Positions 1 to 64,000 of a stretch of DNA of 64,000 nucleotides are shown in pieces. This DNA comes from Mya arenaria (taxonomy: Eukaryota; Mollusca; Bivalvia; Myida; Myidae). Below the pieces are notes generated by a model, which saw nothing but the letters and a program-made list of their open reading frames with translations, did no database searches and was not told the origin of the DNA. The position numbers and the translations under genes are program-made. Position 1 is the stretch's first letter, and each line of letters opens with the position of its first letter. The stretch is from assembly GCF_026914265.1 (NCBI RefSeq), contig NC_069129.1, forward strand, positions 11,004,269-11,068,268, in the 5' to 3' direction.

Positions 1-2920
1 ATATATAGTTAAAAACAAATCGAGAGAAACCCATGCACTTTATAAGTCTTAGCCGTAGTAAGAAATGGCCTATTGTAACTGAGGTTTTATCAATCCATCT
101 GGCCTTGGTAATAATGTGCTTCATAAATGTTCAGCGTATGGGTACCTCTTTTCAACTTTTGGCTTCTCAAGAGGCACATCTCCATCTTGAATGCTACACA
201 TTTTTCTTCGCTGACAAGGCTCGCGAAATCTTGTGAAATTCTACGGTAGCACACAACACATTGTTTGGTGACACTATTAGTAGATCTCGTTTCATCAAGA
301 TGGTACAATCGGAACACCTCGGCCAGCATCCAACAGGAATAAATTAATTAGTCTAGCTTGCCGGAGATGGCCGAGTTGTTACGATTGCACGGTGGTAGTT
401 TCCAGATTTTGTATATTTCATCAACTTGCTAAATATTAAATCAGTACACATATTTGAGAGTAAACAGTATGTCTAGATTTTGATAAAAACCCGACCACAT
501 TCTTCGCATTCTGCAGGTAGTGCATTCTAATTGTTTGTAGCCAGATGTTCAAGATGGAAGTGGGATTACCCAAGGTTCAAGTATCCACAGGCAATGATTT
601 GTCACTACTATTATTTGTGATATCACACAGATTTAAAAAGTAAGCATTTTTTTAAAACAAATCCTAACAGAAATCATATTTTGATAAAAAAATAAATAAA
701 CTGTTGATATATATCGTTGAACTGTTAAAACAAAAACAAAAAAATACTTATACAGGGAAAACTACCGACAAGAAGAAAATCCTCTTATAGCAGTGATTCA
801 GAAATAAATGTAAGATTGGGCGCACTTTAGGAGCGCAACTTGGGGCTTGCGCAAACTCTCACACGAACCCTTTTGTTCTGGTATATGTCTATAGCTGTAA
901 ATGTAATATGACCTGCATGCTGCAGAGATATATATATAAATACTCCACCTATAGCCATATCACGGACCTATAAACCAGATCCGTGGCCATATGTTTTCAG
1001 TCGCTATAATAAACTCAGTTCAGAATCATCTCTGTTGTTATAATATACTTCATTAAAGAACCCAAAACACCTTTTAAATAAGCTTTTTACATGGTTAGGG
1101 GTATTCGGCTTTTTTTTTTACTAATTTAATTCTAAAATTGTGCAATTTTATGTATGTTATTTTCTATTATATTGACACTTGTGTACATAAACTTATTATT
1201 AATTAAATAACATGAATTAATAAGAATAAGTAAGTATATATTCATTTCTAGCAGAGAAACGCGTAGAAACCTGTTATTCATGCACATGGCAGACAATAAA
1301 ATATTCAGTTTTCGCATTATATAAAATGATGTTCACCTTTTTATCTGTTTTTTTTATGTTTGTTATTCATGTCGGAAAATAGCTTACTGGGCTAATGTTT
1401 TTTGTTAACATATACACGACATTAAATATAATAAAGAATAATGTATGTTGTATCTATCTACAATGTATGACTTATTATTTCCATTTTTATATTACCATTT
1501 ATATAATAAAACGGATAAGTCCGAGATCTCATATTTCAGTATTTCTTTAAAAAGCTATCTTCTTATTTCAGATTTGGACTTAATTATAACTTTAATGGTT
1601 TAACAATGTTAAAATATCTCTAAGAAACATTTATTTGATTCCGATGCTAGAAAAACTCACTGAAAGGGGAAATAACCGCTACGTGGTCTTTGTCAAGATT
1701 TGTGCAACGTGCTGTTGTCTGCTAGGTCGGAGGTAAATATTTATATTTACTTGATTTTACTTACAAAGTTTTCTTGCGTAAACATTCAACATTTTTATTT
1801 GTTTGTGATAAGTTCCGTCGTGTGCAATATTACTGGTTTTATCCACAATGTTTGGAGAGAATTTTGACTTATAAATATATAATTTGAGGTTACAAACAAC
1901 TATAAGTTAAAACAATAGGTTACACACCACCATTGTCATTTCCTCTATAATTCAATGTGAAATGATTATTTTTAGACAACATTTAAAGGCATTTCAAGCG
2001 AATGCAGACAATGATAAACATATATATTCTTAAAGTATAAGCTTTAAATTACCTTTTAAGCCAATAAAAAGGGGGGGGGGGGGGTCAAGTTATCCCTAAG
2101 AAAAATCTCTCCACTTGAAAAACAAACTCTAAAAATTGCACAGTCCGCGATGACAGTTCTTCCAAAATGACCTTTCAACTATAGGGCAGCAGTTTATGCT
2201 TAAATCTCTAAATGATAAATCAAGCAATAATAGATACTCAAGGTATAAAAGTTTCAGGAATAATGATATTTTTGATTTACAGTGTATTGAGCATGTGAAA
2301 ACATGTCTATCAGTCATAAAAACATTATTTTTTTATTGAGAATTTACCACACAACGGAAGTACATATGACGCAATAGTGACGTCATACCTATTCATTATG
2401 GGTACCATCTCCTGTTGGACCAATGTATTAATTGTTATTTGTTTGTATTACATTCAAAATTTGCTGAAAACTAATAACCATAATTTACATAATTTAAAAT
2501 GTAATTTAACAAAGTTATGCATTGTTAGAAAGGTAAAATATAAAATATTGATTTCTAATGTAATGATATCAAATGTATGTCAGTATTTACACGGTGGAGA
2601 ATCCACGTGACTTATTTGGTAAAGTGCACGGCAACAAATGTCAACAAGTCTCGATTCAGGTAATGTTTTTAAAGATAACTTTCTTAATATTTGGAGAATT
2701 TTTGTGAAATAAAGACCATAAACCCCGCATTTAAGAGCTCTATCCATGGTAATAAAGAACTTTCCCTAATATCCTAAAGTTTTCCTGATAATCTTGACCA
2801 ACTGATTTCTCAGAGTTGAAATCTAAGGCAAAGTACACGGCTTTTGACAAATCTATCGCTTTACTTCATGTTAGCCGTAAATAATTCATGTATACACAAA
2901 TCTTATTTTAAGCAAAGTTT
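1..2920. other. Intergenic region, no gene recognised
   Basis: AT-rich sequence with only short open frames that lack homology I can recognise, so I call no gene. It includes a G homopolymer of about 14 bases near 2071-2084. A GAG/GTAAAT donor-like site near 1733 could end a non-coding first exon of the downstream BTB gene, but nothing confirms this. Confidence 0.5.
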
Positions 2921-2984
2921 ATGTATTTTATTGTTTACAGCATGTATTGTTCAACTTCTAGTTATTTCAAAGGTAAAAATGAAC

Positions 2985-4170
2985 TTTTTCATGTACATGT
3001 AAATTCAAGTCTAGAGTTAAGGGAGACAATTTGCAAGTCTAGGATTTTGAGAGACAATTTGCTTTTTGCTTCTGCAGTTGATTTTGTGAATTACTCTGCC
3101 TTGTTCTTGTTGAAAGCCCAAAGGCCATTTTTAGCTCTACTGGCCAAAGGCCAGAAGAGCTTATGCGATGGTAATGTGTACGTAGTATGTGCGTCCGTGC
3201 GGTCGTGCGTTCGTGCGCCTGTAAACAATTTGTTGTGAACACGATACAGTCTTCAGTTTTGATTGTATCTTTATGAAACTTGTACAGTATCTAGATATCC
3301 ATTAGAGCTCGGTTCCTTTCGAAAACCAGCCAGATCCGCCCATAAATGCCTAGATTATGGGCCATGAAAGATTTAAAAAAATGCTTTCTATTTTTAGTCA
3401 GGTCTGCATGAGCGAATTCTATTTTTAGCGAAGTTTACATGTACATGTAAATTCAAGTCTAGAGTTAAGGGAGACAATTTGCAAGTCTAGGATTTTGAGA
3501 GACAATTTGCTTTTTGCTTCTGCAGTTGATTTTGTGAATTACTCGGCCTTGTTCTTGTTGAAAGCCCAAAGGCCATTTTTTAGCTTTAAGTTCTGTAGTT
3601 TGCGCATTCATCTTAATAAAATTGGTTGTGAATGTTTAAGTTATGCACCTGGTGTCATTACTGGCCACACCCAGGGTTCACAGGTTTGGTAAACATAAAT
3701 CTGGAAAGGTTTGAAAATCTTTTTGTGTGTTCATGCATCCATCTCAGCACAATTGATTGTGAATGTTTGTTCAAATTGATCAATGTTGTCCTAGGATGCC
3801 CTTGACTTTGACCTTTGACCAACTTTTTTTAACTTTTAAAACTACAGAAATTTTTACTATGAGTACAGTTTTGAAAGCATTTTTTTTTGTCAGATGACTT
3901 TTTACTATGAGTACACTTTTGAAAGCATTTTTTTTTGTCAGATGACTTTTACTTGGCACATATTAAAATAGTTCATGCAACTAATCTGCTTATAATACTT
4001 TCTGGGCTCAGATGTTGAACGTGCTACGTTTTCAGGTAACCCAAACACAAAACATAAAACTATATTGTCTGTTGCCTTTTACCCATACATACATGCTCTG
4101 GATTGATATGACCACAAAAGCCATGCCAGTGGAGCATAGGCCCTTTTGGGCCTCTTGTTTTTTTATTGTC
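2985..4170. mobile_element. Dispersed mollusc repeat, copy 1 (ends in TTTTGGGCCTCTTGTT)
   Basis: The stretch from about 3125 (TAGCTCTACTGGCCAAAGG) to about 4165 (GCCCTTTTGGGCCTCTTGTT) is matched closely, in the same orientation, by 42870-43845 in a PHKB intron. The GGCC-rich start and end are partly inverted copies of one another, which suggests a non-autonomous DNA element. This copy has an extra internal duplication: a block of about 130 bp containing GGGAGACAATTTGC occurs at about 2990-3125 and again at about 3436-3570, while the 43-kb copy has it once. Short open frames here are repeat-derived. Confidence 0.6.
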
Positions 4171-4353
4171 AGGCGCTACATTGCATCTATACCACAGGGA
4201 AACTATTACATAATTAGCTACATGTGTGAGTACATGTATATAGCTTTTGACCTACAAAAATAAGGGCTCTTTAATAATGATTATGCAGATTTAAATTAAT
4301 GCAGGATTATCATAAATATCATTATAATATTGCTTGTACAGTTTCAGGCAAAA

Positions 4354-6503
4354 ATGGCCGCTGTTGAAGTCCACAACCCTGATGACATCTTAAAGAGATT
4401 TAGTAAACTTCTACAGACTGGGGAACTAAGCGATCTTACACTAAAGGTGGATGGGCAACGATTTCGATGTCATAGGCTACTGTTATGTGCAAGTAGCGAT
4501 GTTTTGAACACCATGCTGACAAGTCGCCTATGGCCAGAAGGTCGAAGCGATATTGTGGTTCTACGGGAAGACCCAGAATGTGCTGCGGTGTTTCAACACT
4601 TCCTGGAATATCTATATACAGGTTTGCAATCATCAAAATTAAGATTTTCTTGAACAAGCCTAAATGCTGTATGTTCATATAATAATAAGATTATTATCTC
4701 AAAAGCTCAACTATATAAACATTTATCAGAACCCAGATTTGCTTTTTTTCAAGCCCGGAATGGCTTTGAGCGTGCAGGCTTGTAATAATTTTGATCACTG
4801 GTTTGTCTCTTTACATTAATTGCTCTAGTAAAGTCAGTCACTATCTCATCTTATTATACTATAGCAAAACTAATGCTGCGATTCCAATTACCTGACGGAA
4901 CCTATATTTAAGTAACTGTCCTGATTATTGTTTTGAAGAATCGGTAAAATCTGTATGAAAATTGCTAGAACTTATACAAAATGTTAAACACAATCAAATA
5001 ATTTTCCAAAATAAGATGTTTTCCCTACCTACCTAGTCTGCTCTTTTTTGTCAGCATGTAACCAAACCATTTATATAACATTATTTTTGTTTGGGCTAAT
5101 TGAAAAGGGTTCTCTTTATTGTAAATGATTCATTAATTCTCATACAGCAATGGTTTGCCTGTACTGGGTCTTAAATGCATGCATACTTGCATTGTTATTT
5201 AGAGTAGAATTTATAAGTAAATAACTAGATTGGACTTGGTTATATACGTTTATGTATTATATAGATGTATGTATTGAAGATACATACATACAAGTTTCTA
5301 TGAATTAAAAGAGAAATTCTTTCTTATTAATTAAGCTCTCTGTCCATTTATTGAAGTGACATATTCTCTTCCCTGGAACGTTCTGCTTTTAATGTTTGCT
5401 TGTTTTCTGTTTAAGGGCAAGTAACTCTGGAGAAACACAATGTCCTACCTTTATTGACCCTTGCAGACAAATATAACGTTCCAAGTCTGTCCCGTTCGTG
5501 TCTCAATTACATGGTTGACGCATGTTGCCCAGCTACGCTGAAGTACATACTCCACTGGCTTCAATATGCTATCATATGCAGTTACAAAAACTTGGAAGAA
5601 AAATGTATGCAATTTATAACAGCTAATTTCGATGACGCTGTTTGTTTGGCGGATTTTCATCAAATAAGTAGAGATGTTCTGATTGCATTTCTCAGGCAGG
5701 ATGATTTGGTTGTCAGCAGTGAATTGCATCTGTATTCTGCTGTGAAAAGATGGTTTGAGGCTAACATTGATGAAAGCAGTGAAGAAAATGATGATTTGTT
5801 TTATATTGTAATGAAATATATAAAATTTCCCATGATTCCTCTCAAAGAATTGATTCGACTAGAAAATGATAGTATAGCTAGCCATAGCAAGTTTTTCCTT
5901 CAAAACATATTTTGTGCTTTGAAATATCACACTGGAACAAAAATGGATTTCTCTGAAGACTTGCTGAAACAGCTGAAGGAGAGAGAAAGGTTTCAGCCGA
6001 GAGTTTATGTGACGGAAACATGGAGTACAGAAATCATTGTTGAAAATGTTAGCCGATTGGCGGAAGGAGAGGTCCGAGGGGCATTTTTCAGTACACCTGG
6101 AAGTTACGCTGAAATTGATCAGTCATGTCACCATGACTGGCATGTAATGTTCTACCCACGAGGTGTCGTGTACTCCGACTGTCAGATGATTTCTTGGATG
6201 AACTGTCTGCAGAACCCGGGTGGAAAGTTTCAAACTGTTCGACTCGCACTGTCTACTCATTGTCAAAAGCGAAGGAAATTCAGAATCACTGTTCTAGTTA
6301 TGGGTCCTTGTGCGAATGGAGAAGAGTTTGTTTTCACTGCCAAAACAACTGATGCAATATTTGACAGTGATTGCACGCTGTTTAATTATGATAATATCAT
6401 CCCGTATGAAGAGGTATTGAAGAAAAAGTCACCATATAAGATAAATGACAGTATTAAACTTAAAATTGTGATAAGGCCCGAGTTTCAGCAAATGAAAGCT
6501 TGA
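4354..6503 (+). CDS. BTB-BACK protein, BTBD17-like (2 coding exons)
   Basis: Coding exons are 4354-4621 and 5416-6503. The junction ACAG/GTTTGC to TTTAAG/GGCAAG is phase 1 and restores ..EYLYTGQVTLEKHN.. across the BTB fold; total about 451 aa. The BTB/POZ domain is roughly residues 10-115 (SDLTLKVDGQRFRCHRLLL), BACK roughly 130-240, followed by a C-terminal beta-rich domain ending ..SIKLKIVIRP. The order BTB-BACK-unique C-terminus, including the PMIPLKEL segment and the late GEEFVF/NDSIKLKIVIRP part, resembles vertebrate BTBD17 (Drosophila TANGO10-type). It lacks the signal peptide of vertebrate BTBD17. BTB-BACK proteins commonly dimerise and act as cullin-3 adaptors; that role is inferred only. 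The start is the ATG in AAAAATGGCC. An acceptor-like TTTCAG six bases upstream of it suggests a 5' UTR exon further up. The gene converges on ITFG1. Confidence 0.85.
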
Positions 6504-7491
6504 ACAAATTGTTAACGTCCTGTTTCTGTTGCCTGTTTCGTTAAAATGTTGGTTGATGTTATGGTGATATTGTTACTGTGTTATATGATTATTCAACACA
6601 TTTGGATTAAACCTTGGAAATACATCGTGTGTTATAAACATACCATTACATGTACCTTTAAGAATTCCCTTTCAGTACAGAAAGGGAAGTACTTAATCAT
6701 AGCAACACAGACTTTGGTATATTCGATAATAAGGTGACAAAATATGTCCAGGGCTTCCATTTAGAATGTGAAAGTAGAAGTTTGAACTTCTGTGCCAACA
6801 CTTACGGTTTCTGTACTTCCAAGCACTCAATTTTGGAAGTGATTGCCCATTTTCAGGGATTTATATACTTCCGAACTGCTTTTAGCAGAAGCATTGATAT
6901 ATCATTATTTTGTAATGCTTTCACTCAAAGACTCCTTATGTGTTGTTTCTGTATGATCAAATCATTCATTGTCCTGGTAAAATCAAAATTATTCTGGGCG
7001 GGTGTATAACGTACATAATGGTATGAAGGAGTGTTGTAATGGGTAAATGTAATTTATTTGCTACACCTATGTTTTAGGCCCAGAATGACAAATGTCAAGG
7101 ACAGTCTTTATTAGTAATCCACTCGTAATATATCCTAGGATTATTGGCCACTGTAATATCAAAAGGTCATGTCAAGAAAAATTCAAATCGAGAGCGGCGG
7201 ATCATGAGATGCCAATGATCTTTTAATTACTAAGTTAAAAAAGGGGCATAACTCCAAGATAATAAAAACAACATTAGAAGATCTTGGAAAAAAAAGGAGA
7301 TACAACAGAATGTAAGCTGTTACAAGCTGTCACTGATGTCAAGGCCAAGGCTTTTACAATGCCCCAACTTCTTTGAAGGCAGATAATAATCTGGAGTCTG
7401 ATATAAACCATTTTCAAACTCATTTTCATACTGTTTAAAAACAAGCTCATATCTTCAAGAACTGAAATAAATGAACATGTAGGCTTAACAT
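6504..7491 (+). other. Probable 3' UTR and convergent intergenic region
   Basis: No coding exon is seen. Weak ATTAAA at about 6606 and a canonical AATAAA at 7466-7471 are candidate poly(A) signals for the BTB gene. The latter lies within 30 bp of the minus-strand signals of ITFG1, so the two convergent transcripts may abut or overlap. Confidence 0.4.
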
Positions 7492-8068
7492 TTTATTCAT
7501 TTATTAAATAAGAACAATCGCATATCATATGTTCACAATGTCAACAAACTTATACATTAAACATGAAAGAATGCTAAAATACAAATGACGAGCATGGTAA
7601 CTGCTTAAAGCAATCCTTTTTTCAAAAGATATGAAGAGTGAGATTCCTTTTCACAGAAAATCGTTAAGAAGAAACAATCATATTTTGACAAGCATATTGC
7701 ATAGAAAATACTTTTGTTGAATATCATTTGGGATTTCTCCTGGATTTAAATTTTATCAGAGCATTGAATAATTATAAAAAAAATCCATTCATAACCCATC
7801 AACATTCAAACATGATTACAACTTTCAAATACAATGACAATTTTCAAACAATATTATTATGAGCACTAAACCATTTCAAACAAACAACAAAAAGGCTAGA
7901 ACTTGTAACAGTATCAAAGAAATGTATTTCTTAGTTTTAAATACAACAAATAAACCTTGAACTTCCTTAGCATTTAAACCTAAACAACAAAAGAACATTT
8001 TCTCACAAAAACAAAATGTGAGCCTATCACAGCACTAGGAATGTATTGCACAGTTTGGTTTTGGGAGG
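7492..8068 (-). other. ITFG1: ITFG1 3' UTR with poly(A) signals
   Basis: Between the ITFG1 stop codon (8069-8071 on -) and two minus-strand AATAAA hexamers at 7500-7505 and 7492-7497 there is AT-rich non-coding sequence. This gives a 3' UTR of about 0.57 kb. The call is inferred from the hexamers; cleavage sites are not visible. Confidence 0.55.
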
Positions 8069-11000
8069 CTACATGGCATCAAAGTGGAATTTTTGAGCTT
8101 CTTGGCGTTTCTCTTTCTTGTCCTCGACCTGAAAAAGGAACAATTATGGTCATTATTTTTAACTGAGTTTCCTTACTTTCATTTAATACTATTACAACAG
8201 CATTCATGGATTTCATTATAGTACACACAACTGGTACACATCCTGTGAATACTACAAAAATACTGTGTGAAAATTGACTGACGGTTTTGTTTTTAATGAT
8301 TTTGTTCTTAAATAACGTTGACAAACATTTGTGGTTTTTGTGTGACTCTAATCTATGATGCATTTTTTTTCCTATCGAGAAATGCATAAAGTAATATTAA
8401 AAAGTTTGCTTTAATTTTTAAAGTGCTCTCCGTAAAGATTTTCTTGGGGAGAAAATTATATTTTGCCACAGTACATGATGAAAGCAGAGCCCTATGGAGT
8501 ACTGTTGGTATCCAATGATGGGATTTCAACAAACTTTTATTTTTTTAAATGACATTATTTCTTAGGAAAGCAGTAGGTAACATGACTTTTATATGACTAT
8601 AAATTGATGCCTTGCTATTCTATCTGGAGTCAACATGTATATTGTAAATTTCAATGTGTAGGCAAAGTTAAGATATGTTATAACCGTCTGAAATGGACAC
8701 AGACCTTATCTCTCCAGTGTAAGACAGCAACAAGACCCGCAATGAAGCCACACGTCCCCAACAGTGCAGCTCCCGTGAGCAACATCAGACGACTCGGCAT
8801 CACAAACAACTTGCTTGTCCACCTAGGAAACATTTTAATGACGGTGTTTTAAAGATTTTACAAAATGGTTATTCAAACTGTACATGACTTGTACTTAAAT
8901 CAGAATTATTATGCCCCCTTTTGAAAAAAGTGGGGTATATTGTTTTGCACATGTCGGTCGGTCGGTCGGTCGGTCGGTCGGTCGGTCTGTCTGTCTGTCG
9001 GTCGGTCGGTCGGTCGGAATACCAAATGGTTTCCGATCAATAACTTGAGAACGCTTTGACCGAGGGACCTCATACTTGGTATGTGTATTGGTCATCACCA
9101 GCAGATGAACCCTATTGATTTTGAGGTCAGTGGGTCAAAGGTCAAGGTCAGTGTGACCTTTACATGAAAAACAGTTTCCGATCAATAACTTGAGAACGCT
9201 TTGACCCAGGAACCTCATACTTGGTAGGTGTATTGGTCATGACCAGCAGATGAACCCTATTGATTTTGAGGTCAGTGGGTCAAAGGTCAAGGTCAGTGTG
9301 ACCTTAACATGAAAAACGGTTTCCGATCAATAACTTGAGAACGCTTTGACCCAGGGACCTCATACTAGGTAGGCTTATTGGTCATGACCAGCAGATGAAC
9401 CCTATTGATTTTGAGGTCAGTGGGTCAAAGGTCAAGGTCAGTGTGACCTTTACATGAAAAACGGTTTCCGATCAATAACTTGAGAACGCTTTGACCCAGG
9501 AACCTCATACTTGGTAGGTGTATTGGTCATGACCAGCAGATGAACCCTATTGATTTTGAGGTCAAAGGTCAAGGTCAGTGTGACCTTAACATGAAAAACG
9601 GTTTCCGATCAATAACTTGAGAACGCTTTGACCCAGGGACCTCATACTAGGTAGGCTTATTGGTCATGACCAGCAGATGAACCCTATTGATTTTGAGGTC
9701 AGTGGGTCAAAGGTCAAGGTCAGTGTGACTGTAAGCTGAAAAAAGGTTTTCTGATTGTCCATATTTTATTTTCTTATATAGTAGACAGTAGAAATTTATA
9801 TGTCACTAAATGCATGAGTTGAAGTATCAGTTTTCAGTGAACATCTAGTTTAATTATGCCCCCCTTCGAAGCAGAGGGGTTATATAATTGCTTTGCACAT
9901 GTCGGTCGGTCTGTTGGAAGACCAAAGCTTGTCCGAGTGATAACTCAACAATTCCCGGACCTATGGTCATCAAACTTGACATGAAGATTAGGTATGACCA
10001 GTAGATGACCTGCCTCATATGCATCCAATGACAAATCAGCTGTCATTTCAGTCCATGCATATTTCATTCAATTGTCCAAATATTTCTGGCAACTTGGCGC
10101 TCAGGGGGCATAATGTTTGACAAACATCTCTTGTTTATTTTATAACTGGTACTTCTTTGTTAAATGAAACATTAAAAAAATATACTGATAACTGTCAAGT
10201 TTTAGTCAAGTACATCAATTTTGTTTGAAGTACTACATCAATAATGCCCTTATGAAAATTAGAAAAAGATGAAATCTAATAAACTTTGTCAAAAAATATC
10301 CATTTTGAAAATCGCAGTCAATTATAGCTGACTCAAAAGAAACAACAATGATAGATGAATGGCAATACATATTCCATCCACATCGTGTGAGTACTCTGTG
10401 TACAGCAATGTGAAGCATACCAGAGGGATCATATATAGGGTGGGGAATAATGAGTGTGAAACACACAACTTACCCGGAGGGATCATGTATAGGGTGGGGA
10501 ATAATGAGTGTGAAACACACAACTTACCCAGAGGGATCATGTATAGGGTGGGGAATAACGAGTGTGAAACACACAACTTACCCAGAGGGATCATGTATAG
10601 GGTGGGGAATAACGAGTGTGAAACACAACTTACCCAGAGGGATCATGTATAGGGTGGGGAATAACGAGTGTAAAACACATAACTTACCCAGAGGGATCAT
10701 GTATAGGGTGGGGAATAACGAGTGTGAAACACACAACTTACCCAGAGGGATCATGTATAGGGTGGGGAATAATGAGTAACTGTGAATTAGGGATCACCGA
10801 CTGCCATTCTCTGTTAAGGGCTGACTGAAAATAAAAAACAAGTTATTTATACATTGAACCAACCTATCTCATCAAGATCAGATTCTCAATAAGCTCTTAA
10901 TAACATTAGGCAGTGCATACCAGTAGCATACCATTAGGTAATGAGTTTCGCGCTCAGATTTTTATGATTTTAGCAACTAACTAACAATGTTTTTTCCTGC

Positions 11001-14000
11001 CAGCAGAATTTTGAGACTTATTGGAATGAATGAAAGAGAAAGCAAAATTCAAAAATTGAAATACATTTTATAATTAAGTAATACATAACACAGTTTGCAA
11101 ACATTAAAAGCATTAAATGACCTGTCAAAATCCGTCAAGTGATTTTCAAATCTACCATAGTTCAACATTTACTTCCTGTTGATTGACCCAATATAGTTGG
11201 CCAGGGTCTATGAAAGGAAGATAAGCCATAGGCCGAGAAAAACATGCTGGCCAAAATAAGCCATATATCACTACCCAACATGGAAATGTGTACCAAGTCT
11301 CAGAGTGATACCTCTTAAAATGAGGGAGAAGTTCACCCAACAAACTTCAATATAGCCAAAAGTTTAAAATTTATATTCAAGGGCACATACTGTAACTCTA
11401 AAATTAGATGGCTGTAGGTCACGAAAAATATGTCAGGCACTACACCATATCATGATGTTAACCATATTTCAAAATGATACCTCTTAAACAGTAGAAGTTT
11501 GCACTACAACTGCAATTATTAAAGCCATTTCCTCACATTTTCTGCAAAATTCATAATATTCTCTCTTATTTCTGCAGAACCCCGTCTTTCTTAAAATCTA
11601 GCTAAAACCCTAGAGCACTCTTAACAGTCTACTATTTTATATTCCAATTAATATATCTTACCGATGTATTAGTAGGTATGCCCACCCATAAACTGTCTAC
11701 AAAGTTCGGCGTTTGCCCAAGCCCAAACACAGTATAGGGCAGCTGCAGAGGGAGGTAGGCTGATTGAGACAGCTGGAACGCTGAAAATAAAGCATATACT
11801 TAGTAAACAAAAGGTGTCAGAACTTGCGTTTTCCAGAAAACTGATGATAAAATTTCCAGAAATGCTTCATTTCAAAATGGTTTTTAATATTATTGGTTAT
11901 TATTTATTTATTATTTATTTTTGTTCTTACTGTACAAAAACCTGTGAATATATCTTCACATTGTATGGAACTAAAATTTCTACAGTACAGGTCTATTTAT
12001 TGCCACTGTAGACATCTGAATTGATGAAAACCATATAACATTCACAACCATTAAATCATTGAATAAGCTGTACATGTATAAGCACTGGACTAACAAATGC
12101 ACATAACCTTAGGAACTAAAAGATTGTAACACTAAATAGTATGGCAAAACAAACTGGCTAACATGATCCAAATTTGCGTAATGTCCGTTACAAATCCACT
12201 TACCGGTAACATGTGCATATACACCCATTACTAATAAGCTTTTAATTGAGTGCCATTACTTTCCAACTTTTTGGGGAGTGCCTCCCATTTATTTTCATTT
12301 GGTTGTTGAGTGTCTCCCATTACTTTCCATTTACTTGTTGGGTGTCATTCGTTACTTACCAATTTTTTGTTGAGTATCATTCGTTACTTACCAATTTTTT
12401 GTTGAGTGTCATTCGTTACTTACCAATTTTTTGTTGAGTTCATTCGTTACTTACCAACTTTCTGTTGAGTGTCTCCCTTTACATCCAAGGTCTTGTACCG
12501 TATTGTTGGACCTGGCTGATTCACACCATACGGCTGCAATAACAGAAATGGTTATGGTGGGGTATTGAACAAGCATCATAAGGTAAACAGAGATTTATAT
12601 AATAAGAATTTCTTTTTACATGTACATCTCTGCCAGCATCACCCTGCAGATTTATGGTCTAAATGTCCACTCTACACCGAAGTGGTCCTGGGATCAATCA
12701 GCGGGCTTTTTTTCATAAAAAAATACTTAACCAGTAGTATCTTTTGCCTATGGTACAGACTTTACAAGAGCACCTTAATTCATTTCTTTTTATCAGACAA
12801 TCAAGGGGCACTACTCCACATTATTCTAGTTGCTACACTTATGTTTTATCAGCCATATGGCATAATTAACATTCATACAAAGTTTCATGAATATAATTCT
12901 TAAATGGTTTTCAATTTATTTCGTTTCAATGAGATATACCGGTACTTTTGAAACAAATATTTTATCTAGAGATGTAACTCAGCACCTCACTTAATATATA
13001 AAAAAAATCTTGACCTTACAATATTTTCCTATAAGCTCTTTAAAAAAAATTCAATATTAGCACATTTGTTCACTCTAACCTTTCTGTCACCTGGACAGTC
13101 GTAGTCACACCTTCCACTGACCACTGGAAAACAAAGGATAAACAAATAATCTATCTGTTTATGTATTTGTTTACCATATGATATCAAATGAATATCAGAA
13201 GTAAAAAAAATCAACAATGCGAACACCACTGAAATACAGAAAGATACCAGGCAGTGTTATTTGAGAGTATTTCACAAACTTTTGGTGTTGAGTAAGAGCT
13301 TTATGCATGTCTCGATTTGCATATGTGCATTCATAATCATTTTGTTCTTTCTTAATCAGAACTTACTGCTTGTATCACATGTCTGAATTATGTGTAGAAA
13401 TTTTTGTACAAAATAATGAGGAGTGATGTCAATAACATTTTACTCCTATTTTCAATGTACTGGGATTTCCAATTCAAACAACCCCAATATCTATGCAAAT
13501 TTTCAGCCCAAAATGTAACTTAACCATTTGAGTGATTTTCAATACAACTGCATGTGTACAACTCATCCAAATATATATGAACATCTAACACCCATTATGT
13601 AAACCATTTTCAATATCTATCCTACCCCAAAGTCTGTGAAACTTTTACACACAGTACAAGACCATTTCCAATACAAGCTAACTCTGTCACAAAAGTGAAT
13701 AGCAATGAACTAACCTGTGACCTTTACAAAGCAGGCGTCATCCACAAAATCCTGCTTCCTGATTTGTATAACTGGGGAGTCCTTACTGTCAAGGGCTGTA
13801 ACAATAATGTCAAGTATACCCTGAAAGAAAGAAAAACGTATAGTACCATGACGATATTGTCATTTTTATACTTAAGGCAATCATGTAAAATATGAACCTG
13901 GATCACCATACCAGATCCTTAAAGGTACAAGTGATTTGTTAAGATATAACTTTTTTGCTTGAATACAGTGAAAAACATACTTAGTTTTTAGGAATGTAAA

Positions 14001-17000
14001 TACACAGTGTAATATAATGCATTAAAATATGTCAGAAAAAATGTCGTAAGCTCTGCTGTTGTTTCTATCCCTTTCAGTGTATCATGTATATCGATGGCCT
14101 CACTTCCAAATGTCGAAGCTACAAAATCCCATTTTTTTCAGAAGCAACGATTGTAGTACTTACGGTAATCTTGGTAATTTGATCACACATTTTATTTACA
14201 AAATGCCAAAATACAATTTTTGTAGTTTGCTGAATGTTCGGCATTTTTGCTTCTCCGTGTGATCTCCCAACATTGCTTGGCATTATAATCACATGATATG
14301 ACACCATTTTCTCATTGGACTATTTGAAGTTAGATGTGGCTCGACTTTATCATTTTAGTGATGTAAAAATGATTTTGAAGTGAGGTCATTAATATGATTG
14401 AACACACCGTAATCTAATGTATATTGAATACAATCTTTTAAACTAAAGCAAAAATAACAAATTGGTTTTTCAATGAACTTACGCTATCCCTGACATCGTA
14501 GAATGCTGGCAGCAGAGCACGAACATCATGTGACTCTAGCCAGGTGTCCCAGCGGATCTCAAATCTCCGGGAAAATCCCCCACAATCCCCTTCACAGTCT
14601 TTATTGTAAAGCAACACTGCACGATGTAAATTCCTAGAATGTAACAATCAATTACAGTTTTCTTTAAATTAAAAGTTGTAAGCATACATAAGCCATGCAA
14701 GATGTTAATGACAACAGTAAAGTGTCGAAGTCAACTATGACATTACCTTAACTTTTAGCGTGAACATTTTTTTTAATTTAAAAAACCTACGAGGAAATAA
14801 AATTCTTCCTACTCAGTGGCATTTCCCAGTACAGCTATCAGATCTGGGTGACTGTCAAGGTTGAAATCCCCGACCCTCAATGTCGGGGGTACAGTGATGA
14901 AACTGGGGGCCCCAGATTTCCCGGGAGGTAAGAAGTTCCACTTAACCCCACTGTAGTCAAGACCCAGTGGAAGGTTAACCCACTGTGGAGAAATACATGG
15001 TACATTAACACAAGAATACAAAAGGTTTTTAAGTTCTCCTTCAATTTACTAATTAGGCCAGTAAGACCCATATAATAACATAGGCTGCATGGTTGCACTT
15101 CAAACAACAAAAGTCTAGGTTGTATAGGAGGAGTTTATTAGGGTATGTTTGTGGAGAACCCCTTTGGAGAAGCTTCATGTTATACGAGCACAATTATCTT
15201 CAGAAAACATTGGTTTCATGTGGTTTTGCAAGTCAGACAAATTTAAATGCTATTATCATATCAGCAACTTAGTTTCCCTACATTAGGAAAGATAACAGAC
15301 CAGTTTTTCAATACGATGTTGAGGTCTTGTGTTGTGGGGAAACCAGAGTACGCAGAGAAAACCCACTTGTTGAGCTTGGTGACCACAAACTCATATGCGC
15401 CCAGGCCTGGAACCTAACCCGAGTCGCCCAGGTGAGAAGTGAGTGTGCTTACCACAGCGCTTACCGGACAACCAGGTTCATTAAACCATTTATATACCTT
15501 TCTTACTATTTTAATGCAAATGCAAAACCTAACACAAACAAATGCACAAGAGTATGATCTTTAAAGCTTTCAATCCCAAATTCAGGGATTAATCCGTAAT
15601 TTTATCATCTCTGCTATAAATACATGTATGTATATCTATCATTCAAAAAGGTGCAAATTGTTAAAATTGGATGTGAGGTATACAGGTTATTGATAATTAT
15701 CTGAATATTTTGAGGCTTGCTCAATGTCAATGCTGCAGCTTTATTTCTATTTTAGATATGACAACTGATGGTATTAAAGTAACGCATAGTCATCTGAAGT
15801 TGAAAAGATGCATGATTAATGCAGGGATTCTTAAAGCTCATAATTTTTAACCCTGAAAAATAGCCTAAGTCTTTTTGAATATGAGGGATTCATGCTCAAA
15901 GCAGGATTAAGAAGCTGAGGCCCATTTTGAAATATTTGCCCAAATCATTTATATTCATTTCAGGGTACTTCCTACTAAAATTCTACTGTTTTGGGTGCAA
16001 TTGTTCAAGCAAAAAGCAATCTCTTCAACTGTTAAATACTATGAAGCTCAAAACTCTAAATCCTGATTAATTCTGAAATGTTGAACCCTTATTAATGTCA
16101 TGCACCTGTTACCTACCTTTTCTCCATTATAAACCAACAGCAGGCTGTTCGAACAATCCTTGTCTTCACACACCGGAATAAGAGGGTCCACACGTAGATC
16201 ACCGTCTGTGGAAACACACATATAATCATGTCACCTTATGTGCCAATCATTTCTATATGCCATTATTGAGTTCTTGCACTAGGGGCAGCGACAATTAATA
16301 ATTGCAATCCACATCCCTAGAAATTAGTTCAAAAATAATATCAGAATTACAAGTTATAGTTACAGCACCCACAACCCCAGTTTTTGAAATTATACATAAG
16401 TGTTTTAGTGTGAGTGTATGATTTTGATCACTAAGTTGCAAATAACTAAACTGCTTTGTACCATGTCAAGAACAACTACATACTAGTACTCAATAATGTA
16501 TTAAATATCTAATAATAATGTTGCAAAGTTATTTCTCTTTGATTATGAAAAATACACATTGGGTCCAAACCTAGATCTACAAAAGTTATCTGCCCATAGA
16601 CTTGAATTTCTTTCCCTTCAATCTTTACTGGAATTGTTTTTCCATCCCAAGTCAAAACTCCATTCTGAAAAGACAATAAGAGAGTGCAACAAGGTGAGCC
16701 TTGTAAGTTAACTTAATCAATAATATAATTTCATGTTTTTGCAGCCGTAACAAGAGCCGTCGTAAGACAGTGCGCTCGACTACGCCGCTTTGACTTAGAA
16801 GTGAATACAATAAAGATGTAATATTAAGTTTGGTCTCTTTATGTCAAACCTAACTAAAACTAGAGATTGCTTTTTTGAAAAAGCGCATGTCTCCCCCATT
16901 GTGTGGTCGTAGGTGAGAAATAATCAATGATGGATCCCAAAATCAATAGGGGCCATCAACTAGTCATGACTAACTGGCATACCAAGTATGAAGTTCCTGG

Positions 17001-20000
17001 GTGTAAACGTTCTTGAGTTATTGAGCAGAAACCGGTTCTTCACCTCAAGGTCAGTGACCTTGACCTTTGACCAACTGATTGCAAAATCAACTAGACATCA
17101 TGACCAACCTCACTTCAAAGTTTGGTGAACCTAGATCAAAGCATTCTCCTGATATTGCACGGAAATATTTTTTTACATTAGAGGTCACAGCGACGTTGAC
17201 CTTTGACCTTGTGACCCCCCAAAATATAGGAGTTTTCTAAACCTCATGATCAACCTCCCTACCAAGTTTGGTGAACCTAGGTCAAACCATTGTCAAGATA
17301 TTGAGCGGAAATGTTTTTTACATTGGGGGTCGCCGCGACCTTGACCTTTGACCTAGTGACCCCAAAAACAATAGGGATCTTCTACACCTCATGACCAACC
17401 TCCCTACCAAGTTTGGTGAACCTAGGTCAAACCGTTCTCAAGATTTTGAGCAGAAATGTTTTTTATATTGGGGGTCGCCGCGACCTTGACCTTTGACCTA
17501 GTGACCCCAAAAACAATAGGGATCCTCTACACCTCACGACCAACCTCCCTACCAAGTTTGGTGAACCTAGGTCAAACCATTCTCAAGATATTGAGCGGAA
17601 ATGTTTTTTACATTGGGGGTCGCCGCGACCTTGACCTTTGACCTAGTGACCCCAAAAACAATAGGGATCCTCTACACCTCACGACCAACCTCCCTACCAA
17701 GTTTGGTGAACCTAGGTCAAACCATTCTCAAGATATTGAGCGGAAATGTTTTTTACATTGGGGGTCGCCGCGACCTTGACCTTTGACCTAGTGACCCCAA
17801 AAACAATAGGGATCCTCTACACCTCACGACCAACCTCCCTACCAAGTTTGGTGAACCTAGGTCAAACCATTCTCAAGATATTGAGCGGAAATGTTTTTTA
17901 CATTGGGGGTCGCCGCGACCTTGACCTTTGACCTAGTGACCCCAAAAACAATAGGGATCTTCTACACCTCATGACCAACCTCCCTACCAAGTTTGGTGAA
18001 CCTAGGTCAAACCATTGTCAAGATATTGAGCGGAAATGTTTTTTACATTGGGGGTCGCCGCGACCTTGACCTTTGACCTAGTGACCCCAAAAACAATAGG
18101 GATCTTCTACACCTCATGACCAACCTCCCTACCAAGTTTGGTGAACCTAGGTCAAACCATTGTCAAGATATTGAGCGGAAATGTTTTTTACATTGGGGGT
18201 CGCCGCGACCTTGACCTTTGACCTAGTGACCCCAAAAACAATAGGGATCTTCTACACCTCATGACCAACCTCCCTACCAAGTTTGGTGATCCTAGGTCAT
18301 GCGGTTTTCCAGTTATCGATCGGAAACGAAGTGTGACGTACGGACGGACTGACGGACTACCGGACTACCGGACTACCGGACTACCGGACTGACGGACAGG
18401 GCAAAAACAATATGTCTCCCCCAGAGAGGGGGAGACATAATTATTCGATACATAAGGTCACTTTGATGCTGCCCTCCCACCAGCCCGCCCGAACAATGAC
18501 ACAAGTCATTCAAATAACTTGATTTCCCATTATTGAAATGTGGTTAAGAATTATAGTACAAATATGACTTTCAAAAGAAATAAAAAAAAAAAAAATAATA
18601 CAAGGGCCATTATTTGTATTTAGGGTTAAAATGGAGTTATGTTTCTTGTTGTAAGATGGTGGTAAATAATTTTGAATATTATTAAGTGCTTTGAATGAAC
18701 TGTATAGAAGTTGTTTTTTTTTTTAAATCCCAACTTGCCCTTTTACTTGCCTAAAACTTTAACCTAAGTCAATCAGGGGCCATAACTTTATAAAGGATAT
18801 GGAGTTATGTAACATCATTGGGTGATGGTCCTAAACAACTGTGTGAAGTATCAAGTCAATTGAATGAAGGGTATGGAAGTTATTAATAAATATCCCAACC
18901 TGCCCTAAAACTTTAACCTAAGTTCCATAGTCAATCAGGGGCCATAATTTGTATAAAAGATAATATGGAGTTATCTAACATCATTATGTGATGGATCTAA
19001 ACATCTGTGTGAAGTATTAAGTCAATTGAATGAATGGTATTGGAGTTTTAAGTGAAAATCCTAACTTGCCCTAAAACTTTAACCTGCCCTAAAACTTTAA
19101 CCTAAGTCAATCAGGGGCCATAACTTGCATAAAGGATAATATGGAGTTATGTAACCTCATTGTGTGATGGTCCTGAACAACTGTGTGAAGTATTAAGTCA
19201 ATTGAACAAAGAGTATAGAAGTTATTAATAAATATCCCAACCTGCCCTAAAACTTTAACCTAAGTTCCATAGTCAATCAGGGGCCATAATCTGTGTAAAG
19301 AATAATATGGAGTTATCTAACCTCATCATGTGATGGCCCTGAACAACTGTGTGAATTATTAAGTCAATTGAATGAAGGGTATTGGACTTATAAGTGAAAA
19401 TCCCAACTCCCCCTAAGACTTTAACCGGACGCCGACGCCGGGGCAAGTAGTATAGCCCATCTATTCTTCGAATAGTCAAGCTAAAAACACTTTCTTCTCT
19501 TAGTTTGGCAAAGATATGTGACCATTGAAAACTTTGCATGATGATCATATTTATCAAAACTATTTTTCGCCATAAAATCAACATTTTATCACTTTTTGTT
19601 ATGTACTAGTGAAAAAAAAGAAATGGTAGATGCACAAATATACCTACAGGTGTTTAAACTTCTTAAATGGCAACCTTTTTATTTCATCTATATAATAAAT
19701 TATCTGAAAATAGGCCCATGTTAAAATCTAGAATGCCTCTTCATTAGAGTTGCACTGGTATGTCAGGAACATGAGGTAACCAGCATATAATCAAGGTATA
19801 TCTCTGGATCATTATATTTTGACAAACTTGTCACTATGCACAGTTTTTTTTCCAGCTAGAACACAATGATACAACAAGGTATTCCACCCACCCTGTTAAT
19901 CTGATGACCCAACATAATATTGAACAAATATGCAGTCTAACTATTTTAATAAAAAAATCAAAGAGGGAGAATTTCACTGACTCACCATGCTTATCATATT

Positions 20001-23000
20001 ACCTCAATATCATTTTTTTGTTTTTAATGTTAAATTCATTATCTTTGTTAACAAAAAATCCACCTGCATTTCAAATTAACCTTATTTATCCAGTATTCCA
20101 ATTGGGGTATTCCACCAGCCTGCGAGACAACCATCATATCTGGAATAAAACAAAATAGAATCCTACAATGCATGTTTATTTTATTTGCAAAGTTTCAGGA
20201 GTCAAAAAACTAAATTTGCCAAGGTTGAAATACTGAACATTCAAATGTGGTAATGCCATCATGTATTGATCTTTCAAATGCGGTAATGCTATCATGTATT
20301 GACCTTTCAAATGCAGTAATGCCATCATGTATTGACCTTTCAAATGCAGTAATGCCATCATGTATTGACCTTTCAAATGCAGTAATGCCATCATGTATTG
20401 ACCTCAAATGCGGTAATGCCATCATGTATTGACCTTTCAAATGCAGTAATGCCATCATGTATTGACCTTTCAAATGCGGTAATGCCATCATGTATTGACC
20501 TTTCAAATGCGGTAATGCCATCATGTATTGACCTTTCAAATGCGGTAATGCCATCATGTATTGACCTTTCAAATGCGGTAATGCCATCATGTATTGACCT
20601 TTCGAATGCAGTAATGCCATCATGTATTGACCTTTCGAATGCAGTAATGCCATCATGTATTGACCTTTCGAATGCAGTAATGCCATCATGTATTGACCTT
20701 TCGAATGCAGTAATGCCATCATGTATTGACCTTTCAAATGCGGTAATGCCATCATGTATTGACCTTTCGAATGCGGTAATGCCATCATGTATTGACCTTT
20801 CGAATGCGGTAATGCCATCATGTATTGACCTTTCGAATGCAGTAATGCCATCATGTATTGACATTTCAAATGCCATCATGTATTGACCTTTCAAATGCGG
20901 TAATGCCATAAATGCGGTAATGCCATCATGTATTGACCTTTCAAATGCAGTAATGCCATCATGTATTGACCTTTCAAATGCGGTAATGCCATCATGTATT
21001 GACCTTTCAAATGCAGTAATGCCATCATGTATTGACCTTTCAAATGCGGTAATGCCATCATGTATTGACCTTTCAAATGCGGTAATGCCATCATGTATTG
21101 ACCTTTCAAATGCAGTAATGCCATCATGTATTGACCTTTCAAATGCAGTAATGCCATCATGTATTGACCTTTCAAATGCGGTAATGCCATCATGTATTGA
21201 CCTTTCAAATGCGGTAATGCCATCATGTATTGACCTTTCAAATGCAGTAATGCCATCATGTATTGACCTTTCAAATGCGGTAATGCCATCATGTATTGAC
21301 CTTTCAAATGCGGTAATGCCATCATGTATTGACCTTTCAAATGCAGTAATGCCATCATGTATTGACCTTTCAAATGCAGTAATGCCATCATGTATTGACC
21401 TTTCAAATGCGGTAATGCCATCATGTATTGACCTTTCAAATGCGGTAATGCCATCATGTATTGACCTTTCAAATGCGGTAATGCCATCATGTATTGACCT
21501 TTCAAATGCAGTAATGCCATCATGTATTGACCTTTCAAATGCAGTAATGCCATCATGTATTGACCTTTCAAATGCGGTAATGCCATCATGTATTGACCTT
21601 TCAAAAGCGGTAATGCCATCATGTATTGACCTTTCAAATGCGGTAATGCCATCATGTATTGACCTTTCGAATGCAGTAATGCCATCATGTATTGACCTTT
21701 CGAATGCAGTAATGCCATCATGTATTGACCTTTCAAATGCAGTAATGCCATCATGTATTGACCTTTCAAATGCGGTAATGCCATCATGTATTAACCTTTC
21801 GAATGCGGTAATGCCATCATGTATTGACCTTTCGAATGCAGTAATGCTATAATGTATTGACCTTTCAAATGCAGTTATGCCATCATGTATTGACCTTTCG
21901 AATGCGGTAATGCCATCATGTATTGACCTTTCGAATGCGGTAATGCCATCATGTATTGACCTTTCGAATGCGGTAATGCCATCATGTATTGACCTTTCAA
22001 ATGCGGTAATGCCATCATGTATTGACCTTTCGAATGCAGTAATGCTATAATGTATTGACCATTCAAATGCAGTTATGCCATCATGTATTGACCTTTCGAA
22101 TGCAGTAATGCCATCATGTATTGACCTTTCGAATGCACTTGTGCCAATATGAATGGACCATTCAAATGCAGTTACCCCAACATGAATGGACCATTCAAAT
22201 GCAGTTACCCCTACGTGAATTGATCATTCAAATGCAGTTACCCCTACGTGAATTGATCATTCAAATGCAGTTACCCCTACGTGAATTGATCATTCAAATG
22301 CAGTTACCCCTACGTGAATTGATCATTCAAATGCAGTTACCCCTACGTGAATTGATCATTCAAATGCAGTAACCCCTACGTGAATTGATCATTCAAATGC
22401 AGTTACCCCAACATGAATTGATCATTCAAATGCAGTTACCCCAACGTGAATTGATCATTCAAATGCAGTTACCCCTACATGAATTGATCATTCAAATGCA
22501 GTTACCCCTACATGAATTGATCATTCAAATGCATTTACCCCTACGTGAATTGACCATTCAAATGCAGTTACCCCAACGTGAATTGATCATTCAAATGCAG
22601 TTACCCCTACATAAATTGATCATTCAAATGCAGTTACCCCAACATGTATTAACAACCCAAAGACTATGCCCCCAACATTTTTTGACCATCCAAAGGCAGT
22701 ACGGTAACCCCAACATGTATTGACCATTCAAACACAGTACCCCATACATGTATGGAACATTTAAAAGCAGTTACCCCAACATGTATTGACCATTCAAATG
22801 CAGTAACCACAACATGTATTGACTATTCAAATACAGAAACCCCAACATGTATTGACTTTTCAGATGCTGTAACCCCAAAATTATTGACCATTCAAATCAG
22901 TAATCCAAAATGTATTGACTATTTAAATGCAGAAACCCTAACATGTATTGACCATTCAAATGCAGTTACCCCAACATGTATTGACAAAATTCTTACAGTT

Positions 23001-26000
23001 ACCCCAACATTTATGAACAATATCAATACCATGTTATAACACCATTTGTTTTTAACCATTCCAATGCAATAACCCCAACATATATAAATAAAGTCATACA
23101 TTATATTTTAGTATTTATAAACACTGTGTTTAATGTTTGATGAGTCTTTTGTTGAATGACCCTGTAGTTTACATGGTCAAAACACATTGCAATTTACAAA
23201 TTATCATATACCATAATTAAGTTTTGGCACCTCAAAGGAAAATATAGCTTTTGATATATACAAAAACAACAACAACAACAACTTTTAATTCATTAAGGCA
23301 ATAATGCCTATAGCATACAAACAGTTTACGAGCAAACAGGTAAAGGATATATACTCCTGTGTTATTATGTAAATACAGTGGAAACTCACTAAACCCGACA
23401 AGGTCTGGACTGGGCAAAATTTCCGGTTTAGTGAGGATTCCGGTTTAGTGAGGATTTGATGTAGGGAGTAAGTTTACTCAAAAAAACTTCGATGTTTAGA
23501 CGGAGCATGAGACATGAGTTAAGCACATGCAAAAGTGATAAACATAATTAAACATTTCTGTGTTTTTATAATCATCTTTTTTTCGAGTCTTAAAATAAAA
23601 CAACTCGCGTAATTTAATGCTTGTTAAGTATGTTTGATAGTTTAATTAACACACCCCTCTAATTTGATTCAATCATAGAAGTCTTTAGATAAAACAACCC
23701 TCCAAAATGATCACTTAATAACCGTTTCTAGTTCTTTATTTTCTGCAACAAACAAATTAATGTTTCAATCAATTTTCTTTTCACAAGTTTGATAATCGTT
23801 TGATTATCGCGCGGCAGTCAATCCACAGCGCAATCATCATTATCGATTATCGAGTTAACACAACATCACAGGTGCAATATTTAACGACGCACCGGCTGTC
23901 AAAACAAAGTGACACGCGATTCACGAATTCCTAATACACAAACTCATTTTGACATGTTTGAACAAATATACGTCCGGTTTTGTGAGGTAAAATTACGTTG
24001 ACAACTAACAAATATTCTCGATTTTTTGTCCGGTATCCGGAATTCCGAGGTTCCGGTTTTGTAGGGATTATTTTACATTGAAAATAGAAGAGGAAAATCG
24101 GAACTCTGAAAAAAGTCCGGTATCCCGAGGATTCCGGTTTTGTGGAGATCCGGTTTAGTGAGTTTCCACTGTACCATGCAAATTTTCCTATTTCATTGGA
24201 CAAGTTACTAAAATTGTTACTAAAAGGTATATTGTATCATGCTGGGATATTTACCTGCAGTCAGGTCATTGTTTATATCAAGAAAGGCACTAGTTTGTGG
24301 GCTCCACAGGGGGTCAAACTTCTCCTTTCCCTCAGGAAGAGCCATTTTAACCACAGTGACGTTTCTGCTACCACTGAAAAGAAACACATGATAATATTTA
24401 TCAAGTCTTATAATTATAGAGCTGGCACAGGAAAGTGAAAAATGCCCATAAAAAGCTTTGTTTGACAGAAAGCCATATTTGGCCTGTATGGACAAATAGC
24501 CTTCAGTATCTAACATAATTTTATTATTGTCATGACAACCTTGCCACACTTAAGTCAAAATCAATAGGGGTCATGTGCTGTTAATGACCAGTCTGCCAGC
24601 CTTCTTCAGTTATTTATTGGAAACATATATTTAGCTCAAGGTCACCATGACCTTGACCCACTGACCTCAAAATGATGAGGCTGCTGCTCATGACCAACTG
24701 GCCTAACAAGTTTGAGGTCCCTGGCCTCACACATTCTTTATTTATTGACTGGAAATGGGTTTTTAGCTTACAATCACTATGACCTTGACCTTTGACACAC
24801 TGACCTCAAAATCAATAGGGTTGATCCACTGGTGATCACCAAACTGCCTATCAAGTTTGAAGTCAATGGTTAAGGTTAAAGTCACCATGAAATGACCTTG
24901 ACCCTTTGACCCAATGACCAAAAAATTGTTAGGGTTCATCTGCTGGTCATGACTAACCTGCCTACGAAGTTTGAGGTCACTGGGTGTTTTTCAAATATTG
25001 ATCGGAAACCTTGGGTACCGACAACAGACAGACAGTCTGCTCACTATATGCAGCTCTTCAGGGGCATAAAAATAATATGTAAACTGCTTTCTAGGATAGA
25101 TGTTTATGCTTTAATCATGTACATAATATAATATTGATATGTTCACCTGTAGGTACGTCAATATGTATCAGTGACTGAAATGAATCAAAATTTGCATTAG
25201 CCTCCCCAAAAAACTTGTAAAACCTTGTACGTGATTTTATAGAGTTGGATTAGTAAGGTTTTTCTTGCATTTTACAATATAGTAAATATAGTCAAGCTAG
25301 TGTTTCAAAATCTGAATTTCTATGACTGATGTATTTCCAGACATATGAGAATGCCTCTATTTCTTAGCTTCCAAACAACAAAATGGAGAGATGAAAACAA
25401 ATTCTACTAAATTTTTCTCAATACTTGCACAGTGAGAAATTAAACCATGGTTAGATTTCATGGGGGATAAATATTTGTACACAACACCTCACCTCATGAT
25501 CCAAAACTGCCTTGTCCCATCTGCACTCTCACCAAACAAATCCGGTATCATGTCAGCATTGTAGCTGAAATATATATGTCAAAACTTAATCATATTCATT
25601 TTTAGTTGGTATTACACATGTTAGCTCCTAGCCTCCACAATCATAATCAGACATTACTTGGGCTGTATTCATAAATAAAGTTAGCAACAATTATTTTAAA
25701 TACCCTCTACTTTTCCTTAATCTTATTCATTTTCATTTGTCATCTAAGACTACTTATTTTGCTTATTTTCATATTTTGTGTGTAAACACATTTTTAGTTT
25801 ACTTTAAATCAACTAAGAAAAAAAAAGACAATTTTCCACGAATTTGAAAATATAACCTAATATATACCAAACTAATAAATTTATATATACATCTATTTCT
25901 TTTTAAATATTTGAAAGTCAGTCCCTCTGAAAGATTTCAATCCATGTAAACAACATTTAAAGAAATCTAATCCAATCTGGTTAACGTATCATTTTATTTG

Positions 26001-28712
26001 AATATACATTATTTTAAATATTTAATGGAAATTAAAGGGGACTGGGGATTACTTACTCCATCACAAGAGGCTGATCTGTCATTTTTGATAACTGCAAATT
26101 TTCATCTGCAATAAATTCAATTTATAATTGTATATAAAGTAATAACAAGCTTTCTTATCTGTCTTATAACAATACATCTGAATATAGATTATCATTCTTA
26201 ATGCTGCACTCTCACAGATAGAATATTTTGACAACTGTTTAATTTTTTGTCTTCGAATGAGCCAATTTTAGGGTTAATCTCTGGAAACCATTGATATATG
26301 ACTGCTGACAAAAAATTGGATCCCAGTTTTCACATTTACAGTCAATTTTATGGCGTTGCTAACGCATTATGAACAAGAGCTGTCACAGAGACAGTGCGCT
26401 CGACTATTCCGCCGCTTTTCAGTGTAAGGATTGAAAAGTTTTGGCGAAACATGCATGGATCACTGTTAGATTAGAATCCAATGCAATACATGGTGTGCTG
26501 AGATATTAACATAAATGTGGTTACATGCAAAATATTAACCAGAATTTTTAAGTGTAATAATAAAGGCCCATTTTTTGCAAAATACAGTTATCTAACTTGG
26601 TTATTCAATTAGGTTGGGTGGTTGAATACCATTGTATAAAGTCTCAATGCAATACATCAAGTAATTGCTGAGATAATATCCTATGTGTGCTAACATGCAA
26701 GACCTTAACCAGAATTTCTAAGTCTCATAATAAAGGGGCAAAAATTATATAATAAGAAAGATAGAGTTATCTAACTTGATTAAATAAGAAGGTTAAATGG
26801 TTGGGAGCATGTGTGTAAAGTTTCAATGCAATACATCCAGTAGTTGCTGAGGTATTGACTTAAAAGTGGTTACATGCAAAACCTTAACCAGAATTTCTAA
26901 GTCGAACAATAAAGGGCAATTATTTGCATTAAATGCAAATTAGAGTTATCTAACTTGGTTATTTAAGTAGGTTGGATGGTTGAGTACCATTGTATCAAGT
27001 CTCGATGCAATACCTCAAGTAGTTGCTGAGATATTGACCAATGTGTGCTTGCACGCAAAACCTTAACCAGAATTTCTAAGTCGAACAATAAAGGGCAATT
27101 ATTTGCATTAAATGCAAATTAGAGTTATCTTACTTGGTTAATTAAGTAGGTTGGATGGTTGAGTACCATTGTATCAAGTCTCAATGCAATACCTCAAGTA
27201 GTTGCTGAGATATTGACCAATGTGTGCTTGCACGCAAAACCTTAACCAGAATTTCTAAGTCGCATAATAAAGGGCAATTATTTGCATTAAATGCAAACAA
27301 GAGTTATCTAACTTGGTTAATTAAGTAGGATGGATGGTTGAGTACCATTGTATCAAGTCTCAATGCAATACCTTAAGCAGTTGCTGAGATATTAACCTAT
27401 GTGTGCTTGCACGCAAAACCATAACCAGAATTTCTAAGTCAAATAATAAAGGCCTATTATTTGCATTTAATGCAAACTAGAGTTATCTAAATTGGTTAAT
27501 TAAGTAGGTTGGATGGTTGAGTACCATTGTATCAAGTCTCAATGCAATACCTCAAGTAGTTGCTGAGATACTAACCTGTGTGTGCTTGCAAGCAAAACCT
27601 TAACCAGAATTTCTAAGTCAAATAATAAAGGCCAATTATTGGCATTAAATGCAAACTAGAGTTATCTAACTTAGTTAATTAAGTATGTTGGATGGTTAAG
27701 TACCATTGTATCAAGTCTCAATGCCATACCTCAAGTAGTTGCTGAGATATTAACCTATGTGTGCTTGCACGCAAAACCTTAACCAAGGGGTGACGCCGAC
27801 GCTTGGGTGAGTAGTATAGCTCTCCTTATTCTTCGAATAGTCGAGCTAAAAATGAGGGATTTTTTGCATAAAACCCCCCCAGTAAATATGTAAACCTGCG
27901 ATCTGATTTTTTGTCAGCAGTCTAATATCACTTGTTTCCAGACATAAACACAAAACAGATGGATTCTAAAACAAAAAGTAAAAAAAAATATTGTCAAAAT
28001 GGTAAATCTGTGAGAGTACAGCTTTAAGGAAAATTATAGTAAAAAAGTAGAATATGTGCTGAGGTAAGTATGGTAAAAGAAAGAGATACAAAGCAATATT
28101 TACTCTCACTCTGTATAGTCCATCTAGAAACAAGAGCTGTCATAAGACAGCTCACGTAACTATATGTCACTTTGACTATGAGATATATAACTGAATACAT
28201 GCATTGTTATTGAAATATGTGCATTTCAAAAATAGGGGCTTTTACTTGTACTGAGTATCATATGGAGTCAACAAATTGATTGCCCTGAACAATTATTGTG
28301 AAGTATCATGTCAATTCAATGAACTTTGTTTTTAGATAAGACTAAAAATCCCAATTTGCTCTATACTTTTAACCAAATTTTCTTAGTCATTAAAGGGCCA
28401 TAATTTGCATTTAGGATCATATTGAGTTATGCACCAGTCAATTGTAACCACGGCCCCCCCAGGTCCGGGGGTATACCGGGGATAGCCGGGGAAATGGGCC
28501 GTGTTTTTACTTTCCAGGTGGCCCCGCAGTGCCGGATGACTGCGGTGGTTTTATCTTTGCGCAAAATTTAGCGGAGAATGATCCTTATCTAGAGTCCCTG
28601 GGGGGCTGGGGCATTTGGCGGGTATTTTACCATCAGTTCTTCTCTGCAGGGCAGAGATTTTTCCCTGGCTTGGCTGGACCAAAAGTCAAAGTCCCCGCTA
28701 TTCCCCGGACCT

Positions 28713-28746
<34 letters not shown>

Positions 28747-31322
28747 GTGGTTACAATTGACTGGTGCATTATTTATCTGAATTGTCTGATGGCCTTGCTT
28801 TGTTTATACTCTAGAAGCAAGACTTTGGTCTTTTCTTTGAATGTTGAATTGTCAATTAAAACAAGGATCAATCCTTGTAAAATGTAGAACATGTACCTTT
28901 ACTGAGAGAACCGCCATCTCCCCAGTATATTCTTCCTGTTACAAAAGAACGATCATCTTCCTTCTCGTTGAACGTTACTAGGACATCCATCTGTAAATCA
29001 CCATCAAAGTCTGCTGGAACCACACTGGAAATGCTTGACTTGAATGTGGAATTGTCAAGAAGCGTCTTTTGTGTAAATTCTTTATCATTGTCAGCTAAGT
29101 AAAGTTCCACTGCATTACCTGTGTAATGTAAAATAGTGAGATTTTTTTTAAACTGTCAATTTTTTACAGCACATGGTGCAAATCTTAGATCAATGTGTTA
29201 TGCTAGCTCCCTCTCCTGGCACTTGGCATAAGATAAGAAACACAATAAAATAATTCAATACTGGTTAAAACATAAAAAATGTCTTGCGTTTATTTGTACT
29301 TTCCAGGTGTTGACTTTTTAGATAATACATGTACTGTAAAACTGCGAAACCTTGAGTGAACTGATGCTTTGATCGACCCGAGTTTCAATTTTCCAGTCTG
29401 TTATGAAATATCTTTCATTGTATTTTAAGTTAAAAGTCGTCAAACCGACTGTTTACTATTATGTGTTGCATTGTGGAAATCGCTTATATGTATAAAGGCT
29501 GTTGTATACTAAATGCATAAGAGAAAACAATTATAAATGAATAAATAGTTACGTTTATTTTTACAAAAAGCACATATCCTAAACAAGCAACATTTAGATA
29601 TGACAGTACATATTATGGCATTAGTCAGATTTAAGTTTCGCAAAATCAAGGGTTGATGATTGGAGCATCTTGTCTGTCTCGCGAAACTGTTCAAACTCAT
29701 AATTATCTTCTCAAATGCCCTTCAACTATTAACGGTCATGCGTAAACAGTGGTAAACGATTTTTCACCCCTTATGAAATTTCCTTTCAACTGTCATTCAA
29801 TTTTTTACAACTTGCGAAAATTTTAACACCTTCGGGAAGAAGTGCGAAATTATGACTTCGAGGGAGCCAGGTATTGTGCATGATTTGTGTATTTGGGACC
29901 GACTTTTGTGCTCGACCTCTCGACTTATTTTGGTTTAGATGCAGCGTAAGTATATTTTATATGAAAATAGAAGGAAGAATGTTCGGGACCAAGCTCCGAC
30001 CTCAAGGGACCGCCGGTTCTCAAATGACCGCCTGCTCGAACAACCGCAGTTTTACATCCTATGCAGAGTGATCAGTTCTGCAGTTATTTCAATATTTGCA
30101 TTGCTTTTGATATCAACAGATGGATGTTACATGAAAAAATGCATGAAAGCAATGTGTCTGTTGTTTTTATTTATACTGATTTGCATTGTTATATAATCGA
30201 AAAGAACATCTTGGTTATATTTGAAGCTTTGGTATAAATATTTCAGTGCTGCTCTTACCTTCTGAAGCCAAATGTACGCAACTTTTAATTAGTTTTCTGA
30301 TGGTTATATTTAGGCTAGTTTGCACATAATAGATTAATTGGTTAATAGTAATTTAACATTGGTTAAACATTGACCAATCAATAAACAAATTAGCTTACTT
30401 TGACCAAACCAAACAACTTACTGGCTTACTTATGTCATTTGCATGATTAAATGTCAAAACACTTCAATATCTCTTTTTTAGTATTTCCATAAATCAAGTA
30501 AGAACACTGGACTTAATTAAAGTATGAATTCTTGATGTATATAAATCTAGAATTACCTCTAAAATGGCATGAATATGATCAGGTTATAAATGATATATAC
30601 TTTACAGGGTCAGGTCACGGATTCAACTTTCAAGGTTGCGTAACTTATGCACCAGTCAATTGTAACCATGGCCCCCTCCCCAAGGTCTGGGGAATAGCAG
30701 GGACTTTGACTTTCGGTCCAACCAAGCCCAGGCAAAATCCCCACCCTGTGGGAACGAACTGCTGGTTAAACCCCCGCCAAATGCCCCCACACCCCAGGGA
30801 CCCTAAGTAAGGCCCATTCCCTGCTATATTTGGCGCGAAGACAAAACCTCCGCATTCACACAGCACTGCCGTGGTTACAACTGATTGGTGGATTAATGGC
30901 ATAACCTTTTGACTTGAGCTCCACTCAATTTTTTTAACAATATTTAGACTGAAATAATGCATTTTGGGCGCGTTTTATTACTTTTTCCTCCTATAATGAA
31001 ATAAAAAGTAAACTTGGACGATTTTAGTGGGAGGGGGTGTGGTCCCCTGGATCAGCTAGTGAAATATATATGAAACGCTATTTAGAAAAATGTAAACTTC
31101 TTATATTATATCCGAAAAAACTCACACAATTGTATCCGAAATCTTCTCCCTACCTGTTTCAGATATGACAAATATGTCTGTGTACTTGTCAGCATTAAAA
31201 TCACCAAAAGCTGAGATGAAGCCATGTGGTTTTGAACCAAATATTTTGTCGGTAACATCTTCAAGGGTTAAACAACACTTAATAAGGAGAAAAACTAAAA
31301 GGAAAAAATATATTTGAGTCAT
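8069..31322 (-). CDS. ITFG1: ITFG1, T-cell immunomodulatory protein / FG-GAP membrane protein (17 coding exons)
   Basis: Complete gene of about 600 aa (human 612). A signal peptide (MTQIYFFLLVFLLIKCC..) is followed by an extracellular FG-GAP beta-propeller with repeated calcium-loop-like motifs: DFNADKYTD, DFDGDLQMD, DYNADMIPD, DINNDLTAD, DLDGDLRVD, DFNLDSHPD and DVRDSGILD. Next come a cysteine pair region (GRCDYDCPGD), the PNSQLLIIPHP segment, one transmembrane helix (LMLLTGAALLGTCGFIAGLV) and a short cytoplasmic tail ending KFHFDAM, nearly identical to the human C-terminus. The family is a type I membrane glycoprotein, reported also as a secreted factor; its exact role is unsettled. All exon joins are GT-AG and in phase. 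An upstream in-frame ATG at 31400 exists, but 31322 begins directly at the signal peptide. It lies head to head with PHKB. Two donor sites sit in tandem arrays (see 10420 and 12247). Confidence 0.95.
8906..9745. repeat. TTATGCCCCC-headed repeat with 145-bp tandem array
   Basis: The head (TTATGCCCCCTTTTGAAAA) is followed by a CGGT/CTGT tetranucleotide tract (about 8950-9017). Then come about five units starting at TTCCGATCAA: 9031, 9176, 9321, 9466 and 9603, so spaced 145, 145, 145 and 137 bp. Each unit carries GGGTCAAAGGTCAAGGTCA and, in four units, the palindrome GGTCAGTGTGACC. It lies in ITFG1 intron 15 (between exons 15 and 16). Confidence 0.9.
9853..10137. mobile_element. Short TTATGCCCCC element with inverted ends
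   Basis: It begins TTATGCCCCCCTTCGAAG and ends CAGGGGGCATAATG, giving inverted ends of about 10 bp. Its GCACATGTCGGTCGGT subterminal is shared with the larger repeat at 8906. It looks like a short complete member of the same non-autonomous family, in ITFG1 intron 15. Confidence 0.6.
10420..10779 (-). repeat. ITFG1: 54-bp tandem array of ITFG1 exon-15 end plus splice donor
   Basis: Seven units, six with an intact donor. Donor boundaries (last exonic base on -) are at 10742, 10688, 10634, 10582, 10528 and 10474, spaced 54, 54, 52, 54 and 54 bp. The seventh copy near 10424 has lost the GTAAGT. Each unit contains the last 34 or so exonic bases (coding IIPHPIHDPSG in the true exon), then GTAAGTTGTG. 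The exon-proximal copy is the real exon 15 end, because it joins in phase to exon 16 (GG/G TGG). Confidence 0.92.
12247..12475 (-). repeat. ITFG1: About 32-bp tandem array of ITFG1 exon-13 end plus splice donor
   Basis: Intact donors (GTAAGTAACG on -) occur with exon-side boundaries at 12455, 12424, 12392 and 12360, spaced 31, 32 and 32 bp. At least two more degenerate units (GGAAAGTAATG in place of the donor) follow down to about 12250. Units carry ACTCAACA..TTG, the same as the exon 13 end coding for DTQQKV. Only the first donor joins in phase 1 to exon 14 (GTT G/CG). Confidence 0.9.
15320..15480 (-). mobile_element. tRNA-derived SINE-like sequence
   Basis: Read on the minus strand it has a tRNA-like head (GTCCGGTAAGCGC, GGGCGACTCGGGTTAGGTTCC near the B-box position) followed by GGGTTTTCTCTGCGTACTC, a tail block seen in many marine invertebrate SINEs. 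It sits in ITFG1 intron 8. It is too diverged for a functional tRNA. Confidence 0.5.
16748..19487. mobile_element. Composite repeat: AACAAGAGC element split by a nested ATGTCTCCCCC element
   Basis: The outer element starts AACAAGAGCCGTC..GCGCTCGACTA at about 16748 and ends TTCGAATAGTCAAGCTAAAAA at about 19487. The same ends occur intact at 26372-27851. About 16880-18441 is a second repeat ending in the hairpin ATGTCTCCCCCAGAGAGG..GGAGACAT and carrying a 145-bp array. Outer-type internal units (TCAATCAGGGGCCATAA..) resume after it. I infer insertion of the inner element into the outer one. It lies in ITFG1 intron 6. Confidence 0.65.
17050..18296. repeat. 145-bp tandem array with TGACCTTTGACCT in each unit
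   Basis: About eight units with exact 145-bp spacing in the middle (for example 17456, 17601, 17746). Each has CCGCGACCTTGACC, then TGACCTTTGACCTAGTGACC and CAAGTTTGGTGAACCTAGG. The middle units are nearly identical, pointing to recent amplification. Open frames of 61 codons recur because the units repeat and are not genes. Confidence 0.93.
20236..22140. repeat. 33-bp minisatellite (main block)
   Basis: More than 50 units of 33 bp, consensus containing AATGC(A/G)GTAATGCCATC and ATGTATTGACCTTTC(A/G), with an irregularity around 20870-20915. It lies in ITFG1 intron 5, about 100 bp upstream (on -) of exon 6. Because 33 is a multiple of 3, three of the six frames stay open for long distances, giving spurious 11-residue-repeat proteins on both strands. 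Confidence 0.97.
22140..23090. repeat. 33-bp minisatellite (diverged block)
   Basis: This continues the preceding array with variant units: first a homogeneous set with GTTACCCC(T/A)ACGTGAATTG and ATCATTCAAATGCA (about 22140-22640), then increasingly diverged CCCCAACATGTATTGACC units fading out near 23090. The gradient suggests the oldest copies lie at the high-coordinate edge and the recently amplified ones at the low-coordinate side. Confidence 0.93.
23376..24171. mobile_element. pogo/Tc1-mariner-type non-autonomous element, 796 bp
   Basis: Perfect 20-bp terminal inverted repeats CAGTGGAAACTCACTAAACC at 23376 and its complement ending at 24171, flanked by TA on both sides (23374-23375 and 24172-24173). 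Subterminal copies of TCCGGTTTAGTGAGGATT-like sequence occur at both ends. No transposase frame is present. It lies in ITFG1 intron 5, only 83 bp from exon 5. Confidence 0.9.
24560..25070. repeat. Diverged TGACCTTGACC-type repeat
   Basis: Three to four loose units with ACCATGACCTTGACCC, CTGACCTCAAAAT and GACCAACTGGCC, related to the 145-bp families at 9 and 17 kb, followed by a GACAGACAG remnant near 25025. It occupies ITFG1 intron 4. Confidence 0.7.
26198..28027. mobile_element. TTAA-flanked foldback MITE interrupted by a nested AACAAGAGC element
   Basis: Outer ends: TTAA at 26198-26201 followed by TGCTGCACTCTCACAG, and CTGTGAGAGTACAGC followed by TTAA at 28024-28027. The two arms are long inverted copies sharing TTTTTTGTC and TGACAAAAAAT blocks. 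Between them, about 26372-27851 is an AACAAGAGCTGTC..CGAATAGTCGAGCTAAAAA element. It holds about eight tandem units of roughly 180 bp with AACCAGAATTTCTAAGTC. It lies in ITFG1 intron 2. Confidence 0.85.
28434..28764 (+). mobile_element. CCAGTCAATTG MITE, copy 1, with 32-G run
   Basis: Inverted ends CCAGTCAATTGTAACCACGG at 28434 and the complement ending at 28764, flanked by TGCA on each side (28430-28433, 28765-28768). An uninterrupted run of 32 G occupies 28713-28744. It is inserted in sequence resembling another AACAAGAGCTGTC repeat that starts near 28128. It lies in ITFG1 intron 2, 130 bp from exon 2. Confidence 0.85.
29332..30056. mobile_element. pogo-like element, older copy
   Basis: The ends (TACTGTAAAACTGCG at 29332 and CCGCAGTTTTAC near 30055) and several internal blocks (CAGTCTGTTAT.AATATC, GTCAAACCGACTGTTTACTA, GACCAAGCTCCGACCTC) match the better preserved element at 37537-38023. 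Terminal bases are eroded and there is extra central sequence. It lies in ITFG1 intron 1. Confidence 0.7.
30652..30888 (-). mobile_element. CCAGTCAATTG MITE, copy 2 (inverted relative to copy 1)
   Basis: It starts CCAGTCAATTGTAACCATGG after TGCA and ends CCGTGGTTACAACTGATTGG before TGGA. The interior (AATAGCAGGGACTTTGACTTT, CCAAGCCCAGG) is the reverse complement of the interior of 28434-28764. It lies in ITFG1 intron 1; the two copies flank exon 2. Confidence 0.8.
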
Positions 31323-31562
31323 TTTTTTATTGCGGATGTTGTATATGTAAACATTGACTGGTAAGCGGTTCAAGGAAGAAGGCCACACTAAATTTAACAA
31401 ATCGTTCTAAACCAGTCAAGTTCTTAAAATAGAATATAAAATTCTTGACCTACTTTCGTTTTAAGCGAGGTCATGGCTGCTAGAAATGAGAATTTAACAT
31501 AAATATTTCATTTTTGGTTAATTGGGTGTTTTTTTTTCAATTGGAACATAAGTCATCTAAAC
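31323..31562. promoter_or_regulatory. Shared ITFG1/PHKB bidirectional promoter region
   Basis: Only 240 bp separate the divergent ITFG1 and PHKB start codons, so both core promoters and 5' UTRs must fit here unless upstream non-coding exons exist. The stretch is AT-rich with no clear TATA box at a fixed distance. GAGGTCATGGCTGC near 31469 contains an AGGTCA half site. In humans the same two genes are head to head. Confidence 0.7.
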
Positions 31563-34500
31563 ATGGCGTCGTATTCGCCTCAAAGACCAAGGATCAGACG
31601 TATGTCTAGTGTGAGTACTGATCCTGGACTTGGAATGATTTTAGCCAAAGGTGGGGACAACAGAATAAGTGGTATAGAAGATTCCTCCCCAGAGAAAGAT
31701 CTGAAAAAAGAACTGGACGAACAGTATCGAATCCGTATGTACATTTCCTTTCTCAAATTTAAATAGCTTTGAAATGTTATTCAGTTTGACCAATCTCAAA
31801 AGAGCAAGGTCAAGGACATTTCTAGTGTTTTTCTGTAAAAAATTAATTAGAACTTAACACATTGCCTAAGCAGTTTGCTCCGGAGGGTATTCCACCTAAA
31901 TGGCCGTCAAGGAGTCTTTTGACGATTTTTTGTAGTATGGTAGACTTGTGACGTCCACCATCCCAGCAAAAAGTAGTGAACGGTCCTTGTGCAGAGTATC
32001 CACGCTGCCACAATTTTGATATTATCTCCGTTATAAATTCACATTTCTACGAAAATATAATCGCCTACTATTATACACATATTTATTTATGTCATTATGC
32101 CAAATAAACATGTTCAGATATCAAAAAACACTAACATTGTCGATTGTTTATCAAGTATCCAGATATCTGTAAATCTGGGACAAATCTGACAGATTGTGTA
32201 CATGAATAACGGTATTGGTGACCCAGATTATATTTATGTGAAAATAACGACTCTAATGACAAATTTAATCCAGTTTTAATCACTGTCGGTTATATATTGA
32301 ACAACTTTGTCATTATCATTCAACATCGATGCACAACATTACCATATATTCTCTCGCCCGGTGTTAAATGGTAGAGAGTTGTAGCGTTACAGGGAAACAG
32401 AAGAAATGTCAAAATAATAAAAAAAGTATCGCTGATCGCTCATTATTGTAGCTACTCCGGGGAGCTGTATAGACAACTCATATGCATCGGCTCATTTTAA
32501 GAGAGCCATTTTATGTCCTTTAATATGTATTGAATTTTGTTGCACGGGTGTGAGCTAGTCCACCTAAATGGCCATCAAAGAGTCTTTTGTTGATTTTTTT
32601 TTACTATGGCAGACTCGTGACGTCCACCATCCCAGCAAAAAGTAGTGGACGGTCCTTGCGCAGAGAATCCGCCACTCCACAATTTTGGAATTATCTCCGT
32701 TATAAATTCAAATTTCTACGAAAATATTATTGCCTACTACACATATTTATTTATGTCATTATGCCAAAAAATGTTCAGATATCATAAAACACTTTCATGT
32801 GTAGATTATTTTTTTTGGTTATCCTGATATCTTTAAATCTGGGACAAATCTAACAGGTTGTGTACATAATCATAAAAGGGTATTCGTGACCCAAAATATA
32901 AGTATGTGAAAATAACGACTCTTAAAACAAATTCAATCTAGTTTACATCACTGTCAGGTATATATTGAACAATTTTGTCATTATCATTCAACATTGATGG
33001 ATTATATTACTATATATTCTTTCGCCTGGTGTTAAATGGTAGAGAGTTGTAGCGTTACAGGGATGCATAAGAAATGTCAAAATAATAAAAAAGTATCCCT
33101 GATCGCTCATTGTAGCTAGGGTGTGAGCTCTTTTCGGCAACATGTCGTTGCAAAGAAAATCTTCATTTATTATCTCCATCTAAGTTAAACTGTTAAAACC
33201 ATTTTAACTTTCTATTAATGGTCTTGTTAACTATTCTCGCCTTTTTCTATGATTAAATTATTCCGTTTAAAAAAAGTGCTCTAATCTGCGGTTCTCCTGA
33301 ATAGCACACTGCCTTTGCAACTTGCCCCTGGTTAAGTGTATCCAGTGGCAGCGTCTGGGACCAATGACTATGAACTCTACCAGCTGAACAAATGCAATAG
33401 CTGGCTTTGGTAAGCCTCGCCCAAAATATAATGTATATAAGAAACATGCTTTTCAGCCAGATTACTGTTGAAACTATTTATTTTGTGAAAAACCATTTAA
33501 GAATCTACGTAAGATGTTTTGTTTTCAGTGAAACGCCAGATCCTGCAGTATCAGAGTATGACACTGGGGCTGTTTCCTCGTATCGGATGTACAGAAAAAC
33601 AGTCTAAGGTTGCCTCTGTGAGGGACAGTATCTACTGTGCTGCCGCCGCTTGGGCCCTCTCACAGGCTTTCAGGTGTGTAGAATATTTAACAGTAGACCA
33701 TTCTTTGGGTCTTGTCTATTTAAGAACCTTTAAAGGGGCTATACACCGTATGATGAAATGGCAAAGAAAAAGAGAAGAAAATTGTCGAAAACTGACATAA
33801 ACTTGGTATTGATGTGTACAATCCATTGAAACTAACAAACTGAAGGACCTTACAGTTTACAATTAATTTATTTTTTCGCAGTTTTTTCATACTTTTCAAT
33901 TAAAAAAGATTACTGGGTATGTATACCTAGTAAAATTCATTCTTATGCATAATTGGCTAGTCGATGTTATCACATGATATTACCAAGTTAGGTATATAGC
34001 GTAAATATTCCAAAGGTTTAGGGTAAGCCTTCGTAGCACAGTGGATACAACACTGGACTGCAATTTTGGCGACACCGGTCTCGGACTCGATTTTTTTCTT
34101 ACATTTTGGTATTATTTTTACAATTATGATATCAAAGAGTTAAACATTTGATTAAATAACTGTCCTGAGATTCTTTACAGAAAAATACTTTTTTTGGTGC
34201 CAATCTGGTGTATAATCCCTTTAAGGTTCCATCTGTTTACATTATACATGTTAGTAGGAACACAACAAGACCACTACAAGGTGATATTTAACTGTCCATA
34301 ATTTATCTGTCATTTAAAATATTTTGAAATATATAATAAAACTAAGAAGATTCTTGAAATAAATTACATCTTGATATGTTTTGATAGTGCCAAAACACAC
34401 CTTTTACACTTTCAATACCTAAAAATAATAAAAATGCAAAAGGGAGGACCCATCATCATAAGTTGCACCAGCGTATTTCTATGGGGATGGCCTTGATACG

Positions 34501-37500
34501 AAAATCAATGAACGTAATAATTCCTTATTCAGTGGTTTAACCATTAGAAGATGTTTTACTCACTGTACTCTTTAAACATATTTTTGGAAATGATGTAACA
34601 ATGTAAGAGCATATTATTCGCACAGGGGCAGGGTGTAATATCGAACAAGTTATATTTTTAAGAATCTATAAAAGCAAATGATAGAAATATCTTACCAATA
34701 TAATTGTTGTGATTCAGTACTTTTTGGTGAGTGTCCCCTTGGAACCTAGGTACATGTTTGCCTTCAATGTAAATGATAATGTGGAAGGGGAGAGGAGCAG
34801 TTGCCACAAAAGTGTGATGTGGTTTAACCATGCACCCTGCCCCGGTGATAATATGAACATATATATTACTGACTGAAATAAGTTGCTGTTTAATCATTCC
34901 AAAGTGAATATGCTAATGTATGTTTGTGTGTTTGAATATTTATATTTATTGCCTTAATTGAAAATATTTAAAAGAAATTATTAAGCATAATCCTTCAAGT
35001 ATTTAAAATTATTTTCAGGCGTATTGACAATGATGGGGGTCGCACACATGAGCTTGCTCAGATAGCAGTGAAATGTATGCGGGGAATCCTGTATTGCTGG
35101 TTAAGGCAGGCAGACAAGGTTTGGAGAATGGTGGTTTTGTACTTTAATATGTCAGAGTTAATCCTACCCGGTATATGATTTACTGCTAATGTGAAGCAAG
35201 TCATTGAATATTTTAGAGTTGTGTTTCATCTGTCATCTGCGTACAAAAACATTAAAGATGCACTCTTATTCCCAAATAAGATTTACCTCAATTAATAATA
35301 TAGTTTTAATTTTCAAAAAGCGATTATTAAATGTCGAAAACAATGGTTCATATGAAGGATACCGAGTTTAATTTGAAAGAAATGAGCATAAAACAAGGTA
35401 TTTCTACCTTATGAGATTATAGTAGACCATAGTAGATCATTTAGCATTCACCAATCATTTAATATTTTTGCGCTTTCTGCTATTAAATACATGGTTACAA
35501 TCTTGATATCAGTAATAAGTATTTTCCATAAATGCATTATTTAGTAAGTAGTTAAAGGTTCATCAGTTAAAATTGATGTTTGTTATACATGTGAATGTAT
35601 TGATTTTGAATAAGAGTGTCACTTTGAAGTCAGTGCACAAATGATCATAAAGTCCTTTGAACTGCTCAAATTGTGCACTGATGCCATGTTTCCATACACA
35701 AATGAACAGTGAAAGTAAATATTTCATCCTGATATTGGTCAGGGAATATATCAGTGGTTGAAATTAACACAAGTCCGCAATCCCTGCACGGCTTAAATGG
35801 CTTCCGGGCTTGCTCAAATTCTGAATTTTATATAGCAGGGCTTGTTCAAAAATTTGATGCTAAGCAATAGTATAATAATTCAGGCTTGTACATCCAAAAG
35901 TCTAAGTTCGATGACTGATATATTGTGTTTTCCATAACAGGTGGAAAAGTTCAAAGAAAACCAGAGTCAAAACCACGCCCTACATTGCTTGTTTGATCTG
36001 CTCACTGGTGACCCCGTGTACAAGGACGATGAATATGAGCATCTGCAGATTGACATTGTGGCCCTCTACATCTTATTCCTGGTACAGATGACAACCTCGG
36101 GACTGCAGGTGAGAATATCGAGTGGCACAGGGCTGGTATCCATATAACTGAAAAACATCAAAAGAACATAAAATCTGATATCAAGCAATTTATTTACTTA
36201 AGTTAAAAAAATTTTTACAAGAAGTAGATTAAAAAAGTTCACATAAAGGGCTGCATTTTAGATAAAATCAATGAAAATAAAGCTTTTCAGAAATTCCCAA
36301 TTCCCATAAGAGAAAAGTATGTAACTATAAGGCAGCTGTTAGCTGGGTTTTTATGAAAATGGACTTTGGCAAAGTGTAATATTTCTAATTTCTTATTCTA
36401 AAATTACTTTCATTAGAAAAAACAACATTCTGAGACTTTTCTGTCATTTTCAGATCATATTTACCACAGACGAAGTATCGTTTGTCCAGAATCTCGTGTT
36501 TTACGTGGAACGAGCGTATCGTACCCCCGACTATGGAATGTGGGAAAGAGGCAGCAAATACAACATCGGAGTCACTGAAGTTCATGCAAGGTTTGTTTAC
36601 CAGTTGGAAAAATTATCAGTTTAAAACTGGCTAAAATTTTAATTTTCTGTTTTTAACAGAAAAGATTGGAGGTATTGTCATAGCTTAGACACATTTTTCA
36701 TCAATTTTTCAGTTCTATCGGGTTGGCAAAGGCTGCACTTGAAGCAGTGAACGGCGTCAATCTCTTTGGTGATCAGGGTGCATCGTGGTCTGTGATCTTT
36801 GTAGACATTGACGCACACAATCGGAATCGGACAATCTTTGAATCTATCTTGCCCAGGGAATCCAACTCTAAGGTTAGCAGTTTAACTTTCCCGGAATTAG
36901 GGAAGATTTCATTGATTGATTGGCTGGTTGGTTTTCCAGTTGTTGGGGTGGTTGGCTGGTTATAATGCTTCATCACTGCTTCTAATTTTCATTGCAAAAT
37001 CGTTCAAATTTTCGTGTTGTTTGTTTGTACTTGAGTTAGTCATATTTATGAACAGCTATCTTTGTAATATCTGCGTATAACTTTTATTAGGTTATGAACT
37101 TGTTAAACAATAAAATCAAGGTTTAGATCTCATAAAATCAAATAACACCTAAAAGCATGTTTTCTTGAACATTTCTCATAATTTCCTTCAGAACACAGAT
37201 GCATCTCTCTTAGCGACAGTTTCATGGCCAGCATTTGCAATTCACGAGGAGCCAGTGAGGTCCCGAACCATCTCCAAGGTCATCCGAAAACTGAGCGGGG
37301 TCAAGGGAATTAAACGTTTTATTCGTGATGGGTACAAAACAGTTGTTGAGGATAAAAATCGAAAGTATTATCGACCTGCAGAAATTAAGGTAAACATTAT
37401 TTTAAGTTTCTGTTAAAAAACTGATATCAAAAGGCTTACCATACTGTTTACAATTTCTATAAAGAATTCTTGTGTGTTTTTTTTAAATTATATGCAAAAA

Positions 37501-40500
37501 GATCATATGATAATGAGTGTTAATGCATATAGACTACAGTAAAACTGCGATCGCTCAGGGAAGCTGGGGTCCAAGCTGAAACCACGAGGGAACCAATGTT
37601 TCGAACCACCCGACTTTCAATTTTTCAGTCTGTTATAATATCTTTCAGTGTATTTTAAGTTTGAAGTTGTCAAACCGACTGTTTACTACGACACTGATTA
37701 TCACTTATCACACCTTATCAAATTTCCTTTTAACTGTCATTGCAATTTTTACAACTTGCGAAAACACCTAGCAATGGTTTGTTTATTTTGGAACACACGT
37801 TCGGGATAAAGTGTGAAATTATGACCTCGAGGGAGCCAGAAGGTTTTGTGCATGATTTGTGTATTCGGGACCGACTATAGTGTTTGACTTCTCCTTTTAT
37901 GTAGGTTTCGATGCAGTATATTTTATATGAAAATAGAAGGAAAAATGTTTGGGACCAAGCTCCGACCTCCAGGGATTACCGGTTCTCGAACGACCGCCTG
38001 TTTGAATGACTGCAGTTTTACTGTACATGTATATTCATCATGCAAATTTTTTGAAAGCTCTTTTCAACTTACATAATTTATCTCAGAAGAAATATTTATT
38101 TCATATGTTTGTTTTCTAGCAAACAGTTAGTTCTTTATTTGCTCGTTTTATACATGCATTGTACATGAACTACAATCTTCAATGTCTTTTTTATGCTGAA
38201 TTTGTGCAGTCAGGCAAGCAGCTTTCAAATTGTACTTATCCGAACCTTTTTTAACTTGCCCTAATAAAAGTATGTAATAAATCGGTATTACCACCCCCTC
38301 CTGGAGTTTCCTGGCTGGTACTCCTTTATGTAGTGGTAACATTGCTTTATAAATGTACATATACTACATTGTATGTTTACTTCAAGGTCAAAATGATTTA
38401 TTAAAAAATGGCCTGGTTATATTAGTAAAAATAAAAATGTTAATTTCTATAGGTATCTACACAAATAACAGACATTGATGATTCACCAGTCAATTATCAC
38501 ATACTACATCATAAATGTTTGTGACAGCATTACAAATACCTAGCAAATGTGTTAAAAGCGTTCAAACTGGAACTCCAACACTACTTGTCCTTTCGGGGGA
38601 ACAAGATTGACTTTTTTTCCAACAGTAATTTTACTTGTCCCTGGCGTTGGGCAAGTGGCGTATTTCAATGACTGGACATAATCATGAACTCCTAAACATT
38701 AGATTCTTACATCCATTATCCATAACATCTTTTTTGTCTTTCAGAATTTTGATGGGATAGAGTGTGAATGGCCGATGTTCTATGTGTACCTTTTGTTGGA
38801 TCGTGAGTTACACTCTGGTTTCAAATTTTTCAAATAATTTTAAGTCCCTTAAGATCAAGCTCAACACACTATTTTTAAGTTGGTATACTGTAAATTGTGT
38901 AAAATTCTCTTTTTAAAGAGTTTTGAGGCTTTTAAAGGAAAAAATATTTGAGAGAAATACGATAAACTGCTTTTAGTTTTATAAAATCATAATAAAGTAA
39001 GTAATTTTGCTAAATGAAATAAGAATCTTAGTGGGTTAGGCTTAAGTATTTTTGAGAAATTGGGTCCAGGTTATCTTGAATTTTAAGGTAATGTTGTGTT
39101 TGCATTTTCAATAAGAAACTCATGTAGACAAAATAAAACCACACGGTACATTTCTTAACCTCTATTGAGCGAAAAGGAATAACAAGATTAATCCTTTTAG
39201 GATTATATAGGGACAAAGGTTTAAGATGGGAAATGCAAAGAAATTTTCACTGGGGCTTTCCCAGCTAGTGACTTAAATTGTGCTGACAATATTAAGTCTT
39301 TTTTCTTTATATTTTCAGGAATATTTCAAAATGACAAGGAGGGAGTAAAGAAGTATTCTGCCATGCTTGATCACGTTATGACCCGATCTAATGATGGTAG
39401 ACTATTTTCCTGAATTCTAATGCTCAATCTCCTTTGCAAACCTGCTCATTTTTGTTATGGCAAATTAAAGATTTTGTGAATCTAAAATCATTTTAAAACT
39501 ATTTGCGGGAAATTAAACATAATTCCCTGTTCTTTATGACTTTGTTAAATGCATGATTCAAGTCTATAACAGATAGTATAAAACATTTCTAACATTGAAA
39601 TGATTCAAGTTTATACAATTGAAGGTGATCATAGAAAATTTGCACCATGCGGCTTCTTGGCTGGTCCCAAAAGTTTCAGGGCTCTAGGGTAATCGATGTG
39701 TAGGTCAATTTGACTACAGAAGTTGTACATGTTGGTTTGAGGTCCACTAGAGGAACAATATTGTCTGCTCAAAATGCATATCAGTACTGGGTCACCTACG
39801 AAACTGACTTGAAAGCAGCTCATAAGTTGATCGCCTTACAGCTGTCTTCGCAATCAAGGCAGGTGGATTTTGAGATTGTTAATTCAGCCTGTGTCCATTG
39901 GTTGCATTGACAGCTTCCCCGCATCCTCTCAACGGTTTAAATAATAAATTTGGAAGGCTAAAAGCAGAGAATTTACCCTCATTAGGTGAATGTACAGCGG
40001 AAGCGAATAATTTAAAGCCAAAATGTGTAACAACAATTATTGATATCTAAAATGTTGCCCATCAGAAAGATAGAAGAAAGAAAGAGGCCTTCCAGGCTCT
40101 GTGTGAGTTACCTTGGTTCTACTGCATTGGTGCAACTAAACAGCTTCAAATGGCTTATTATGAGGACCTTCAGTTAAGAGCCCTCATCTGTGAAGGGAAC
40201 TATGTCACACTCAAGTTAAACAAACTGTTATGATTTAGAAACCTGATTTATACCTAGGAAACAGGCTCACAGCTGTCTTTGTAATCGAGAAAAAGTTAAA
40301 AGTATGAATTCAATTTCAGGTCTGCTCATGCCGCACTACTTTTACATCCCCGCTGAACAGGTTGAGATTGAGAGAATGCAGCCGGGCCGAGGAAGACGGT
40401 ACCCGAGTGATGCAGGCTCCACCAAGGGCATCTTTCTCTGGGGACAAGCTGTCTACTTCATCTCACAGTTGCTAGGTATGTGTAACATGATACTCCTGTT

Positions 40501-43500
40501 TATCCATGTGCACGCTGGGCTTCGTCAGGTACCCTCGGACAATTTACTGGCAATGTCTAATCTCCTATGTGGTGATTTCCCTTGACGAGAATGGTTATTA
40601 GAATGATGCAGTGATGTACAAAGTTGTTCGTGCGGGCGGATAGGCTTGCGGCGTCCTGTGAATTTAATGAATTAAATTCAGCTTTTAGGATCAAGCCGTT
40701 TGTGTTTTTTAAAATGCATGCATGTTTACACATTAATGTGCTGGTAGACTTTAACAATCTCCAATACACTTTATTGATTTAAACCAAGATGACACTTGGC
40801 AAAATAACGTAAGGGTGTACAATACATTTTAAATAAAAAAGTTATCTGCTGCTCTGCATGAACCAGTAAGGAATGAAAATGATGCAATTAAATCCTTTTA
40901 TCTCACTCCCAGTGAAAGAGCTGCTCAACATTAACGATATTGACCCAATACGTCGCCACTTGCCAGCCTCGGAACGGCCGAAAGTGAACAGCCGATATTC
41001 ATCATTTCAGGTATTTCTCTTACATGTTTAAGTAACCTTGTATTGTTTTGGCTGAAATAATACTCTTGCTTTTGTTGACTAACTTAGTATGAGAAATTGA
41101 ACTAAAATGCAGCATGACAAAATAAGACGAAAAACAAAGACATGTGAGATTTATTTCCTTGGTACGAATACAATTTTTAATCTTAAGATTTGTTCATGTA
41201 AATCTGTTATTAACCACTTGGTACATCAAAACATGTATACAATTGGAAAGGATTTTTTACAGTTTTGCATAGACATTAAAGCTAGGTATTGTCATAGCCT
41301 TGGCGCCATTGTTGCAGGAGTGCAAGAACTTTAACCTTGGCCATAACTCATGTTGCCAGAGACAATATGGACATGTGCAGCAAGCCTTAAAACTTTTGCT
41401 TCAATTACTGTTGAGTTTACCCCTTTTTATGACTGTAAAATTGCAATTGGGTCTTCAGCAAGACTCATAACTCTTGCTTTAAATACTATTGACTTATGCC
41501 CCTTTTTATGACTGTAAAATTGCAATTGGGTCTTCAGCAAGACTCATAACTCTTGCTTTAAATACTATTGACTTATGCCCCTTTTTATGACTGTAAAATG
41601 GCAATGGGGTCTTCAGCAAAATTCATAACTCTTGCTTTAATTACTATTGAGTTATGCCCCTTTTTATGACTGTAAAAGGCAATTGGGTCTTCAGCAAGAC
41701 TCATAACTCTTGCTTTAATTACTGTTGAGTTATGCCCCTTTTTTTGACTGTAAAACGGCAATTGGGTCTTCAGCAAGACTCATAACTCTTGCTTTAATTA
41801 CTGTTGAGTTATGCCCCTTTTTTGGCTGTAAAACAGCAATTGGGTGTGGGCATTTGCTCAGCAGCACTCTTGTTTTAAGTCTTTAAAATGTGAATTATCT
41901 ATGTTTTGAATCTTAAATAATCTTACGAGTCATGCTCTCAAGTACCTGAGGTTTTAAATTAGACGATGACTATTGTGTCCACAGGCTGCTGCTTATAATT
42001 TTAGAGCTATGTATTATGGAATAGGATTTAACATTTTTTTTTATCTGTCTTACCTATTATAAAGCATAGAAAATTGATTTAGCGCCAACATTTTGGAAAA
42101 GAGAGTCAGGTAATTTAGACTGGACTATCCGAATGATCATCTGCAAATTGTCTGTCGTAATTGTAATGCATACTTTTGCTAAATGTGAATAAATGTTTTA
42201 GGCAAATACATTATATGGACAAGTTATGGGATTTTCCACTAAAATGTGTTAAATTTTTGGAAAATCCTATTATTTCTTTATTCTGCACTATTTTATTGCT
42301 ACTCATTTTTCATATTTTGTTTGCTTCTAGGTCATTTTCACAATGTGGAGTAAAAGTTTGTGACTTGATTTTGCAATGCTTGTTGGTTTATGTTTGAAGC
42401 TGCACTCTCACAGTTTTACCATTTTTACAACTTATTATTTTTTGTCTTGGAAAGAGCAAATTTTTGCGTAAATATCTGCAGACCAATGATATAAGATTGC
42501 TGACAAAAAATCAGATGGTAGATTTTCATATTTTCCATTCGAAAATTAATGCGTAATACATTAATTTTAGAACTTAAATATGAAAACCTGTGATCTAATT
42601 TTTTGTCAACAGTCTTATTTAACTGGTTTCCATGGAATTTTGCAAAAATTGGCTCGTTCCAAGACAAAAAATAAAAAAGTTGTCAAAATGTTCAATCTGT
42701 GAGAGTGCAGCTTTAAGATGCGATATAACACATGTTCTTTTTTTAGCTTTGGTATTTCCCACATACTAGATGCTGTTGATGCTATGCTTTAGTCTAATGG
42801 CTTTTTTGCTTTATTATTGCATGTTTTGTTTGAGTTTTTGTAACAAATGAACATGACTTACTGATTTTTAGCTCTACTGGCCAAAGGCCAGAAGAGCTTA
42901 TGCAATGGTAATGTGTACGTAGTATGTGCGTCTGTGCGTCCGTGCGTCTGTAAACAATTTCTTGTAAACAATTTCTTGTTAATGCGATACAGTCTTCAGT
43001 TTTGATTGTATCTCGATGAAACTTGTACAGTATTTAGATATCAATTAGAGCTTGGTTCCTTTCGAAAACCAGCCATATCCGCCTATGCATGCCTAGATTA
43101 TGGGCCTTGAAAGTTTTAAATTAAAGAAATGCTATTTTTAGTTAACTTATTTTTAGCCATTCAGGTCTGCATGAGCGAATTCTATTTTTAGCCAAGTTTA
43201 CATGTACATGTAAATTCAAGTCTAGGACTAAGGGAGAGAATTTGCTTTTTGTACTGCAGCTGATTATGTGAATTACTCTGCCCTGTTCTTGTTGAAAGCC
43301 CAATTTTTTTGGCTCTAAGTGTCTGTAGTTTGCACATTCATCTTAACAAAATTGGTTGTGAATGTTGCTTCAATTTATGCACCTGGGGTCATTACTGGCC
43401 GCACCCAGGGTTCACAGGTTTGGTAAAATTAAATTGGGATAGGTTTGAAAATCTTTTTGTGTGTTTTTGCATCCATCTCAGCACAATTGCTTGTGAATGT

Positions 43501-46500
43501 TTGTTCAAATTGATCAATGTTGTCCTCGGATGCCCTTGACTTTGACCTTTTAACCAACTTTTTTTAAATTTTTAAAACTACAGAAATTTTTACCATGAGT
43601 ACAGTTTTGAAAGCATTTTTTTTTGTCAGATGACTTTTACTTGGCACATATTAAAATAGTTCATGAACTAATCTGCTTACAATACTTTCTGGGCTCAGAT
43701 GTTGAACGTGCAACTATTCAGGTAACCCAAACACAAAATGTGAACTTTATGTCTGTTGCCTTTTACCCATACATACATGCTGTGGATTAAAAATGACCAC
43801 AAGTGCCATGCCAGTAGAGCATAGGCCCTTTTGGGCCTCTTGTTCTAATAATTTAAGTCTTAACAATATTAACACAAAATTTACAATATTGCTACAGCAG
43901 ACATAACTTTTGTTTATGGTTATGATTGGTGTTTTAGCAGCAGTTTTTGGGAGTATCAGTAACATTTTGTGACACAAATGTTGTTGGATTCTGACAACAC
44001 ACACTTATACCTTAAAGCAGTGATTTTTCTGGTGAAATTCACTGCCTTCTAAAGCCTATTTCTCCTCGCGAAAAAATGTCTATTATTCTCCGAAAAAATT
44101 CAATTTCTTAAATGCAGATTAAGTTAATGAATAAAAAAAGCTTTTAAAGCATAATATATCCTAAAAAAAGTGAAAACATATTTTTTTGACATTATATTAC
44201 TAACTATTTTGGTCTGGATTTTGTATTTTTCCCAAAATCGACAAAGGCACAGGTGGTGAAAATAATTCCAAAAAAATCACTGCCTTAAGATAAAAGACAC
44301 ATTAACCCTGTCATGAAACCTTTTGCTATTCCTAAATTAGATAAAAGAGGAAGGAAAAAAGGCCGATTAACTTATAGTTTCTGTCCAATTAACAAGTAAA
44401 ATTTACTGCAGGAAACAAGGTCTTTTCAGCCATCAAATCATCGTGTGAGTGTTTATAATTTTATTTCACCATTTTTAGTTCTTCGAATTATGTATTCGGT
44501 AAAACTCAAAACCCTCTAATGATTTCTAAAGCATCATTGTGTTCATAAAAGGTAAAAAAAGGTATTTATTAAAAACGAGTCTCAATACTAGTAACAGTAA
44601 TGACAAAAACATGTTTTCCCATTTTGTTATATTGACTTAGTTTTGGCAACTTCTTTTATTTTTTTGTCTTGGAATGAGCCAATTTTTAGTAAATACCTGA
44701 AGAGCAGTGAAATAAGATTGAATTTCATATTTATGTTTGAAAATTGATGTTTTAAATCTAAAAGCTATAATAACACTTAAAGAAAAAATAATTTTCGACA
44801 GTCTTTCTTACAATTGAGATCTGTTCTATTGTGAGTTATCTTATATAACTGAATTGAAGACCATGATGCCCAAATCCACTTATTCTGAGACAACAACAAA
44901 ATGTCAAAACTGTCAATCTGTGATAGTGCAGCTTTAAGTGACATATGGACTCCATTAACAACTCTCATATCATATAATCACTCCTCGCATCGATAATTTG
45001 AAAGAAATTGTTTGATTGATGACATAACACACAGTTGGTTTTGATTTACAAAAAACACTTTCAATTCTAGAAATGAGGGTGAGAGTTGTCTAGTGGTATA
45101 GGTGTCCGCCTCGCACACAAGAAGTTGTGGGCTCGATCCCCACCAGGTGTACTTTCTCATGGCCTCTCAAAATGGACACCAGTACTGGATTCTGCCCAGG
45201 AAATGAACTCGAGAGTGATCTTATAAGCTATCAGTTTTTGTCACAATCAAGCTTAAATAATTAAGTATATACCATTTCTTGAAATGACTTGAGCACAATT
45301 TTTTACTTACAATTTGATCTTACCATATTTTCTTGTTTAATCCTTTTTATATAAGATGGCCCCATTAAGCATTGATGCATTTAATGTACACATGATCTTG
45401 ATGGTCATATAAGCCTTACAGTTTAAGCATCTTTCTATTTATGGAGCCCATTTCAATTGTTGAAGCTCGGAAATATAAACATACTGGTTTTCCTAAGCTA
45501 ATTCTCTGGTACAAATAACATTGTATAATAAAAATAGACACATGTTACTTCAGATATAATAGAATCATTGATCGTTAACATGAATTTCAATAGCCTAAAT
45601 ATATATTTTTAATTGGTACCAGCATGGGAAAACCCAGTTATGTGAATTCCATGTTTCATCTGCATATAACTTAGGCCTCCTGCTTTTTGGTTTCTGCGCT
45701 AGACCCTAAAATATTGACCAGTTGCTAGTTGTAAGTCAAACAATCAGTTGACCAATAAAAGGATTATATTTTGTAAATAAATAAAATCACATGATTGCAC
45801 AAACCAATGCATTAGCTGGTAAACCTACCAGGTATGCTGAATGATTTTGACAAATTTAAATAAACTGATTGCTTTAGCGACTGGTCAATTGCAAATATGC
45901 AAGCTTATAATATCACTCTAGTTAAATTGCACAAAAGTCAACTTGACCATACATGTGTGTACTATTCGACGTAACAATCATCACATTGTTCTCTAGAAAT
46001 TGCATGGCCGTGGTTATACTATCAACTCAATTTGACGGCTCTAGTTAACATTTTATAGCATGATAATCTTAGTTTAGGCTCTGGGCCTGATTAACATCTG
46101 ATAGGACGACAATCTTAGTTTAGGCTCTGAGCCGGATTAACGTCGGATAGGACGATAATCTTAGTTTAGGCTCTGAGCCGGATTAACATCATATAGGACG
46201 ATAATCTTAGTTCAGGCTACTAGGCCTGATTAACATCGTATAGGATGATAATCTTAGTTTAGGCTCTGGGCCTGATTAACATCATATAGGATGATAATCT
46301 TAGTTTAGGCTCTGAGCCTCCCTTGGGAGCGATACACCGGCTTTGAACCAAGGTGAAGGGCACAGAGCCTGTTCCGCCCCTATTTAACCAGGGGTGACAC
46401 CTCTTTCTTCTCTTATCTCGGTTGTGTAACGTTTCAGATGTCATTCATTGTTGTTACACAACCACTTTTTCGGGCGTAATTATTCTTTAGACATTGTACC

Positions 46501-49500
46501 TCATTCAATGATGAGGGTAATTCTGCCCCTTTAGGCTTCTAAATTCTTCTTTAAACTGCACAGGGGTGCTGTGAGGGCAAGCAAGCAATAATTCATCATA
46601 TAGGCACAGGCAGATGTTAAAAACTTTAGAGGCATGATCAACTCAACCTCATTGGGTTTGTCCATGATATAATGCCCACTGGTGTAAGTTGTTTATACAG
46701 ACAATGAAACCAACAGGCACATTTATCCAAGCAGCCCAAAGTCACACAGTCATTGTGTTGATTTGAATATTTTAAATGAAAGTGTTCTTTCTACATCTTG
46801 GTTTTTATGACAGTTTTGTTTGGGTCAGTTTTACAAGGTTTAAAATTTGCAACAATATTACAAATGTAAATCCTCAGTAATTTGTACTGTGTTTTAGGTA
46901 TAAAACTTGGAACTTGACATATTAACAAACATTTAAATTTGTGAGCATTAAACCCTTGTGAAATTAAAACAATCTGCAATAAGTATTATTTGAAGTTTTG
47001 AAGTTTAGAATTTCATAGATAATCCATCCATCTGAATAAATCTTTCAGAAAAATAGAGAGAACATTTCAGTCCGTGGTATTGGTTTAGAAATTATATTTG
47101 CTAGTATTGTTTCGATGCCGTAAAAACTTTTAACCTTATTTTTACATTCAGTATTATTCTGTTGTCACTTTTATATTATGTTAACTTTAAGTTTTTACTT
47201 TATGATAAACTTATAGCCATGTTTTGTCATTGTATTCAAACTAATAATAACTAAATGAAGCATCTTGTTAGATAAATAAGCAATTAACCCAAGCTTTTAG
47301 AGCTTTTACGGTAATCCTATGGTACAATCCCAATATCAATTTCTCTTATTTAACCCTGCACTTATAATGTCCTATATTTTGACCCCAGATAACACCCCCA
47401 GACCTGGTGCTACAAATTGTGCTGATTGCGGAGAGCTCCCGGCTACAGCAGCTGCTAGCTACATACGGCATACAGACGCAAACCCCGCATCAGGTACGCT
47501 TGCACACTGGAAAGGCTTTTCTGGTCAATACGGCTCTGGAAAATTCCATCTTGCACCGCCATGCCAGATAAGTCGTGCCTAACAAAACAATAAGAAAACA
47601 AAACAAATCATTTTTTAAAAAGCACTGTTTTAGAGAAACTGTTTTACCTCAATACTGAGATAAATAACTAAGCATCATGATGTCAGTAAAAGTCACACAT
47701 GTTCGTTGGTGAAATTGATTTTTTATGTCATTTTTTCCACAAATTGAAAATTCAGGGGCGGCATGATTACATACAGTGTCAAGTCTGAGTTTAGAATCAA
47801 GTCGCAAAACTGCGAATCTTCATTTCAATGGAACTTTCCTTCTGTTGAGTATTGATAATGATATTTGCTGAAATTAATTTCTATTCAAATTAATATTTGT
47901 TAAACAAATGGGATAGAGATGATTCTATGTAATGTAATGATAGTGCTTTATTGTGTCGTCTGAGTCTAGACTTGAATTTGAGACTGTTTGTAATCGTAAC
48001 CCCAGAAGTTATTTCCTTTCCATTATAAATTTTAACAGGATTTAAATAGTTTATTCGGTTGAGTAAATGATGGTGCTAAAATCAAATACCATCTTCACAG
48101 CTTTTCTGTTGAATGTTAGAAAGAAAAATCATAGTAAGGGTTGTGAAATCAGATTAATTTGAGATATTATTGTTGTAAAATGAAGAGGAAAATAAAAATG
48201 ATGTTATTTTAAAATACAAAAAAATACATACATTACTTAAATATTTGATCATTTTCCAGATTGAGCCAATTCAGATATGGTCGCCAAAAGAGCTGTCCAA
48301 GGCGTATGAATATCTGGGCATCAACAAGAAACTTGGGCTTACTGGACGTCCCAAAAGACCATTTGGAGTTTTGAGTACATCAAAGGTGAGAAATAAAGTG
48401 TATCAATGCTGCACTCTCACAGATTGACTTTTTTTTACATTTTTTAAATTTATTTGTTTGTCTTTGAATGAGGTAGTTTTTGTGTTAATGTCAGGAAACT
48501 AGTCATATAAGACTGCTGACAAAGGATATAGATCACAGGTTTTCATATTTATGTTTGAAAAATTATTTTTATGGCTAAAAGCTTTAAGACAAATGAGTTT
48601 TTTAGCAATTTTTTAAATAATTTAGAACTGCCAATCTGTGAGACTGCAGCTTTAAAGGTTTTCACTAATTTCTTTTGAAAAACTGAAATCTTCCAATATG
48701 TCATCATATCAAAACTCACTGTGTTTCCATTCCAGATCTATCGCGCATGTGGGGCAACGGTGCTATGTTATCCTCTTCTGTTTGAAGTCACAGATTTCTA
48801 CATGGCTCAAGACATCAGCATCGTCATTGATGACCTCAAGGTTAAAATAGCTTAATTGAATTTTGGATATAAAGAGTGCTGATTGTTCTTAACTCGTCTT
48901 TTTTAAAGATTGAAAGTTAAAGAGTTGCCATAGCCATGGTGTTGTCGTCAGTGGTATCTTGCAAAATCTTTATCTTTCAGCCATATCTCAAGAACAAATT
49001 ATAGATATATGAAACTTGGTGAACATATAAACACAATGTGACTCATGCTATAATTATATTCCTTAAATATTTCACCTTGACTAATGTAGAAACCCTTATC
49101 AGCAATAGCATCCACTTACAATTTTCTTGTTTGTTATTTATCAGTGGTGTACTTTCAACATTTTAAGCTGGTCTGAAGTGAAAAAAGCGAGATTTTGTCA
49201 GACTCTTGGTGTCGTTGTCTGCATCATCGACGTCCTTGTGCAAACCAATAACCTAGGCCATAATTAAAGAATCATTCAAGATATACTAATAAATTTTGTT
49301 CACTGTTGCAAGAGACATTGAGCACATGTTTAGCAAATCCCATAACTCTGACTTTTATAATTGTTGAGTTATGTCCCTTTATAGACTTTTATATCACATC
49401 CCATAACTTTTATATCGTTTTAGTTACACTCCTTTTCTAATCTTTAAAAACAGATGAGCTTTGATGTTCTTGTCCACTGTGCTCTTGTTTAATTGAATGA

Positions 49501-52500
49501 AGAAGTGCAAGCGGTCAAGGGACAATCTTCCTATCTTTGGACACCTTGAATGTGTTAATTGTAAATTTAAGACATCTCTTTATTTCAGAATGATCTGACA
49601 TTTCTGTCTAAGTGCTGGAAGCTCGCTGGACGCCCCACGTTCTGTATGTTGATTCGGGAAAACAACATTCGGGGGACGAACTTCACTGAGTTTCTCGAGT
49701 TGTTAGCTGCATTCAAAAGTGGCGATGTTGATGGTATTAGGGTACGGGTTGGAAGATTGCAGGTAATAACTGTAATTGGATTAACATATCAGATAGAGCC
49801 TCATGCATGTTCAAATAGATATTTACATATCGGATAGAGCCATATACATGATCAAATAGATATAAACATATCAGATAGAGCCATATACATGATCAAATAG
49901 ATATAAACATATCAGATAGAGCTCGATATATGATCAAATAGATGTAAACATATCAGATAGAGCCCGATATATGATTAAATAGGTATAAACATATCGGATA
50001 GAGCCTTAGACATGATCAAATAGATATAAACATATCAGATAGAGCCTTAGACATGATCAAATAGTTATTAACATATCAGATAGAGCCATATACATGTGCA
50101 AATATATATTTACATATCGGATAGGGCCTTGTTCGTGTACAAGTAGATATTTACTAGGGATGCAAACGAATGGCAAAATTGATATTCAATATACGGTAAT
50201 TCTTTCGATTGAATATTTGAATATTCGAATAAAATGATCCTTTAAGAATTGTAAAAAACTAATATTCACTAACGTAATAGCCAGGGCCCTGTTACCCTTC
50301 TTTGTCGTATTCGGTACACACGACAGACACTTATTGTTTCACAAATTAGCCTCTGAATTTTCCCATTTTCAGAATATATCCCAAGAAAAAGCGATATATT
50401 TTAAACAAGAAAATGAACTATATCAATTACTCTGCGTTCACTTTTGTAAACAATGCAAAATAAGATCGGGGAATTTCGTTTTATCCCGGTTAAATGACGA
50501 TATGCGCCAATGTGGTACTTACAGCCTCGTTCTGGGATTGATGTTTACGAAATATATTTATAGAAAACGACACCAATCATGGCCATGACTGATGTATTGT
50601 ACAACAATACAGGACATATATCCGTAAACGTTAAACCATACAATTACTTTTCAACGCAAAAGCGTTGTATCGAAACATGGAAAACCGTTTAAAGCACATA
50701 CCTAGCACACGTCCTTCGAATCATTAAGGCGATTTGCGCAATATTGCCAAGCTTGATTAGCAACAGAAGACAACACATTGGTATAAAGGCCGATCTTAAA
50801 TGTTCCCTAAATAATTGGAATGTGTTTGATGTCACTTGTCTGACAGCCAGTAAATGCAAAATTACTGGGACTGTTTATAGTTCCCGACGATATATCAGAT
50901 ATGGCGCGTGTATAGTGTCATCAAGTTCACACCTCTGGCATAACGGGTCCATCGTTGTAAAAACAAGACAGACGAAGATGACAGTTGTAGGCAAAAAGTT
51001 TATTAATTCATTAATTCAACAAAAACATTGAATATTAGAATACTGATTTTGACATTCGAATACCAAACATTCGATCGAATATTTGAATATATTCGTTTGT
51101 ATCCCTTATATTTACATATCTGATAGAGCCTTGTTCATGTAAAAATAGATATTTACATATCCGATAGAGCCTTGTTCGTGTAAAAATAGATATTTACATA
51201 TCTGATAGAGCCTTGTTCGTGTAAAAATAGATATTTACATATCAGATAGAGCCTTGTTCATATAAAAATAGATATTTACATATCTGATAGAGCCTTGTTC
51301 GTGTAAAAAAAAAAAATTACATACCTGATAGAGCCTTGTTTGTGTACAAGTAGATATTTACATATCTGATAGAGCCTTGTGCATGTACAAATAGATATTT
51401 ACATATTGCATTTGGATACATCAAGTACCTTATTTCTTCTATCTTCTGGATTTTGTTACTATTCAGATTTTGCTGTTAGCTGTATATAGCTGTTTCTTGA
51501 ACATGTTACTCTTATATTCATTGTGACATTTGATTTTTACAAATTCTGTCTAAATTTTAACAACGTAAAATCTGTAAGATGTTTTTATGTTTTTTTGATG
51601 TTTATGAAGTAAATGTTTTTAACTTTAAATTTTATAAGACGTTTGCTTCGGTAACGTAACAGATTTGTGCACTAAAATACAGCATAGAAATCATCTCAGC
51701 AACCAATGCTTAATAGCATAGTTACCTTCAGGGGTGAGGATCTTCGAAGCATTCACGCATTTCCAGGATTTTTTTGTCTCCTAGGCCATTTTTTTTTTAA
51801 ATTGGCATAATAATTAAAACCAGTAGCTTAGTGGTGCTTAGCCACCTCTGACCCAAAGGTAACTCACCCCCAGGACACTGGCTTAAAGTTCATGAATATA
51901 TTTTTTTAGAGATTCTCACCCCTGAGTAAGCCACTGTTTATCTGCGATAAATGCTGTCTAGCCTTCCTTATAAATGGTAATGGCGCGATGATTGTATCAG
52001 ACACTTTATCCGAGGGTCAATGGTTCGGTCTTAACTCGTACCTCTGTCCATGTTTATTCTGGTCCTTTTTCCAGGAACTGTAACTGGTTCTAAATCTCAT
52101 GTTTAAAGCAGGTTTTAAAACAGTTTAACATATTTTACAGTATAAAAGCTTGTTAAGTAAAATAAATCTTAAACCGATCCATCATTGTATTGATAACAAG
52201 GATATAGCTTGCATCCTTTGAAAAGGGCTTGAATTGTTGGCAAATTCTTTATTAGTGCTTAAGTTGAGTGGGCAGTGCTTATTTAAAAAGTGCTTAGAAA
52301 GTGCTTACTTATGTTTCAAAAGTGCTTACAAGTATTTGCAAGAAAGTGTTTAAAAAACCCTTATACAAAAGCTTGGCTTGAGTATACATGGTCTTACAGT
52401 CCTCAAACTTGACAAGGAGGTTAGCCATGACTGGCAAATGACCCCTATCAATTTTACAGTCAGAAGGTCAAAGGTCATGGCTGTGGTGATCTTGGACACA

Positions 52501-55500
52501 GTTTTTACAATATTGATTGCAAGAGTATACTTAATTATAAAGTCCTCAAACTTGGTAGGGAGGTTGGCAATGACCAGCAGACAACTCCTATAGACTTATA
52601 GGTCAGTAGGTCAAAGGTCACTGTCATGGTAGGGAGGTTGGTCATGAGCTGCAATTTTTTTATTTATATATTTTCTGCCTGCGTCCTATATATGCTAGCG
52701 TCCTATACACAGTATAATATGGTATATTAAGTACCTTATGAAGCACATCTGTATCAATTTTTTTGATAAATCTGTATTAATTTAGATATAATATTATAAT
52801 CTATCTATATCAATGTTTTATTGTATGATTGATGTCTTCTAGATTTTTTTAATGGAGACCTTTCAATCAAGAGGTTTGAGCCCCACCAGGGGTATGTTCA
52901 CCCAAGAGATGGAAGGTTCAAGCCTCACCTGTTTAACCTTCAAAAAGGACACTAGTTGTTGTTCTTTCAACAGAAAACAGACTTCAGAGCATACATGTGA
53001 TAATTTCTTGGGTCGATTCCGGGACACCCATCGTAATGTCAACGCACACTAGGGGGGTCCGGTGCCTGCCCCCCGGAAATTTTTTTAAATGGGGAACGTC
53101 TGTGGTGCATTCTATAGCATATCTGGGGCTATTTTAGTCGTTTTTAACGTCGGGAAAATGTACCTATTTTGACTGCCAAGACGTATTTTTTACTTGACAT
53201 GGTTGTTTTTTTTCTGCATTTTCTTGAAAAAATAAAACCACCAGATATTTTCCCAGGCTTTAAATGAAGTGCTAACCAGGAGGATATGCAGTCTACTTTC
53301 GGTTTCATCAAAACAGGAAATAAACAACTATACGGGCACCTGTTTTCCCGCGCTTTTGAGAACATGCGTTACAAAATATTTATTTTTTCATTACATTTAA
53401 AACGTTTGCAATTTATGACACACAATATTTTTCAGACGATAAAGAAGATTTTCCAGTCGATGAGCTTTTTTCCGTTTGGAGATGCATATAATTTTGATAG
53501 AGACGTGTCAACAAACGGCTGTATAAAGGGATCACGTGACTTACCATGGTCACGTGATTAAAGCACTCTATATAACCACCTGTAAACCCCATATCGTCAG
53601 TTTTATTTCGGCGTAAAAATACACACGATAGTTCGGAAAAAAGGTCAAAACACTAAAATTCCTTATGGACGCATAAGTTGTTAAAAGTATAACGACGTAT
53701 CGACTTTGAAATTTGAAAGGAATATGGGATGTTTTCCGTGTTTTAATTTTGTTTTTTTTACTCATTTTGTCACTTTCTTTGAACTTGCCTTCATGCTCGT
53801 TTGTTGGTAAAATGTGTGAAAAATATCAATTCATCAATTAAAAGCTATCATTCATAAGACCAAACAAATCCATATGAAAACAATGAATTTGTATACAAGA
53901 ACCCTCCCCCACTCGTTAAGCACAACAATAGGCCGATAGATCAATTATCGGGTGATTGACGATGACCTCGACGACACACGTACCAATTAACGGATTAGTG
54001 TCAACATGTCCTGTGTTTTACGACCAGTGTCCCGGACAGGCAAAATAGCTGACTTACATTGGTAAAATTAAGATAATCGATTCCGATTCCGAGATTATTT
54101 TTTTTCGTTTTTTTTTATGACTTTCCGGGACAAACATGCACCCTCCGTGACTCCGTGACAGAGATACGATTTCCGGGACAATCCCGGACGTCCGGGACGT
54201 TATCACATGTATGCTTCAGAGTGATTTATATCATCTTATAGCTGTCTTCACGATCAGGCCTATAAAATTCAGTATAATGTAATTGAGGCTTGTGAGGTGA
54301 TAATCCCATCATTAATTTAAAAAAAGCTATTCAAATGCAAGTGTGGTCTGTTTGTGTTGTGTGTTTTGTGTCTCAAAGACCAAAGGGTTTTGCCTCTTAA
54401 CAGCTATGTGCTCAGAAAAACATGTTTGCAGCAAACATCTGCTGTTTGGTTCCCCGCTTGGAGTGTATGCAATGTTTACTAGCGTTTTGTAAATGCTCGC
54501 CTTACTGAACACACTGCAGAGTTTATACAATTAGAACTGACTACTGGGCTTGTCGCGGTAGTTTTCATCGTATTATTGGTATTACATGTAAATGATGAAT
54601 TCTTTTTAATTTGGTCTCCATGGTAACGTTATTGAAATATTTTATTCTTTTATGAATTATGTGACTAATTGCATATTGTGCAATAAATGTTGAACTATAA
54701 ATTAGTGTTAGTGAAGTTGAAATCAGATTTTTAATCATCTTTTTTTACAATACATTATTTTCTGATTTTCATCAGATTGGTCAACTTTTGGTTTAGTCTC
54801 AAGAATCAAAGTACTTAAACAAAAGTTTTTTAATTCATAATAAGATTTTGTTTTATCTTAATTTCTATGTATAAAAAGGAGACCATAAATTTAAACATTA
54901 TCGTCTTTGTACAAGTAATACATAGAAAAGGTGATATGAGTGGTCATTCACTTATTTGTTCATGACTTATCTAAAATTAGCACAATGAGCCTTGGCGAGT
55001 TTTTATAAATTTTAGTAAATGAGTTGAATGTGATATTCTTTTTAATGCATAAATACTAATTTTAAGATTTGCAGCATTTTCAATGCCATTATTTATGCCT
55101 TCATGTCAAATGTTATTACACCAGTTTTAACATTATCAAACATATATTATGATATAATTTCATGATTTTGATGATGTTGAAAACAATTTCTTACGTTTTA
55201 GACCCTGATATCGTCAGCTTGTGTGGAACATCTTGATTTCCTGTCCCAGCTGCCAGATCCGTCAATTTTCCAGCGATTGGAGCAGTCAAACCATGGGCAG
55301 TATAGCTTTAAAAGCCTCACAGATATTCCGGCCGTCATGAACATTGCCGACAATACAGTGTTGGATGAAGCTGTAAGTCATTACTGTGAAAGAAAATTTG
55401 ATACTTTTCTAAGAGTAGAGTTGTTAATTAAGGCGGGTATGGAATCTTGCATAAAATTGCCATGTATAATGTTCAAGAAACTTGAGAAACTTAGAACATG

Positions 55501-58500
55501 TGTTTCTAATGACAATACGCATATAAGCAAGGCCCATCTAAAACTATTGTCATGTTATTCCCATTAGCTGACTAAGAAAAGAGGCCAAGCGTGTTTATAG
55601 CTTGAAATAATTTCAGGCGATTAAGGTGAATGCCAGTGGGATATAGGATTATAAGATTTCAGAGATAATATTAAAAAACTGATTACCCCCCATTTTTAGG
55701 ACTTCAATGTAACATAGTTTTCATGCTATTGAATGTGATACTACTGCTTGCAAAATGATAGACTTAGCATTTCAAGTTTTTGAAGCATTGAATGTTCATG
55801 TCTTTAACTCCGCCACAATCAATCAGAATATTTTCAAAACAAGTGCAACATCTTTAGCATGTTGATTGACTTTACACATCAAAGAAACCAACTGCTGCCA
55901 GCGATTTGGAATATAATTTTATGTATCCCGCGGAATTAACTACTGATGAGTTGGCATAATACCCACATAAAATATCCATACATGTACAGTTTGCATTCCC
56001 TTCAACCGCACAATTAAATTGTAGCATTAAATTACTCTCGCAAAAAGGCTGCTGTTGGAAGCCATTGTTGCCCATCTTTTTGGTTCAAAATGCCATTGTG
56101 ATCATGCCTTTTTTAACTGATAAACGAGAATGTTTTGCACACAAAATTATTGAATGGCTGAAACGACTTGTAACATAATCATTTAAAAGAAAAAATCAGA
56201 TATAAATATGACTTACGGTAAAATGATTGCAGGATTTGAAGGTGAAGGCAACGTGGGATCTTATACAGATGTTCCGATGTACCGAGTCACTCGAAGCACA
56301 GGCCCAGCTCCTCAAACTGCTCCTTCACAGGTATGGCGAGGCAATCATGAAAATAAGAGAAGATAGGAAAACATCATCTTCATTCATCCTCATTTTTTTT
56401 AGAACATAGTATAAAAAGTATTCGAAAAAGCGATTGTTATATACAAATATTTGAGACTGTCTTTGAAAAACGATGTTTGAAATTGTATCTCCAACTTATA
56501 AAATATGACCCATAAAATAGCATTGGAAGAGGAGGTCTAAATTGAACCATAGGAAAGAAACCAAAAATAATCATTGCCTTCTAAGTGACCTTATACATTT
56601 ATATAATATCCTCTTTTTCTTTATTTTTGCATAAAAAAAAAATTGTTTCCCCTGTGCAATTGTGTCATTAAATACATACCTGTAGCTTTTTTCAAGCCAT
56701 GTCGAGAAGAAATAGAACACTTAGAATATGTAAGAATTAAAACGATTTCAGGCACATTATTTTAGCCCAAGATATTTTTTAGACTGTGACACATATAGTG
56801 ATATACACATATTTTTTTTTAATTTTTATTTTGTTTTCCTAGAGAGGGTCCCAACTACACATTTGAGGGTCAGTCTGTGTCTCGGAGGCTTGACCAGCTG
56901 GTGACAAGAGCGGGGTTACACAAACAGTGGGGGGTTGTGAGACTTTGCTCCGCACTCCTGAGGAAACTTGTCGACTCCCTCGCACCTTCCATAACCAGCA
57001 TCCTCGTGAGAGGAAAACAGGTCAGTGGATTTCGTATACAGTCATTGATACCTAAACATGCTTCTAATCTCAACCAAAATATGACACAATGAAATTTTTA
57101 GAACCATTATAAAATTTACCCAATTCTTTCCTATTTTAGAAAATAGAAAACAATAAATCATATGCATGTTAAAATGTTTATCTTGTTATGCATTGTTTGA
57201 ATAAACGTAAATGTTCATGAAAAAAAATGGGTAGGTGGATACTAGAATCAAAACATTATTTTTGTATCAACGCAAAATTGTTTAAAGCACATGAAATTAT
57301 ATGAAACATACCTGTTCCGTGAAAAAATCAAAACATTTCAACCAAACAGAACATAGATTCATAGTTATAACATTAAACATGATGTTAATTTGTTGTAAAG
57401 GAAATGAATCATCACTCAGGCTAAAAGTTCTGTTGAGTTATGCCCCATTTTTCCCTGTTTGGCTTTGGCATATCATATTGGTTGCATATACTCTTGTAGA
57501 CCTTGAATTTGATAAAAATGTTATATGTGTTTTAAATTAGAACATTGTTAATACTCTACATTTGTCATACAGATATGGGTATGCTTCAAAACTTTTTTAT
57601 ACAGCTGACAGTCGGTGTTTTTGGTCATGAAGAGGAAGTTTTGGACAAACCAGTGAGCCCCAATGAGATTAAGAGCATTCTGTACAGCAAGTGTATGCCG
57701 TACAACATCTGTCAGGCTGTTCTGCAACAGGAGTTGATTCTGGCCATCGGGAAACACATAGCGACCATGCCGGAAACATACGACGGAATTCTGAAAATCA
57801 GGATTGGGTCAGTAACAACACCTCAAGTAAAAAGTGTTGATACTACCAACACATATACATCAATAAAGAATTATCATGTGCGTCAGTATAAAGAAAACAC
57901 ATGATCAATAGTAGGAAGTCCTGGCTGCAATAGTTGTTGGGTTGTTCCATTTTATCAGCTTTCAAAATATACTGCAGGTTGTAGGATAACCATATAAAAT
58001 AACTTGTTTTAGATGGTTTGTGCGCGCCATGGAGATGGAGATGGAACTGGAAGAGGATCATGTTCCTGTCACATCGCTCTCTCCGTACCAGGTAATATTC
58101 CCCCTCCCCCTGTAAAAAAGAAAGTCTTGTGCCAATTTAAACTCAACGCAAGACCATTAAAATAGACTAGGGATGCGTTGCCTAAGCTGTTTTCTGTTGA
58201 GCACATTACAGCAAATGTCTATGCAACAGGATGCATACTTTAGCATAAAGCGCCATCTGGTTTCAGTAAAGGTTTCATAAGACATCTGTGCTATCCTAAT
58301 ATCAACTATATTTCTGTACTGTAGGTAAAACAGCTACTTATGAATATAATCCTGGTTCACCGATCTGACGAGTATGACATTCGCAGTCCGCTGCAGCAAC
58401 GTCAGCTGGACGGAGCACTGAGTCGTGTGCCGAAAGACTTCTATGAGCGTGTTTGGGAGATACTGGAGAGAACACCAGGAGGAATTAAAGTAGCGGGATA

Positions 58501-60361
58501 TCTTTTGCCACAGGTATGACGAAGCTTGTTTATTATATAACATTTTTTGAAATTATTTAAGTACCTCCTGAATTTATTACTCAGAATGACCACAGTTTCG
58601 TAACTTTGTCATTCATGGTGGGATTTTGAAATAATTTTGCATTTGTGATCACCACATGGTGCCAAGAGCAAGTCAAGGTCACTGCGCGCCTCATATTTTT
58701 TTAAAGCTTTTCTTTTATAAGCCCTGGATGATGTACATTCCATAACTTGACATTGGTGGATAAGTTCCAAAATGGTAAGGCATAAGTGACCTCCATAAGA
58801 TGACACCCTCAGCTTCAAGGTCATTTGCATGGCTGGGTGAAGGTCTCTGCAAGTGTTTGATCAAGGTGCCCTTGAACATCAGTTCAACACTTGGGCTACA
58901 TTAAAGATTTTGGCAAATCCTGTGGCAAACAAATTGTTTTCCTTTACATATTCTTTTAACATCTAATTTTTATTTCAATATTTGTCAGAGTCAAGCAATA
59001 ACATCCTGTGAAAAATGTGATATATATGCAGGATAGTAATCACTTCTGTGCTGAAGCTCTGATTTCCTTAGGAGTTATAGGATGCATATCCCTACATACC
59101 TGTATTTTTACCATCACTTTTTTGTCCATTTGTTCAACAATTCATGTTGTGGTTATTTCTTTGCATCAATTTTTGATATTCCGGGAAATTAACATCTACA
59201 ATATGAAGTATATTTTCACACACATCCATATTAATAACGATCCATTTACAACTATTGGTATAAGATTTTATAACTTTCAATTCATCCTCCTTTTTATTCC
59301 CTTACAGCAACCAACCCTGTCGGACATGACGATGCAGGAGTTGAACTTCTCACTGCTTGTGGAGGAAATGTTGAGCAAGATTATTGACCCAGCGTATCGA
59401 CAACTCATGGTCGAAGCTTTCATGGTCGTATCGACAATCTTAAGAAGGAATCCTGAACTCATGTTCCATCATTCAGTCAATATGGACAAGGTATCCTAAG
59501 TTTTAGAAATTCATATGATGAAATAGGTGTAGGCTTATGTAGATTTATTTCTCAACTTTGTATCTTCTGCTTTAATATTAGGTGTATCATGTATGTAATT
59601 TCCTTGTAAAAAAAGATACTTTATCTCAGCCTGGGAAAACATGAAACTCACAATATTAGCACTCTGACCACTCATCTTCTGAGTTCATTTTTAATAAATA
59701 ATGGAAAACATGCATACTGTTTGATATGGAGCTTCTTGTCAAAGAGTAAATGTTTATTGTTTACTGCCAGTAAGGCCACACAAAATGGATGTTTTGTTCA
59801 TAGGAGTTAGAACAGCCTTTCCTTGGAATTGCAAAAATTGAGCTTGGCAAATAAATCAGTCCAAATCATAGACATATTTTAATATACTTTAATGCCCAAA
59901 AACACTTTTGTACAAAGAATCAGGCATAGAATTTTATTTCATGCGGTATTACAGTTTAACAAGGTTTTAATTGTTATGAGAGGGGAGAAGTATTATCATC
60001 AGAGAATGAAATTTATAAGGAAAATGTGTGTGTGCTCCCACCCACTCTTCTTTTTAAACTAAAACTGAAAAAAGAATGAAAAACTGATCTGGCCTATGGG
60101 CTGTTTTGTTTCATTGGTAAAATGTTATCTTAACTCCACTTTCTGCTTTCATTACAGACAATATCTGATGCTTTTGAAGAGTTCCAGAAGGATCGTTCAC
60201 GCTTGGAAGGCGATGAAAAACAGGACGATATGCGGCAATTCTTCAACACACTTCCAAACATAAAACACGGCACCACGTCTTATATCATCAAGGCGGTTGT
60301 CAAAAATCTTCTTGATGGAGATATAAAAGTTTCAATGGAGGACATGTGTGCCATTACTTAA
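31563..60361 (+). CDS. PHKB: PHKB, phosphorylase b kinase regulatory subunit beta (23 coding exons)
   Basis: Complete gene of about 1094 aa (human 1093). The beta subunit is a regulatory part of the (alpha-beta-gamma-delta)4 phosphorylase kinase that activates glycogen phosphorylase. Recognisable conserved stretches include [37 protein letters not shown], the GH15-like core, [44 protein letters not shown] and [19 protein letters not shown]. These match beta rather than alpha subunits. A PKA-type site RRMS is at residues 12-15. The C-terminus CAIT is a CaaX-type prenylation motif; human beta also ends in one (CLIS). All junctions are GT-AG and phase-consistent. The stop TAA overlaps an AATAAA. 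The start is the first ATG after the bidirectional spacer (ACATGGCG). Confidence 0.97.
31892..33129 (+). repeat. Direct duplication of about 0.6 kb in PHKB intron 1
   Basis: Copy 1 runs from CCACCTAAATGGCC at 31892; copy 2 starts with the same motif at 32560 and runs to about 33129. Shared blocks in order include GTGACGTCCACCATCCCAGC, TTATCTCCGTTATAAATTC, TTTATTTATGTCATTATGCC and GTTAAATGGTAGAGAGTTGT. Copy 1 has about 100 bp extra near its end (32445-32545). The copies differ at roughly one base in ten by eye. Confidence 0.85.
33729..34226 (+). mobile_element. Inverted-end element enclosing a tRNA-like SINE head
   Basis: The ends CTTTAAAGGGGCTATACACC (near 33729) and GGTGTATAATCCCTTTAAGG (near 34226) are imperfect inverted repeats. 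Inside, about 34026-34095 has tRNA-like features: an A-box-like TAGCACAGTGG and a B-box-like GGACTCGA. I read it as a composite or SINE-derived element in PHKB intron 2. Confidence 0.5.
35252..35625 (+). mobile_element. TTAA-type MITE (GATGCACTCTTA family), copy 1
   Basis: It starts TTAAAGATGCACTCTTATTCC and ends GAATAAGAGTGTCACTTTGA. Its reverse complement is closely matched along the whole length at 61881-62255. It lies in PHKB intron 3. Confidence 0.75.
37537..38023. mobile_element. pogo-like element, 487 bp, TA-flanked
   Basis: Terminal inverted repeats CAGTAAAACTGC at 37537 and GCAGTTTTACTG ending 38023, flanked by TA (37535-37536; 38024-38025). No transposase. It is a better preserved relative of 29332-30056. 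It lies in PHKB intron 7. Confidence 0.85.
41350..41870 (+). repeat. 79-bp tandem array
   Basis: Six units marked by GACTGTAAAA at 41431, 41510, 41589, 41668 and 41746, and GGCTGTAAAA at 41824 (spacing 79 or 78 bp), each with GGGTCTTCAGCAAGACTCAT and GAGTTATGCCCC. It is part of a larger repeat beginning near 41280 and ending CACTCTTGTTTTAAG. It lies in PHKB intron 11. Confidence 0.88.
42398..42712. mobile_element. TTAA foldback MITE (GCTGCACTCTCACAG family)
   Basis: Left end AGCTGCACTCTCACAG, right end CTGTGAGAGTGCAGC then TTAA (42713-42716). The arms are inverted copies over about 140 bp each, with TTTTTTGTCTTGGAA and TTCCAAGACAAAAAA. Same family as 26198-28027. Confidence 0.85.
42870..43845. 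mobile_element. Dispersed mollusc repeat, copy 2
   Basis: A near full-length match, in the same orientation, to 3125-4165, from TAGCTCTACTGGCCAAAGG to GCCCTTTTGGGCCTCTTGTT. It lies in PHKB intron 11. The copy here has one, not two, GTAAATTCAAGTCTAG blocks. Confidence 0.7.
44627..44937. mobile_element. TTAA foldback MITE, eroded copy
   Basis: The left arm starts diverged (GGCAACTTCTTTTATTTTTT, TGTCTTGGAATGAGCCAA); the right end TCAATCTGTGATAGTGCAGC is followed by TTAA at 44934-44937. Same family as 42398. Confidence 0.7.
45068..45215 (+). mobile_element. tRNA-derived SINE
   Basis: The tRNA-like head has an A box around TTGTCTAGTGGTATAGG and a B box GGCTCGATCCC at about 45130, followed by a body with GGATTCTGCCCAGGAAATGA and ACTCGAGAGTG. 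A decayed relative lies at 52865-52995. The head is not a credible functional tRNA because the acceptor stem cannot close. It lies in PHKB intron 11. Confidence 0.75.
46055..46325 (+). repeat. 46-bp tandem array
   Basis: About six units of 46 bp with ATAATCTTAGTTTAGGCTCT and GGATTAACATC, in PHKB intron 11. It is followed directly by a GC-richer block (46320-46400) of unknown nature. Confidence 0.88.
48407..48651. mobile_element. TTAA foldback MITE, copy next to PHKB exon 13
   Basis: TGCTGCACTCTCACAG at 48407, and CTGTGAGACTGCAGC at the right end followed by TTAA (48652-48655). It begins only 21 bp downstream of the exon 13 donor (48385) and fills most of intron 13. Confidence 0.8.
48900..49490 (+). 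repeat. Dispersed repeat related to the 41.3-kb array family
   Basis: GTTGCCATAGCCATGGTG.. at about 48910 and CACTGTGCTCTTGTTTAA at about 49475 resemble the borders of 41280-41870. One GTTGAGTTATGTCCCTTT unit lies inside. It occupies PHKB intron 14. Confidence 0.5.
49785..51410 (+). repeat. 41-bp minisatellite, split by a hAT-like insertion
   Basis: Units of 41 bp with ACATATC(A/T)GATAGAGCC and AATAGATAT. The left block is about 49785-50154 and the right block about 51108-51410. Left units read mostly GCCATATACATGATC, right units GCCTTGTTCGTGTAA, and the last left unit already resembles the right type, so the array is older than the insertion. It starts about 20 bp after the donor of PHKB exon 15. 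Confidence 0.9.
50155..51107. mobile_element. hAT-like non-autonomous element, 953 bp
   Basis: Ends TAGGGATGCAAACGAAT and ATTCGTTTGTATCCCTT (17 bp, two mismatches), flanked by the 8-bp direct repeat ATATTTAC at 50147-50154 and 51108-51115. The 8-bp duplication and TAGGG-type ends fit the hAT superfamily. Subterminal GAATATTCGAAT-like palindromes are present. Short open frames inside show no transposase features. Confidence 0.92.
52380..52660. repeat. Decayed AGGTCAAAGGTCA-type repeat
   Basis: About two loose units containing AGAAGGTCAAAGGTCATGG, TAGGTCAAAGGTCACTG and CAAACTTGGTAGGGAGGTTG, related to the 145-bp families in ITFG1 introns. It lies in PHKB intron 15. Confidence 0.65.
52865..52995 (+). 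mobile_element. Decayed SINE copy
   Basis: GTTTGAGCCCCACCAGGGGT, then GGACACTAGT and ACAGACTTCAGAGCAT parallel the body of the SINE at 45068-45215. The tRNA-like head is mostly lost. Confidence 0.45.
52988..54214. mobile_element. Candidate inverted-end element in PHKB intron 15
   Basis: AGCATACATGTGATAA at about 52988 and its complement TTATCACATGTATGCT ending about 54214 bracket 1.2 kb of sequence unlike the surrounding intron. That sequence is richer in CG and CCGGGAC motifs at both ends. No coding frame or clear target duplication is seen, so the element class is unknown. Confidence 0.4.
53531..53602 (+). promoter_or_regulatory. Promoter-like cluster: paired CACGTG E-boxes, TATA, initiator
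   Basis: ATCACGTGAC and GTCACGTGAT form an inverted pair (53531-53540 and 53549-53558), followed by TATATAA at 53569-53575 and TCAGTT at 53597-53602. The TATA-to-initiator A distance is 30 bp. No long open frame follows. It may be the promoter of the surrounding element. Confidence 0.4.
54215..55201. other. PHKB intron 15, no recognised feature
   Basis: AT-rich intronic sequence up to the exon 16 acceptor (CGTTTTAG). I see no repeat array, element ends or coding signal. Confidence 0.5.
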
Positions 60362-60433
60362 ATAAAAGTGCAGAATTTTTGTTAACTTGTGCAATTTGCA
60401 ATGAGTTTTGGAACGCGAAACACTTGCTTCTAT

Positions 60434-60545
60434 AATCATAGTCATAAGGATGATTAGAATTCTACAGGATGAAGATATCAATGTTTCTATGGAAGACATG
60501 TGCTTTTGCTTGAATATAAGGTGTTGATTTTTTTTTATGTTGTGT
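60434..60545 (+). pseudogene. Partial duplicate of the PHKB terminal exon
   Basis: GATGAAGATATCAATGTTTC then ATGGAAGACATGTGC (60468 on) repeats GATGGAGATATAAAAGTTTC then ATGGAGGACATGTGT (60314 on) with an offset of about 154 bp. Similarity continues beyond the stop into the 3' UTR (TGTGTAAATTGC versus TGTGCAATTTGC). The CaaX end is lost: the frame reads MEDMCFCLNIRC then stop. It lies in the PHKB 3' UTR or just beyond. Confidence 0.8.
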
Positions 60546-60576
60546 AAATTGCAACTCTCATCTGCATATAAAATAT

Positions 60577-60911
60577 CATTCGGAGCTCCTCTGCCGTTTT
60601 ATCGAAAACAACCTCGGATGTACGCCGGTACATCTGTTGAAGTAGTTCGTAAAATTTTGAATTGTATCATTAGTTAAATGTAATGTTTTAGAAATGTATT
60701 TATTGATCTAAGTTTAAATTTATTGTCATTGAATTGTATTAAAGCAAACATAATGAAGAATCCCAAGAGTTAAGTCACAAAGTTTAACTGCTAAATAAAA
60801 TTACTACGCGATCTACTTGCAGCGGACTTAAACGTACCACTTTTTGAGTGTGTAAACCATCCAAATACATCCGAGGTTGTTTTCGATAAAACGGCAGAGG
60901 AGCTCCGAATG
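60577..60911. mobile_element. Foldback DNA transposon, 46-bp perfect TIRs, 9-bp TSD (MULE-like)
   Basis: Perfect 46-bp inverted repeats at 60577-60622 and 60866-60911 start CATTCGGAGCTCCTCTGCC. A 9-bp direct duplication ATAAAATAT flanks them (60568-60576, 60912-60920). Element length is 335 bp with no coding. A 9-bp duplication is typical of Mutator-like elements; Merlin-type (8-9 bp) is the alternative. Confidence 0.95.
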
Positions 60912-60920
60912 ATAAAATAT

Positions 60921-61880
60921 GGCATTACATGTACAGATATCAAATTAAGACCTTTGGAAGCACAAGTGAACTAGTGAATGGCACCAAAATTTTCAAAAAG
61001 CCCTGCTATATAAAATCCAGAATTTGAGCAAGAAATCTTCTTCATGGGAAAATTAATTTCAATGGAAAAGAAGAATGGCTTCTATAACTTGAACAGGCAA
61101 TGTAAACAAAATATTCTGACTTGTTGTGTGATTTGCAGTATTCTTTGGAAAACAAACCTGTATCACCAAAGTTTTTGGGACATACGTTTCAGTCGAACCA
61201 ATATATATTTTTTTTCATTTGCTTGAAAGGAATAAGCGTGATGAGTTGTTGAGCAAAATCAATAAGAAAAGAAATTAATAGTAGTAGACTGCACAAAATT
61301 GCTTTGTGCATCGTGTGGAGACTTCATGTGTTGCTATAAAAGATTAGTTGGCTAGTACATGTGCTGCTGTATATATCCAACCTGGTCACACATTTCGTCG
61401 GTGATTTAGAACCTGCATGTACTGTTAACATGATTTGTGCTTGATTATGTGGGTTTTTTTTCTTTTCATTGAAAGGTAAAGTTACTAGGTGGCAAAATTG
61501 TCGAATGTTTGGTGCTTTGTAAAAATGACTGTACTTCATAAAAAGCTATAAACACATCAATATAGGCAAAAACAAGCCTTTTTTGTCAAAATCTTAGTTA
61601 ATGACTTGAAACCAAAATGATCATATGTTAAAAAGGTTTTTATCACACTACTGTATCAATTATATTGTACCCTAATTCAAACAAGTAAATTCGGTTAACC
61701 ATTACCTGTTTTTTTTCCAGAAAAAAGAAAGATATTATTTGAACTGACCACATTCCCCCCACATAATTATAATTATTTTGTATAATGATAAATTCCAAAC
61801 CTGTTGTTCAGCCGTCACTAATCCACATCTTTATGCTGTGTCCACCTGTAATAATATTGAGTTTTCCCATGCTTTTACAT
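60921..61880. other. Downstream of PHKB, no gene recognised
   Basis: AT-rich sequence. GCAAGCCCTGC-like and GAATTTGAGCAAG fragments near 61000 resemble short sequences at about 35790-35830, suggesting a small dispersed repeat. No coding region is called. Confidence 0.4.
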
Positions 61881-62251
61881 AGGGTACACTCTTATTCAAA
61901 ATCAATGCATACACAATTACACATGTATAACAAACATAAATTTTGAGTGATAAATCTTTTAACTACTTACTAAATAATGCATTTATGGAAATTATTAAAT
62001 ATTGATAACAAGATTGTAACAGTGTATTTCAATTGCTGAAAACACAAAAATATTAAATGACTGGTAAGTGCTCAGTAATTTACTGTAATCTCATAAGGTA
62101 GAAATACCGTGTTTTCTGCACCTTTCATTCAAATTAAACTCGGTATCCTTCATAAGAACCATTGTTTTACGACATTTATTTTATTCTTTTTAGTATATTA
62201 AAATAATTGTATTAATTGTGGTAAATTTTATTTGGGAGTAAGAGTGCATCT
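61881..62251 (-). mobile_element. TTAA-type MITE (GATGCACTCTTA family), copy 2
   Basis: The reverse complement of 35252-35625 over its full length, with a GAGTAAGAGTGCATC right end followed by TTAA at 62252-62255. The left end (ACACTCTTATTC) is near 61887. Confidence 0.75.
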
Positions 62252-62593
62252 TTAAATGTAAACTGTGATAAAATAAAAGAATATTGAGTTGAGTTGAGTT
62301 GAGCAATAAAGCACTTGAGTTGTTGTTGATGGTCCTCAATGTTTTTTTCTTACTGTCATACACATTTTGTACATAGAAAACCTATTATGTTGTATATATT
62401 ATTTTGATGATTGATTATTTTTAAATTGTACATTCAATCCACAATATTATATTAATGTGCTTTACTCCTTGAAAAATAAAACCATTCACTTGTTATCGTG
62501 TTTAAGTTTTAAATACCAATTTCTTTCATACTCTCGAAAGCGAAAGCGTATGAAAAATAAAGAATGTTGTGTTTAACATTACCATGGCAGTCA

Positions 62594-62709
62594 GACTGAT
62601 GGCTACAGGCCTGTACATAAGGTTACATGCCTCCCAGCCCCATGAAGATGAGACTGATGGCTACAGACCTGTACATACAGTTACATGCCTCCCAGCCCCA
62701 TGAAGATGA
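62594..62709. repeat. 58-bp direct duplication
   Basis: GACTGATGGCTACAG at 62594 and again at 62652, each followed by GTTACATGCCTCCCAGCCCC. On the minus strand the unit contains the end and stop codon of the candidate exon at 62678-62848. Confidence 0.85.
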
Positions 62710-62848
62710 GCCACAACACGTCAAGGTAGTTTTTGTTCAAATCCTGAAACCAGTTGACCATGAAAAGGCACAGTTCCAACTTCAGTTCAGCCAGTTGTTT
62801 GTATGGAGCAAACACATCTTTTAATTTCATATCCTTGAAGAAGTGTTC
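62678..62848 (-). CDS. Candidate terminal exon of an unknown minus-strand gene
   Basis: The open frame on - ends with a TAA stop and codes for a leucine-rich segment (KDVFAPYKQLAELKLE.., then NWFQDLNKNYLDVLWLIFMG). A possible acceptor (TTCTTCAAG) lies at the high-coordinate edge. Codon use and composition look more gene-like than the surrounding repeats, but I do not recognise the product. Upstream exons would lie beyond the window or in unrecognised sequence. It could also be a chance frame. Confidence 0.25.
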
Positions 62849-62869
62849 ATGTTGAGAAAACAAATACTG

Positions 62870-63330
62870 TGACCTTGACCTCGAGCCACCCTGTTTCCCA
62901 CATGTGATATACATGTTACCACATTGAGTAAATGAAGTAACGGAAGGTTCATCCTTGAGATATGTAACAGCCATGAAATTGACAAACCCAGAATCTAATA
63001 TTGTGACCTAGACCTTGTTTGGTTCAAGAAGAGTTCTGCATGTTGTCTTGATCATATATGCTACTACAGGTGTAAGATTTATATGGGGCAGATGTGCAAG
63101 ACTCAAACCCAGGACCAAGTATCGTGACCTTTACCTTTAGCCATGCGAGTCAGCGTAACTTAACCGTGGGTTAAGCATGTTGCCTTACTGAGTAAATCGT
63201 ATTACTGTGACAAAATGGTTTATCCGTCAATATGTGTATGGGATCTGGAGCAGCTTTGAAATTCTCAAACTATGGATCTAGTAATGTGCCTTTGAACTTG
63301 AGCCAGCATTGTTTATCGACGTGGTGCCAT
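62870..63330. repeat. Decayed TGACCTTGACC-type repeat
   Basis: Spaced motifs TGTGACCTTGACCTCGAGCC, TGTGACCTAGACCTTG, CGTGACCTTTACCTTTAGCC and GTGCCTTTGAACTTGAGCC at roughly 130-150-bp intervals, with CATGTTGCC..ACTGAGTAAAT. It is a loose tandem repeat. Confidence 0.5.
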
Positions 63331-63527
63331 CGATATATTACACATCTTTATTCAATGGATAGTGAAGTTTAGATTATGAATAGAATGTAACAAACAGTTT
63401 AAGTTTAATTTATTCAAATTCATGACATAAAACATAGCGAGTGTTCTCTTTGAAAATGATACAATAATTTTACGCAGACTATCAGCCGACCAAAACTGCC
63501 GCGTGTGAAGCCGGCATTAGTTCTGAA

Positions 63528-63680
63528 ATGAAACAGACATATTGCAGTTGGCAAGAAATGGATCAACTAGTAAATACTAAATTACAGCACTTCGCGAACA
63601 CAGTCAACTTTGTTCGTGATCTACTATCAGGCCAAAAATGTTCAAATCAACCCGACCTTAATAATTGTATTGCTAAAGGT
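63528..63680 (+). CDS. Candidate first coding exon of an unknown gene
   Basis: An ATG at 63528, after a CG-containing leader (63470-63527), opens a frame coding for a helical-looking segment (MDQLVNTKLQHFANTV, then CSNQPDLNNCIAKG). It can end at the donor-like AAAG/GTGTGA near 63680, after which the frame degenerates into poly-T. The leader's composition differs from nearby repeats, consistent with a 5' UTR. I do not recognise the protein, and any partner exons would be outside the window. Confidence 0.3.
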
Positions 63681-64000
63681 GTGATGATTGTTTTTTTTAT
63701 TTTATTTTTTATTTTAATTTGTACAACTCGGCTTGGAACAAAGTCTTTGTTTCAACAGCATATATTTCTCAATCGGTTCTCGATTGAAACGTATATATTG
63801 TAATTCTCATACAAAGGTTTTTGCTTTTAAGTCTTCGACCAAGCAATTTGCCTTGTGCATGCAAACATAGTATAGTATATCCTTCATCCGCTTTTTCAAA
63901 ACAAAAAGTGCTATTTAGCTGCCTCTGGCAACTGTAGTCAAGACCTAAAATCATATTTGAAATTATGTGTGTTTTGGGTGCCTGGTGGCCCAATATTAAT

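Follow-up and report, generated by a model that had tools for sequence, protein, structure and literature searches.

The 3' end of ITFG1 exon 15 in the bivalve Mya arenaria is repeated together with its splice donor in a tandem array that is probably a minisatellite of the mirage type, the first donor serving for splicing and the extra copies leaving inside the intron. The array lies in the window, a stretch of 64,000 nucleotides of contig NC_069129.1 (RefSeq assembly GCF_026914265.1). By anatomy this array and a second one in the same gene belong to a known kind. The first-pass annotation had stated that no element of this type was described, which does not hold, as the mirages of lancelets are already in print (PMC3087553, PMC3902484). 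Added here are the second ITFG1 array, homology-supported arrays in other genes, and the observation that arrays of the donor motif do not consistently outnumber those of a reversed control motif.

Tandem Repeats Finder, run on the window, reports a period of 54, 6.7 copies and 95% matches for the exon 15 array (Table 1), and the repetition of exon end and donor every 54 bp noted in the first pass is thereby borne out. The 54-bp unit consists of 36 coding bases of exon 15, GTAAGT and 12 intron bases, and thus spans the exon-intron boundary, as does the unit of the exon 13 array described below. Six units have an intact donor (one of them is 52 bp long), and a broken seventh copy, starting at 10455, is without it (TCTGGTATGC); GTAAGT is kept by six of seven copies. 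The first G of the six donors lies on the minus strand at 10741, 10687, 10633, 10581, 10527 and 10473 (spacings 54, 54, 52, 54 and 54). All six had been recognised earlier, at positions one too high, since these name the last exon base. The span of 10420..10824 proposed at that time contains the array, but the units start at 10777, and the exon itself begins at 10824. Few sites vary overall, and the units carry unit-specific variants. This anatomy supports the earlier suggestion of a joint duplication of coding segment and donor, and the six donors are nearly equal, much as then proposed. A search of the genome (1,216,080,610 bases in 18 contigs) with the array returned one match, the array itself. 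An array of 358 bp and 95% match whose start falls within a conserved coding exon can hardly be due to chance. By eye, an inverted repeat (GTGTG-TTT-CACAC) was also seen in the unit. Hairpins that mask the later donors were considered and rejected: this repeat is 3' of the donor and is disturbed in copies 2 and 3.

Table 1. Features of the two ITFG1 arrays (positions within the window) and donor arrays after homology-supported exons elsewhere in the genome.
Feature	Position	Strand	Basis or remark
ITFG1 exon 15, 83 nt	10742..10824	minus	ends in phase 2; SALNREWQSVIPNSQLLIIPHPIHDPS + GG
54-bp tandem array	10420..10777	minus	Tandem Repeats Finder and donor positions
Donor 1	10736..10741	minus	only one of six yielding the conserved protein
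Decoy donor 2	10682..10687	minus	
Decoy donor 3	10628..10633	minus	
Decoy donor 4	10576..10581	minus	
Decoy donor 5	10522..10527	minus	
Decoy donor 6	10468..10473	minus	intron-proximal; predicted U1 pairing slightly stronger (-11.4 vs -10.3 kcal/mol)
Degenerate seventh copy	10420..10455	minus	without GTAAGT; GTATGC from 10420, predicted U1 pairing -4.2 kcal/mol
ITFG1 exon 16, 118 nt	8705..8822	minus	acceptor at 8822
ITFG1 exon 13, 79 nt	12455..12533	minus	ends DTQQKV + G
Second donor array, 31-32 bp units	12253..12482	minus	Tandem Repeats Finder and donor positions
WSC-domain exon and donor array	L032/L033 pair, contig C1 0.955 and 6.273 Mb		E 1.7e-7, Pfam
Alpha-aspartyl-dipeptidase-like exon and donor array	L032/L033 pair, contig C1 0.955 and 6.273 Mb		E 6.7e-5, PDB sequence search
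MED17-like loci, two closely similar, 47-bp donor array after the same exon	L051, L052, contig C11 19.105 and 19.247 Mb		E 2.1e-7, PDB sequence search
Cathepsin-L-like gene, 41 GTAAGT in one intron	L046, L056, L059, contig C8 32.097-32.100 Mb	minus	exon E 1.3e-4, PDB sequence search

The boundary covered by the repeats is that of a real, conserved exon. Exons 13-16 (numbered as in the first-pass annotation), spliced at their first donors and translated, match the Pfam profile C2_ITFG1 along its full length (positions 1-100 of 100; 128.5 bits; E 1.2e-37). A tblastn search with a human ITFG1 query gave 11 rows, and with two redundant alignments set aside nine coding stretches remain, the first at 31265 and the last, the terminal exon, at 8072. 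The stretches of exons 15 and 16 have one match each in the genome (six of six candidates scored), and one ITFG1 3' end was thus found. Outside ITFG1, positions 5415-6503 of the plus strand hold a 362-aa open frame, by eye BTB/BACK-type-like.

Spliced at donor 1, the reading frame stays open through exon 16. An in-frame TAA stands one base past this donor, and the decoy donors 2-6 give the same truncated product, …HDPSG-stop, ending after the same glycine because GG plus G TAA is read at once. The earlier claim that only the first donor keeps the frame is therefore right in effect, but the cause is this stop and not the length of the extensions, of which the first two (+54 and +108) are multiples of three. 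Counted from donors 2-6 in turn, the stops lie 171, 225, 277, 331 and 385 nt ahead of the exon 16/17 junction. Among the C-terminal 83 residues, the 19-residue stretch of highest hydrophobicity (mean 1.98) falls in exon 16 and would therefore be absent from the decoy products. Donors 1-5 have a predicted pairing energy with the U1 5' end of -10.3 kcal/mol, donor 6 reaches -11.4 and the broken copy -4.2; elsewhere in ITFG1 the exon 13 donors come to -10.7, that of exon 14 to -8.2 and that of exon 16 to -7.3. As the six donors have nearly the same surroundings, donor 1 has no evident sequence advantage.

Three observations lead us to infer that donor 1, and not one of the five decoys, is used: the conservation of the protein, the single ITFG1 3' end found in the genome, and the normal splicing reported for lancelet mirages (PMC3087553, PMC3902484). 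Slippage or unequal exchange would have duplicated a 54-bp segment across the end of exon 15 and its donor. All extra copies are 3' of donor 1 and therefore inside the intron, and would be removed by splicing of donor 1 to the acceptor at 8822, which would leave the protein unchanged, provided that donor 1 wins. Since their stop precedes the exon 16/17 junction by 171-385 nt, products of donors 2-6 would probably go to nonsense-mediated decay. Presumably neutral, the extra donors have probably stayed intact through the youth or the homogenisation of the copies. The first pass had offered recent expansion or selection as the reason; expansion or homogenisation can account for it without selection, and in the 41-copy array treated below four other windows tie the donor hexamer. 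Against this reading, the intron-proximal preference known from mammals and the slightly better predicted U1 pairing at 10473 would both favour a decoy.

Tandem-array calls overlap two of the nine ITFG1 coding stretches, exons 13 and 15 only. The exon 13 array has intact GTAAGT at 12454, 12423, 12391 and 12359, followed by degenerate copies to about 12253 (GGAAAGTAATG), and it likewise matches the genome once, at the array itself. Its three decoys all share one end, …QQKVGK-stop. A donor array is thus not unique to exon 15, nor, as the following survey shows, to ITFG1.

Arrays with a period of at least 8, 20 after merging, make up 14.3% of the window; in 19 other stretches totalling 189,964 bases the share is 20.0%. 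Two of these stretches flank the window, and the rest were placed at round coordinates rather than drawn at random. One array of the window, with a 33-bp unit in about 84 copies (20240-22985), creates open frames of up to 610 aa on either strand, which annotation might mistake for a gene; 28713-28744 consists of 32 consecutive G. Genome-wide and on both strands, GGTAAGT triplets of 44-74 bp spacing number 5,863 compared with 6,464 for the reversed motif, and single motifs 117,532 compared with 197,664, so that triplets make up 5.0% vs 3.3% of singles and are about 1.5 times commoner. For CAGGTAAGT at 24-54 bp spacing, 211 triplets stand against 377 of the reversed-motif control and 8,209 singles against 10,355 (2.6% vs 3.6%, about 0.7 times). 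The test is coarse, as matches overlap and a few long arrays dominate the triplet counts, and the two motifs point opposite ways; preferential seeding of donor arrays at splice sites is therefore unsupported. We read this as no consistent excess over the reversed motif rather than as no preference at all, given that the GGTAAGT triplets, about 1.5 times the control per single motif, may reflect some preference for donors. With arrays so abundant in this genome, seeding by chance might be enough to explain those at donors.

The survey of donor-side arrays followed 25 of the matches listed, seven from the 5,863 GGTAAGT triplets and 18 from the 211 CAGGTAAGT triplets. Among these listed matches, five of the 25 arrays stand directly after a homology-supported exon (WSC, dipeptidase-like, cathepsin-L-like and MED17-like twice), and one further array (L039) possibly follows an exon. 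At least nine are unjudged (L031, L034, L036, L038, L040, L048, L049, L050 and L054), as up to 210 upstream bases still repeat; L031, another donor-motif array, is situated just upstream of the first of the L032/L033 pair, at 0.955 Mb. The dipeptidase-like, cathepsin-L-like and MED17-like genes were named by PDB sequence search, a single search serving both MED17-like loci, whose exon translations are identical; Pfam gave no match for these three exons or for L039 and L037. In each of the seven homology-supported arrays, both ITFG1 arrays counted, an in-frame stop comes ahead of the second GTAAGT. The WSC array has diverged (counting the exon, it gives 16 matches at 16-23 of 23, vs a mean of 0.02 in 200 base shuffles), and some donors are lost among its copies as well as among those of exon 13. 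As a rough extrapolation from very few cases, two of seven arrays in about 22 Mb, donor mirages of 44-74 bp spacing would be of the order of a hundred per genome.

The cathepsin-L-like gene carries the largest of these arrays, with 41 GTAAGT in an intron bounded by an exon ending …VTEVGNQ and an exon starting GQCGSCW. Its paralogue (L060, contig C8 27.037 Mb) has one GTAAGT and is without such an array, while the paralogous exons are identical at 143 of 147 nt and encode the same protein. Within the 41-copy array the mean non-majority fraction is 0.012 for the donor hexamer vs 0.086 elsewhere in the unit, which ranks it first of 44 windows, but four other six-base windows tie with it to three decimals. 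This gives no clear sign of selection on the donors.

Regulated use of the decoys, by which donors 2-6 would lead to a stop before the transmembrane-like exon and hence to a decay-controlled dose of ITFG1 or a soluble ectodomain, appears unlikely. The five decoys of exon 15 do share one end, just ahead of the exon with the hydrophobic stretch, and those of exon 13 behave likewise. However, the stop follows from exon phase and GTAAGT, and a transcript retaining the start of the intron would carry it as well. The distance of the stops from the junction makes decay likely, and the same anatomy in unrelated genes (MED17-like, cathepsin-L-like) leaves nothing specific to ITFG1.

It is very unlikely that selection keeps the extra donors intact, for example as U1 recruiters or as backups speeding intron removal. 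Intact donors in six of six complete exon 15 units, the persistence of 41 GTAAGT in the cathepsin-L-like array and the first rank of its hexamer would suit this explanation, but the tie with four other windows weakens the last point, intact donors are unsurprising where few exon 15 sites vary, and exon 13 and WSC copies have lost donors.

That the array is a burden, with proximal donors winning and ITFG1 partly silenced in the sequenced individual, we regard as highly improbable: the mammalian preference for proximal donors (PMC6002489) and the slightly stronger predicted pairing of donor 6 would favour it, but it is opposed by the conservation of the ITFG1 protein, by the finding of a single ITFG1 3' end and by the recurrence of such arrays after exons of conserved genes. 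An artefact can hardly be credited. Assembly of tandem repeats is prone to error, but this array measures just 358 bp, has unit-specific variants and has counterparts of its kind in other genes. PacBio long reads were, moreover, used for the likely source assembly (PMC10663159).

Such arrays are natural substrates in which 4, 6 or 41 donors have nearly the same local sequence, and position must therefore carry much of the donor choice. More tentatively, and with more doubt than belief, we consider that in this clam the exon-proximal donor may be picked by position alone among up to 41 near-equal donors, a tolerance that would have allowed minisatellites of this kind to become widespread in conserved genes (twice in ITFG1, and in MED17-like, cathepsin-L-like and other genes). 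The U1 footprint is given as 35 nt (23 + 12; PMC6002489); the 54-nt spacing of exon 15 exceeds it and the 31-32 nt of exon 13 falls below it, so that simultaneous U1 binding may differ between the two ITFG1 arrays. The cathepsin-L-like pair, with its nearly identical exons, is a ready comparison. RNA of Mya arenaria has been sequenced from several tissues along with a 1.22-Gb, 17-scaffold assembly (PMC10663159), and the question of donor use is perhaps answerable from these existing data.

In mammals, competition between two comparable donors is reported to favour the intron-proximal one, and how it gains favour is described in the same source as not known (PMC6002489). Use of donor 1, if true, runs against this preference. 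The donor pair of ER-alpha exon 1 treated there resembles the clam array in having comparable donors and one acceptor, but it comprises two sites, whereas exon 15 of ITFG1 has six, whose surroundings are near-identical between -36 and +18. Internal tandem repeats at exon-intron boundaries are described for human genes in segmental duplications, where minisatellite expansion may alter splicing (PMC2812944); those repeats are variable and occur in recent primate paralogues, in contrast to the one ITFG1 3' end found in the clam. The gain of introns by tandem genomic duplication, of the Rogers AG/GT type, likewise involves a duplicated segment with a splice signal inside a gene. The ITFG1 array, however, needs no new intron, the old one growing instead, and this mode does not fit: the duplicate would have to supply donor and acceptor, and the exon 15 unit (GG/GTAAGT) has by eye no pyrimidine tract with AG.

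The closest counterparts are the lancelet mirages, minisatellite-like repeats over exon-intron boundaries of Adh3, the globins BflGb6 and BflGb9 and troponin C, with similar imperfect duplications in PGBD5 (PMC3087553, PMC3902484). Among open-access full-text literature no bivalve case was found by title or start of abstract, and one may exist elsewhere. For the lancelet these sources report undisturbed splicing, RT-PCR data and length instability, with units of 10-72 bp in Adh3 and with two BflGb6 haplotypes that carry 6 units and 3 units. The clam differs in being a bivalve, in having up to 41 GTAAGT per intron and two arrays in one gene, and in being known from the sequence of a single assembly. 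Length instability between haplotypes is a trait of the lancelet mirages; in the clam it is the two cathepsin-L-like paralogues that differ, with 41 GTAAGT vs one.
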